A DNA stretch of 43,033 nucleotides. Origin: Limisphaerales bacterium. Its GTDB lineage: Bacteria; Verrucomicrobiota; Verrucomicrobiia; Limisphaerales; BOG-1460. Both the position numbers and the translations under genes were made by a program. The stretch is taken from positions 1 to 43,033 of the forward strand of contig PLQC01000168.1 in NCBI GenBank assembly GCA_003159675.1, read 5' to 3'. The notes below the pieces were generated by a model, which saw only the letters and a list, made by a program, of their open reading frames with translations, did not search any database and had not been told where the DNA came from. Below, piece by piece: positions 1 to 43,033 of the stretch. The stretch's first letter is position 1; every line of letters starts with the position of its first letter.

Positions 1-122
1 TCCCGCTTTGGGGACAGGCTCTCATGTAGCGAATTTATTGATTCCTTTGAAGCTATGATGATACGCGAAGATTGCGACAAAGGCTTCGCTTCCAAAGGCC
101 GCTCGCGTTGGTTGAATTTGAT
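1..122. other. Left-edge stretch without a recognised gene
   Basis: This short stretch lies downstream of the minus-strand acyltransferase gene. Open frames crossing it are shadows that run antisense to or out of frame with that gene. I see no terminator with a clear U-tract and no RNA gene. Confidence 0.4.
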
Positions 123-2291
123 TTATTTGCCCGGCGGTGTGGGCGGAGCGGGTGGATTCGGCGGCGGTTCCACCAGCGCCTGCAGCTCGCGGTGATTCAC
201 CTTGCCGGTGCCGAGCTTCGGAATCTCCTTCACCACTTTTATCTCGCGCGGGACGCTCAGATTCGTCAACCCCCTGGCTTTGATGGCGTCTCGTATTTCG
301 TCCAGGGTCAGCTTCGGTTCGTTGGTCACGGCGATGAGCGCTTCGCCTTTGTTTTCCTCGGGGCGCGTGATGACGGCGATCTGGCAGTGCAGGCCGTAGT
401 GCGGAAACGCTCCGGCCAGCGCGTCCTCCACCGCCGTGAGGCTCACCATCTCGCCACTCACCTTGGCAAAGCGTTTCAGCCGACCGCGGATATGCAGGTA
501 GCCGTCGGCATCCACGCTCACGATGTCGCCGGTATCGTACCAGCCGCCGAGGGCCTGGAACTTCGCGTTCGCCTCCGCGTTCAAGTAGCCTTTCATCACG
601 TTGGGTCCGCGCACGAAGAGCCGGCCGCCTTCTTCCACCCCTTCGACCGGCTCCAGCTTGTATTCCATACCGGGCAGGAGGCGGCCTACGGAACCGTAAC
701 GCGGCTCCAGCGGTGTGTTGACACTCAGGCACGGAGCGCACTCGGTCGCGCCATAACCTTCGAGGATGCGCACGCCGTATTTCTGCGACCAGGTGAGCGC
801 GGTGGCTTCCTGGAGCTTCTCCGCGGCGGCAAACAGATACCTCATGCTGCGGAAGTCGTAGGGATGTGCCTTGCGCGCGTAGCCGTTCAGGAAGGTGTTC
901 GTGCTGATAAACACCGTGCAGTCGCGTTCGTAGAGCGCCGCCGGCACCGTGCGGTAATGCAAGGGCGAAGGATAGAGGAAGACATAGATCCCGCGCACCA
1001 GCGGCAGGAACACCCCCACCGTGAGACCGAAGCTGTGGAAGAGCGGCAGGCAGTTGAAGAGACGGTCGCCGTCGGTTATATCGGTGACCGCCAGCATCTG
1101 GCGGATGTTGGCGAGGAGGTTGCCATGCGTCAGCTCGACACCCTTGGGCACGCCTTCAGAGCCGCTCGTGAAAACAATCACGGCAGTGGAGCCGGCGGAT
1201 GGCGAACTGCGGATTGCGGATTGCGGATTGAAAACGTGCCGGAGCAGCGTGAGGAATTTCCGGGAGCCGGTGATGCCGGCGCGCACGTCTTCGAGATAGA
1301 TCAGACGGATGCCTGCTTTCACAAAATCGTCCACCTTGAGCCTGGCGCGTTCAAGAAAGGCGCGCGAGGTGACGATGTGTTTCAGTCCGGCCAGTTCCGC
1401 GCACGCCAGCATGGGGGGTGTGCCCGAGGAGAAGTTCAACATGGCGGGCACTTTGCCCAGCCTCCACAACGCGAGGATGACAACCGGTGTGGCGTTGACG
1501 TTGGGCAACAACAGGCCCACACGGTCGCCGCCCACTACTGTGCCGCGCAAGGCATGCGCCAGCACGTCCGCCCCCACCATCAGCTTCCGATAGGTCAGCG
1601 ATTGCTGCGTCGCGTCTTCGAGGATGATATGGGCGGGATGTTTGCGGGCGCTCTCCGCCACTGCGGTGAGGACATTCTGCGCGCCGAACGCCATCTCGAC
1701 ATCGAACTGCTGCCGCACCATCTGGTCGCGCAGCCAGCCGGTCAGCCGCGCCCGCGCGCGGCCGGTGCTGATGTCCCCCAGCTCGGGCGCCCCCAGTGTG
1801 GCGCTGAAATGCGCGGTCACTTTGGGAAACCATTTTTTCCAGCCCGGATTGGGGGAATACGGCAGGTATCCGGCGCCGCGCAGGTAAGCCGTGATGACTT
1901 TCGCCTTCGTTTTTAAAATTAAAAATCCTGTGCCATCGAAGAGCTTCATCAAGGTGCCCGTGCGCGACAGGCGCCCTTCGGCAAAAAGCACGAGCCGCCC
2001 GCCGCCTTTGAGAAACTCCGCCATGCGCTTCACCGCGTAAGGCGAACTGGTATCAATGGGCAAGGTGTAGTGGTTGATCATCAATTTCCGATGCAGCCAG
2101 CTCGTCTGCGCCGAGATGCTCGAAGTGACGAACTTCCAATCCTCATCCAGGCAGACCCAGAGAAACAGCCAGTCGATCCAGGAGAGGTGATTCGGAATCA
2201 AAAGCACCGGGCCGGGCGTTTTCAGCGCGTCCATGTCGTAAGCACGGAAGCGGAACAAGACCTGGAGCAAAAAGCGGAAGAAAGTTTTCAT
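123..2291 (-). CDS. aas: Bifunctional acyltransferase / acyl-[ACP] synthetase (Aas-like)
   Basis: The 722-residue product joins two domains, as in E. coli Aas (about 719 aa). The N-terminal 200 residues are a PlsC/LPLAT acyltransferase with the HX4D motif in NHLSWID and a FAEGRLSRTG block. The rest is an AMP-binding ligase with the phosphate loop FTSGSEGVPKG, the GYGATECAP motif, YDTGDI and a C-terminal GTGKVNHREL. The family reacylates lysophospholipids (2-acyl-GPE) in the inner membrane using ACP-activated fatty acid. I chose the ATG at 2291, where the family begins (MKTFFRF); the frame stays open 20 codons further upstream. An unusual NPQSAIRSSPSA stretch inside the ligase domain is encoded by three tandem GCGGATT heptamers (1209-1229), which looks like a repeat insertion in a loop. 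The domain assignment is firm; substrate details are inferred from the family. Confidence 0.9.
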   Translation of the reverse strand: MKTFFRFLLQVLFRFRAYDMDALKTPGPVLLIPNHLSWIDWLFLWVCLDEDWKFVTSSISAQTSWLHRKLMINHYTLPIDTSSPYAVKRMAEFLKGGGRLVLFAEGRLSRTGTLMKLFDGTGFLILKTKAKVITAYLRGAGYLPYSPNPGWKKWFPKVTAHFSATLGAPELGDISTGRARARLTGWLRDQMVRQQFDVEMAFGAQNVLTAVAESARKHPAHIILEDATQQSLTYRKLMVGADVLAHALRGTVVGGDRVGLLLPNVNATPVVILALWRLGKVPAMLNFSSGTPPMLACAELAGLKHIVTSRAFLERARLKVDDFVKAGIRLIYLEDVRAGITGSRKFLTLLRHVFNPQSAIRSSPSAGSTAVIVFTSGSEGVPKGVELTHGNLLANIRQMLAVTDITDGDRLFNCLPLFHSFGLTVGVFLPLVRGIYVFLYPSPLHYRTVPAALYERDCTVFISTNTFLNGYARKAHPYDFRSMRYLFAAAEKLQEATALTWSQKYGVRILEGYGATECAPCLSVNTPLEPRYGSVGRLLPGMEYKLEPVEGVEEGGRLFVRGPNVMKGYLNAEANAKFQALGGWYDTGDIVSVDADGYLHIRGRLKRFAKVSGEMVSLTAVEDALAGAFPHYGLHCQIAVITRPEENKGEALIAVTNEPKLTLDEIRDAIKARGLTNLSVPREIKVVKEIPKLGTGKVNHRELQALVEPPPNPPAPPTPPGK
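1209..1229. repeat. (GCGGATT)x3 heptamer array inside aas
   Basis: Three perfect tandem copies of the heptamer GCGGATT lie inside the coding region of the Aas-like gene. Read on the coding strand they give NPQSAIR-type residues between the acyltransferase-linked half and the FTSGSEG motif. Twenty-one bases is seven whole codons, so the array keeps frame. Confidence 0.85.
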
Positions 2292-2548
2292 GCCTTTAGG
2301 AAGTGCATCATTGGGGAGCGCGCACTTCAAACAAAATTTGTGCCTGCGCATGGCGAATTGTGAATTCAGCGTGAAGAACCACGCTTATTCATCGTCACGC
2401 CTTGCAGAGCGTCTTGTATTGTCAGAATTCGACTTCCCGGAGTTGCTGTTCAGCGCGCTGCGCGTGCCGGATGTCTCGCGCAGTTTTCTTGTCTGCCCAC
2501 CCTTGTTTCCACGGCTTGCACAGACCGCACACGGATGATTTGCGTGCC

Positions 2549-2707
2549 TTAATTCTCCGTTGCGTGAGATTCGTTTTCATGGATGCCTTGAATCATGAGG
2601 TTTGTCGCGCGCCGCTCTTTCTTGGCCACGCGCCGTTTGTTATTTGGCCCCAGGTGCCCCCACCATTCCGGCGCGGCAACCAGCGTGTCTTTGCGTTTGT
2701 GTGCCAT
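2549..2707 (-). CDS. Small basic hypothetical protein (52 aa) downstream of the PIN toxin
   Basis: This short ATG-to-TAA frame encodes 52 residues beginning MAHKRKDTLVAAPEWW. It is rich in Lys/Arg in the middle (KRRVAKKERRA) and acidic at its end. The start lies 20 nt after the stop of the PIN-domain toxin on the same strand, so it is probably the last gene of that toxin-antitoxin operon. I recognise no domain. The codon pattern, the sensible basic/aromatic composition and the tight spacing support a real gene; I cannot assign a function. It might be an accessory protein of the toxin module or simply a passenger. Confidence 0.55.
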   Translation of the reverse strand: MAHKRKDTLVAAPEWWGHLGPNNKRRVAKKERRATNLMIQGIHENESHATEN

Positions 2708-2727
2708 AACACTTCTTCGCGCGCTGG

Positions 2728-3180
2728 CTACGGTTTCACTTTCAATTTTTCGGCGGCGGCGAGCTTGCGCTGGTTGGTGTCGAACGTGAGAAATATCCGC
2801 GCGCCCAAGTGCAACGCCGTCGCCACATGGAGAATGTCCACGCTGCGATGCCCGCCTGCAATCGTGCGGCGTTTGGACATGGTTTCAGCCAGCCGGTGAA
2901 CGTCCTGCCAGTCGGCAGCCACCACTCCCAGCGCGCCGGTGTCCAAATCGGCTTGCAGATCGGCCAGTGCGCGGTCGCAATCGGCCTGCGGATAGCCTTT
3001 GCTTTTGTCCCGCGCATGAAGCCAGACTTGAAAACGGACGCTCTGGCGAAACTCGTAAAGCAGCAGGCCGGAGACGTGCAACGCTTCTGGCATGGCTTTG
3101 AAATACGCCGCTGCTTGCGGGGAATTGTCCTGCCGCCGGTAAAACGCGCAGAGAAACGACGTGTCCGGGAAAGCGATCAT
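2728..3180 (-). CDS. PIN-domain ribonuclease toxin (VapC-like)
   Basis: The 150-aa product starts IAFPDTSFLCAFY, the hallmark first acidic residue of PIN nucleases. Further acidic positions follow in LLYEFRQSV, RSVDILHVATAL and FLTFDTNQRKLA, giving the usual four-acid Mg-dependent RNase site. The ATG at 3178-3180 overlaps the antitoxin TGA (3177-3179), the classic translational coupling of these pairs. The longer frame upstream is the overlap with the antitoxin gene and not real N-terminus. By family it cleaves RNA when released from its antitoxin; the target cannot be read from sequence. Confidence 0.88.
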   Translation of the reverse strand: MIAFPDTSFLCAFYRRQDNSPQAAAYFKAMPEALHVSGLLLYEFRQSVRFQVWLHARDKSKGYPQADCDRALADLQADLDTGALGVVAADWQDVHRLAETMSKRRTIAGGHRSVDILHVATALHLGARIFLTFDTNQRKLAAAEKLKVKP

Positions 3181-3434
3181 CCTTCTTCGCCTTCCAATTC
3201 CGCTGCGCGCATAGCGGCGACTTCCTTGGTTGAAAAAACGCGGTCGCCCCACGTCTTTTTCAACCGCGCCATGATGTCGGGCTTGACGAGTTCGGTCGTT
3301 TTGACGGGCGCAGGCGGCATGAGGCGGGCAAACAATTTACCCGCCTTGGTGATCTCCACCGGCTCGCCTTCGGCAATCCATGCGGCGACGCGGGGAAATC
3401 GGTTTCGCAAATCCCTGACGGTGGCTGTTTTCAT
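3177..3434 (-). CDS. Phd/YefM-type antitoxin
   Basis: The 85-aa product starts at an ATG giving MKTATVRDLRNRFPRVAAWIAEGEPVEIT. This is the N-terminal DNA-binding fold of Phd/VapB-like antitoxins (a TVRDLR...F..V..W...GE.V.IT.. pattern). The C-terminal part (about residues 45-85) is the expected toxin-neutralising tail. The stop overlaps the PIN toxin start by 4 nt. The open frame extends 16 codons upstream, but the MKTATVRDL start fits the family. It probably autorepresses the operon; I see no obvious palindrome at 3435-3488. Confidence 0.85.
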   Translation of the reverse strand: MKTATVRDLRNRFPRVAAWIAEGEPVEITKAGKLFARLMPPAPVKTTELVKPDIMARLKKTWGDRVFSTKEVAAMRAAELEGEEG

Positions 3435-3488
3435 CGTGAGACAAATATGTATCACCGATCCAAACCTGTCAACTATGTTCAAGGATGT

Positions 3489-3749
3489 TCAACGGGCGGT
3501 CACGTCCGGCAGTTTGGCGAGCGCGGCGCGCTTGGTTTCGGCTTCGATGTGCGTGTAGGTCCGGCTGATTGCTTCGCTTTCGCGGCCGAGGATGTCCCGC
3601 GCAACCACGTCGCCGACGCCTGCGTTTTTCAGAAGGCTCATGGTTGTGTGGCGCAGACTGTAAAAGCTCCCGGGTTTGATTCCCATCACCCGCTCCAACC
3701 CTTTTTCATTCCACCGCGCGGCGGAGGAACCCGCAACGCGGCGGATCAA
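3489..3749 (-). pseudogene. C-terminal fragment of a tyrosine recombinase (integrase remnant)
   Basis: Only about 86 residues remain. They contain SLRHTTMSLLKNAGV, corresponding to the H-x-x-R box region, then DILGRESEAISRTYTHIEAE, which carries the catalytic tyrosine. The N-terminal arm-binding and core domains are missing. The frame opens from a TTG and upstream runs straight into the pseudopilin gene, so there is no room for the rest. The GH usually found before the catalytic tyrosine reads GR here. This is a decayed remnant of a mobile element, next to the toxin-antitoxin pair it may have brought in. Confidence 0.75.
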
Positions 3750-4540
3750 GGCACATGAAAGGCGCGATTCAGCCGGTCCACGTCGCTGATGGCCCAGAGA
3801 TTGAACGGCTCGACTGAGGTTCCATACTTCAGAAACCGCGCGCTGCCGTCCGCAAACGCGAAGTTCGATCCGCCGTGAAGGCCGCCATGCGCGCTGTGCT
3901 CCACCCGGTCGGCGTCGTTGCCGCCCACGCCTTCCAGCATGTCCATGAAGTAGTCTTCCGCCTTGTTTTGCTTTTCACCCATCACAATGGTATCCGATGG
4001 CTTCTGCACGTCGGCTTCCTTCAGCGATGCCTCTGGATACGTGCCCGCCATGTAAAGGTTGAAATCGCCGGAACTCAGCCCCTCCGAGAAAAAATCGTTC
4101 CATCCGTTGATGAAATAGCTCCGCTCCGCCCGGTCCTCCGCCGTCGGCGAGTTGGTGTCGGTCGCAGGAATTCCTTTGCGCATGTCGGTCGGGCAGAGGA
4201 GCAGGCTCAGGTTCCTGTAGTCCGCGCGCAGATTCGTGGGCCAGCGCCAACTGTTCGTGCGCGGTGGATAGAGTCCACTGTTGTCATCCGCATACATCTC
4301 GAGGGACACGCCGAATTGCCTCAAGTTGTTGAGGCACTGGGTGCGAAATGCCGATTCTTTGGCGCCGCCCAGGGCCGGCAACAGCATGCTCGCCAGGATG
4401 GCAATGATGGCGATGACCACCAACAGCTCGATCAAGGTGAACGCCCGCCCCCCCGCGAACCGGGGACGGGGCGCGCGGCGGGGCCCGCCCGCAATGGTTT
4501 CGGCGTTCCGGGGTAAACCATTCTGAACCAGGACTTTCAT
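3746..4540 (-). CDS. Type II secretion-like pseudopilin / DUF1559-type protein
   Basis: The 264-aa product has a long positively charged leader (about 33 residues). The prepilin peptidase site and hydrophobic helix [24 protein letters not shown] follow, the N-methylation signature. A globular part comes after, with YADDN, LLCPTD and near the end the [14 protein letters not shown] segment, a form of the H-X9-DG motif typical of the very large pseudopilin families of Verrucomicrobiota, Planctomycetota and Lentisphaerota. It is expected to be processed by PilD-type peptidase and sit in the inner membrane or a pseudopilus. The role of the expanded family is unknown. A TATGCA hexamer lies 9 nt before the ATG. 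Confidence 0.88.
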
Positions 4541-4627
4541 AAATCACATTGCATAGGCCCGATCGAAACTTTGCGTCTTCCGGTCCGCCAGTTATTCTGG
4601 TCCGATGACTGTCCGGTATCCAGCTCT

Positions 4628-5083
4628 ATGACACAGAAAAACATCTGCCTCATCATTTTTGTTGTGCTGCTCGGCGTGCTGAGCCTCTATCTGAATAGAG
4701 ACCGTTTTGCAGGTCAACCTATTCAAATCAGCGATCGCTCGGTTCAACCGCGCGGCGCCATGCTCCGCCGGTCGCAGGATTCCGCCGTCAACACCGTGGT
4801 TTTCCTGCTGAACCGCGAATTCGAGCTCACCTCGGTCAAGGTGATTCCCGTCAGCGCCATCGAAACAAACAAATTTGCACTTCCGATCTGGGAACTGGTT
4901 TCCAATTCCCATTCCGTCCCGGTCAAGGATTTCGTTTACGGAATGGGGATCCAGGGCATGAAGCCGGCCGTGAAGGGCGCGGCGGCAGGCCCGCTCGAAC
5001 CGGGAGTCAAATACCGGCTCCTGATCCAGGCCGGTTCGCACAAAGTCGAGCACGATTTCATCCCCGTCCCCAAAAGCTCCTGA
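4628..5083 (+). CDS. Small membrane-anchored hypothetical protein
   Basis: I chose the ATG at 4628, giving MTQKNICLIIFVVLLGVLSLYL. This is a short cationic start and one hydrophobic helix, then about 125 residues predicted to face the periplasm. The mature part is compact, with a VNTVVFLLNREFELTSVKVIPV strand-like region and ends in a basic KVEHDFIPVPKSS tail. The product is 151 aa. The longer frame from 4571 adds 19 residues without signal-peptide character. I recognise no family. It diverges from the pseudopilin gene and points towards the dppF stop. Confidence 0.65.
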   Translation: MTQKNICLIIFVVLLGVLSLYLNRDRFAGQPIQISDRSVQPRGAMLRRSQDSAVNTVVFLLNREFELTSVKVIPVSAIETNKFALPIWELVSNSHSVPVKDFVYGMGIQGMKPAVKGAAAGPLEPGVKYRLLIQAGSHKVEHDFIPVPKSS

Positions 5084-5148
5084 TCGAGAGACACCCGGAA
5101 TTTCAGATAGGAAAATCCTTTCCGAGGTTGAAAAGTTTTTTTCGGGAT

Positions 5149-6114
5149 CTACTGCGCGAGATGGCAGGAGACTTTGTGACCGGGCGCCGCTTCATGAAGG
5201 GACGGGACCACGGTCTGGCAGAGCGGCTCGGCCAGGGGACAGCGCGGATGGAACGGGCAACCCGGGGGCGGATGAATCGGGGACGGCACGTCGCCCGGCA
5301 GGAGGAGGCGCTGCCGCCTGGATTGAGGGTCCACCACGGGAACCGCCGAGAGGAGCGCCTGGGTGTAAGGATGCCGGGGAGAGTTGACGATGGCTTTGGC
5401 ATCCGCCAGCTCGACGATCTTCCCGAGATACATTACCATTACACGGCGGCTGATGTGTTCCACGACGGTCAGGTCGTGCGCGATGAACAGGTAAGCGATG
5501 CCGCGTTCCTGCTGCAGATCCTGCAGGAGGTTGATGATCTGCGCCTGCACGGACACATCCAACGCGCTGACCGGCTCGTCGCAAACGATCAGTTTCGGTT
5601 CCACGGCCAGCGCGCGCGCGATTCCGATGCGCTGCCGCTGGCCGCCGCTGAATTCATGCGGATACCGCTCGGCGTGGGTGAAATCAAGCCCGACGGCCTC
5701 CAATAATTCGTAAATCCGCTTGCGCCGGGCGGACTCGCCTTCGGCAAGTTTGTGGATGTCGAGCGCTTCACCGATGATTTCCTCGACCGTCATGCGCGGG
5801 TTGAGCGAGCCGTACGGGTCCTGAAAGATGATCTGCAGCCGACGACGCCGGGCGCGCAATTCCGCGCCGCTCAGCGCCGCGAGGTCTTCCCCTTCGAACA
5901 GGATGCTGCCGGCAGACGGCTCCACCAGCCGGACAATGGCGCGTCCCAGGGTGGTTTTGCCGCAGCCGCTCTCGCCGACCAGCCCCAGCGTTTCGCCAGG
6001 CTCAATGTCGAAACTGACGTCGTCCACCGCCTTCACAAATTCGCGGGCCCGCCCGAACGGACCGCATTCGACGGGGAAATGGACTTTCAGGTTTTTAACT
6101 TCGAGCAAAGGCAC
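5149..6114 (-). CDS. dppF: Oligopeptide/dipeptide ABC transporter ATP-binding protein (DppF/OppF type)
   Basis: The 321-aa ATPase has Walker [10 protein letters not shown], signature [15 protein letters not shown] and Walker [13 protein letters not shown]. The C-terminal oligopeptide-permease extension contains [14 protein letters not shown], a Cys-rich motif found in this subfamily. It energises uptake of peptides through a partner permease pair not present in the window. The start is GTG ([13 protein letters not shown], matching the sister gene's MPLLEIRNLKVEF). It follows a paralogous ATPase (6789-7751) on the same strand, but a toxin-antitoxin pair sits between them. Confidence 0.92.
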
Positions 6115-6125
6115 AGCAGAGGATG

Positions 6126-6380
6126 TTAAAGTTTATTATACTCCTCGTGCGTTCCAATCCAGAGCCAAACAAAGGTGTCCGACGAAAGAAAGTAACCCGT
6201 GGCGCGATAATGCTCGCCGACGCGGACGGACCAGACGTTTCCTGTCAGCTTTTTGAAATGAAGTGAGGGATGAAAAGGATTTCGAAGCCAAATCAAAAAA
6301 GATCTGCAGGCCAGTTGTTGAACCTCCTGTGGGAGCGCGTTGAATCTCCGCCAGTAAGCGGGGTCAACCTTTGATTTCAT
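6126..6380 (-). CDS. RelE/ParE-superfamily toxin
   Basis: The 84-aa product shows the compact RelE-like order: an N-terminal helical segment ([30 protein letters not shown]), then strands [16 protein letters not shown] and [16 protein letters not shown]. The paired VRVGxxYRA and WIGTHEEY motifs are characteristic of this subfamily. By family it would be an mRNA interferase acting on ribosomes. Its ATG overlaps the upstream antitoxin TGA by 4 nt (6377-6380), and the gene ends 11 nt before the dppF start. It may therefore be co-transcribed with the transporter genes. Confidence 0.85.
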
Positions 6381-6598
6381 TTCGCGTCGCGGGCGGGAAA
6401 ATCCGTTAGCCGGCCGGCCTTGGCATTCTTTATTGAATCCTCTTTCAGCTGGTACAACTTCCCACCCGGTTCGGCATCGACGGCCATCTGCCGATCCCAG
6501 TCATCGTCCACCTGAGGGTGCATCAGTGCCTCCAACTCGCAACGCTCCTGCGGCGAGAGCCGGTCAATCGCAGCTTTGATTTCAGCAACCGTGCTCAT
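6377..6598 (-). CDS. Antitoxin of the RelE-like pair
   Basis: The 73-aa product starts MSTVAEIKAAIDRLSPQERCELEALM. This short helical N-terminus is common in small antitoxins paired with RelE/ParE toxins. A C-terminal tail follows, with DAEPGGKLYQLKEDSIKNAKAGRLTDFP. The long frame running further upstream to 7072 is a shadow of dppD and not part of the protein. The ATGA overlap with the toxin indicates translational coupling. The role is inferred from the pairing more than from a clear DNA-binding motif. Confidence 0.75.
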   Translation of the reverse strand: MSTVAEIKAAIDRLSPQERCELEALMHPQVDDDWDRQMAVDAEPGGKLYQLKEDSIKNAKAGRLTDFPARDAK

Positions 6599-6788
6599 GT
6601 TGGAAACTTTAATGCGAAGACGGGGGAAATTCAATGATGAAGGAAAGACGAAATGACTGAGTCGGCGACTTCCGGGACAACGGCTCTTCCGGCTCCGCGT
6701 AGTTCTGCAGCTAAAGTTTTGCCGGCTTCGGGCACAATGAGTTCTATCTAAAACCTCAATCGCCATTTTTCGACATCGTCCAAAATGT
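6599..6788. other. Spacer between the toxin-antitoxin pair and dppD
   Basis: This 190-bp stretch separates dppD from the antitoxin. Read on the minus strand, a short frame MNILDDVEKWRLRF begins inside the dppD end, and the following frame includes LIVPEAGKTLAAELRGAG-like residues. These could be a decayed small gene, but nothing is conserved enough to call. I see no clear terminator. Confidence 0.35.
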
Positions 6789-7751
6789 TCATGCAGTTTT
6801 CCAGAATGGGCACCGCACCCACCGCCCGGGTTCGACCTCGGCCAGGTCGGGCGCGGATTTCGAGCATTCGGGACGCGCGACGGCACAGCGCGGCGCGAAA
6901 CGGCAGCCGGGCGGAAAATCGCCGATCCGCGGCACGTTGCCGGGAATCGCGGACAGCCTCGTGGCGTTGCCGGCCAGCCGGGGCACCGAGGCGACGAGCG
7001 CCCGGGTGTAGGGATGCAGGGGCCGTTGCAGCAGCTCGCGGGCGGGCGAGCATTCAACGATCTGGCCCGCATACATCACCGCCACGCGATCCGCCATCTC
7101 CCCGACAATCCCCAGGTTGTGTGTGATCAGCAACACACTCATATCGAGGCGCTGCTTGAGATCGCGCAACAGCTCCAAAATCTGCGCCTGAATCGTCACA
7201 TCGAGCGCCGTCGTCGGCTCGTCGGCAACGAGCAGTTTCGGCTCGCTCGCCAGCGCCATGGCGATCATGACGCGCTGCTGCATCCCCCCCGACATCCGGA
7301 ACGGGTACTCGTGGATCCGCGATTCCGGCGCCGGAATGCCCACCATCTTCAAGAGGCGGATGACTTCTTCATCGGTCGCCTTGCCGGGGCGGTGCAGCCG
7401 GAGCGCTTCTTTGATCTGTCTGCCCGCGCGGAGAACAGGGTTGAGCGACGCGCCTGGATCCTGAAAGACGTAGCTCACCACGCCGCCCCGGAGCTTGCGC
7501 AACTCCTGGTTCGACATCTTCAGGACATCGCGCCCCTGCAGAAGGATCTCGCCGCCGGCGTATCGCGCGGGAGGCGAGGGCACGAGACGGGCGATGGAAA
7601 GGGCGGTGACACTCTTGCCGCAGCCGCTCTCGCCCACAAGGCAGACGGTCTCCCCCGAATCGATGCTCAGCGACACGTCATCCACCGCGCGGAGTCCGGT
7701 GCCTTCGACAAAAAACTCGACCTTGAGATTTCTGATTTCGAGCAGCGGCAC
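6789..7751 (-). CDS. dppD: Oligopeptide/dipeptide ABC transporter ATP-binding protein (DppD/OppD type)
   Basis: The 320-aa ATPase has Walker A GESGCGKSVTALSIARL, Q-loop FQDPGASLNPV, signature MSGGMQQRVMIAMAL and Walker B LLVADEPTTALD. It has the Cys-containing C-terminal extension CRFAPRCAVARPEC typical of peptide permease ATPases. It pairs with the DppF-type ATPase at 5149-6114 to form the heterodimeric motor; membrane and binding-protein genes are not in the window. The start is GTG. The gene diverges from the M3 peptidase, which suggests a shared promoter region at 7752-7857. Confidence 0.92.
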   Translation of the reverse strand: MPLLEIRNLKVEFFVEGTGLRAVDDVSLSIDSGETVCLVGESGCGKSVTALSIARLVPSPPARYAGGEILLQGRDVLKMSNQELRKLRGGVVSYVFQDPGASLNPVLRAGRQIKEALRLHRPGKATDEEVIRLLKMVGIPAPESRIHEYPFRMSGGMQQRVMIAMALASEPKLLVADEPTTALDVTIQAQILELLRDLKQRLDMSVLLITHNLGIVGEMADRVAVMYAGQIVECSPARELLQRPLHPYTRALVASVPRLAGNATRLSAIPGNVPRIGDFPPGCRFAPRCAVARPECSKSAPDLAEVEPGRWVRCPFWKTA

Positions 7752-7820
7752 GTGCGGAGTTTCGGGTTTTCAGTCCCGAGTCGCGAGTCAATTAGCGCGT
7801 CGAAGGATGCGGAAAACGGC

Positions 7821-7848
7821 TTGAATGTCCTGTCATTGCCGCTAGTTT
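7821..7848 (+). promoter_or_regulatory. Predicted promoter of the M3 peptidase gene
   Basis: TTGAAT and TAGTTT are separated by 16 nt. The -10 ends only 9 nt before the ATG at 7858, so the transcript would have a 5' leader of about 3 nt. The TAGTTTGC string closely matches TAGCTTGC before lptD and the Fur-family gene. Confidence 0.6.
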
Positions 7849-7857
7849 GCAGCCGGT

Positions 7858-9969
7858 ATGTCCTTGAAATTCCTTTCATTCGTTGCCCTGGTGGCTGTCC
7901 TGAGCGGGTGCACCTGCACCCGGCCAACACGCAAGACCGGCCCCGGGACCGACGCGCTCCGCAAATTCCAGGAGCGCGCCGCACGGTACCATGCCGTCGT
8001 CAGCGTGCCGACGTTCGAAACTTCCACAAATGAAATCCTGGCCACATTCACGAACACGCTCGATGCCGGGAATGCAGCGCTCGACCGCATTGGCAAGGTG
8101 AGTCCGGGGAAAGCCACGTTCGACAACACCGTTCGCGCGCTGGACGACCTCGGTTTTCAACTCGCCCTGGTGGCCAACCGGCTCTCTCTGATCGAGCAGA
8201 CCAGCACCAACGCGGCGGTGCGCGACGCCGCCACGGACACCATCAAGCGGCTCAGCGCCTGGATGGTCGGACTGGACTACCGCGAGGACGTCTATGCCGC
8301 GGTGAAGGCTTATGCGGACACCCGGCCCAGGCTGGCCGGCGAGGATGCGAAGCTGCTGTCTGAAACGATGCGCGATTACCGCCGCGCCGGGCTGGGGTTG
8401 GCCAAGGCCGATCGCGACGAAGTCGAACGGATGCGCAAGGAACTCACGGGATTGGAGACGGATTTCGAGAACAACGTCACGAAGGCGCACCAGGAGCTGA
8501 AATTCACCAAAGCCGAACTGGACGGGGTGCCGGAGGATTTTCTGCAACAAACGAAAACCGGCGACGACGAATACACCATCAAGGTCAACATAACATGGCA
8601 CTACATGACCGTGATGGAGAATGCCCGGCGCGAAGACACGCGTAAAAGGGTGGAAACCGGGCGCGACAACCTCGCCCGGGAGCAAAACATTCCCCTGCTT
8701 GAAAAGATCATTCCCTTGCGGGACGACATTGCCCGGAAACTCGGGTATCGGAACTACGCCGATTACGCCATTGAAATCCGGATGGCGAAGACCGGGGGAA
8801 CGGCGATTGATTTCCTGGAAAGGCTCCGGACCGGATTGCAGCCGAAATTCGACGCCGAGCTGGAGGAGTTTCGCAGACTCAAGATCGCCGAGACTGGCAA
8901 CACCAACGCGCAGATCCACCTCTGGGACTGGCGTTATTTTGCGAACCAGTTGAGGAAGCAGAAGTATAACGTGGACAGCGAGCAATTGCGGGTTTACTTC
9001 CCGTATCAACCGGTGCTCGACGGCATGTTCCGGATTTACCAGAGCATCTTCGGCTTGAAATTCGAGCGCATCCAGCCGCCTTACAAGTGGATCGGCGACC
9101 TGCAGCTTTACGCGGTGTCCGACGCCTCGACCGGCGAGCCCCTCGGACTGTTCTATCTCGACATGTTCCCGCGCGAAGGCAAATACAACCATTTCGCGGA
9201 ATTTGGCATCATCGACGGCAAACGGCTGCCCGACGGCAGATACCAGCGGCCGGTGGTCGCGCTGGTCTGCAATTTCCCCGCCCCGACCGGGGATCATCCC
9301 TCCCTGATGTCGCACGACGACGTCACGACGATTTTTCACGAGTTCGGTCACGCGATGCACGCGATTCTGACCCGCGCGAAATACTCCCGTTTCTCGGGCA
9401 CGAGCGTGCCGCAGGATTTCGTCGAGGCGCCGTCGCAGATGCTCGAGAACTGGACCTGGGACAAGAAGGTGCTGGACAGTTTTGCGGCGGATTATCGCGA
9501 CCCGTCGAAAAAAATACCGGCGGAAATCCTGGCACAATTGAAGGCGTCCCGGCTTGCGACCGAGGGCACCGTTTACCGGCGCCAGCTCGGCTTCGGCCTG
9601 ACGGATCTGACACTGCACACGGAAATCCATGACGACAACGCCGGAGAAGTGCTCCCGCTTTCCAACAGAACCCTGGGCGAAGTGTTCCTGCCCGTGCCGG
9701 AGAACACGGCGTTCGTGGCTTACTTCGGCCATATCATCGGCTACGGCGCCGGCTATTACGGCTATGCTTGGTCGGATGCGATCGCGGCCGACATGGCAAC
9801 CGTTTTCGAGAATTCGCCCGACGGCTACTTCGACAAGCAGGCGGGCATGCGGCTGCGCAAGGAAATCTACGAAGTGGGCGATTCGCGGGACGTGAATGTT
9901 TCGATCGAGAAATTCCTTGGCCGGCCTCGCTCGATCGAGCCGTTTCTCAAGAAGATCGGCGTGAAATGA
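7858..9969 (+). CDS. M3-family zinc oligopeptidase, lipoprotein
   Basis: The 703-aa product carries a lipoprotein signal (hydrophobic LSFVALVAVLSGC with the lipobox LSGC). The catalytic zinc motif is FHEFGHAMH (H494, E495, H498). Length and the C-terminal motif GYGAGYYGYAWSDAIAADM match peptidyl-dipeptidase Dcp / oligopeptidase A / thimet-type M3 enzymes, which cut short peptides inside a deep channel. The signal indicates an enzyme anchored in the periplasm, unusual for the mostly cytosolic M3 family. With neighbours dppD/dppF, a POT transporter and an OPT transporter it probably trims peptides before or during uptake. The near-leaderless promoter at 7821-7848 supports the ATG at 7858. Confidence 0.93.
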   Translation: MSLKFLSFVALVAVLSGCTCTRPTRKTGPGTDALRKFQERAARYHAVVSVPTFETSTNEILATFTNTLDAGNAALDRIGKVSPGKATFDNTVRALDDLGFQLALVANRLSLIEQTSTNAAVRDAATDTIKRLSAWMVGLDYREDVYAAVKAYADTRPRLAGEDAKLLSETMRDYRRAGLGLAKADRDEVERMRKELTGLETDFENNVTKAHQELKFTKAELDGVPEDFLQQTKTGDDEYTIKVNITWHYMTVMENARREDTRKRVETGRDNLAREQNIPLLEKIIPLRDDIARKLGYRNYADYAIEIRMAKTGGTAIDFLERLRTGLQPKFDAELEEFRRLKIAETGNTNAQIHLWDWRYFANQLRKQKYNVDSEQLRVYFPYQPVLDGMFRIYQSIFGLKFERIQPPYKWIGDLQLYAVSDASTGEPLGLFYLDMFPREGKYNHFAEFGIIDGKRLPDGRYQRPVVALVCNFPAPTGDHPSLMSHDDVTTIFHEFGHAMHAILTRAKYSRFSGTSVPQDFVEAPSQMLENWTWDKKVLDSFAADYRDPSKKIPAEILAQLKASRLATEGTVYRRQLGFGLTDLTLHTEIHDDNAGEVLPLSNRTLGEVFLPVPENTAFVAYFGHIIGYGAGYYGYAWSDAIAADMATVFENSPDGYFDKQAGMRLRKEIYEVGDSRDVNVSIEKFLGRPRSIEPFLKKIGVK

Positions 9970-10007
9970 ACCGCCTCGAGCGGCAACACCCAACCCCCCT
10001 TGCATGA

Positions 10008-10373
10008 ATGTTTGAAGTCGAAGCAGACAAATCAAAGAATCTCCTGATAATCACCTTTTCGCTGCACCTCGTTCCGGAAGAAGCGAAGCGCTACCAGGAA
10101 AAGGTCAAGGTCGTCGTGGCGGAATTGCAGACGGGTTTTCGTCTCCTCACCGATTTGAGCCGGTTGGACGCCATGGATCTGGGCTGTCTCCCTTACATCG
10201 AGAACGTGATGGACTTGTGCAACCAGAAGGGAATCTCGAAAATTGTCAGAATCATTCCGGATTCACAAAAGGATATCGGCTTCAATATCCTGTCGCTGTT
10301 CCATTATCGCCACGGCATTCCCATCGTCACATGTGAAACTGCGGCCGAAGCGATGAAGGCGCTGTCGGGTTGA
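10008..10373 (+). CDS. Small STAS/SpoIIAA-like protein
   Basis: The 121-aa product is MFEVEADKSKNLLIITFSLHLVPEEAKRYQEKVKVVVAEL..., with alternating strands and helices and the hydrophobic pattern of STAS-like (SpoIIAA-like) folds: LIITF, FRLLTDLSRLDAMDL, SKIVRII, GIPIVTCETAAEAMKAL. There are no transmembrane segments. It begins 38 nt after the M3 peptidase stop on the same strand and may be co-transcribed. Such proteins bind partner proteins or lipids; no partner is evident. The fold assignment is tentative. Confidence 0.7.
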   Translation: MFEVEADKSKNLLIITFSLHLVPEEAKRYQEKVKVVVAELQTGFRLLTDLSRLDAMDLGCLPYIENVMDLCNQKGISKIVRIIPDSQKDIGFNILSLFHYRHGIPIVTCETAAEAMKALSG

Positions 10374-10468
10374 GTCATTCGCTCCGGCGATTGACCCGCG
10401 CGAGAGGGAGCCGTTTTTCCAGTCTGGACACCCAGTGCAACGTGCCGTAAACGCAGAGACCCATTCCT

Positions 10469-12091
10469 ATGCGCCCCGAGCCAAAGTCCGCTGCTGACCG
10501 CTGGCCGTCCCAGATCAAATTCATCGTGGGGAACGAGGCGTGCGAGCGGTTCAGTTATTACGGCATGAGGAGCATCCTGGCCGGATACATCACCGGCGAG
10601 GTGCTCAAAGGGGGGCTCGGCAAGGATGCGGACACGGCGACGAGCATCATTCACTTCTTTGTCTTTGCAAATTATTTCATGCCGCTGTTCGGCGCGTGGC
10701 TCTCGGACAGGATCATCGGCCGTTATCACACCATCCTGTGGGTGTCGTTGTTCTATTGCGCCGGACATGGCGTGCTGGCGTGCAGCGATTTCGCCGGCGG
10801 AGTCCACGGAAAAATGATTTGCCTCTACGCGGGGCTGGCGCTGATTGCTTTCGGCTCCGGCGGCATCAAGCCCTGTGTGTCGGCGTTCATGGGCGATCAG
10901 TTCAAACCGGAGCAATCACACCTGTTGCAGAAAGCGTATGGCGCATTCTACTGGTCGATCAACCTGGGTTCGTTTTTCTCATTCCTGGTCATACCCTGGA
11001 TCAAGGATCGCCATGGCTACAGCCTTGCGTTCGCGGTGCCGGGCATCCTGATGGGCATCGCAACGTTGATCTTTTGGCTCGGGACCAAGCGCTACGTTCG
11101 CGTGCCACCCTCGCGCGAAGCAAAAACGGCGGGATTTATTCCGGTGTTCCTTGCCGCCTGCAGGAGTCAACCCGGCATTGCCCTGGCCCCATTGCTCACC
11201 ATTCTGACGACCCTCGGAATACCGCTCCTGGTGATGGTGGCGTTGACGTCCGTGGCACTGAGAGAGCAGATGACGCCCGTTGCGCGCGTTGTCGCATGGA
11301 GCGGTTTGACGTTGGCCGCGATCTGGTATGTGGCAATCGTGGCGATGAGCCTCCTGAACAAATCCGAACTGGGAGATGACTTCTGGCAGGGGGCGCGGAA
11401 CTGCCATGGCGAACGAGAAATTGCCGCCGCCCGGTCTGTCATTCCAATTTTGTTCGTTTTCGCGCTCATTCCGGTCTTCTTCTCCCTCTTCGACCAAAGC
11501 AATTCAACGTGGGTTTTGCAGGGAGAAAAAATGGCGCCATTCAGGTTGTTCGGTTTTAGCATCGGCGCGGAAGAGATGCAGTCGGCCAACCCCGCATTGG
11601 TGATGATTCTGGTCCCCTTGCTGACACTGGGGGTTTATCCCCGGATCGGGCGATTCGCTTCTCCGCTGAGGCGAATGTCCCTCGGGATGTTTCTGGCCGC
11701 GCTCTCCTATGTGGTCGTGGCTCTCCTCCAGGGGCAAATCGAGGCCGGAGTGCAACTCAGTGTGCTGTGGCAGATCGTGCCCTACGTCATTCTGACAACG
11801 GCGGAAGTGTTGGTGTCCACGACCGGCCTTGAATTCGCCTTTCGCGAAGCAGCACCGGAAATGAAGAGCACCATCATGAGTTTATGGCTGGTGACCATCG
11901 CTTTGGGCGACTTGCTGGTGGTGGGGATCACAAAGGTCTTCTCCGCTTCCGGTCCAAAAGCACATGCAGGCTCCGTCAGCACCTCCCGTTTTTTCCTGTA
12001 TGCAGGCCTGACCTTCATCGTCGCAATCCTCTTCAGCCTCGTCGCGGCGCGTTACCGCTACCGGGATGAGGCTGCGGCCCGCGGCGCCTGA
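10469..12091 (+). CDS. POT-family proton-dependent oligopeptide transporter
   Basis: The 540-aa polytopic membrane protein carries the family motif near its start, NEACERFSYYGMRSIL (the ExxERFxYY proton/peptide motif). A GSGGIKPCVSAFMGDQF segment follows, corresponding to the second PTR2 signature. About 12-14 hydrophobic helices are spread over its length. It would import di- and tripeptides with protons across the inner membrane. The ATG follows a 95-nt spacer after the STAS-like gene. It is convergent with the OPT transporter gene, separated by 32 nt. Confidence 0.92.
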   Translation: MRPEPKSAADRWPSQIKFIVGNEACERFSYYGMRSILAGYITGEVLKGGLGKDADTATSIIHFFVFANYFMPLFGAWLSDRIIGRYHTILWVSLFYCAGHGVLACSDFAGGVHGKMICLYAGLALIAFGSGGIKPCVSAFMGDQFKPEQSHLLQKAYGAFYWSINLGSFFSFLVIPWIKDRHGYSLAFAVPGILMGIATLIFWLGTKRYVRVPPSREAKTAGFIPVFLAACRSQPGIALAPLLTILTTLGIPLLVMVALTSVALREQMTPVARVVAWSGLTLAAIWYVAIVAMSLLNKSELGDDFWQGARNCHGEREIAAARSVIPILFVFALIPVFFSLFDQSNSTWVLQGEKMAPFRLFGFSIGAEEMQSANPALVMILVPLLTLGVYPRIGRFASPLRRMSLGMFLAALSYVVVALLQGQIEAGVQLSVLWQIVPYVILTTAEVLVSTTGLEFAFREAAPEMKSTIMSLWLVTIALGDLLVVGITKVFSASGPKAHAGSVSTSRFFLYAGLTFIVAILFSLVAARYRYRDEAAARGA

Positions 12092-12123
12092 AAATCTCCG
12101 CACCCCGTCGTCGCGCCGGCAAC

Positions 12124-14076
12124 TCAGTGATGCAGGAACCGCCGGATCATCTCGGGGCCGTTCTCCCAGAATACGAGGCCCACTCCCATCAACGATCCGC
12201 CGGCAATGATTCCCGAGGCCACGGGAAAGGTGAATTCCTCCGCCGTCTTCGGCGCTTTCCGTTTCAGGAGATACGAAATGAGAGCGCCGATGAAAAACAG
12301 CATGCCGTAATACCAGTGGAACACCCAGGCCAGCCCGAAACCGGCCGCGGAGGGCATGTACTTCTGATGCTTGGGAAAGATCAGCGGCAGGATGGAGAAA
12401 AGGATGCCGACGAGGCCGCCGATGACAATGGACCAGATTTTGACCGGCTCCAACGCTTCCAGTCCCCGGCTGAGCGCCTTGGCCACGGCGGCCCAGGTCT
12501 GCGCTGCCGGCGCCGGGAACTGGTCGGTGCCCAGGGCGGCTGCGTTCGGCACGAGCGCGGCGAAGGCCAACACGCTGGCGGCCGTCCCGATGAAAATCCC
12601 GGCGAACTGCGCAATGAATTGTTTGCGCGGATGCGCGCCCAGCAGATAACCGCTCTTCAAATCCGTCAGCAGATCCGCCGACGAAGTCGCCGCGCCGGCA
12701 GTAATGTTGGCGCTCATCAGGTTTACATTCACGTTGCCCGGGTTGAGGGCGCCGAAAGTGAGTTGCGTGACCTTCCCCATCGCGCCGATGGGCGTGGTGT
12801 CGGTCTCGCCGGTGACCCGGCAGGCGACCAGAGAAAGTGCGAAGGAAAGCAACAGAGCCAGAACGCTTTGCCAATAGGGCATCCCGAAAGAGACGTGCCC
12901 GAGCCACGCCAGTGCCACCAAAGAAATGAGCTGGCCGGCCGCAAACCAGGACATCGGCGTTTCGAGGGCTTCCATTTCACCGGGCGTTTCCGCCTGGCGG
13001 GCAAACATTTTCCCCAGGCTGCGGAAGGCGCGCAGCGCCGTTTTCCACTGCAACACGAAACTCAGCAAGCCGGCCGACACCATGCACGCCGTTCCTCCCC
13101 AAAGCGTCCATTGCACCACGTCGCGGAAGCCAGTGCCGGTGATCATGCCTTTGTGCTGCAGGATGGGGACAAACACCGCCCAGCAAAGCGTCCCGCTGAT
13201 GAGCGTGCTGAGCGACACGCGCATCCCGGTAATGGCGCCTGCGGCAACAAAAATGGAGTCCCAGGTAAAAATCACGGTGCGGCCGTTCCAGAGGTTGAAA
13301 CTGTCCTTGCCGAGCAACCACACCTGGGCCTTCTCGATCAAACTGGCGCTGGAGAATGCGGCCAGCCTGGCGCTTAAGAGGGGAAATCCATCCGACCAGA
13401 ATTTGTCGATTGCCGCGAGTATTCCCGCGACACCGAGGGCCTTGGCGGCGCGCATTCCTCGTTCGCCGTGGGAATGCAAGGCGCGCAAGGTTTCCGCCGC
13501 TGCGATGCCGCTCGGAAAACGGAGCTGCTCGACATCGATCATCTGGCGCTTCATTGGAATCGCCATGGTGACACCGAGCACCGCCAGGAAAAACACCCAC
13601 GCCAGAGTCAGCGGAATCGACAGCGGATGGCCATTGAGAAGAATGTAGGCCGCAAACGCCGAGACAAGCGTTCCGCCGGTCGAGTAGCCCGCCGCGCTGG
13701 CGGTGGACTGCATGCAGTTGTTTTCAAGAATGCTCATCGGCGTTTTGGCGAGGCCGATCCTGTAGAATCCGGTCCAGAGCGCATACGACAGGATGCAGGC
13801 AGTAATGGCCACGCCAAAACCCCAGCCGGCTTTCAGACCGATGTAGAGATTCGTGAGCGAAAGCACTCCACCCAGAACGGAACCCATCACAATCGCACGC
13901 CACGTGAGCTGCCGCATGGAATCTCCGCGTCCTTTGTAAACCTTCTCGAACCACTGTCGTTCGATTTCCTCCGGCGTCCCGGTAAAGCCATCGACGAACG
14001 GTTCAAAGTCGGCCCCCGCAGGCGCCCGGGAGCCGTCGGGCGACGGTGTGCCGGGTATGCTCGAATCTGGATTCAT
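12124..14076 (-). CDS. OPT-family oligopeptide transporter
   Basis: The product is 650 aa from the ATG at 14076, and 702 from an upstream in-frame GTG. I prefer 14076 because GGAAAG lies 7 nt before it and the product then begins MNPDSSIPGTPSPDG, a plausible soluble tail. The protein has many hydrophobic helices and OPT-type segments such as NLYIGLKAGWGFG and LMSANITAGAATSSADLLTDLKSGYLLGA. It resembles the bacterial OPT branch that moves oligopeptides or metal-peptide chelates. Its position beside POT, DPP and M3 genes fits peptide uptake, but metal chelate transport is not excluded. Confidence 0.88.
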   Translation of the reverse strand: MNPDSSIPGTPSPDGSRAPAGADFEPFVDGFTGTPEEIERQWFEKVYKGRGDSMRQLTWRAIVMGSVLGGVLSLTNLYIGLKAGWGFGVAITACILSYALWTGFYRIGLAKTPMSILENNCMQSTASAAGYSTGGTLVSAFAAYILLNGHPLSIPLTLAWVFFLAVLGVTMAIPMKRQMIDVEQLRFPSGIAAAETLRALHSHGERGMRAAKALGVAGILAAIDKFWSDGFPLLSARLAAFSSASLIEKAQVWLLGKDSFNLWNGRTVIFTWDSIFVAAGAITGMRVSLSTLISGTLCWAVFVPILQHKGMITGTGFRDVVQWTLWGGTACMVSAGLLSFVLQWKTALRAFRSLGKMFARQAETPGEMEALETPMSWFAAGQLISLVALAWLGHVSFGMPYWQSVLALLLSFALSLVACRVTGETDTTPIGAMGKVTQLTFGALNPGNVNVNLMSANITAGAATSSADLLTDLKSGYLLGAHPRKQFIAQFAGIFIGTAASVLAFAALVPNAAALGTDQFPAPAAQTWAAVAKALSRGLEALEPVKIWSIVIGGLVGILFSILPLIFPKHQKYMPSAAGFGLAWVFHWYYGMLFFIGALISYLLKRKAPKTAEEFTFPVASGIIAGGSLMGVGLVFWENGPEMIRRFLHH

Positions 14077-14355
14077 GAAGCAACTTTCCGAAACCGGCGG
14101 CTTCCAGGCGAGTTTTTTCTCGGCTTCCAGGACCGCGAGCCTGTGGCCCGCAACAGCTTCGCCAAGCAAACGCGCCGGAACAAGCCATGCCTCCTGATCA
14201 ATCAAAGCGCTGCGGATCACAGAGCCGCGCACCGGAGCGACGCCGTGTCCAAGGCGCGATTCTGAGACAAGACATTGCCTCAGTTTGAATCAGTGGAGGG
14301 GGATGCGGGAATGTGGAGAAATCGGGCCCGACGGGTCTAAGCGGCTGACAACCAG

Positions 14356-14592
14356 TTAAACCGCCGAATCCGGCTTGATGTGATTGATCGTTACCGGATG
14401 TGGGATGTCCAGGCTGTCTTTCAGATCGACGCTGACGACCAGGCGGCGCCTGGACCGGCTGGTCTCGGCCAGATGGGTGCGCAGTTGCAGCAGGAAAAGC
14501 GGCGAGGGCCTCGGAGTGGGATGCCGGTGTCCAAGTTCGGCAAAAGCATTCATCTCCTGCAGCAGCTTCATTAAATTTATTTTCGTAGCCAT
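14356..14592 (-). CDS. Small hypothetical protein (78 aa)
   Basis: The frame encodes MATKINLMKLLQEMNAFAELGHRHPTPRPSPLFLLQLRTHL..., ending PVTINHIKPDSAV. It has a short amphipathic start, a proline-rich middle and a basic RSRRRLVVSVDLKDSLD segment. It lies alone between the OPT transporter start and lptD, on the opposite strand to lptD. I recognise no domain and see no Shine-Dalgarno. The orderly composition and codon use suggest a real small gene, but this is a moderate call only. Confidence 0.45.
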   Translation of the reverse strand: MATKINLMKLLQEMNAFAELGHRHPTPRPSPLFLLQLRTHLAETSRSRRRLVVSVDLKDSLDIPHPVTINHIKPDSAV

Positions 14593-14709
14593 GCGCTCAA
14601 TTGTCGTCTGCTACCGCAGTTCACGTGCCACCGCAAACCGCGAGAAAACCGGTTTTCGTGCGAATCACCGAAGCGCGCCCGATACACCGGTCGGTGGACG
14701 AAATCGGTC

Positions 14710-14739
14710 TTGGCAGTTCCGATGGCTTTTGGTTAGCTT
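14710..14739 (+). promoter_or_regulatory. Predicted lptD promoter
   Basis: TTGGCA and TAGCTT are separated by 18 nt. The -10 is followed by GCCGC and the ATG at 14750, 10 nt after the -10. The TAGCTTGCCGC string is identical at the Fur-family promoter (38140-38150). A start codon this near the -10 implies a 5' leader of only a few bases. Confidence 0.6.
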
Positions 14740-14749
14740 GCCGCGCCGA

Positions 14750-17008
14750 ATGACACGACTGCGCGCTATCGTCCCATTGACAGTCCTTTTGTTGTCCACA
14801 GGCATCTCTCTGAACGCGCAGCAGGAGCCCGGTTGGGAAATCCAGTCCCTCTCTCCCGAAGGCGGAATCGTTTACAATTTCAGCACCGGCATCGCCACGG
14901 CCACGAACGGGATTATGGTGAAGTATGGGGGAGCCGTGTTGACGGCGGACGCCGCATCTGTGAACGAGCAATCCGGCGAAGCCGTTGCCGACGGGAAAGT
15001 GCGGATCGAGCAGGAGGACCAGCTTTGGGTCGGAGAGCATGTGCGTTATAATTTCCACACTCATCAGATGGTGTCGGAACAATTTCGCACCGGGCGGGCG
15101 CCTATGTTTACGCAAGGCGAAGGCTTGCACGCCGACATCACCAATCACGTCTATAACGCCACCAACGCTTTCATTACCACCGATGACATCTCCGATCCGA
15201 TCATCAAAATCCGCGCGGCCCATATTTGGATCATTCCGGGCAAGCGGATCGAGGCGACCCACGCTGTTCTGTACGTGGACGACGTCCCGATCTTTTACTT
15301 TCCCTATTATTCCAGGAACCTTGGGGAGCGTGCGAACAACTTCAATTTTACCCCCGGCTACCGCAGCCTCTTCGGGCCGTTCCTCCTCGCCAATTATACC
15401 TGGTTCCTGAACGAGGAACTCGACACCATATTGCATCTGGATTACCGGGAGAAACGCGGCGTGGGCGGTGGCCCGGATTTCAATTTTCATCTCGGGCGGT
15501 GGGGCGAGGGCACTCTTCGCTACTATTACACTCGCGACGACGATGCAGGAAGCAATATTACAGGTGTCAAGCTCCCGGAGAATCGCCAGCGCGTGCATTT
15601 CACGTATCAGGCCACTCCCTTCACCAACCTGGACGTCAAATCGCTCGTGCAATACCAAAGCGACAGTGACATCATCAAGACCTTTTTCCCGGGTGAATAC
15701 CAGCAGGATCCGCAGGGCCAGACGTTTTTTGAAGTCAACAAGTTCTGGCGCAATTTCAGCCTCGATGTTCTGACCCAGCCGCGCCTGAACGACTTTTACG
15801 AAACCGTGGAGCGGCTCCCCGACGCGCGGCTCACGGGCTTTCGCCAGCCACTGGGCGATTCGCCGCTGTATTACGAGAGTGAAAGTTCACTGGGGAAGTA
15901 CCAGCACCTCTACGCAGGGACCAACAGCCCCTTTGCTTCGTCCACGAACAGCCTCATTGGCCCTCTAAACCAAATTCCCCCCAATTACTCGGCGTGGCGC
16001 GCCGACACCTACCAGCAAATCACACTGCCCGAGACCCTGTTCGGCTGGCTCAACATCACCCCTCGCGTCGGCGGGCGCTTTACTTACTACAGCGCCGTGG
16101 ATGTGGACGGAGGCGGAACAACTCTCAGGACAAATTCAGATACCTACCGTGAAGTCTTCAACACCGGGGCTGAGGTCTCCTTTAAAGCCTCGCGACTCTG
16201 GCCGGGCGTGCAGAGCAAAGCGCTCGATCTGGATGGGCTGCGCCATATCATCGAACCGTCCATCGACTATGTGTTCGTGCCGGCCCCGAACTACCGGCCC
16301 GATCAGCTTCCTCAATTTGATTCTGAACTGCCAAGCCTGCGCCTGCTGCCGATCGAGTATCCGGAATATAATTCGATCGATTCCATCGACAGCCAAAACG
16401 TCCTCCGCTTCGGCCTGCAGAACAAGCTTCAAACCAAACGTCAGGGACAGGTGGAAGATGTTCTTTATTGGCAAGTGATGACGGATTGGCGGCTGCGCCC
16501 CCGCAGCGATCAACGAACGTTTGCCGACCTCTATTCCGATCTTACGTTCAAGCCGCGCTCCTGGATCACGTTCCAATCCCAGACCCGATATGACATCAAC
16601 GGCGGCGACTGGCGCATGTTGCTCCACACACTGACATTCGAGCCGAATGACACCTGGAGCTGGACCGTGGGACACTTTTATTTGCGGGACGATTTCAGCA
16701 GCTCGCCGACTGCGCTCGGCCAGGGAAACAACCTGATCACCAGCAGCTTCTTCTATCGATTGAACGAGAACTGGGGCTTGCGTGCCTTGCACAATTTCGA
16801 TGCGCGCGACGGCCGCCTGGAGGAGCAGTATTACACGGTGTACCGCGACATGCGCAGTTGGACGGCGGCGCTCACGGCCGGCGTGCTCGACAACGGAACC
16901 GGCCCGAAGGATTTTTCGATCGCCTTCACCTTTTCCATCAAGGCGATGCCGAAGTTCGGCGTGGGCGGCGACTCCGTGCGGCCTTACTCCCTGCTCGGCG
17001 GCTATTAG
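14750..17008 (+). CDS. lptD: LPS-assembly outer-membrane protein LptD-like
   Basis: The 752-aa product has a signal peptide (LRAIVPLTVLLLSTGISLNAQ). An OstA/LptA-like beta-jellyroll follows (about residues 30-180: GGIVYNFSTGIATATNGIMVKYGGAVLTADAASVNEQSGEAVADGKV...). The long beta-barrel part is rich in alternating aromatic residues (FTPGYRSLFGPF, RYYYTRDDDAG, NENWGLRALHNFDARDG). LptD with LptE inserts lipopolysaccharide in the outer leaflet, so this indicates a diderm cell. No LptE is near. I chose the ATG at 14750 because it starts the signal peptide and fits the promoter; the frame is open 122 codons upstream without coding character. The stop is 27 nt from the convergent phosphoesterase stop. 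Confidence 0.85.
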   Translation: MTRLRAIVPLTVLLLSTGISLNAQQEPGWEIQSLSPEGGIVYNFSTGIATATNGIMVKYGGAVLTADAASVNEQSGEAVADGKVRIEQEDQLWVGEHVRYNFHTHQMVSEQFRTGRAPMFTQGEGLHADITNHVYNATNAFITTDDISDPIIKIRAAHIWIIPGKRIEATHAVLYVDDVPIFYFPYYSRNLGERANNFNFTPGYRSLFGPFLLANYTWFLNEELDTILHLDYREKRGVGGGPDFNFHLGRWGEGTLRYYYTRDDDAGSNITGVKLPENRQRVHFTYQATPFTNLDVKSLVQYQSDSDIIKTFFPGEYQQDPQGQTFFEVNKFWRNFSLDVLTQPRLNDFYETVERLPDARLTGFRQPLGDSPLYYESESSLGKYQHLYAGTNSPFASSTNSLIGPLNQIPPNYSAWRADTYQQITLPETLFGWLNITPRVGGRFTYYSAVDVDGGGTTLRTNSDTYREVFNTGAEVSFKASRLWPGVQSKALDLDGLRHIIEPSIDYVFVPAPNYRPDQLPQFDSELPSLRLLPIEYPEYNSIDSIDSQNVLRFGLQNKLQTKRQGQVEDVLYWQVMTDWRLRPRSDQRTFADLYSDLTFKPRSWITFQSQTRYDINGGDWRMLLHTLTFEPNDTWSWTVGHFYLRDDFSSSPTALGQGNNLITSSFFYRLNENWGLRALHNFDARDGRLEEQYYTVYRDMRSWTAALTAGVLDNGTGPKDFSIAFTFSIKAMPKFGVGGDSVRPYSLLGGY

Positions 17009-17035
17009 AACGTTCTGTCGAGCCGATCCACCCGC

Positions 17036-18013
17036 TCACCGGGGAATCCTGTGGAAATGGAAGCGCGCCGGATCTCCGCCATCGAGGTCCAACTTCGCCG
17101 TGTAATAGCCCCCGTCCTTCAGCAACTCAATGCCGGCCAGGGAGGGACAGAGACGCACGCGGAACGGCTTCCAATATCGCGCTTCCCTAAGAGCGGTGCT
17201 CATCCGCCTTGCCGGATGCCCGAGAAACCCGATCGCCGGCATCCCCGCCAGCACGCGGCTCTTCCACAAGACCAGGTTCGAATGCAAATGGCCGATGATC
17301 GTCTGCTCGATTTGCGGCAGCCGGCGGCGCACGGATTCTTCGTGCCATAGAAACGGCAGGGCGGTCGGGTCGTGGGAGAAGAGCAGCACCCGATCCGAGG
17401 ATCCCAGACCGGAAAACGCGGCACGGATCTCGGCCAGATGTTGTTGGCGCAGACATTCCCAGCCGGGCCGTTCCTCCCGCATCGTCTCGGCCTCGAAGAC
17501 CGGCAACGCCACCAGGGAAGACGTCAGTCCCATCAATACATAGCGCCCCAATCGGAGCTTCCAGAATGGTTCCAGCCCCAGTTCCTCCCGCGCCCGGTGA
17601 TAACTTGCCAGGCGCATTCCGCCGCGCGCGCCCACCAGAGTGAATTTTCCGAGCTCATGATCCCCGATTGTCGCGCGCACCGCCGGGCCGAACCTGCCAT
17701 GCAATTTGTCCAGACACTCCCTGGCGCTTTGGCAGGCCGCATCATCAATGACGCCTACGAATGCCGTATCACATGAATAATCTCCGTTGGCGACGACGCA
17801 AGCCGCATCCCCGGCCCGCTTCAGGAAGGCATCCAGCAGGCCGTTCTGTTCCAAGGGATGACGCAGCCAGATGAACCGCCGAAAGGCTTTGAGCAGAAGC
17901 CGGTGCAATGGATTGGCAATGCCCTGAAGTTCGTAGTCGTTTCCTCGCGCCTTCTCCGCAGCCGATGCGTAATGAATGTCGCTGAGAACAACCAATGTCG
18001 CGGTGCGAGGCAT
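17036..18013 (-). CDS. Calcineurin-like metallophosphoesterase
   Basis: The 325-aa product shows the metallophosphoesterase metal-ligand blocks in order: VVLSDIHYA (D-x-H), VVANGDYSCD (G-D), TIGDHELG (GNH[ED]-like, with N replaced by D), LLFSHDP and IIGHLHSN (G-H-x-H). It would hydrolyse a phosphoester with two bound metal ions; the substrate is unknown. I chose the ATG at 18013 because GTGACG-N17-TAGGCT ends 5 nt before it, predicting a leaderless mRNA; a TTG five codons upstream is less likely. The GDHE variant of the usual GNHE could alter catalysis. Confidence 0.82.
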   Translation of the reverse strand: MPRTATLVVLSDIHYASAAEKARGNDYELQGIANPLHRLLLKAFRRFIWLRHPLEQNGLLDAFLKRAGDAACVVANGDYSCDTAFVGVIDDAACQSARECLDKLHGRFGPAVRATIGDHELGKFTLVGARGGMRLASYHRAREELGLEPFWKLRLGRYVLMGLTSSLVALPVFEAETMREERPGWECLRQQHLAEIRAAFSGLGSSDRVLLFSHDPTALPFLWHEESVRRRLPQIEQTIIGHLHSNLVLWKSRVLAGMPAIGFLGHPARRMSTALREARYWKPFRVRLCPSLAGIELLKDGGYYTAKLDLDGGDPARFHFHRIPR

Positions 18014-18018
18014 GTGAC

Positions 18019-18047
18019 AGCCTATCAAGAACGGATCCCGACGTCAC
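18019..18047 (-). promoter_or_regulatory. Predicted promoter of the phosphoesterase gene
   Basis: Read on the minus strand, GTGACG (18047-18042) and TAGGCT (18024-18019) are separated by 17 nt. The -10 ends 5 nt before the ATG at 18013, so transcription would begin at or next to the start codon. Confidence 0.5.
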
Positions 18048-18232
18048 TTTGAATGGCGAGTCTGGCGACATGTTGGCGCGCGTTGAGCTCCTGAACTGAA
18101 CAGGGTACGAGTCGGCGCGGCGGCGTTTGGCAACGCTTGAATGTTCGCGAGGGGGTTCTGGATGCCGCGGCAACGTTTGGAGCGCCGCGGCGCATCGCCC
18201 CGGTGAAACCTCCCTGTCCGTACTTCCCCCGC

Positions 18233-18260
18233 TTGACGCATGCCGCAGCCCTGGTACGCT
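18233..18260 (+). promoter_or_regulatory. Predicted promoter of the aro leader transcript
   Basis: TTGACG and TACGCT are separated by 16 nt. Transcription would start near 18267, next to the GTG (18268) that opens the aromatic leader peptide. Confidence 0.55.
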
Positions 18261-18267
18261 GCGTAGT

Positions 18268-18354
18268 GTGAATTCTAGCAGTCAGCAATTGACCACCCTT
18301 TCCGGCGGTTTCTACTTTACCTGGCCGGAAGACTGGTTCTTGCGGCTGCGCTAA
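18268..18354 (+). CDS. Aromatic-rich leader peptide of the DAHP synthase attenuator
   Basis: A 28-codon frame (GTG start, TAA stop) ends in GGFYFTWPEDWFLRLR. Phe, Tyr, Phe, Trp, Trp and Phe fall within ten codons (18310-18339), so all three aromatic amino acids are sensed. A strong terminator hairpin follows (18358-18405), then the DAHP synthase gene at 18436. The layout is that of classical pheL/trpL attenuation: starvation stalls the ribosome on the aromatic codons. The last codons contain TGCGGC (18341-18346), which can pair with GCCGCA of the terminator 5' arm (18376-18381) as an antiterminator. The start is uncertain; the frame is open to 18127, but the promoter position favours the GTG. 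Confidence 0.75.
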   Translation: MNSSSQQLTTLSGGFYFTWPEDWFLRLR

Positions 18355-18357
18355 CCC

Positions 18358-18405
18358 AAAAAAAAAGCCCAACTCGCCGCAGGTTCCACCTGCGGCCTTT
18401 TTTTT
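18358..18405 (+). terminator. Attenuator terminator before DAHP synthase
   Basis: GCCGCAGGT (18376-18384) and ACCTGCGGC (18388-18396) form a perfect 9-bp stem with a TCC loop, followed by eight T (18398-18405). An upstream run of nine A (18358-18366) can pair with the T-run. The terminator lies 30 nt before the DAHP synthase ATG and 21 nt after the leader-peptide stop, the expected place for an attenuator. Confidence 0.9.
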
Positions 18406-18435
18406 GTGGAGACCTCCGGCTAACCTTAATCCGAT

Positions 18436-19455
18436 ATGATCATTGTCCTTAAACCTGGCGTCTCAAAGAAGCAAGAAACCACCGTGCTCAGGGAAATCCG
18501 CAATCTGGGTTACCGTCCCCACGTGATGCGCGGCGTGGCCCGCACCGTCATCGGAGCCATCGGTGATGAGCTCACTCATCAATCGCTCGAAACCCTGGTC
18601 ACACTCTTCCCGCAAACCGTCGAGAGCGTCATGCCGGTGCAGAAGCGCTATAAGTTCGTCAGCCGTGAAGCCCACCTGGACGATTCGACGATCAAGGTGC
18701 GCGAGCATGTCATCGGAGGGAAAAAACTCCACGTGATGGCGGGGCCCTGTTCGGTCGAGAGCGAGAAACAGTTGCTCACAACGGCCGAGGCGGTCAAAGC
18801 CGCAGGGGCGACGATCCTGCGCGGCGGGGCGTTCAAGCCGCGCACGTCGCCGTATGAATTCCAAGGGCTCGGCGTGAAGGGATTAAAATTGCTCGCCAAG
18901 GCACGCCGTGAGACGGGACTGGCCGTCATCACCGAGTTGCTCTCCGAAGCCCACGCCGGAATCATCGCTGAATATGCCGACATCATCCAGATCGGTGCGC
19001 GCAACGCGCAAAATTTCCAATTGCTCATCGCCGCGGCCAAAACGGGCAAGCCGATTCTGCTCAAGCGCGGGTTGTCGATGAAAATCGAGGAGTGGCTGCT
19101 CGCCGGCGAATACATTCTGGCCAACGAAAACAGCAACCTGATGTTCTGCGAACGGGGAATTCGCACGTTCGAAACCTATACCCGCAATACCCTCGACCTC
19201 TCCACGATTCCCATCATCAAAAGGGAATCGCATTGCCCCATCGTCATCGACCCAAGTCAGGGAGCAGGGCGGGCTGATCTCGTGACTGCCATGTGCAAGG
19301 GGGCTGTGGCAATGGGCGCGGATGCGCTCCTCATCGAGGTTCATCCGAATCCCGCCGAAGCCTGGAGTGACGGCCCGCAACAGTTGTCCCTGGAAGTGTT
19401 CGCGAAACTGATGCGCGAACTCCATCCGTTCATTCTGGCATCAGGCCGGGAATAA
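18436..19455 (+). CDS. aroF: 3-deoxy-7-phosphoheptulonate (DAHP) synthase, AroA-I-beta type
   Basis: The 339-aa enzyme condenses phosphoenolpyruvate and erythrose-4-phosphate in the first step of the shikimate pathway. Family blocks are visible: MAGPCSVESEKQL, RGGAFKPRTSPYEFQGLG, QIGARNAQNFQLL, KPILLKRGLSM, CERGIRTFETYTRNTLDL and DPSQGAGR. Residues 1-80 are the ferredoxin-like regulatory domain (MIIVLKPGVSKKQETTVLREIRNLGY) known from the Thermotoga enzyme, where it gives feedback inhibition. Expression is likely controlled by the aromatic attenuator just upstream. Initiation at 18436 lacks an obvious Shine-Dalgarno. No other shikimate genes are near. Confidence 0.95.
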   Translation: MIIVLKPGVSKKQETTVLREIRNLGYRPHVMRGVARTVIGAIGDELTHQSLETLVTLFPQTVESVMPVQKRYKFVSREAHLDDSTIKVREHVIGGKKLHVMAGPCSVESEKQLLTTAEAVKAAGATILRGGAFKPRTSPYEFQGLGVKGLKLLAKARRETGLAVITELLSEAHAGIIAEYADIIQIGARNAQNFQLLIAAAKTGKPILLKRGLSMKIEEWLLAGEYILANENSNLMFCERGIRTFETYTRNTLDLSTIPIIKRESHCPIVIDPSQGAGRADLVTAMCKGAVAMGADALLIEVHPNPAEAWSDGPQQLSLEVFAKLMRELHPFILASGRE

Positions 19456-19480
19456 AATACTACACTGCCGCGACGATTCA

Positions 19481-19496
19481 CTTCCTGGACAGGAAG
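19481..19496. repeat. Perfect short palindromic hairpin after aroF
   Basis: CTTCCTG and CAGGAAG flank a 2-nt centre. It lies 26 nt after the DAHP synthase stop but has no T-run on either strand, so it could be a weak RNA 3' end hairpin or a protein site. Confidence 0.4.
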
Positions 19497-19538
19497 GAGA
19501 ATCAGCAGGATTCGGTTCGATTAACTACGGTTCGGAAC

Positions 19539-19715
19539 TCAGGCCAGCTTCGGCTGAGGCATCCTGCAGGGAATCTGTTCCACGGGGGCATCTTGTGTGT
19601 AGCCGTAGTGGAAGCCGGATTCGTCCTGATAACCCAAGGGTGCCTTTGCCGTAGCCACTAACCCAATACCCAAACCCGCCGCAACCAACCCAAACATGAC
19701 GAATACAACAATCAT
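19539..19715 (-). CDS. Small single-pass membrane or exported peptide (58 aa)
   Basis: The ATG-to-TGA frame encodes MIVVFVMFGLVAAGLGIGLVATAKA, a strong hydrophobic helix with glycines and a possible AKA signal-peptidase site. A short polar tail follows, rich in Tyr, His and Gly (LGYQDESGFHYGYTQDAPVEQ) with one Cys. I recognise no family. It lies alone between aroF and the iscU-like gene. It could be a short secreted peptide or a chance frame; the hydrophobic start followed by a composition switch favours the first. Confidence 0.4.
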   Translation of the reverse strand: MIVVFVMFGLVAAGLGIGLVATAKAPLGYQDESGFHYGYTQDAPVEQIPCRMPQPKLA

Positions 19716-20034
19716 CACGCTTCAGAGCAAGCAACATAGGTGCCAGCCAGGTCACCCCGTGTTGACGCTCTATATTACCAGGAATCTGAGGAGTCAATGT
19801 CCATTTTTCACCCATTTAGTCTTAATTCAAGACACTGCCAGTCCAACCAGCAAGTCTCCTCATCGTGCATTTTGCAAGCAGGAGGCTATGACGGCAAGGC
19901 CGCCAGTGGAGAGATCGAAGGCCATTTTTCGCGCATTGACCCACGAACCAAACATCACCTTTGTTCCCTCGCGCAACAGAATGGGGAAGGGGCCCCGCCG
20001 AATTTCAAGCACGCTCTGCTTCGGGCGCAGCCGA
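19716..20034. other. Intergenic stretch without a recognised gene
   Basis: These 319 bp lie between the small membrane peptide and the stop of the iscU-like gene. Plus-strand frames crossing them are extensions of the antisense shadow of iscU. I see no tRNA, no hairpin with a T-run and no repeat array. Confidence 0.4.
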
Positions 20035-20526
20035 CTAATGAGTGTCATCCTCTGGAGTCAGGAAGACGATTCTCCTTGGCTCTCCGGATTTGGAAAAACT
20101 GTCGGCCAAGGAGGGTGCGGTCGGAGCAGACGGCGCCGGGTCAAGTCCTGTCTTTTGTGGTTCGAGCGCCGCACGGAGCGCGCCTTCGACCAGTTGAGCG
20201 CAGTGAATTTTCATGGGCGGCAATGGGCCAAGATCACCCGCCAATTCCTCGGTCTTGAGCGCCAACGCCTCCCGGGCCGTCTTGCCGCGGATCAGTTCGG
20301 TCGCCAGGCTGGCGACCGCGATGGCCGTTTCGCAGCCAAAGGATTGGAAGGTCGCGCGGTCGATGATTTTCCTGCCGTCTTCCTCCTTGAACTTCACCCA
20401 CAGGCGGAGCATTTCGCCGCAATCGGCGTTGCCCACGGTGCCGACGGCATCCGCGCCCGCCAGTTCGCCCATGTTCTGCGGGTTGGCGAGCGCTTCCTGA
20501 ATCCGTTTCTGCAAATCGTCGTTCAT
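20035..20526 (-). CDS. IscU/NifU N-terminal-type Fe-S scaffold protein
   Basis: The 163-aa product has the three scaffold cysteines in family positions: NADCGEM (C36), FGCETAIA (C65) and KIHCAQL (C109). IscU/NifU proteins assemble a transient [2Fe-2S]/[4Fe-4S] cluster on these from sulfur supplied by a cysteine desulfurase. The C-terminal 40 residues (PAPSAPTAPSLADSFSKSGEP...) are a low-complexity extension. The start ATG at 20526 (MNDDLQKRIQEAL) is the family start; the longer frame is not coding. It is the last gene of the minus-strand suf group, so the cluster holds both a SufU and an IscU-like scaffold. Confidence 0.85.
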   Translation of the reverse strand: MNDDLQKRIQEALANPQNMGELAGADAVGTVGNADCGEMLRLWVKFKEEDGRKIIDRATFQSFGCETAIAVASLATELIRGKTAREALALKTEELAGDLGPLPPMKIHCAQLVEGALRAALEPQKTGLDPAPSAPTAPSLADSFSKSGEPRRIVFLTPEDDTH

Positions 20527-20584
20527 AAAGGAATGGAAAGTTGAAGCGTTGGATGCCCAAACATGGCGTGATTCCATTGCTTCA

Positions 20585-21178
20585 TCAGCCCAGTTTGTAT
20601 CTTCGCATCTTCGTATCCACCCGTTGCGCCCACGCGTCGATGCCCCCGCGCAGACAGCGCACGTTCTGCAAACCGTGGCCGAGGAAGTACGCCGCCGCAT
20701 CCAATCCTTGTTTCCCTTGATGATCGATGATCACGACGGGGCCGGTGTTCGAACCGTCGCCCAGGATCCGGCGCATCACATCCTGCGACAGCAGCATGGA
20801 GCCTTCGATATGGACCGCTTCGAATTCCTCGCGCGATCGGATGTCCACCAGGCGGATGGAGTTGTCCCGTTTCAGCCACGCGGCGAGTTCCTCGGGGTCT
20901 ATGAGCGTCTTTGCATCCTGTTCGTGGCTCGTCTTGACGTGATCCAGGACTTCTTTCAAATCCAGGTTGCTGTTGCGCGCGCAAACCTCGGCCAGCGTTT
21001 CCTCCTGCCGAAACCCGCAACTGCTGCACCCGCCAATGTGGTACCGGCGAAACAGCGCCCGCTGTGCGCCCGGGCAGGCTTCCAGCACTTCGCGCATCGT
21101 CGATTGCGGGTTGATGATTTCACTACCGACAGTCATTGAATCTTCCATCTCTTTAATTGCAGCAGCATTGTCTGGCAT
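20585..21178 (-). CDS. DUF1858-like redox domain fused to a degenerate rhodanese
   Basis: The product is 197 aa. Residues 25-85 resemble the DUF1858/ScdA-N type fold, with CPGAQRALFRRYHIGGCSSCGF holding a CxxC, then ETLAEVC. The C-terminal half is a rhodanese domain (IRLVDIRSREEFEAVHIEGSMLLS ... LRGGIDAWAQ). Where rhodaneses carry the sulfur-accepting cysteine (CRxGxRS) it reads DHQGKQG, so the active-site Cys is Asp and sulfurtransfer is unlikely. Between sufS and the iscU-like gene, it may bind or deliver a partner. In-frame ATGs at 21148 and 21136 are alternative starts; GGAAG lies 5 nt before the one at 21136. Confidence 0.75.
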   Translation of the reverse strand: MPDNAAAIKEMEDSMTVGSEIINPQSTMREVLEACPGAQRALFRRYHIGGCSSCGFRQEETLAEVCARNSNLDLKEVLDHVKTSHEQDAKTLIDPEELAAWLKRDNSIRLVDIRSREEFEAVHIEGSMLLSQDVMRRILGDGSNTGPVVIIDHQGKQGLDAAAYFLGHGLQNVRCLRGGIDAWAQRVDTKMRRYKLG

Positions 21179-21211
21179 GCCGTGGGCCGCCTGCCGGTTC
21201 CCGTCGCGGCG

Positions 21212-22474
21212 TCACCTGCCAAAGAATTTCATGATATCCCTGATGACCTCGGCAAAGCCATCGATCTCGTCCGTGGTGTTGTAGAAATAAAAACTCGCGC
21301 GCGAGGTGGATTCGACTCCGAGTTTGCGCATGAGCGGTTGGGTGCAGTGGTGACCGCCGCGCAGCGCGATCCCACGTCGGTTTGCCAATTCCACGACGTC
21401 GTGAGCGTGGATGTCCTTCACAAGAAAGCTCACGATTCCCGCCCGGCCCACATGCGGTCCAAAAAGCCGGATGCCTTGGAGCCCGGCCAGTGTGGCGTAG
21501 GCATGGGCGCCGAGTTCCATATCGTGCCGGGCGATGTTCTCCCGGCCGATCCCATCAAGGTAATCCATCGCCGCATGCAACCCGATGGCGCCCGCAATGT
21601 CCGGGGTGCCGGCTTCGAACCGGTGGGGCGGTTGCTTCCAAGTGCTTCGTTGGTACTCGACACTCAAGATCATTTCACCGCCTCCCTGATAGGGCGGCAT
21701 CCGCTCGAGCACCTCCCCGCGGCCGTAGAGCACGCCGATTCCCGTCGGGCCGCACATCTTGTGGCCGGAAAACGCGAGGAAATCGCACCCGATCTCCTGC
21801 ACGTCCAGAGGCCGATGCCCCACGCTTTGCGCGGCGTCCACCAGTGTGGTGATCCCCAGCTTGCGCGCGCGGTCGCACAGTTCCGACACGGGATTAATCG
21901 TCCCCAATGAGTTTGAAATGTGCACCATCGCGAGCAACTTCACGTCGCGCGTCAGAAACTCGTCCACCCGGTTCAGGTCGAGCTGTCCGATGTCGCCGGT
22001 GATCGGCAGGAACGCCAGTTTTGCACCGGTGCGCTCCGCTAGAAGCTGCCACGGGACCAGATTGCTGTGATGCTCCATTTCCGTGAGCAAAATGACATCG
22101 CCGGCCTTGATATGGCGGTTGCCCCAGGCCGCGGCCACCAGGTTGATGCCCTCGGTCGTCCCGCGCGTGAAAACAATCTCCTCCGCCGCCCGCGCGTTCA
22201 GGAATGCCGCGGCGCGCGCGCGCGCGCCCTCGAAGCCGGCGGTGGCGCGGTTGCTGAGCTCGTGAATGCCGCGATGGACGTTGGCGTTGTCGCGTTCGTA
22301 GTAGTGATCCAAGGCGTTGATGACGGCGCGCGGCTTTTGCGACGTCGCCGCGTTGTCGAAATAGACCAGCGGATGGCCGTTCACTTTCTGGTCGAGGATC
22401 GGAAAATCGGCGCGGAGCGCGGCCCAATCGATTTCCTTCCCGGGGAGCCTGTTGACTGTGGATGCTGTCATCAT
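21212..22474 (-). CDS. sufS: Cysteine desulfurase SufS
   Basis: The 420-aa PLP enzyme has EMEHHSNLVPW, VDAAQSVGH and the PLP-binding lysine in SGHKMCGPTG (K239). The catalytic cysteine lies in the short loop RGGHHCTQP (C377), as in group II SufS/CsdA enzymes. It takes sulfur from cysteine as a persulfide and passes it to SufU or SufE-type partners. It starts 28 nt after the SufT stop on the same strand, in the order sufD-sufU-sufT-sufS. Two adjacent ATGs (22474 and 22471) are possible starts. Confidence 0.95.
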   Translation of the reverse strand: MMTASTVNRLPGKEIDWAALRADFPILDQKVNGHPLVYFDNAATSQKPRAVINALDHYYERDNANVHRGIHELSNRATAGFEGARARAAAFLNARAAEEIVFTRGTTEGINLVAAAWGNRHIKAGDVILLTEMEHHSNLVPWQLLAERTGAKLAFLPITGDIGQLDLNRVDEFLTRDVKLLAMVHISNSLGTINPVSELCDRARKLGITTLVDAAQSVGHRPLDVQEIGCDFLAFSGHKMCGPTGIGVLYGRGEVLERMPPYQGGGEMILSVEYQRSTWKQPPHRFEAGTPDIAGAIGLHAAMDYLDGIGRENIARHDMELGAHAYATLAGLQGIRLFGPHVGRAGIVSFLVKDIHAHDVVELANRRGIALRGGHHCTQPLMRKLGVESTSRASFYFYNTTDEIDGFAEVIRDIMKFFGR

Positions 22475-22502
22475 TCAGAGCGACGGATTCAGCGTCTTCA
22501 GT

Positions 22503-23057
22503 TCACATCAAGCCCAACTGCAGTTTTGCCGATTCGCTCAACATGCCCTGGTTCCAGGGCGGTTCCCAGACCAGCTCGACGGAAACATCGTCCACGGCCT
22601 CCAGTCCGAGCAACTTGTTTTGCACGTCCTGTTGCAGGACCGGACCCATGCCGCAGCCCGGCGCGGTCAGCGTCATTTTCACACCGATGCGATAGCTGCT
22701 CTCGCTGATCGGCTCGATGTGACAATCATAGACGAGCCCGAGGTCCACAATGTTCACCGGGATTTCCGGGTCGTAACAGGTCCTCAACTGGTTCCAGATT
22801 TCCTTCTCGACCTGCTCGAGCGTCACCGGCCCCGCCGCCGCGGCGCTTTTCTGACCGGCTGTCTGCACGCCCAGCGCGTCGGCGTCCTTGCCCTCGATGC
22901 GAAACATGTTTCCGTTCACGACGACGGTGTAGCTGCCGCCAAGTGATTGCGTGATGAGCGCCTGTTCGCCCTGTTGGAGCGTGACCTTGGTGCCCACCGG
23001 AATCACGAACGCTTCCACGTCCCGGGCCAGACTGACTGGATTGTTGCTTGTGTCCAT
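22503..23057 (-). CDS. sufT: SufT-like Fe-S assembly protein (MIP18/DUF59 domain)
   Basis: The 184-aa product has an N-terminal SufT-specific part (VEAFVIPVGTKVTLQQGEQALITQSLGGSYTVVV). A DUF59/MIP18 domain follows (VEKEIWNQLRTCYDPEIPVNIVDLGLVYD ... MTLTAPGCGMGPVLQQDV ... VSVELVWEPPWNQ). The PGCGMG loop keeps the conserved cysteine. SufT proteins help mature [4Fe-4S] targets. It lies between sufU and sufS on the same strand. A good -35/-10 pair (23071-23099) just upstream suggests an internal promoter. Confidence 0.9.
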   Translation of the reverse strand: MDTSNNPVSLARDVEAFVIPVGTKVTLQQGEQALITQSLGGSYTVVVNGNMFRIEGKDADALGVQTAGQKSAAAAGPVTLEQVEKEIWNQLRTCYDPEIPVNIVDLGLVYDCHIEPISESSYRIGVKMTLTAPGCGMGPVLQQDVQNKLLGLEAVDDVSVELVWEPPWNQGMLSESAKLQLGLM

Positions 23058-23070
23058 ATGAACAAAGGAA

Positions 23071-23099
23071 ATTATAACCGCTCCGGGTCAATCTGTCGC
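23071..23099 (-). promoter_or_regulatory. Predicted internal promoter before sufT
   Basis: Read on the minus strand, GCGACA (23099-23094) and a perfect TATAAT (23076-23071) are separated by 17 nt. The start would be about 7 nt before the sufT ATG. It sits in the 66-bp sufU-sufT spacer and could let sufT and the genes after it be expressed separately from sufD-sufU. Confidence 0.5.
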
Positions 23100-23123
23100 C
23101 CCGGTTTCGGCGCAATCTGCAGA

Positions 23124-23603
23124 TTAGATGTCTTCGGACTCGGTCGAGACCGGCTGGCCCTGGCCGTTCAGCGCGGCGGCGAGCGCGTGCCACGCCAGGA
23201 TGGCGCATTTGACGCGCGCCGGGTACTTGTGCACGCCCGCAAATACGGCGAGCCTGCCGACGTCGCCCTCGATCTTGCCGGTCGTCACCATCTCGCGAAC
23301 CTGATCGAACGTTTTCCCCACCTCGGCCCGTGTCTTGCCTTTGACACATTCCGTGAGCAGGGAGGCGGAGGCCTTGGAAATACAGCAGCCGGACCCGACA
23401 AAACTCACATCCCGGATTCGATCCCCATCCAGGGTCAGATAGAGCTTCAACTGATCGCCGCAAAGCGGATTGTGACCTTGCGCCGAGCAGGTCGCCGCGG
23501 TCATCTCCCGGAAATTGCGCGGGTGCTTGCAGTGGTCAAGGATCACCTCCTGATAAAGGTCGCTCAGGTCGTCGAACATGATTGAGAAATCAACCGCGGT
23601 CAC
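23124..23603 (-). CDS. sufU: SufU-type sulfur-transfer/scaffold protein
   Basis: The 159-aa product begins with the GTG at 23603; GGAG sits 5 nt before it and the codon overlaps the sufD TGA by 4 nt. The ligand residues C48 and D50 (NPLCGDQ), C73 (GSGCCISKAS) and C133 (VKCAILAWHAL) are in SufU order, with the SufU-type insertion between the second and third cysteines (GKTRAEVGKTFDQVREMVTTGKIEGDVGRLAVFAGV). SufU accepts persulfide sulfur from SufS, usually through a zinc site. An internal ATG at 23579 (MFDDLSDLYQEV) is an alternative start. Confidence 0.9.
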   Translation of the reverse strand: MTAVDFSIMFDDLSDLYQEVILDHCKHPRNFREMTAATCSAQGHNPLCGDQLKLYLTLDGDRIRDVSFVGSGCCISKASASLLTECVKGKTRAEVGKTFDQVREMVTTGKIEGDVGRLAVFAGVHKYPARVKCAILAWHALAAALNGQGQPVSTESEDI

Positions 23604-24955
23604 TTTTTCTCCGTGAGGTGGAGATTATTCTCCAGCCGATTCCACACGATCTTATCCAATTCCTCCCGAGCCGGCTCGCAACCGACCCGTTCGATGATTT
23701 CGCCGGCGAACGCATGGATGAGCATTTGCCGGGCGGTTTCCACGCCCAGCCCCCGCGAGCGCAAATAAAAGATGGCTTCCGTGTTCAACTGGCCCACGGT
23801 CGCTCCGTGAGTGCATTTCACGTCATCCGCATAGATTTCCAATTGCGGCTTGGTGTCCACCGTCGCGTCGTCCGAAAGCAGCAGGTTTTTATTCGTCTGT
23901 TTCGCATCGGTCTTTTGCGCGGTCTGGTGAACATAAATCCGGCCATGGAAAACGCCCTTCGATTTGTCGTCGAGAATGCCGTTGAAATACTCGTGGCTTG
24001 CGCAGTGCGGTTCGGCATGTTCGACGATCATGTGGTGATCGGCAAGTTGCTCGTTCCGGGTGAGATAAAGCCCGTTCAGGATGCACTCCAGACCTTCGCC
24101 CGCAAGCGTTGCCCGGATGTGGGTGCGAGAAAGTCGGGCGCCCAGCGCGAAGGAATGCACCTTCACGCTGCTCGCGCGGCTAAACTGGCCATGGATCGTC
24201 GCCAGATGAAATGCGTCGCCGGCTTCGTCCTGGAACTTCAAAAGCTCCACCCGGGAATTCTCGCCGGCAATCAATTCCGTCACGGCGTTCGTCAAATACG
24301 CCCCGTTGCGCGAGCTCAGGTAACTTTCAACCACCGTCACGCGACTGCCGGCCCCCGTAATGATGAGGTTGCGGGGATGGACCGCCGCCCCGGCGGATTC
24401 GGCTGATGAAATGAAAACCAGTTGGACCGGATCGGCAACTTCAATCCCGGCGGGCACGTGGATGAACGCGCCGTCCATGAAAAAAGCCTGGTTCAGCGCC
24501 GCAAATGCATTGCCCTGGGACTGCGCGTAGCGGCCGAGATGTTTCTCCAGAATCGCGGAGTCCCCGGCCAGCGCGGCAGCAAGATTCAGCACCGTCACCC
24601 CTGCCGGCAACGAACGCCGAGTGGACAACCCTGCAGAGAAATGCCCGTCCACAAACACGAGCCGGACGCCGGGGAGCCCTTTGAACGGCGCTTGCTTCAG
24701 CGCTTCAACCGCGATGCTGTCGGGCGGCGCTTCTAATACCGACTGGAGCGGCAGCCGGGTGATCGGAGCCACATTCGTGAAGCGCCAATCCTCGTCCCGC
24801 AACGTGGGAAAACCCTGTTTTCTGAAGCTGGAGATGCCGGCCTGACGCAGCGCACGCAGCCACGCCGGCTGTTGCGCCTGACTATCGAATCGTTCAAAAC
24901 TCTCAAGATAGGAAGCGGTTTCCTTCGTCAGTTCCTGTTCCATTGTCCGGGTCAT
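23600..24955 (-). CDS. sufD: Fe-S assembly protein SufD
   Basis: The 451-aa product has the SufBD beta-helix core, with AFMDGAFIHVPAGIEVADPVQLVF, NLIITGAGSRVTVVESYLS and the C-terminal CTHGATVGQLNTEAIFYLRSRGL. A family-typical helical tail follows (FAGEIIERVGCEPAREELDKIVWNRLE). SufD pairs with SufB and SufC; those two lie 13.7 kb away in this window. I chose the ATG at 24955 (MTRTMEQELTKET) because GGAG lies 8 nt before it; the frame is open to 25096, into the spacer shared with mrp. The stop overlaps the sufU GTG by 4 nt. Confidence 0.92.
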   Translation of the reverse strand: MTRTMEQELTKETASYLESFERFDSQAQQPAWLRALRQAGISSFRKQGFPTLRDEDWRFTNVAPITRLPLQSVLEAPPDSIAVEALKQAPFKGLPGVRLVFVDGHFSAGLSTRRSLPAGVTVLNLAAALAGDSAILEKHLGRYAQSQGNAFAALNQAFFMDGAFIHVPAGIEVADPVQLVFISSAESAGAAVHPRNLIITGAGSRVTVVESYLSSRNGAYLTNAVTELIAGENSRVELLKFQDEAGDAFHLATIHGQFSRASSVKVHSFALGARLSRTHIRATLAGEGLECILNGLYLTRNEQLADHHMIVEHAEPHCASHEYFNGILDDKSKGVFHGRIYVHQTAQKTDAKQTNKNLLLSDDATVDTKPQLEIYADDVKCTHGATVGQLNTEAIFYLRSRGLGVETARQMLIHAFAGEIIERVGCEPAREELDKIVWNRLENNLHLTEKK

Positions 24956-25017
24956 AGTTGTACTCCGCGCCAAATCCGATCGCAGAATGAGTCCCCCAGC
25001 TTCCCACGCAGGAGCAG

Positions 25018-25087
25018 GGAATGCAAGTCCAAGCCCGAACCGCTCGGGGGTCCGTCGGCACTCGTGGAGGGCCCGGACTTGCGTTCC
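25018..25087. repeat. Imperfect inverted repeat in the sufD-mrp divergent spacer
   Basis: Nineteen-base arms at 25018-25036 (GGAATGCAAGTCCAAGCCC) and 25069-25087 (GGGCCCGGACTTGCGTTCC) pair with three mismatches around a 32-nt middle. This could be an RNA structure in the mrp 5' leader, a REP-like element or a regulatory palindrome. There is no T-run beside it. Confidence 0.55.
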
Positions 25088-25119
25088 GAGGCGCAATCGG
25101 CAATGGTGGTTCCACTCGA

Positions 25120-26163
25120 ATGCTCACGGAAGACCTTGTCAGGAATGCCTTGAGAGCCGTGAAATACCCCGGCTACTCGCGCGACGTCGTTTCGTTCGGC
25201 CTCGTCAAGGAAGTCGCGGTACAGCAGGGCGCGGTCAGCGTTTCGCTGCAATTGACCTCAAACCATCCCGAGGCCGCGCAACAAATCAAGGCGGAAAGCG
25301 AACGCGCATTGAAGGCGCTGCCGGGCGTGACCGCGGTCCACGTCGAGATCAGGCAACAGGCCGGCACACAAGCCGGCGGCGCTCAAAGTCCCTGGTCGCA
25401 CCAGAACAATGTCCCCGGAATCCGCCGAATCGTCGCGGTCGCCAGCGGCAAGGGCGGCGTCGGCAAATCCACCGTGTCGGTCAACCTGGCGTGCGCCCTG
25501 CAGTCGCTGGGCTCGCAGGTCGGCCTGCTGGATTGCGACATTTACGGCCCGAGCATCCCGCTGATGATGGGCGTGCATGAGCGGCCCACGGTGAACGACG
25601 AGGAAAAAATGATTCCGCCTTCAAATTATGGAGTGAAGCTGATGAGCATGGGGTTTCTGCTCGAGGGGGACCAACCCGTGATCTGGCGCGGGCCGATGAT
25701 CATGAAAACCATCCAGCAGTTCATCAGCGCCGTCGATTGGGGCGAGCTGGATTTCCTGCTCGTCGATCTGCCTCCCGGGACGGGTGACGCGCAGCTTTCG
25801 CTTTGCCAGACCGTGCCCCTCGACGGCGGAGTGATCGTCACCACCCCGCAGGAAGCGTCGCTCGGCGTGGTGCGCAAAGGCATCGCCATGTTTGAGAAGG
25901 TCAATGTCCCGATCCTCGGCATCGTGGAGAACATGAGTTACTTCACCACTCCATCAGGCGAGCGGGTGGAGATTTTCGGACATGGCGGAGGCGGGGCGGA
26001 GGCGGCGCGCAGGGGAATTCCCTTTTTGGGGGAGATCCCGATTTTTACGGAGATCCGGGAGGGGGGAGACCGGGGATTGCCGGTTGCGATTTCATCCGCC
26101 GAAAAACCTGCCGGTCAGGCATTTATTACCATAGCGAAAACATTGCGAACAACTCTGGCTTGA
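25120..26163 (+). CDS. Mrp/ApbC-family Fe-S cluster carrier ATPase
   Basis: The 347-aa product begins with a DUF59/MIP18 domain (about residues 1-80, MLTEDLVRNALRAVKYPGYSRDVV). A ParA-like P-loop NTPase follows with the deviant Walker A ASGKGGVGKSTVSVNL, LLDCDIYGPSIPLMM and the DLPPGTGD motif. These proteins bind and transfer [4Fe-4S] clusters. The loop that often has CxxC reads ENMSYFTTPSGERVEIFGHGG, so that cluster-ligating pair is absent, a variant also seen elsewhere in the family. I chose the ATG at 25120 at the DUF59 start; the longer frame runs into the inverted repeat. It diverges from sufD, fitting a shared Fe-S role. Confidence 0.9.
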   Translation: MLTEDLVRNALRAVKYPGYSRDVVSFGLVKEVAVQQGAVSVSLQLTSNHPEAAQQIKAESERALKALPGVTAVHVEIRQQAGTQAGGAQSPWSHQNNVPGIRRIVAVASGKGGVGKSTVSVNLACALQSLGSQVGLLDCDIYGPSIPLMMGVHERPTVNDEEKMIPPSNYGVKLMSMGFLLEGDQPVIWRGPMIMKTIQQFISAVDWGELDFLLVDLPPGTGDAQLSLCQTVPLDGGVIVTTPQEASLGVVRKGIAMFEKVNVPILGIVENMSYFTTPSGERVEIFGHGGGGAEAARRGIPFLGEIPIFTEIREGGDRGLPVAISSAEKPAGQAFITIAKTLRTTLA

Positions 26164-26270
26164 CCCGGTCTTGAATTGCGGTATTTGCAAAGTGTGCAGA
26201 TGCATTTTAGGTTGATGAATATGAACCGAGGCCATGTTCTCCCAGCCTCATGCCTAGTTACAAATAAGGA

Positions 26271-26299
26271 TTGTCAGGCCGATGCCAGCCCGATAAACT
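26271..26299 (+). promoter_or_regulatory. Predicted promoter before the 72-aa protein and pyr genes
   Basis: TTGTCA and TAAACT are separated by 17 nt, 33 nt before the ATG at 26333. It is the best promoter in the spacer after mrp and may drive the small gene and, through the attenuator, pyrR-pyrB. Confidence 0.5.
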
Positions 26300-26332
26300 C
26301 CCATGCACAGGACATTCTTGTGAACTGCGACT

Positions 26333-26551
26333 ATGTCTAACGATCTCAAAGAGCCTCCGGTGGCGACTGATTTGCTGAAGAATTCCTCCCTTTACCGGGA
26401 GTTTCAGGCGGAGCGCGAGGAAATCCTCAAGCACAAGTGGATTGAATCGGAAAAGGCGGGCCGCGACATTGGATTCGAGCGGGCGCTGACGGATTGGATC
26501 ATCAAACACCGCTCGAAATGGCGCAAGGCGCGGCAGGCCGCCGGCAGTTGA
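26333..26551 (+). CDS. Small conserved-looking protein (72 aa, DUF4032-like)
   Basis: The product reads MSNDLKEPPVATDLLKNSSLYREFQAEREEILKHKW, then ESEKAGRDIGFERALTDWIIKHRSKWRKARQ. It is highly charged and helical, with a basic end and no membrane segment. The KHKWIESEKAGRDIGFERALTDWI core looks like a short motif I associate with proteins of unknown function; this is pattern memory, not a search result. It lies just before the pyr attenuator on the same strand, so it may be transcribed with pyrR-pyrB. Function unknown. Confidence 0.65.
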   Translation: MSNDLKEPPVATDLLKNSSLYREFQAEREEILKHKWIESEKAGRDIGFERALTDWIIKHRSKWRKARQAAGS

Positions 26552-26565
26552 ATTTGACATCCGCT

Positions 26566-26596
26566 CCTTTAAGGCAGCCCGGCGAGGCGGCCAAGG
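26566..26596 (+). promoter_or_regulatory. PyrR-binding hairpin (anti-antiterminator) in the pyr leader
   Basis: The sequence AGCCCGGCGAGGC (26576-26588) resembles the PyrR site consensus ARUCCNGNGAGGYU. It folds as CCTT/AAGG, an internal TAA, GGC/GCC, an A-G mismatch and GCC/GGC, closed by the hexaloop CGGCGA, which fits the CNGNGA loop. It lies 26 nt before the terminator at 26623-26655. PyrR with UMP would stabilise it and allow termination. Confidence 0.65.
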
Positions 26597-26622
26597 AATG
26601 ATGAAATCCATCTCAAATCGAG

Positions 26623-26655
26623 CGAACGGGTCCATCCGGATCTGTTCGTTTTTTT
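26623..26655 (+). terminator. Attenuator terminator abutting the pyrR start
   Basis: CGAACGGGTCC (26623-26633) and GGATCTGTTCG (26638-26648) pair over 11 bp (two G-U pairs) around an ATCC loop, followed by seven T (26649-26655). The pyrR ATG is at 26656 with no gap, so read-through is required for pyrR-pyrB expression and translation would start with a U-tract directly before it. Confidence 0.8.
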
Positions 26656-27189
26656 ATGCCCGATTCCACCGTCATCCTTGACTCGCAGGCGATCCAGCGC
26701 GCGCTCACGCGTATCGCCCATGAAATTGCCGAGCGAAACGTGCGCAGCCACGAGGTGGTGCTCGTGGGCATCCCCGAGGGCGGCGTGCCGCTCGCCCAAC
26801 GCCTCAGCACAACCCTGAAGAGCATCTGGAACCATGCCGTCCCCGTCGGCACGCTCGACGTCAGCATGCATCGCGACGATCTCGGCCAGCGCGCCGCACC
26901 GCAGGTTCATCCGACCGTGGTGCCTTTCGATGTGACCGGCAAGACGGTTGTGTTCGTGGATGACGTGCTATTCAGCGGCCGCACCATCCGGGCGGCGATG
27001 GATGCGCTGAACGATTTCGGGCGCCCGAACTGCATCCAACTCGCCGTGCTGGTTGATCGCGGGCATCGCGAGCTGCCCATCAAAGCCGATTTCGTCGGCA
27101 AGAATGTTCCGACGGCCCCTTCCGAGAAAATCCACGTGCGCCTGGATCGAGCCGGGCAGCAGGACGAAGTCGTGCTCGAGAGAAAATGA
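26656..27189 (+). CDS. pyrR: PyrR: pyrimidine operon attenuation protein / uracil phosphoribosyltransferase
   Basis: The 177-aa product has the PRPP loop [21 protein letters not shown] and PyrR-specific blocks [27 protein letters not shown] and [21 protein letters not shown]. PyrR binds UMP/UTP and a leader RNA hairpin to promote termination, and has UPRTase activity. A matching hairpin and terminator lie immediately upstream. The ATG directly follows the terminator T-run, with no Shine-Dalgarno in between. Its TGA overlaps the pyrB ATG by 4 nt. Confidence 0.95.
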
Positions 27190-28130
27190 CCTGGAACCGC
27201 AACCACCTCCTCGACATCGAATCGCTCGCCCCGGATGAGATCGTCACCGTGCTCGACACGGCCCGCGCCTTCAAGGCGGTCGGCCAGCGCGCGATCAAGA
27301 AAGTTCCCGCCCTTCGCGGCAAAACGGTCGTCAACCTGTTCGTCGAACCCTCCACGCGCACCCGGATCAGTTTCGAACTGGCCGAGCAGCGCCTCTCGGC
27401 GGATATCATCAATTTTACCGCCGAAGCTTCCTCGCTGAAGAAAGGTGAGACCCTCAAAGACACCGCCCGCAATCTGGAGGCGTTGAATGCGGATTTCATC
27501 GTGATCCGCCACAGCGCGTCCGGCGCGCCCCAGTTTCTTGCGCGTGTGCTCAATGCCAGTGTCATCAACGCGGGCGACGGCGCGCACGAGCATCCCACCC
27601 AGGCGCTGCTCGATGCCTTCACGATCCGTGAAAAGAAGGGCCGGATCGAGGGGTTGAACGTCACCATCCTCGGCGACATCCTCTACAGCCGCGTGGCGCG
27701 CTCGGACATTTGGGCGCTCACCAAAATGGGCGCCAACGTCACGCTGTGCGGGCCGGCCACACTCGTGCCGCGCACGTTCGAGCAGATGGGCTGCCGCGTC
27801 ACTCACAACGTGGACGAAGCCATCCGCGACGCCGACATCATCAACCTGCTCCGAATCCAGCACGAGCGCCAACGCAAGACCATGTTTCCGAGCATCGGCG
27901 AATACACCACCCTGTTCGGTTTGACCAAGGCGCGGCTTGCCAAGACCAAACCCGACGCGCTGATCATGCATCCCGGCCCCATCAACCGCGGCGTGGAAAT
28001 CGACAGCGACATCGCCGACTGTGACCGCTCCTTGATCCTGGAGCAGGTCACCAACGGTCTGGCCGTACGAATGGCCGTGCTTTTCCTCGTCAATGGCGGC
28101 AAGGGCCCGCAGGAAATTGGGGCGGTCTGA
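27186..28130 (+). CDS. pyrB: Aspartate carbamoyltransferase catalytic chain
   Basis: The 314-aa enzyme makes carbamoyl-aspartate in pyrimidine synthesis. Signature blocks are [19 protein letters not shown] (carbamoyl-phosphate site), [13 protein letters not shown] and [19 protein letters not shown]. Start and pyrR stop overlap as ATGA (27186-27189), so the pair is translationally coupled and controlled by the attenuator upstream. No regulatory chain PyrI follows; the gene is ended by an inverted heptamer-repeat hairpin (28149-28200). Confidence 0.96.
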
Positions 28131-28148
28131 TGGAAACATTCAACAACC

Positions 28149-28200
28149 AACATTCAACATTCAACTCTCAACTTGGAAGTTGAATGTTGAATGTTGAATG
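28149..28200. repeat. Inverted TTGAATG/CATTCAA heptamer arrays between pyrB and the ankyrin gene
   Basis: Perfect 18-nt arms (28149-28166 and 28178-28195) flank an 11-nt loop; the right side is three TTGAATG units (28180-28200). The hairpin sits between two converging genes and could form in either transcript, so it may act as an RNA 3' end or stability element. There is no T-run. Confidence 0.85.
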
Positions 28201-28225
28201 TTCTCCTTCCAGCTTCGCGGGCCTC

Positions 28226-30922
28226 CTATTTTTCCGGCACTTCGATCACGTCGCCGTCCCGAAGCCAGAGGTTGGGTTCCGGCGCCGATTGCGGGTTGCT
28301 CATGCCAAATCGTTGTGGAATGACAACGATCTGGTTGGACGCTGGGAGCCAATGGCTGACGTGCAAAATCCATTCGCGCTTCCTGCCGGTCGCCGGGTCG
28401 CGGTGAGTCACTTTCACGCGGGAAAAGTCGGAATCCGTCGTCAGGACATTCTGCGCTTGAGGACTTTGCAACACATTGCCGAGATAACAACGGTCAGGTT
28501 CAAAATCGTCCAGCGGCACTTGAATCGTCTGTCCGCCAGCGATGATCAATCTGATGCTTCCTGCCTTGCTCCGAAGGAAATCGAGAATGGCCTTGCGCAC
28601 CGCCGGAGTATTTTCATCTGATTCCGCCAGGGTATGCTCGCGCTCGGGAATCTCCACCACGTCGCCGAATTCCAGCGGCACATCCTTGGAACAGTCAATG
28701 CCATTGGTGCTGTTGAGCAGGTTGATTTTGATTCGGGTTTCATTGGTTGTGCCAGGAGTATAACGCGCGATAACCACCCTCGCCAGGTCGGGGAATGCCA
28801 TCGTGGCAATGGCCGAGTCACCAGCGCCGGGGACAGATCCAAAAGGAATCGAATTCATTTTTTGCAACTCGTAATAATTAAGAATCGTTTCGAGCAGCGT
28901 GAACCGATTCCAGTCGTTTGTTCCTTCTCGAAAAACCGTCCTTGAGAAATCGGCCGAGGGACGGCTGACGGTGATGCGGTCCCAATGGGGCAGATGGTCC
29001 AGGGCGCCGTGGCTGCGGAGCAAAGCGGCAATCTCAGTGAGAGACGCTCTGGCGCCGGAATCGATGTTGGATTGCGCCATCTTGTCCTTGATAACATCCA
29101 ATGGTGTTTGGCCATTGTTGTTTCGCACGTTGGGATCCGCGCCGTGATCGAGCAACAGCTCAATTTGTTTCCCATACACCGATGCCCAGACTGCATAATG
29201 CAGCGGTCTGTTGTCGGAAAGATCGCGCGCATTCGGATCCGCGCCATGCTTCAGCAGAATCTCCACAGCAGCAGCAGCGGAATTGCCATTGATAGCCTGA
29301 TCCAACAACGTCTTTCCTTCCGAGAGGTGTGAATCAACCTTTCCACCAGCATCGAGGAGCGCTTCGAGAATATCAGGATTGGGAAGCGCAACGAACACCA
29401 ATGGCTCGCCCTGGACTCGATCAAGATCATCGTTCGGATCGGCCTTGTATTTCAACAGCAGTTTCACCATCGGAAGCTGCTTCGTCGATATTGAAAGCCA
29501 AAGCGGAGTGACCGAAGGTCGGGCCTTATTCAAGGAGTCGGTCCCGTTGAATGGGTTGGACCATTCAATGGTTCCTTTTCCGTTCGGATTCGCGCCGCTC
29601 TTCAGCAGCAATTCGGCGGAGGCGCCATTCTGCTTCTGGATGGCGGCCAGAAGCGGCGCGTCCAGCGTGCCACCGTTGGGATCGGCTTTCGCGGCCAGAA
29701 GGATACGCACGATCTCAGTCGATCCGCTCTCGACCGCAAAACTCAAGGGCATCCGGCCGTTGCCGTCTTCCACATTTGGATTTGCGCCCGCCGCCAGTAG
29801 CAGTTGGACGATTCTCGTCCGGCCACGGTTTGCCGCCAGATGAATCGGGGTATTTCCCGTAAGCCGATACGAGACGTTCACGTCCGCCTTGTTTGCCAGC
29901 AAGACTTCGACGATGGCCTGGAAGCCTCTTTCTGTTGCCAGATACAATGGTGTCCTTCCGTCGTCGCCTTTCGCGTTCACTTCCGCGCCCCGGCTCAAAA
30001 GCAGTTCCACCATCGCCTTGTTGCCGAAGGCCGCCGCATGATGCAATGCGGTCCGACCAAAAGGATTGGGGCCTTCACCGCCTGCGGCAGCATTGACATC
30101 CGCCCCGTGATCGAGAAGAAAAGCCGCAACCTTCAACCAACCCGCATCGGCGGCGCGAATCAGGGGATGGTTGCCGTTCGGGGAATTGATTAAGTCCGGA
30201 CTGTTCTGCATCATCGCCTGGTTGCGGCGGATTTCCTGGTCTTCGTCGTCGGCGGGAGCAGTCGCCGGCGGCTCTGGTCGATCGGCCGGCTGGCTCGATA
30301 CGGCCACGCGCATCTGCAACGCCTTCATGATTCCGTCAACCCTTTCGGCGATCCTTTTGTTCAGCAAATCCACAACGGCTTGTTGATTCTTGCGAATCGG
30401 GTTATCGGGAGAGTAATCACGCCCGAGTTCCATGAGCTTTTCCTCCGCCTGGGAACGTTGCTGCTGCAGACTTGTCAGGAATGCGTCCGGCAACAACGTG
30501 GGCAGGATTTGCTCGAGTTCCCCGTCCGGCAGCTTGCGGAGGCGATCCAAAAGGTTCGCGTCGCTTTTGTCACCAGCACCTGGCAACGCGCCGTTGCCAG
30601 CACCCAAGCCTGTCAGATTCTGCCGGCTCAGCGTGGCAAGTGTCTGCTGGTCGCCGAAGTCGCGCACGATGCGTTGATATTGCGCCACAGCGTCGTTGGT
30701 CTTGCCCTGCTTGCGGTAGCACTCGCCCAGCCGGAACACCGCCGTAACCGCGATTTGCCGGTTTTTGTCAAATTGAGCGGCGAGCGACTGGTAACTCGCG
30801 ATGGCGGCATCGAGGTTCCGGTTGGCTTCCTCCTCGAACAATCCCTGCTGCAGCAGCGAGGTGAGGTCGTTCGTGGCGGCCGGGAGCGGCGCTGCCACCA
30901 TGAGCGCGACCAGGGCGATCAT
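28226..30922 (-). CDS. Secreted ankyrin-repeat protein with TPR-like start and SLBB-like end
   Basis: The product is 898 aa from the ATG at 30922, which has GGAGG 6 nt upstream and starts a signal peptide (MIALVALMVAAPLPAAT). The N-terminus is TPR/YbgF-like (AIASYQSLAAQFDKNRQIAVTAVFRLGECYRKQGKTNDAVAQYQRIV). About nine ankyrin repeats follow between roughly residues 260 and 640 (GRTALHHAAAFGNKAMVELLLSRGAEVNAKGDDGRTPLYLA and so on). The C-terminus has two GDVVEIPE/GDVIEVPE segments, as in SLBB-type export proteins. It probably acts in the periplasm as a protein-binding scaffold. The frame is open to 31282, with an ATG at 31144 that would follow a GATAGG -10. It ends the BlaI-BlaR-kinase-regulator gene group on the same strand. 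Confidence 0.82.
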   Translation of the reverse strand: MIALVALMVAAPLPAATNDLTSLLQQGLFEEEANRNLDAAIASYQSLAAQFDKNRQIAVTAVFRLGECYRKQGKTNDAVAQYQRIVRDFGDQQTLATLSRQNLTGLGAGNGALPGAGDKSDANLLDRLRKLPDGELEQILPTLLPDAFLTSLQQQRSQAEEKLMELGRDYSPDNPIRKNQQAVVDLLNKRIAERVDGIMKALQMRVAVSSQPADRPEPPATAPADDEDQEIRRNQAMMQNSPDLINSPNGNHPLIRAADAGWLKVAAFLLDHGADVNAAAGGEGPNPFGRTALHHAAAFGNKAMVELLLSRGAEVNAKGDDGRTPLYLATERGFQAIVEVLLANKADVNVSYRLTGNTPIHLAANRGRTRIVQLLLAAGANPNVEDGNGRMPLSFAVESGSTEIVRILLAAKADPNGGTLDAPLLAAIQKQNGASAELLLKSGANPNGKGTIEWSNPFNGTDSLNKARPSVTPLWLSISTKQLPMVKLLLKYKADPNDDLDRVQGEPLVFVALPNPDILEALLDAGGKVDSHLSEGKTLLDQAINGNSAAAAVEILLKHGADPNARDLSDNRPLHYAVWASVYGKQIELLLDHGADPNVRNNNGQTPLDVIKDKMAQSNIDSGARASLTEIAALLRSHGALDHLPHWDRITVSRPSADFSRTVFREGTNDWNRFTLLETILNYYELQKMNSIPFGSVPGAGDSAIATMAFPDLARVVIARYTPGTTNETRIKINLLNSTNGIDCSKDVPLEFGDVVEIPEREHTLAESDENTPAVRKAILDFLRSKAGSIRLIIAGGQTIQVPLDDFEPDRCYLGNVLQSPQAQNVLTTDSDFSRVKVTHRDPATGRKREWILHVSHWLPASNQIVVIPQRFGMSNPQSAPEPNLWLRDGDVIEVPEK

Positions 30923-30988
30923 GGAGAGCCTCCAAACCCAACGGAACCGCGAATGTGAATTCGCGGATCCGTCCCAGAGCGCGGACCT

Positions 30989-31008
30989 CCGCCGTTTCAC
31001 AACGGCGG
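30989..31008. repeat. Short perfect hairpin in the ankyrin 5' region
   Basis: CCGCCGTT and AACGGCGG pair over 8 bp with a TCAC loop, 67 nt before the ankyrin start. It may be a REP-like element or structure in the leader RNA; there is no T-run. Confidence 0.6.
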
Positions 31009-31178
31009 CTACGAAAGCCCGGTTCACGGAAAACACTTGTTGAAACAGCCTCTTCACGCCAAATCCAAGATCGGCGCACCGTTTGGAAGCATTCGACGTT
31101 TGCATTTTCAATTTCGTTTCATTGGTCCCTGGCGCTGCTGCCATTGCGCGCCTATCCTGCCCCACCCCAATCCGGAAC

Positions 31179-31200
31179 TTGTCACGGTTATGCAAAATCG
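31179..31200. promoter_or_regulatory. Direct-repeat box upstream of the ankyrin gene
   Basis: Plus-strand half-sites TGTCACGGTTA and TGCAAAATCG are spaced 11 bp, like OmpR/PhoB-type boxes. Twenty of 22 bases match 34459-34480 upstream of the sensor kinase gene. The response-regulator gene just before it could encode the binder. Confidence 0.55.
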
Positions 31201-31242
31201 TAACCACATCCCAGCTCCATCCCTCACGCCGCCTTCCGATCA

Positions 31243-31279
31243 TTGGATGTTGGTTGTTGGATGTTGGTTGTTGGATGTT
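31243..31279. repeat. Alternating TTGGATG/TTGGTTG heptamer array
   Basis: Five tandem heptamers alternate TTGGATG and TTGGTTG (31243-31277), plus TT. The array ends at the response-regulator stop codon (31279-31281). Confidence 0.9.
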
Positions 31280-31968
31280 CATTCCTGTTCCATTTCCAGC
31301 TTGTATCCCACGCCATGCACCGTCTTGATCCAGCGCGGTTCATCCGGGTTTCGTTCAATCTTGCCGCGCAAACTGGCGATGTGGTTGTCCACCGTGCGCG
31401 TGGTTGGAAAGGCGGCATAGCCCCAAACGGCATCGAGAAACCGTTCGCGGGTGACCGGTTCGCCGGGCGTTTGGGCCATTACGCGCAGCATGGCAAATTC
31501 CTTCGCTGTCAAATGAATGGCTTTTCTGCCGCGCACCGCCGTCTGACGTGCCAGGTCAATCTGCACTTCACCCAGCTTGAGTTTCGCCGCCGATTTGCCG
31601 TGTCGCTGCACGCGCCGCAACAGCGCCCGCACGCGGGCCAGCAATTCCTCGGTGCTGAACGGCTTGACCAGGTAATCGTCCGCGCCGGCATCCAGACCGG
31701 TCACGCGGTCTTCCACCTGGCCTTTGGCGGTGAGCATGAGCACCGGCACGGGATTGGACAGCCGGCGCAGTTCCGCGCAGACTTCGTAGCCGTCGAGCTT
31801 CGGCATCATGATGTCGAGCAGGATCAGGTCCGGCTTCTCTTCGAGGGCGCGTTTCAAGCCGCTCTCGCCATCCGCCGCCGTCAGCGCGCGATAGCCCTCC
31901 GCTTCGAGCACGTCTTTGAGGGCCGTGCGCATCGGCGTTTCGTCTTCGATGATTAGAATGCGGGCCAT
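31279..31968 (-). CDS. OmpR/PhoB-family response regulator
   Basis: The 229-aa product has a receiver domain (ARILIIEDE, phosphoacceptor D52 in LLDIMMPKLDGYE, LTAKGQ, K in DDYLVKPF). A C-terminal winged helix follows (VRGRKAIHLTAKEFAMLRVMAQTPGEPVTRERFLDAVWG ... RTVDNHIASLRGKIE). It should be phosphorylated by the kinase at 32093-34414. I chose the ATG at 31968 (MARILIIEDE), the family start; the longer frame reads through repeats and is not protein-like. Kinase then regulator is the gene order, with a paired heptamer array in the spacer. The shared boxes at 31179-31200 and 34459-34480 are plausible targets. Confidence 0.93.
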   Translation of the reverse strand: MARILIIEDETPMRTALKDVLEAEGYRALTAADGESGLKRALEEKPDLILLDIMMPKLDGYEVCAELRRLSNPVPVLMLTAKGQVEDRVTGLDAGADDYLVKPFSTEELLARVRALLRRVQRHGKSAAKLKLGEVQIDLARQTAVRGRKAIHLTAKEFAMLRVMAQTPGEPVTRERFLDAVWGYAAFPTTRTVDNHIASLRGKIERNPDEPRWIKTVHGVGYKLEMEQE

Positions 31969-31983
31969 TTTGAGAAAGGAGGT

Positions 31984-32086
31984 AACAACCAACATCGAAC
32001 ATCCAACAACCAACATCCAGTGCGGGAAAGGCGGAGCCCGGGCCAATCATTGGATGTTCGACGTTGGATGTTGGTTGTTGGATGTT
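31984..32086. repeat. Paired inverted heptamer arrays between regulator and kinase genes
   Basis: Five AACAACC/AACATCC-type units (31984-32018) and five TTGGATG/TTGGTTG-type units (32050-32084) face each other. Perfect 22-nt arms lie at 31998-32019 and 32065-32086. The 45-nt centre is GC-rich. It lies in the kinase-regulator spacer on the minus-strand transcript and would fold into a long stem. Confidence 0.9.
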
Positions 32087-32092
32087 GAGTCT

Positions 32093-34414
32093 TCATTGCT
32101 GCATCGGCAATTCAATCGTAAACCGGCTGCCCTCGCCGACGACGCTGCAGATGGTCACCCGGCCGCCGTGAGCCTCAACGATGTGTTTGACTATGCTCAA
32201 CCCGATCCCCACCCCTTGCGTCTCCCGGCGCAACTCCGAGCCGAGCCGATAAAACCGCTCGAAAATCTTCTCGCGTTCCTCCGGCGGAATGCCCGGACCG
32301 TGATCTTCTACGGAGAGGTTACAGGTTACAGGTTGCAAGTTCCAGGTTTGGGCAAGACCGGCGCCCTGACTGTCTCGCAATTCGCACTGCGCACTTCGTG
32401 CTTCCAATCCCACATTCACCGTCTCCCCCTTTGGCGAGTGCTTGATGGCGTTGTCGATCAGGTTGACGAGCGCCTGCTGGATGGCCTTGCCGTCCACGTT
32501 CAATTCGATGTTGAATGTTGAGTGTTGAGTGTTGAGTGTTTCCAATTTTAGAATGATACCTTTTTCAGCCGCATAGGACTCCATCAGTTTCACCGTGGTC
32601 CGGACCAGCGCCATCAGGTTGGTCGGCTCAAACTCATATTGTTTGCGGCCCTGTTCGATGCGGGAGAAGTCCAGCACGTTTTCGATGAGCGACGACAGCC
32701 GTTGGCATTCTTGCACGATGAAACCAAAATACTCCTTCTGCTTCCGCGGCTCGGAAATCTTTTCGCCTGCCAGGTTTTCCGCCATCAATCGAACCGATGC
32801 GATGGGCGCGCGCAATTCGTGCGAAACGCTGGAGACGAAGTTGGATTTCATTTCGTTGAGTTGTTGTTGGCGGCGAAACGAACGCAGCGCAGCCACAAAC
32901 CCGATCAATGCCGACATTGCGGAAAGCGCAATCAACGAACCGAAGACAACCTGGCGCTGGCGCTGTCTGGCGTAAAGCAGACGGCGATTGGCCAAATGAA
33001 TTTGCAGTGTGAACCGCGGATGACTCGGTATGGTTTCAAACCAAATAGTGTTTGTGTCCTGGCCCGTGGAGAGATCGAATTGGAGCATGCCTCCTGTCAG
33101 CGACAGGGAAAATTGATTTTGAGCGAGCACTTCATCCGCCGGTTGTCCCGCGCGAGTCCGTTGCCAAGGTGACGGCAGCGCAACCGGGTGACCCTCCAAA
33201 ACCGCGGAAAGGGCGAAGTAGCCGGGCAACGTCGCTTTGGCATCGCGCAATGCTTCTGCAAATCCGCGCGCGACCACCTGTTCCGGCCACGACTCGAGCC
33301 TGAGTGAGGCGCCGCCGGGAACGAGGGTGGCATGGTTCGAGATTGAGGCCGGGACGAACTCCGGGTGGGCCTTGCAAAACCATTGTTGTCCCATCGCGGC
33401 AATCCAGAAATTAGTCATGACAAGGCCACTGACATAGCCGGCTTGTTTCACCGCGCCGGCAAATTCCTGCTGCGTCTGATGCACTTTCCAAAGCAGGCGC
33501 AACGCGTCCAGCGCCGGAACCAGGCGGCTATCGCGAGCCGCAAGCGGGGCGGCCTCATCCAGCAGATTCGGAGTCAGGACGCTTGGACGCAATTCGATTT
33601 CTGTTTGCAGCGTTGTCCAGAGCGATTCAGTGGTGCCGCACTCGCGCGCCCGGCGCAGCGCTTCAGCCAATGCCAGAGTCGAAAGCGGCACGCCTGTCTC
33701 GGAAAGCGGCTCGACGGTCACGGATTGGATAAAGTAATGGCGGCTGAAGAAACGGAGCAGGTCGCTGACGGCGTTGGTCGCCGGCTCGGTTTGCGACTCG
33801 GCGCGAAGCTGGATGAATTCGGCATTGGCGCGCGCCGGTTCCAGCGGTTTGGTTTCAAGAAATTGCCGGGCGAGTTGAACCACGTTGGAAACCGGCTCCG
33901 CGGCATCGTCCGCTATGCGAAGAGCCGTCCACGCTTCTCTTTGGTCCGCCGTCAACGTGACGAACCATTCCGGTGGCACGGGTGGATCGTTGAAACTGGA
34001 AAACCGAAGCTCGCCATTGGCATTCAGAGAAAGAAGCTGCAATGGGAACACCGATGGCGGTTGCAGAGCGGGAAACGCAGCCTGCCACGCGGGGACTTCG
34101 GCGAGCAGAAGGTTGGTGGCCCACCACTGCCGTTGTTGGCTGCCGGGCCAGGCGCTCAAAACCTTTTGTTGGTTCTGGAGCCAGCTATAGGATGCAGGCG
34201 AAAACTCCGTCATTCGCCGCGCGACGCAGGTGCCGAAGTCAACGGGAAGCGCCTCAAGAATTTCGTTTGCTCGCTGTCGTGCTTCCTGTTCGACCGCATT
34301 GCGTTCACGCAATAACGCCCACAGCCCGAAACCAGCCATCAGCGCCACCGGCAACAGAATCAATACTCCTTGCCAAAAGAATCTCGGCTTGCAGTGGATG
34401 CGTGCTCCTGCCAT
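32093..34414 (-). CDS. Membrane sensor histidine kinase
   Basis: The 773-aa product has TM1 (FFWQGVLILLPVALMAGFGLWALL, residues 13-36) and a large periplasmic region of about 440 residues without a recognised fold. TM2 follows (VVFGSLIALSAMSALIGFVAAL), then HisKA with the phosphohistidine in SSVSHELRAPIASV (H532), then HATPase_c with NLIDNAIKHS, VEDHGPGIPP and GVGIGLSIVKHIVEAHGG. Two loops of the catalytic domain are expanded by residues encoded in 7-nt repeats (LNTQHSTFNIE at 32512-32539 and a segment of about 27 residues around 32317-32400). The ATG at 34414 lies 5 nt after TATAGA, suggesting a leaderless mRNA. It pairs with the OmpR-type regulator downstream. Confidence 0.9.
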   Translation of the reverse strand: MAGARIHCKPRFFWQGVLILLPVALMAGFGLWALLRERNAVEQEARQRANEILEALPVDFGTCVARRMTEFSPASYSWLQNQQKVLSAWPGSQQRQWWATNLLLAEVPAWQAAFPALQPPSVFPLQLLSLNANGELRFSSFNDPPVPPEWFVTLTADQREAWTALRIADDAAEPVSNVVQLARQFLETKPLEPARANAEFIQLRAESQTEPATNAVSDLLRFFSRHYFIQSVTVEPLSETGVPLSTLALAEALRRARECGTTESLWTTLQTEIELRPSVLTPNLLDEAAPLAARDSRLVPALDALRLLWKVHQTQQEFAGAVKQAGYVSGLVMTNFWIAAMGQQWFCKAHPEFVPASISNHATLVPGGASLRLESWPEQVVARGFAEALRDAKATLPGYFALSAVLEGHPVALPSPWQRTRAGQPADEVLAQNQFSLSLTGGMLQFDLSTGQDTNTIWFETIPSHPRFTLQIHLANRRLLYARQRQRQVVFGSLIALSAMSALIGFVAALRSFRRQQQLNEMKSNFVSSVSHELRAPIASVRLMAENLAGEKISEPRKQKEYFGFIVQECQRLSSLIENVLDFSRIEQGRKQYEFEPTNLMALVRTTVKLMESYAAEKGIILKLETLNTQHSTFNIELNVDGKAIQQALVNLIDNAIKHSPKGETVNVGLEARSAQCELRDSQGAGLAQTWNLQPVTCNLSVEDHGPGIPPEEREKIFERFYRLGSELRRETQGVGIGLSIVKHIVEAHGGRVTICSVVGEGSRFTIELPMQQ
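32317..32351. repeat. Degenerate GGTTACA heptamer array inside the kinase gene
   Basis: Five 7-nt units (GGTTACA, GGTTACA, GGTTGCA, AGTTCCA, GGTTTGG) lie in the coding region. They encode TWNLQPVTCNL-type residues between the N-box and the DHGPGIP motif, inside an extra loop. Confidence 0.7.
32512..32539. repeat. TTGAATG/TTGAGTG heptamer array inside the kinase gene
   Basis: One TTGAATG and three TTGAGTG units are in tandem. They encode LNTQHSTFNIE just before the N-box of the kinase domain. Confidence 0.88.
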
Positions 34415-34458
34415 TCGCTTCTATATGCCGCCAAAGATAGACGGACGGCAAGCGGCAG

Positions 34459-34480
34459 TTGTCACGCTTTTGCAAAATCG
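34459..34480. promoter_or_regulatory. Direct-repeat box upstream of the sensor kinase gene
   Basis: Plus-strand half-sites TGTCACGCTTT and TGCAAAATCG are spaced 11 bp. Twenty of 22 bases match 31179-31200. The box is 44 nt before the kinase ATG, against 34 nt from its copy to the ATG at 31144, a difference of one helical turn. Confidence 0.55.
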
Positions 34481-34513
34481 GCGGCTTCCGCAATGGCGCG
34501 CCGTGCTTCCGCG

Positions 34514-37500
34514 TTAGGGCACGATCGCGCCGTTGATCTTGTCGGCCAATGCTTGCGCCTCCTGATCCGAAAAACTGCCCGCAATCTCCGCTATTCCTCC
34601 CGGTATTTCCGACTGAATCACGGGAGCCGAACACACCCGCCCGTCCATGACGATGGCCAGACGCTTGCCGATATTCCGGTGGGTGATCTCAGCAAACCGT
34701 CTGCGGCCCTCGTCGGTAAACGTCACCTCAATCTGAGGCCCGCCCGGTCCGCTCCGATTGACCCTGGCCGATTGCACATCGGTCTGGTCGAGCAAGACTC
34801 TTTTCTGGACGTACAGCGGCTGCACTTCCGTCCGGAGGGAAGTAATGTTTTGCTGAACGAGAGTCATCCTCTGCGCGTCATCCGACGCGGCATCCGCGAC
34901 CAGTCGCATCTCGAAGACTGGCGACTTGGGCGGTTCCGCCGCATGCCTATGTGACTTCGGGCTGTCCGGCTCCGCAGCCGGGGGAAACTTCGCCGCGATT
35001 GCCGTTACCAAACTTGCGTCCGCTGCCCGGTCCTGGCTTTTCAGGAAATCCGCATACCGGAAGATGGCTTCCGGGGAATACGGACACAGCGCCCACGCCT
35101 GGCGAAAGGCAAAATCCGCCTCGCGCGCCATGCGCTCTTTTTCGGCCGCATCCGCGGCGTGATTCATGCGCCACGTGTAAAGCCCGCCCAGAGAACTCCG
35201 CAGCTTGGAAAAGAACTTCTGCGCGTATGCGTTTTGGATGAAACGCGGGTCGCCGTGGAATCCGCCCAGATCTTTCCGCACATAAACCTTCTCGACAAAA
35301 TCGGCGACCGCCTGAACGGAAGTTGCTTCCGTCAACCAATCGCCGATCATGCCGTCCACGCGCCCGCGCCAGTATTCGTGATCCCGCCGCACCACCTTTT
35401 CCGGCAGCGCAGCCAGCGGCTGCCGATCGATCTTCATAATCAACCCGTGAGGCTCCAGGTGTGGATACATCCAGTCGAGCGGGAAACTCTCCTCGATGTA
35501 GAATTCGTGGTCCGGATTCCTGTCGAAGATGATTTTGGCCAGCAGGCCGTTGATGCTCATGACCGCCGTCTGCCCGCTGACTTGGATGCGGCCTGAATTT
35601 TCCTCAATATCCTCTCCGGGCTTAAGTTGATGGTTGTGGAGCCGCTGCGTCGCGTCCTGAAGGTAATCCTGAAAGCATTTTTGCGAATCCTGAAACGTGG
35701 GAATGTAGAGGACCTTTGTTCCCGGGCCCGTTGCCTGAGCGTGGCTCTGGGATTCCAAACCGGCCCAAATCCCTTTCGTGCGATCCTCTATTCGCTGCCG
35801 TAATTTGGACACGGCCTCCTCGGCGGCTTTGAAACCGGGATCCTCTTGATTTCCGTTGTTCAAGGACGACAGCGTTTGCATTGCCTCGTGCATCTGAGAG
35901 TCCAATGCTTGAAGTTCAGTGTCCGAGCGTCTCACTTTGATGAATGCATCGAGCAGCGTGGACCGCTCGCCGTATGTCGTTTGCAGGTATTCCAGATAGG
36001 ACCCGTCCGCCAAGGCATTCTGCGTGAGCGTGAAGAACGGGTTTGCGTCCGCGTGCGATTTGCAAAACGCGGTGGGCAGACCCCGCCCCGGATCGGTGCC
36101 GCCGAAATAGATGCTGCCGGCGGGAATGGAGTCAACAATGCCGTCGATCGCCATTTGAGTGTACTGTGGGTCGCAGTTGACGGTGTAATCGTATGCCAGG
36201 CAAATTTCCAGCACCGGCTGCCAATAGCTGGTTCGGAGGCTCGGGTCAGCGTTCTTGAGCCCTTTGGAATATTGAGGATGGTGCTGCTTGAAACTGGCAT
36301 AAACATTGGTCACCGTCTGCCAATCTCCCTTGGTTGCCGCGTCAAAAAATTGGCGGAACCTCGGTGAAATCGTTTCGCCCGCCGCTGCCGCCAATGTCTC
36401 AGATTGCTTCTCTTTGGCCGCGGAAAATGATTCGAGCCGCGCGATCTGCCGCCCGCGAAGCAACTGGGAATCGTCCTTCTCGCCGGGCACCGCCTCCGTC
36501 CTGAAACCGCCGATACAATAAATCAGTCCACCCAAAAGAATCAGACCGGCCCACACCGTCACCGGACGCAGCCGTCGCGCGCGCGACGCATCCACAATGG
36601 CGGCGACCCGTCTTTCCAGTCCGGAGGGACGCGCCATGGCGATGGCAGCCACCTGCGGCACCCGGCGAAAGGTTCGCGCGATTTCGACCAGGTGACTGGC
36701 GTAATCCGACGCCTTGCAGCCGCCATTCAGAACCATGTCATCACAAGCGCGCTCCCGTTCGACGCACATCCTCCGCGCCGCAAACCAGACCAGCGGGTTG
36801 AACCAATACAAGGAGCAAACAACCCCTGCGACCAACTGCGTCAGGCAATCCCAGCGTTTCACGTGGGCCAGCTCATGCAACAATACGATCCGCCGGCGCT
36901 CCGTTGGCCATTGCCCGGCTTCCTCAGGCAACAAGACAACCGGCCGCCACCATCCCCAGGTCAGCGGCATGATGTTGTCCGCGGACCGCCACAAAGGCAC
37001 GCGACGCCGAAGCCCGAGCGTTTCGGACGCCTCTTTGAGAAGGAGCGTCCAATCGGCGCTCAGCAAGGGATGCGCTTTTCGGGACAGTTTCCCAAGCCGA
37101 ACCTGCCCGACGACCATGGAAACTAAAGCCAGGGCCGTTCCGCAGAGCCAGACGCCGAAGGCGACGACGAGCCAGCTCGTGCTGAAGCGAGCGGCGATCT
37201 CTCGATTCTCCGCGGCCCGTTTATGGCCGGCGGGATCTCCCGGGATCGCGGGCGAGGTTTGTGGTTCGTGAGCTCTCGCGCGGTGTTCACCGCCCGGTGC
37301 CAGCTCCAGCGCCAAGGCAACCTCGTTGCCGGAATTGAACCGGGTTGAAACCGACCCAATCGGCCTCTGCCAGGACGGTTGCACCAACGACAGCAGAGGC
37401 AGGAACGGCAGGCTGGCCAGCGCCAGAAACCACATCAGATGCCGCGCGGCGGCAGCGGCGCGCCGCCAGCAAAAGCACACTCCGGCCACCCCCGCGAGGA

Positions 37501-37591
37501 CGACCAAACTCTTGATCGACGCGTCCAAAAACAGCGCCGTCAACCGGGGATTCCGAGCGAAACCTGAAACGACTGCCATCAACGGATTCAC
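34514..37591 (-). CDS. BlaR1/MecR1-like M56 metallopeptidase with SecD-like C-terminus
   Basis: The 1025-aa product has N-terminal membrane helices and the M56 zinc site VLLHELAHVKRW (H239, E240, H243), followed by CSLYWFNPLVW and RMCVERERACDDMVL. This is the core that senses a signal and cleaves the cognate BlaI repressor. The central 500 residues are mostly helical and unrecognised. The last 110 residues look like the SecD/SecDF periplasmic head (VQSARVNRSGPGGPQIEVTFTDEGRRRFAEITHRNIGKRLAIVMDGRVCSAPVI). No penicillin-binding domain is seen, so the signal may not be a beta-lactam. The GTG at 37591 is 1 nt after the BlaI stop, and AGGAGG lies 9 nt before it. Confidence 0.88.
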   Translation of the reverse strand: MNPLMAVVSGFARNPRLTALFLDASIKSLVVLAGVAGVCFCWRRAAAAARHLMWFLALASLPFLPLLSLVQPSWQRPIGSVSTRFNSGNEVALALELAPGGEHRARAHEPQTSPAIPGDPAGHKRAAENREIAARFSTSWLVVAFGVWLCGTALALVSMVVGQVRLGKLSRKAHPLLSADWTLLLKEASETLGLRRRVPLWRSADNIMPLTWGWWRPVVLLPEEAGQWPTERRRIVLLHELAHVKRWDCLTQLVAGVVCSLYWFNPLVWFAARRMCVERERACDDMVLNGGCKASDYASHLVEIARTFRRVPQVAAIAMARPSGLERRVAAIVDASRARRLRPVTVWAGLILLGGLIYCIGGFRTEAVPGEKDDSQLLRGRQIARLESFSAAKEKQSETLAAAAGETISPRFRQFFDAATKGDWQTVTNVYASFKQHHPQYSKGLKNADPSLRTSYWQPVLEICLAYDYTVNCDPQYTQMAIDGIVDSIPAGSIYFGGTDPGRGLPTAFCKSHADANPFFTLTQNALADGSYLEYLQTTYGERSTLLDAFIKVRRSDTELQALDSQMHEAMQTLSSLNNGNQEDPGFKAAEEAVSKLRQRIEDRTKGIWAGLESQSHAQATGPGTKVLYIPTFQDSQKCFQDYLQDATQRLHNHQLKPGEDIEENSGRIQVSGQTAVMSINGLLAKIIFDRNPDHEFYIEESFPLDWMYPHLEPHGLIMKIDRQPLAALPEKVVRRDHEYWRGRVDGMIGDWLTEATSVQAVADFVEKVYVRKDLGGFHGDPRFIQNAYAQKFFSKLRSSLGGLYTWRMNHAADAAEKERMAREADFAFRQAWALCPYSPEAIFRYADFLKSQDRAADASLVTAIAAKFPPAAEPDSPKSHRHAAEPPKSPVFEMRLVADAASDDAQRMTLVQQNITSLRTEVQPLYVQKRVLLDQTDVQSARVNRSGPGGPQIEVTFTDEGRRRFAEITHRNIGKRLAIVMDGRVCSAPVIQSEIPGGIAEIAGSFSDQEAQALADKINGAIVP

Positions 37592-37592
37592 A

Positions 37593-37934
37593 TCAATGGC
37601 CCTCCTTTTTAGCTTCTTTGATGAGTTGCTGCAGCCTGTTCAATTCCAAGTCGGAAAGCTGGGCATCCGCCGATTCCAGCAAGGCGGCCATCGCCTGCGT
37701 GACGGACCCCTGGAAGAAAGTGGAGACAACCCGTTCCAGCGCCGAACGGCTGGCGGTCTCCCGCGACGCTCTTGGCAGATAGACGTATCGCACGCCCTCC
37801 CGTCGGTGCCTGATATGGCCCTTATCTTCCAGGATCCGCAGCAGCGCGCGGACCGCGGAATAACCCGGGGCATCCGGCAAGGCGGCGCGGACTTCGGCGG
37901 CGGAGGCGCCTTCCTTGGCGTGCAGAACGTCCAT
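37593..37934 (-). CDS. BlaI/MecI/CopY-family repressor
   Basis: The product is 113 aa from the ATG at 37934: MDVLHAKEGASAAEVRAALPDAPGYSAVRALLRILEDKGHIRHRREGVRYVYLP is the winged helix, then a dimerisation half ending KEAKKEGH. Family members have a few more residues before this (an xxPAERQI-like start of helix 1). The same frame upstream does read TNEPGTASQPAERQI but contains no ATG, GTG or TTG. An ATG at 37975, perfectly placed 9 nt after the -10, is in another frame. So there is a frameshift, a non-standard start or a truncated start. Two BlaI-type palindromes at 37978-37995 and 38021-38038 flank the promoter. Confidence 0.85.
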   Translation of the reverse strand: MDVLHAKEGASAAEVRAALPDAPGYSAVRALLRILEDKGHIRHRREGVRYVYLPRASRETASRSALERVVSTFFQGSVTQAMAALLESADAQLSDLELNRLQQLIKEAKKEGH

Positions 37935-37977
37935 GATCTGGCGTTCCGCCGGCTGAGATGCTGTTCCAGGTTCATTT

Positions 37978-37995
37978 GTGCTAAATAATTAGCAC
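37978..37995. promoter_or_regulatory. BlaI-type operator 1
   Basis: GTGCTAAATAATTAGCAC is a perfect palindrome with 7-bp arms. It overlaps the predicted -10 of the blaI promoter, so bound repressor would block transcription. A second copy lies 43 bp away. Confidence 0.8.
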
Positions 37996-38013
37996 GAGCG
38001 AAAAGGGTGTCAA
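37985..38013 (-). promoter_or_regulatory. Predicted blaI-blaR promoter
   Basis: Read on the minus strand, a perfect TTGACA (38013-38008) is followed after 17 nt by AATTAT (37990-37985) inside operator 1. The start would be near 37978. The ATG at 37975 would then be nearly leaderless, but it is out of frame with the repressor. Confidence 0.6.
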
Positions 38014-38020
38014 CCAGAAA

Positions 38021-38038
38021 ATGCTAAAATATTAGCAT
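38021..38038. promoter_or_regulatory. BlaI-type operator 2
   Basis: ATGCTAAAATATTAGCAT is a perfect palindrome sharing TGCTAA-N4-TTAGCA with operator 1, with centres 43 bp apart (about four turns). It lies just upstream of the blaI -35 and 60 bp from the Fur-family site. Confidence 0.8.
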
Positions 38039-38097
38039 CCAGTGTTTGCGGCGGGTTTCGGGTGAAACCACTCGGGCAATGCCGGCGGAAATGCTAT

Positions 38098-38114
38098 TTT
38101 GGAATTATTCCAAA
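38098..38114. promoter_or_regulatory. Palindrome resembling a 7-1-7 Fur-family box
   Basis: TTTGGAATTATTCCAAA is a perfect palindrome with 8-bp arms and one central base. It ends 2 nt before the -35 of the Fur-family gene. The 7-1-7 geometry matches Fur/PerR boxes although the bases differ from both consensuses. Confidence 0.7.
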
Positions 38115-38116
38115 TC

Positions 38117-38145
38117 TTGACAGAACCCCTCCGGGCGTCTAGCTT
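38117..38145 (+). promoter_or_regulatory. Predicted promoter of the Fur-sufB-sufC genes
   Basis: TTGACA and TAGCTT are separated by 17 nt. The ATG (38155) is 9 nt after the -10, so the leader would be about 3 nt. TAGCTTGCCGC is identical at the lptD promoter. Confidence 0.65.
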
Positions 38146-38154
38146 GCCGCAACC

Positions 38155-38598
38155 ATGACCCGGGTCGAGCCCAAAAAAACCAGCGACCGCCTGTCGCAAC
38201 GGCTGCGGTCGAGCGGCTTTCGCTTCACGCCGCAGCGGCAGCACGTGTACGACGTGCTGCTGCAAAAGCGCGACCACCCCACGGCGGAGGAGGTTTTCAT
38301 CCGGGCCAAGGGCGGAATGCCGGATATCTCCATGGCCACGGTCTATAATTGCCTCGACACGCTCGTCCAATCCGGCCTGGCGCGGCAGGTCACGGTGGAC
38401 CGCGGCGCGACGCGGTTTTGCCCGAATATGCGCGAGCATTGTCACTTTTATTGCGACGTCTGCGCCCAGGTGTTCGACATCGGGCTGACCGGCGAGGCCC
38501 CGGCGGGAATCGCGCTGCCACGAGGATTCAAAGCGGCGCGATTCGAGATCGCCATTCACGGCACCTGCGCCGGCTGCTCGAAAAATGGCGCGCATTGA
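38155..38598 (+). CDS. Fur-family transcriptional regulator
   Basis: The 147-aa product has a winged helix (LRSSGFRFTPQRQHVYDVLLQKRDHPTAEEVFIRAKGGMPDISMATVYNCLDTL). A metal-binding domain follows with HCHFYCDVCAQVFD and a C-terminal HGTCAGCSKN, i.e. two CxxC pairs for a structural zinc. The acidic regulatory ligands are less clear, so Fur, PerR or a dedicated suf regulator are all possible. The 7-1-7 palindrome beside its promoter suggests autoregulation. sufB begins 42 nt later on the same strand, which points to iron or redox control of Fe-S assembly. Confidence 0.9.
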   Translation: MTRVEPKKTSDRLSQRLRSSGFRFTPQRQHVYDVLLQKRDHPTAEEVFIRAKGGMPDISMATVYNCLDTLVQSGLARQVTVDRGATRFCPNMREHCHFYCDVCAQVFDIGLTGEAPAGIALPRGFKAARFEIAIHGTCAGCSKNGAH

Positions 38599-38640
38599 GA
38601 GGACCGGAGAATTTGACGATTTAACAGGTTTGCTTTTCAC

Positions 38641-40089
<1,449 letters not shown>

Positions 40090-40101
40090 AAAGTAATCCA
40101 C

Positions 40102-40244
40102 CACGGATGAACACGCATGAACACGCATGAAGCGAAAACATCCAATCATTGACGAAAGGCGCAGCGGAAAGCGCCACTCTCCCAGGCGCGTTCGATGTGT
40201 CGTAACAAATTTGATTTATCCGTGTTCATCCGTGTTCATCCGTG
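40102..40244. repeat. Paired inverted decamer arrays between sufB and sufC
   Basis: GATGAACACG-type 10-nt units (40102-40128) face ATCCGTGTTC-type units (40218-40244). The 27-nt arms pair with two mismatches around an 89-nt middle. In the sufB-sufC transcript this would be a large stem that could shift the ratio of the two products. Confidence 0.8.
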
Positions 40245-40264
40245 ATTAAATAATTGTTTGGAAA

Positions 40265-41035
40265 ATGAGCGAACCGATCCTCGAAATCAAAAACCTCAAC
40301 GCGGGCATTGAAGGCAAACAGATCCTCAAGGGCGTCAGCCTGATCGTCGGACCGGGCGAAGTGCACGCCGTCATGGGACCGAACGGCAGCGGCAAGAGCA
40401 CCCTGGCAGCCGTGCTGGCCGGGCGCGACGGCTACAACGTCACCGGCGGTGAAGTCCTCTATTACGGCCACGACCTGCTCGACCTCGACCCCGAGGAGCG
40501 CGCGCGGCGGGGCCTGTTCCTGGCCTTTCAATACCCGGTCGAGATCCCCGGCGTGAACAGCACCTACTTTCTCAAGGCGGCCCTGAACGAGATCCGCAAG
40601 GCCAAGGGCGAAACGGAGCTCGACGCCATGGAATTCCTCGCGCTCGTGAAGGACAAAATGAAGCTGCTGGAATTGAAGGACGATTTGCTCAGGCGATCGG
40701 TCAACGAAGGCTTTTCGGGCGGCGAAAAGAAGCGCGCCGAGATTTTTCAGATGGCCGTGTTGGAGCCGAAACTCGCGATCCTCGACGAAACCGATTCCGG
40801 TCTGGATATTGACGCGCTCAAGATTGTTTCACAGGGGGTCAACAAGCTCAAACGCGCCGACAACGCCCAATTGGTCATCACGCATTACCAGCGGTTGCTG
40901 AACTATATCGTGCCGGATTTCGTTCACGTCCTGGTGGACGGCCGCATCGTCCGCACCGGCGGCAAGGATCTGGCGTTTGAACTCGAGGCCAAAGGGTACG
41001 ATTGGGTTACCAAGGGCGAGCCTGTGCCGGCATAG
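40265..41035 (+). CDS. sufC: Fe-S assembly ATPase SufC
   Basis: The 256-aa ABC-type ATPase has Walker A GPNGSGKSTLAAVL, Q-loop LAFQYPVEIPGVNSTYFL, signature GFSGGEKKRAEIFQMA and Walker B LAILDETDSGLDIDALK, followed by VITHYQRLLNYIVPDFVHV. It powers the SufBC2D scaffold. It is encoded after sufB on the same strand, with paired repeats in between. Confidence 0.97.
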   Translation: MSEPILEIKNLNAGIEGKQILKGVSLIVGPGEVHAVMGPNGSGKSTLAAVLAGRDGYNVTGGEVLYYGHDLLDLDPEERARRGLFLAFQYPVEIPGVNSTYFLKAALNEIRKAKGETELDAMEFLALVKDKMKLLELKDDLLRRSVNEGFSGGEKKRAEIFQMAVLEPKLAILDETDSGLDIDALKIVSQGVNKLKRADNAQLVITHYQRLLNYIVPDFVHVLVDGRIVRTGGKDLAFELEAKGYDWVTKGEPVPA

Positions 41036-41109
41036 AACTTCGCGCTCTCGGCGTCCTCGTTGGCTCCTGCTCAAGGATTGGTCGTGCTCTGCTTGAAGTC
41101 GTTCACCCG

Positions 41110-43033
41110 TCACGGAGCACACGGCCCATGGCATCGCAAATGGTTGCCTGCAATTGTTCTTTGGGTGGCGGACTTCGCTTCCAGCATGAAGCTGCACCAG
41201 ATCTGCTCAAAGACAGGTTTTCCATGGGCATCGTTGCCCAAACGACAGCGCAGCGAGAACAGCGGTAAAGAGCTGTGGCCTTTGGTCAGCCCGTTTGACT
41301 TGGCGAGATAATATCGGCGGACTTGTTCAACCGCTCTGGAGGCCGCCTGTTCATCCGGCAACACAAAGCCGATTAAATAATCCGGCTTGCCGGAGAATCC
41401 GTTTGAACCGGCCAACGCTTTTCCAACGCTGTGGTTGGCGTCAGGAGCGATCAGGCAATCCACGTCCGGCATTCCGTTGGTATCGCCATCCCGCAGTTCA
41501 AAGCCCGGCCCGGAATCGGTGGCTAGCACCTTGTATTTGGACAGCGCTGGCTCGCAGACAATCCGCACCAGCACGATTTGTTTGTGCTGCGAAACTTCGG
41601 TGACGCGGAACAGCAATTCGCCGTCCTGTGCTGGAATTGAACTTTGAGAGAGATAGGGCAGCCAGACACCCGCCGGTTCGTAGGTTTGCCACCATAAAGC
41701 GGCCCAAACCAGCAACACCACGACGGCCAGCAGCATGATTCCCGTGAAGCCGAACGGGAAGATGCGAAGGGCCGCCGGATTGCGACCGCGCTCCTTTGCC
41801 CACGCCGTGTCGCATAACAGATTTGCCATTTTCCTCCACCAAATCGGATAGAATGCCAGACCGACCAGCAGCACCACCGAACTGAAGATCCAGTTTAACG
41901 GCACGGGTATTGGAAAAAACCAGACACAGACGAACGGCAAAAAGAATGTCGCCGCGTTCCAGATGCCGAACACCGCGCCAAACTTTTTCATGCGCAGTTT
42001 TTCGACCTCGGTCACGTGCGCGTAAATCTCCCGCACCTCCGGCGACGTAAAAGGCGACCAGCCTCCCGGCGTGTAATTCCAACCGCTGAATTTCGTTTGC
42101 CCCGCCGGGCGGATGTGATAGCCGGCGGCTCGCAACCTGCCTCGCAACCTGCCTTCCGGCTGGAGGGAGCATGTCACGGTTTCCACCGCCGCCAGCAAAC
42201 CTTGGAACGAGGTGTTGTACTCCACTTCCAGGCGCGTTCCGGCGGCGGCGTACTTCATGGAACGCAACTTGCGGGAAATGACTTTGCCCAGTGGTCGCCG
42301 GACTTTTTCCAACTGGGCCACCCATTCTTCTTTGCTGATGTTGTTTTGAAAACAGGCCGCCGCCGTCTCCCAGCTTTCCGCGTATTTCCCGCTGTCCACG
42401 ATTGCCAGCCAGGGTTTATCATCGGCGGGCGGGGGAAATAAATTTGCAAATGCGATCAATAGTTTACGCTCTTCGTATCCCGCGACCAGCTTGATGGGGA
42501 GCTTGACGAGGAACAGAATGAGAAATATAAACAAACCAGCGTCAATGATGGATATGGCAATCCACACCGCAACTCGGGCGATGCCGGGCAGTGAGTTGAC
42601 AACGGCAAGCGCAGTCGTGATGGGGCCAGGCAACAGTCCGCTCAACACGTCCAGCAACGGTCGCTTACCGAGCATTGCTAGAAATGCCACGCATAGAAAA
42701 AACCACATCGCCTGATCCCACCTGGACAATTTCTGTGGCTCGGAGCTTTCCACCTGAAGCCTGCTTCCAGTGCGGGATCGAATGGCCTCCTGTAGCGCAA
42801 AAGACCACTCTCTTACGACCTTAAAGTTCTCCAAGACCTTCTTCTTGGGCTTCAAATGGTACCTCACCCAAGTCCGGACCGTATTGAGCGGCGGTGTTGG
42901 AGTGAACAACAGCGTGCGTGAGACACCGTGCTTGGTGAAGGTCACCGCCATGTAACTGACCGGCATTATCTTGATGACCGACATGGGATAGTTACCTATA
43001 GCCAATGCGCGAATGGACGACAGGGGAATCTTC
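41110..43033 (-). CDS. DUF4019-containing multi-pass membrane protein (5' end outside the window)
   Basis: The frame is open to the right edge with no stop; its stop is at 41110. The visible part has an N-terminal soluble stretch, a membrane segment group (AMWFFLCVAFLAMLGKRPLL, VAVWIAISIIDAGLFIFLILFLVKL) and then a DUF4019 domain (PWLAIVDSGKYAESWETAAACFQNNISKEEWVAQLEKVRRPLGKVISR). Further helices follow (FFLPFVCVWFFPIPVPLNWIFSSVVLLVGLAFYPIWW, IMLLAVVVLLVWAALWW), and a soluble C-terminus. Function unknown. A TTG at 43005 or a nearby ATG could start it, but the sequence upstream (IPLSSIRALAIGNYP) still looks coding. Confidence 0.7.
   Translation of the reverse strand, partial: KIPLSSIRALAIGNYPMSVIKIMPVSYMAVTFTKHGVSRTLLFTPTPPLNTVRTWVRYHLKPKKKVLENFKVVREWSFALQEAIRSRTGSRLQVESSEPQKLSRWDQAMWFFLCVAFLAMLGKRPLLDVLSGLLPGPITTALAVVNSLPGIARVAVWIAISIIDAGLFIFLILFLVKLPIKLVAGYEERKLLIAFANLFPPPADDKPWLAIVDSGKYAESWETAAACFQNNISKEEWVAQLEKVRRPLGKVISRKLRSMKYAAAGTRLEVEYNTSFQGLLAAVETVTCSLQPEGRLRGRLRAAGYHIRPAGQTKFSGWNYTPGGWSPFTSPEVREIYAHVTEVEKLRMKKFGAVFGIWNAATFFLPFVCVWFFPIPVPLNWIFSSVVLLVGLAFYPIWWRKMANLLCDTAWAKERGRNPAALRIFPFGFTGIMLLAVVVLLVWAALWWQTYEPAGVWLPYLSQSSIPAQDGELLFRVTEVSQHKQIVLVRIVCEPALSKYKVLATDSGPGFELRDGDTNGMPDVDCLIAPDANHSVGKALAGSNGFSGKPDYLIGFVLPDEQAASRAVEQVRRYYLAKSNGLTKGHSSLPLFSLRCRLGNDAHGKPVFEQIWCSFMLEAKSATQRTIAGNHLRCHGPCAP

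Follow-up and report, generated by a model that had tools for sequence, protein, structure and literature searches.

The window analysed here, a DNA stretch of 43,033 nucleotides, belongs to a 4.11-Mb assembly of 182 contigs, a Limisphaerales metagenome-assembled genome (MAG; Verrucomicrobia subdivision 3). It carries genes for an M3 family peptidase, lptD and a Fur-family regulator, each with a -10 box close to its start codon (Table 1). The window holds three TAGYTTGC sites against 0.81 expected, each directly 5' of a gene: TAGTTTGC at 7843-7850 before the M3 peptidase gene, and TAGCTTGC at 14734-14741 before lptD and again at 38140-38147 before the Fur-family gene. Here the gap counts the bases lying between hexamer and start codon; measured this way, the distances of 9, 10 and 9 nt that the first-pass annotation gave for the ATGs at 7858, 14750 and 38155 were borne out, as were its -35 boxes 16-18 nt away for these genes (TTGAAT at spacer 16, TTGGCA at 18, TTGACA at 17) and the GCNGC said to follow the hexamer, present at all three window sites.

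Other close -10 boxes had been listed as well. TAGGCT was found 5 nt before the phosphoesterase ATG (18013, minus strand) and TATAGA 5 nt before the kinase start, at an alternative ATG (34414, minus strand). The 7-nt distance given for an "aro leader" did not hold; instead, TAACCT lies 9 nt upstream of an open reading frame (ORF) at 18436. The region so labelled, 18386-18440, has a T-run (ttttttttgtgg) and a GC-rich stretch, followed by TAACCT and the ATG of this ORF.

Table 1. Promoter features and genes of the window, followed by four genes elsewhere in the genome that are preceded by a TAGYTTGC site.
Feature	Position	Strand	Details
-35 TTGAAT, M3 peptidase promoter	7821-7826	+	spacer 16; CTTG here kept in most orthologues
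-10 TAGTTT, M3 peptidase	7843-7848	+	ends 9 nt before ATG 7858; GCAGC follows
M3 family peptidase gene	7858-9969	+	family scan: Peptidase_M3 PF01432, E 7e-116
-35 TTGGCA, lptD	14710-14715	+	CTTGGCA conserved through the order
TGnTTAGCT, register conserved in lptD orthologues	14730-14738	+	TG 14730-14731, hexamer 14733-14738; 17 nt after TTGGCA
-10 TAGCTT of lptD, first-pass register	14734-14739	+	spacer 18; ends 10 nt before ATG 14750
lptD gene	14750-17008	+	family scan: PF04453, E 1e-11
-10-like TAGGCT	18019-18024	-	ends 5 nt before ATG 18013 (-); -35-like GTGACG, spacer 17
-10-like TAACCT	18421-18426	+	ends 9 nt before ATG 18436; weak -35
TATAGA	34420-34425	-	5 nt before ATG 34414 (-); final base not T, weak candidate
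Inverted repeat TTGGAATTATTCCAA, perfect 7-1-7	38099-38113	+	resembles PerR/Fur box; 3 nt upstream of -35
-35 TTGACA, Fur/PerR gene	38117-38122	+	spacer 17
-10 TAGCTT, Fur/PerR gene	38140-38145	+	ends 9 nt before ATG 38155; orthologues keep position, not sequence
Fur-family regulator gene	38155-38598	+	PF01475; best NCBIfam resemblance PerR, below cut-off
Fe-S fumarate hydratase (family scan)			TTGACT-N17-TAGCTT, gap 7; outside window
LolC/E permease (family scan)			TTGACA-N17-TAGCTT, gap 7; outside window
CitMHS-type transporter (family scan)			TTGACA-N16-TAGTTT, gap 8; outside window
fabD (family scan)			gap 8; outside window

The nearest named relatives of the Fur-family regulator come from Verrucomicrobia subdivision 3/Limisphaerales MAGs. 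Across 24 Fur/PerR orthologues, namely those with a promoter readable near the start, TTGACA and the position of the -10 box are kept, with a gap of 9 nt in 14 and of 8-11 nt in 23, and the hexamer varies freely (TAGCTT, TAGTGT, TATGTT, TACGTT, TAAAAT, TACCTT and others). In 13 of the 24 a pyrimidine-purine step follows the hexamer at 7 nt (p=0.002 against 0.25), predicting a 3-nt leader at a gap of 9. Orthologues in less closely related families of the class often lack the start-adjacent promoter. The inverted repeat upstream of the -35 box is conserved in the orthologues in the form TTAGAATTATTCTAA, and the TTGGAATTATTCCAA repeat is likely an autoregulatory operator of the Fur-family gene.

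The Fur/PerR orthologues L086-L089 of one Limisphaerales family (L165 is the same gene in genome G062) have no ATG, GTG or TTG at the start. In L086-L088 the -10 box itself supplies the TAG that closes the reading frame, and ATA is the codon found 6 nt after the box, at the leaderless distance. The next canonical start comes only at codon 18-19, and codons 10-17 vary between lineages almost only synonymously, as translated codons do. Leaderless initiation at AUA is likely for these genes, L089 being ambiguous. The broader proposal, in which the fixed 9-nt gap with its 3-nt leader would be a selected Limisphaerales mode of initiation apart from true leaderless starting and the fur/PerR promoter of this one family would start an AUA-initiated leaderless message, is regarded as rather unlikely.

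For the M3 peptidase, a perfect TANNNT lies 6-10 nt before the ATG in 9 of 20 orthologues, its sequence changing, with CTTG kept at the -35. For lptD, most orthologues keep the block CTTGGCA(N)-...-TTTTGnTTAGCT at constant spacing, the ATG usually following TTAGCT by 10-13 nt. The base after TAGCT varies among these orthologues, and the conserved register is therefore TGnTTAGCT, resembling an extended -10 at spacer 17, and not TAGCTT. In 14703-14750 and in lptD orthologues L135-L164, AAATnCGnCTTGGCA-N17-TTAGCT is strongly conserved at a fixed spacing throughout the order, with TG one base before the hexamer. The 1.03 Mb of the genome searched contained no second copy of CTTGGCA-N17-TTAGCT. The block may serve as an extended -10 promoter or as a regulatory site dedicated to this gene.

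The first-pass annotation had suggested that TAGYTTGC(NGC) may form an extended -10/discriminator element of its own, tied to genes that start with no or nearly no leader. Several counts from the genome itself speak for such an element. Of the 43 TAGYTTGC sites in the whole genome, 7 precede the start of a real gene by 7-10 nt, the three window cases among them. With the window left out, 4 of the remaining 40 do so at 7-8 nt, where about 0.07 would be expected if about 3600 genes are assumed (p about 1e-6), so the cue that the annotation picked up is not chance. Additionally, the near-start set contains 5 TAGYTTGC against 0.35 expected from independent columns, 3 of the 5 being the seed cases, and GCNGC follows the hexamer 7 times near and once far. 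The own genome thus retains a mild preference for TAGYTTGC and for GC behind near-start hexamers (13/80 vs 8/124, p=0.03), in a comparison that includes the seed cases and is partly driven by them. An unbiased k-mer scan near starts found TAGCTTG, TAGTTTG and TAAGCTG raised beside unrelated words, with no single dominant element.

Against the proposal, other hexamers make up most of the near-start -10 boxes of the same genome, and the main genome-wide peak lies at gap 6 and comprises many hexamers, in place of TAGYTTGC at gap 9. Distance controls were used in relatives because the pattern read backward is compositionally unlike the forward one. In 57 relatives from the order, TAGYTTGC-N4-8-ATG showed no near enrichment over TAGYTTGC-N24-28-ATG (334 vs 298, p=0.16), and the base-swapped TAGYTTCG-N4-8-ATG occurred 379 times, giving no preference for TAGYTTGC. 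The fur and M3 orthologues keep only TANNNT, the middle and downstream bases varying, and lptD rests on the register TGnTTAGCT; the three genes therefore share no one ancestral or selected TAGYTTGCNGC element. A dedicated element is accordingly judged quite unlikely, and we conclude that TAGYTTGC represents a good -10 whose discriminator starts in G and which merely happens to occur often in this genome.

As a class-wide element, TAGYTTGC was ruled out by the distance and base-swap controls. The Bacteroidetes-type -7 promoter has the form TAnnTTTG. Here the TTTG end is not conserved, with T at hexamer position 5 in only 21% of near sites, and the -35 boxes of the near-start promoters are TTGACA-like.

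The position of promoters was followed through the genome with the looser TANNNT. Genes were called in a 1.03-Mb sample of stretches, blind to promoters and Shine-Dalgarno (SD) sites, and TANNNT was then plotted against the start codon. For first genes, it peaks sharply at gap 6 (27/553 vs 3.8 expected, Poisson p about 1e-14), and over gaps 5-11 it occurs in 13.0% vs a background of 4.8%, an excess of about 8% of first genes by a strict count that underestimates weak promoters and takes in some background. A better -35 box accompanies TANNNT near the start than TANNNT 14-29 nt upstream (37/80 vs 20/74, p=0.02), and SD-like sites are rare before first genes (11.2% vs 7.8% background). Operon-internal genes of the same sample show no TANNNT peak near the start (3.7% vs 2.6% background), and the GGAG-type sites ascribed to them by the first-pass annotation are evident, SD-like sites standing at 26.4% vs 9.1% background. 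The 3' end of the 16S rRNA gene was not found in the sampled stretches. When 200 kb of E. coli K-12 was run through the same script, TANNNT was depleted near starts (6.6% vs 17.9%) without a peak, and SD was detected in 61% and 90%.

These results bear on whether the ATGs themselves could have been miscalled, with true starts downstream and ordinary leadered promoters. Gene starts were predicted by a simple gene finder, so that part of the ATGs may be wrong, and the M3 peptidase and lptD proteins have 5' ends that are signal-peptide-like and less constrained. However, the peak falls exactly at gap 6 although starts were chosen without promoter information, the Fur orthologues align from their first residues with the promoter-to-ATG distance kept, and E. 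coli gives SD and no peak through the same pipeline, making general miscalling very unlikely. TANNNT is short, with a background of 4.8% per 7 positions that amounts to about a third of near sites, and part of the near-start sites are chance matches; that all should be chance hexamers in AT-richer intergenic DNA is hardly credible given the sharp positional peak, the distance, operon-gene and E. coli controls and the conservation in orthologues.

The breadth of the pattern was assessed by comparing TTGAC-N17-19-TANNNT ending 5-11 nt (near) and 25-31 nt (far) before any ATG, whether a gene start or not. By this measure the own genome has 35 near vs 14 far matches, 23 Limisphaerales genomes together have 737 vs 385, with near exceeding far in 22 of the 23, and an Akkermansia-like genus (the label is inferred) has 1350 vs 732, with near exceeding far in all 18 genomes. 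Among the groups summed, only genus g29 lacked a near excess (73 vs 90). One Akkermansia-like genome (G060) showed a strong gap-6 peak (12/162; 20.4% vs 7.8% background), and in the Limisphaerales relative G049 the TANNNT excess near starts was weak (12.2% vs 9.0%). G081, first taken as a negative clade, proved not to be one, its family f26 having 66 near and 16 far TTGAC promoters. Start-adjacent promoters are thus widespread, though not universal, in the class.

Start-adjacent -10 boxes that are real, genome-wide and conserved make leaderless or near-leaderless initiation likely for a sizeable minority of first genes. The reading that we hold with considerable confidence is that housekeeping-type, sigma-70-like promoters (TTGACA/TANNNT) are set so close to these genes that transcription would begin on the start codon itself or 1-5 nt upstream. 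From the observed promoter position, genome-wide peak, lack of SD sites and conservation, we infer the start sites, the sigma factor and a leaderless ribosome pathway as follows. RNA polymerase with a sigma-70-type factor would start 6-8 nt past the hexamer, 0-5 nt before the AUG. With a -10 ending 6 nt before the ATG, the first nucleotide of the message would be that of the start codon; at the 9-10-nt gaps of the three window genes, the leader would measure about 2-5 nt, too short for an SD site. A 5'-terminal AUG would be recognised directly by the ribosome without SD pairing, and operon-internal genes would rely on SD sites. TAGYTTGC would then count among the variants of the loose TANNNT -10, here with a G/C-rich discriminator, and would not be an element in its own right. 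The mRNAs of many first genes therefore probably carry no or almost no leader, with the -10 only 5-11 bases before the start.

For metagenome-assembled genomes of this kind, the findings offer a simple rule by which start codons can be corrected, and a special TAGYTTGC element need no longer be considered. The conserved 9-nt gap of fur/PerR additionally provides a clean test case for whether a 3-nt leader and no leader differ in function.

Starting genes from adjacent promoters is already known from Akkermansia and other bacteria, and the mechanism proposed here fits the three examples that follow. Cappable-seq of Akkermansia muciniphila found 10% of high-confidence transcription start sites to coincide with annotated start codons, preceded by -35 and -10 boxes (PMC4782308). 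That organism belongs to the same phylum but to another family, and its evidence is experimental, whereas ours is sequence evidence from uncultured Limisphaerales, in which many genes have a gap of 7-11 nt, suggesting a short leader, rather than one of 6 nt. What is added is a new order for start-adjacent promoters, so far measured in this phylum in Akkermansia and now extended by sequence evidence to an order without cultured members here and to the greater part of the class as sampled, along with the 9-nt gap that fur/PerR conserves. In the TA-led genes that Zheng et al. 2011 described from high-GC bacteria, TANNNT stands about 10-12 bp before the start and carries little information in its middle three positions, like the near-start -10 boxes described here; Verrucomicrobia are not named in the list of phyla of that leaderless-gene survey (PMC3160421). 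In Deinococcus-Thermus, a "-10-motif" of TANNNT 6-7 bp before the ORF acts as the -10 region and other genes have GGAG sites (PMC12340547); nearly one third of genes there have a start-adjacent -10, compared with the excess of about 8% of first genes in the present genome.
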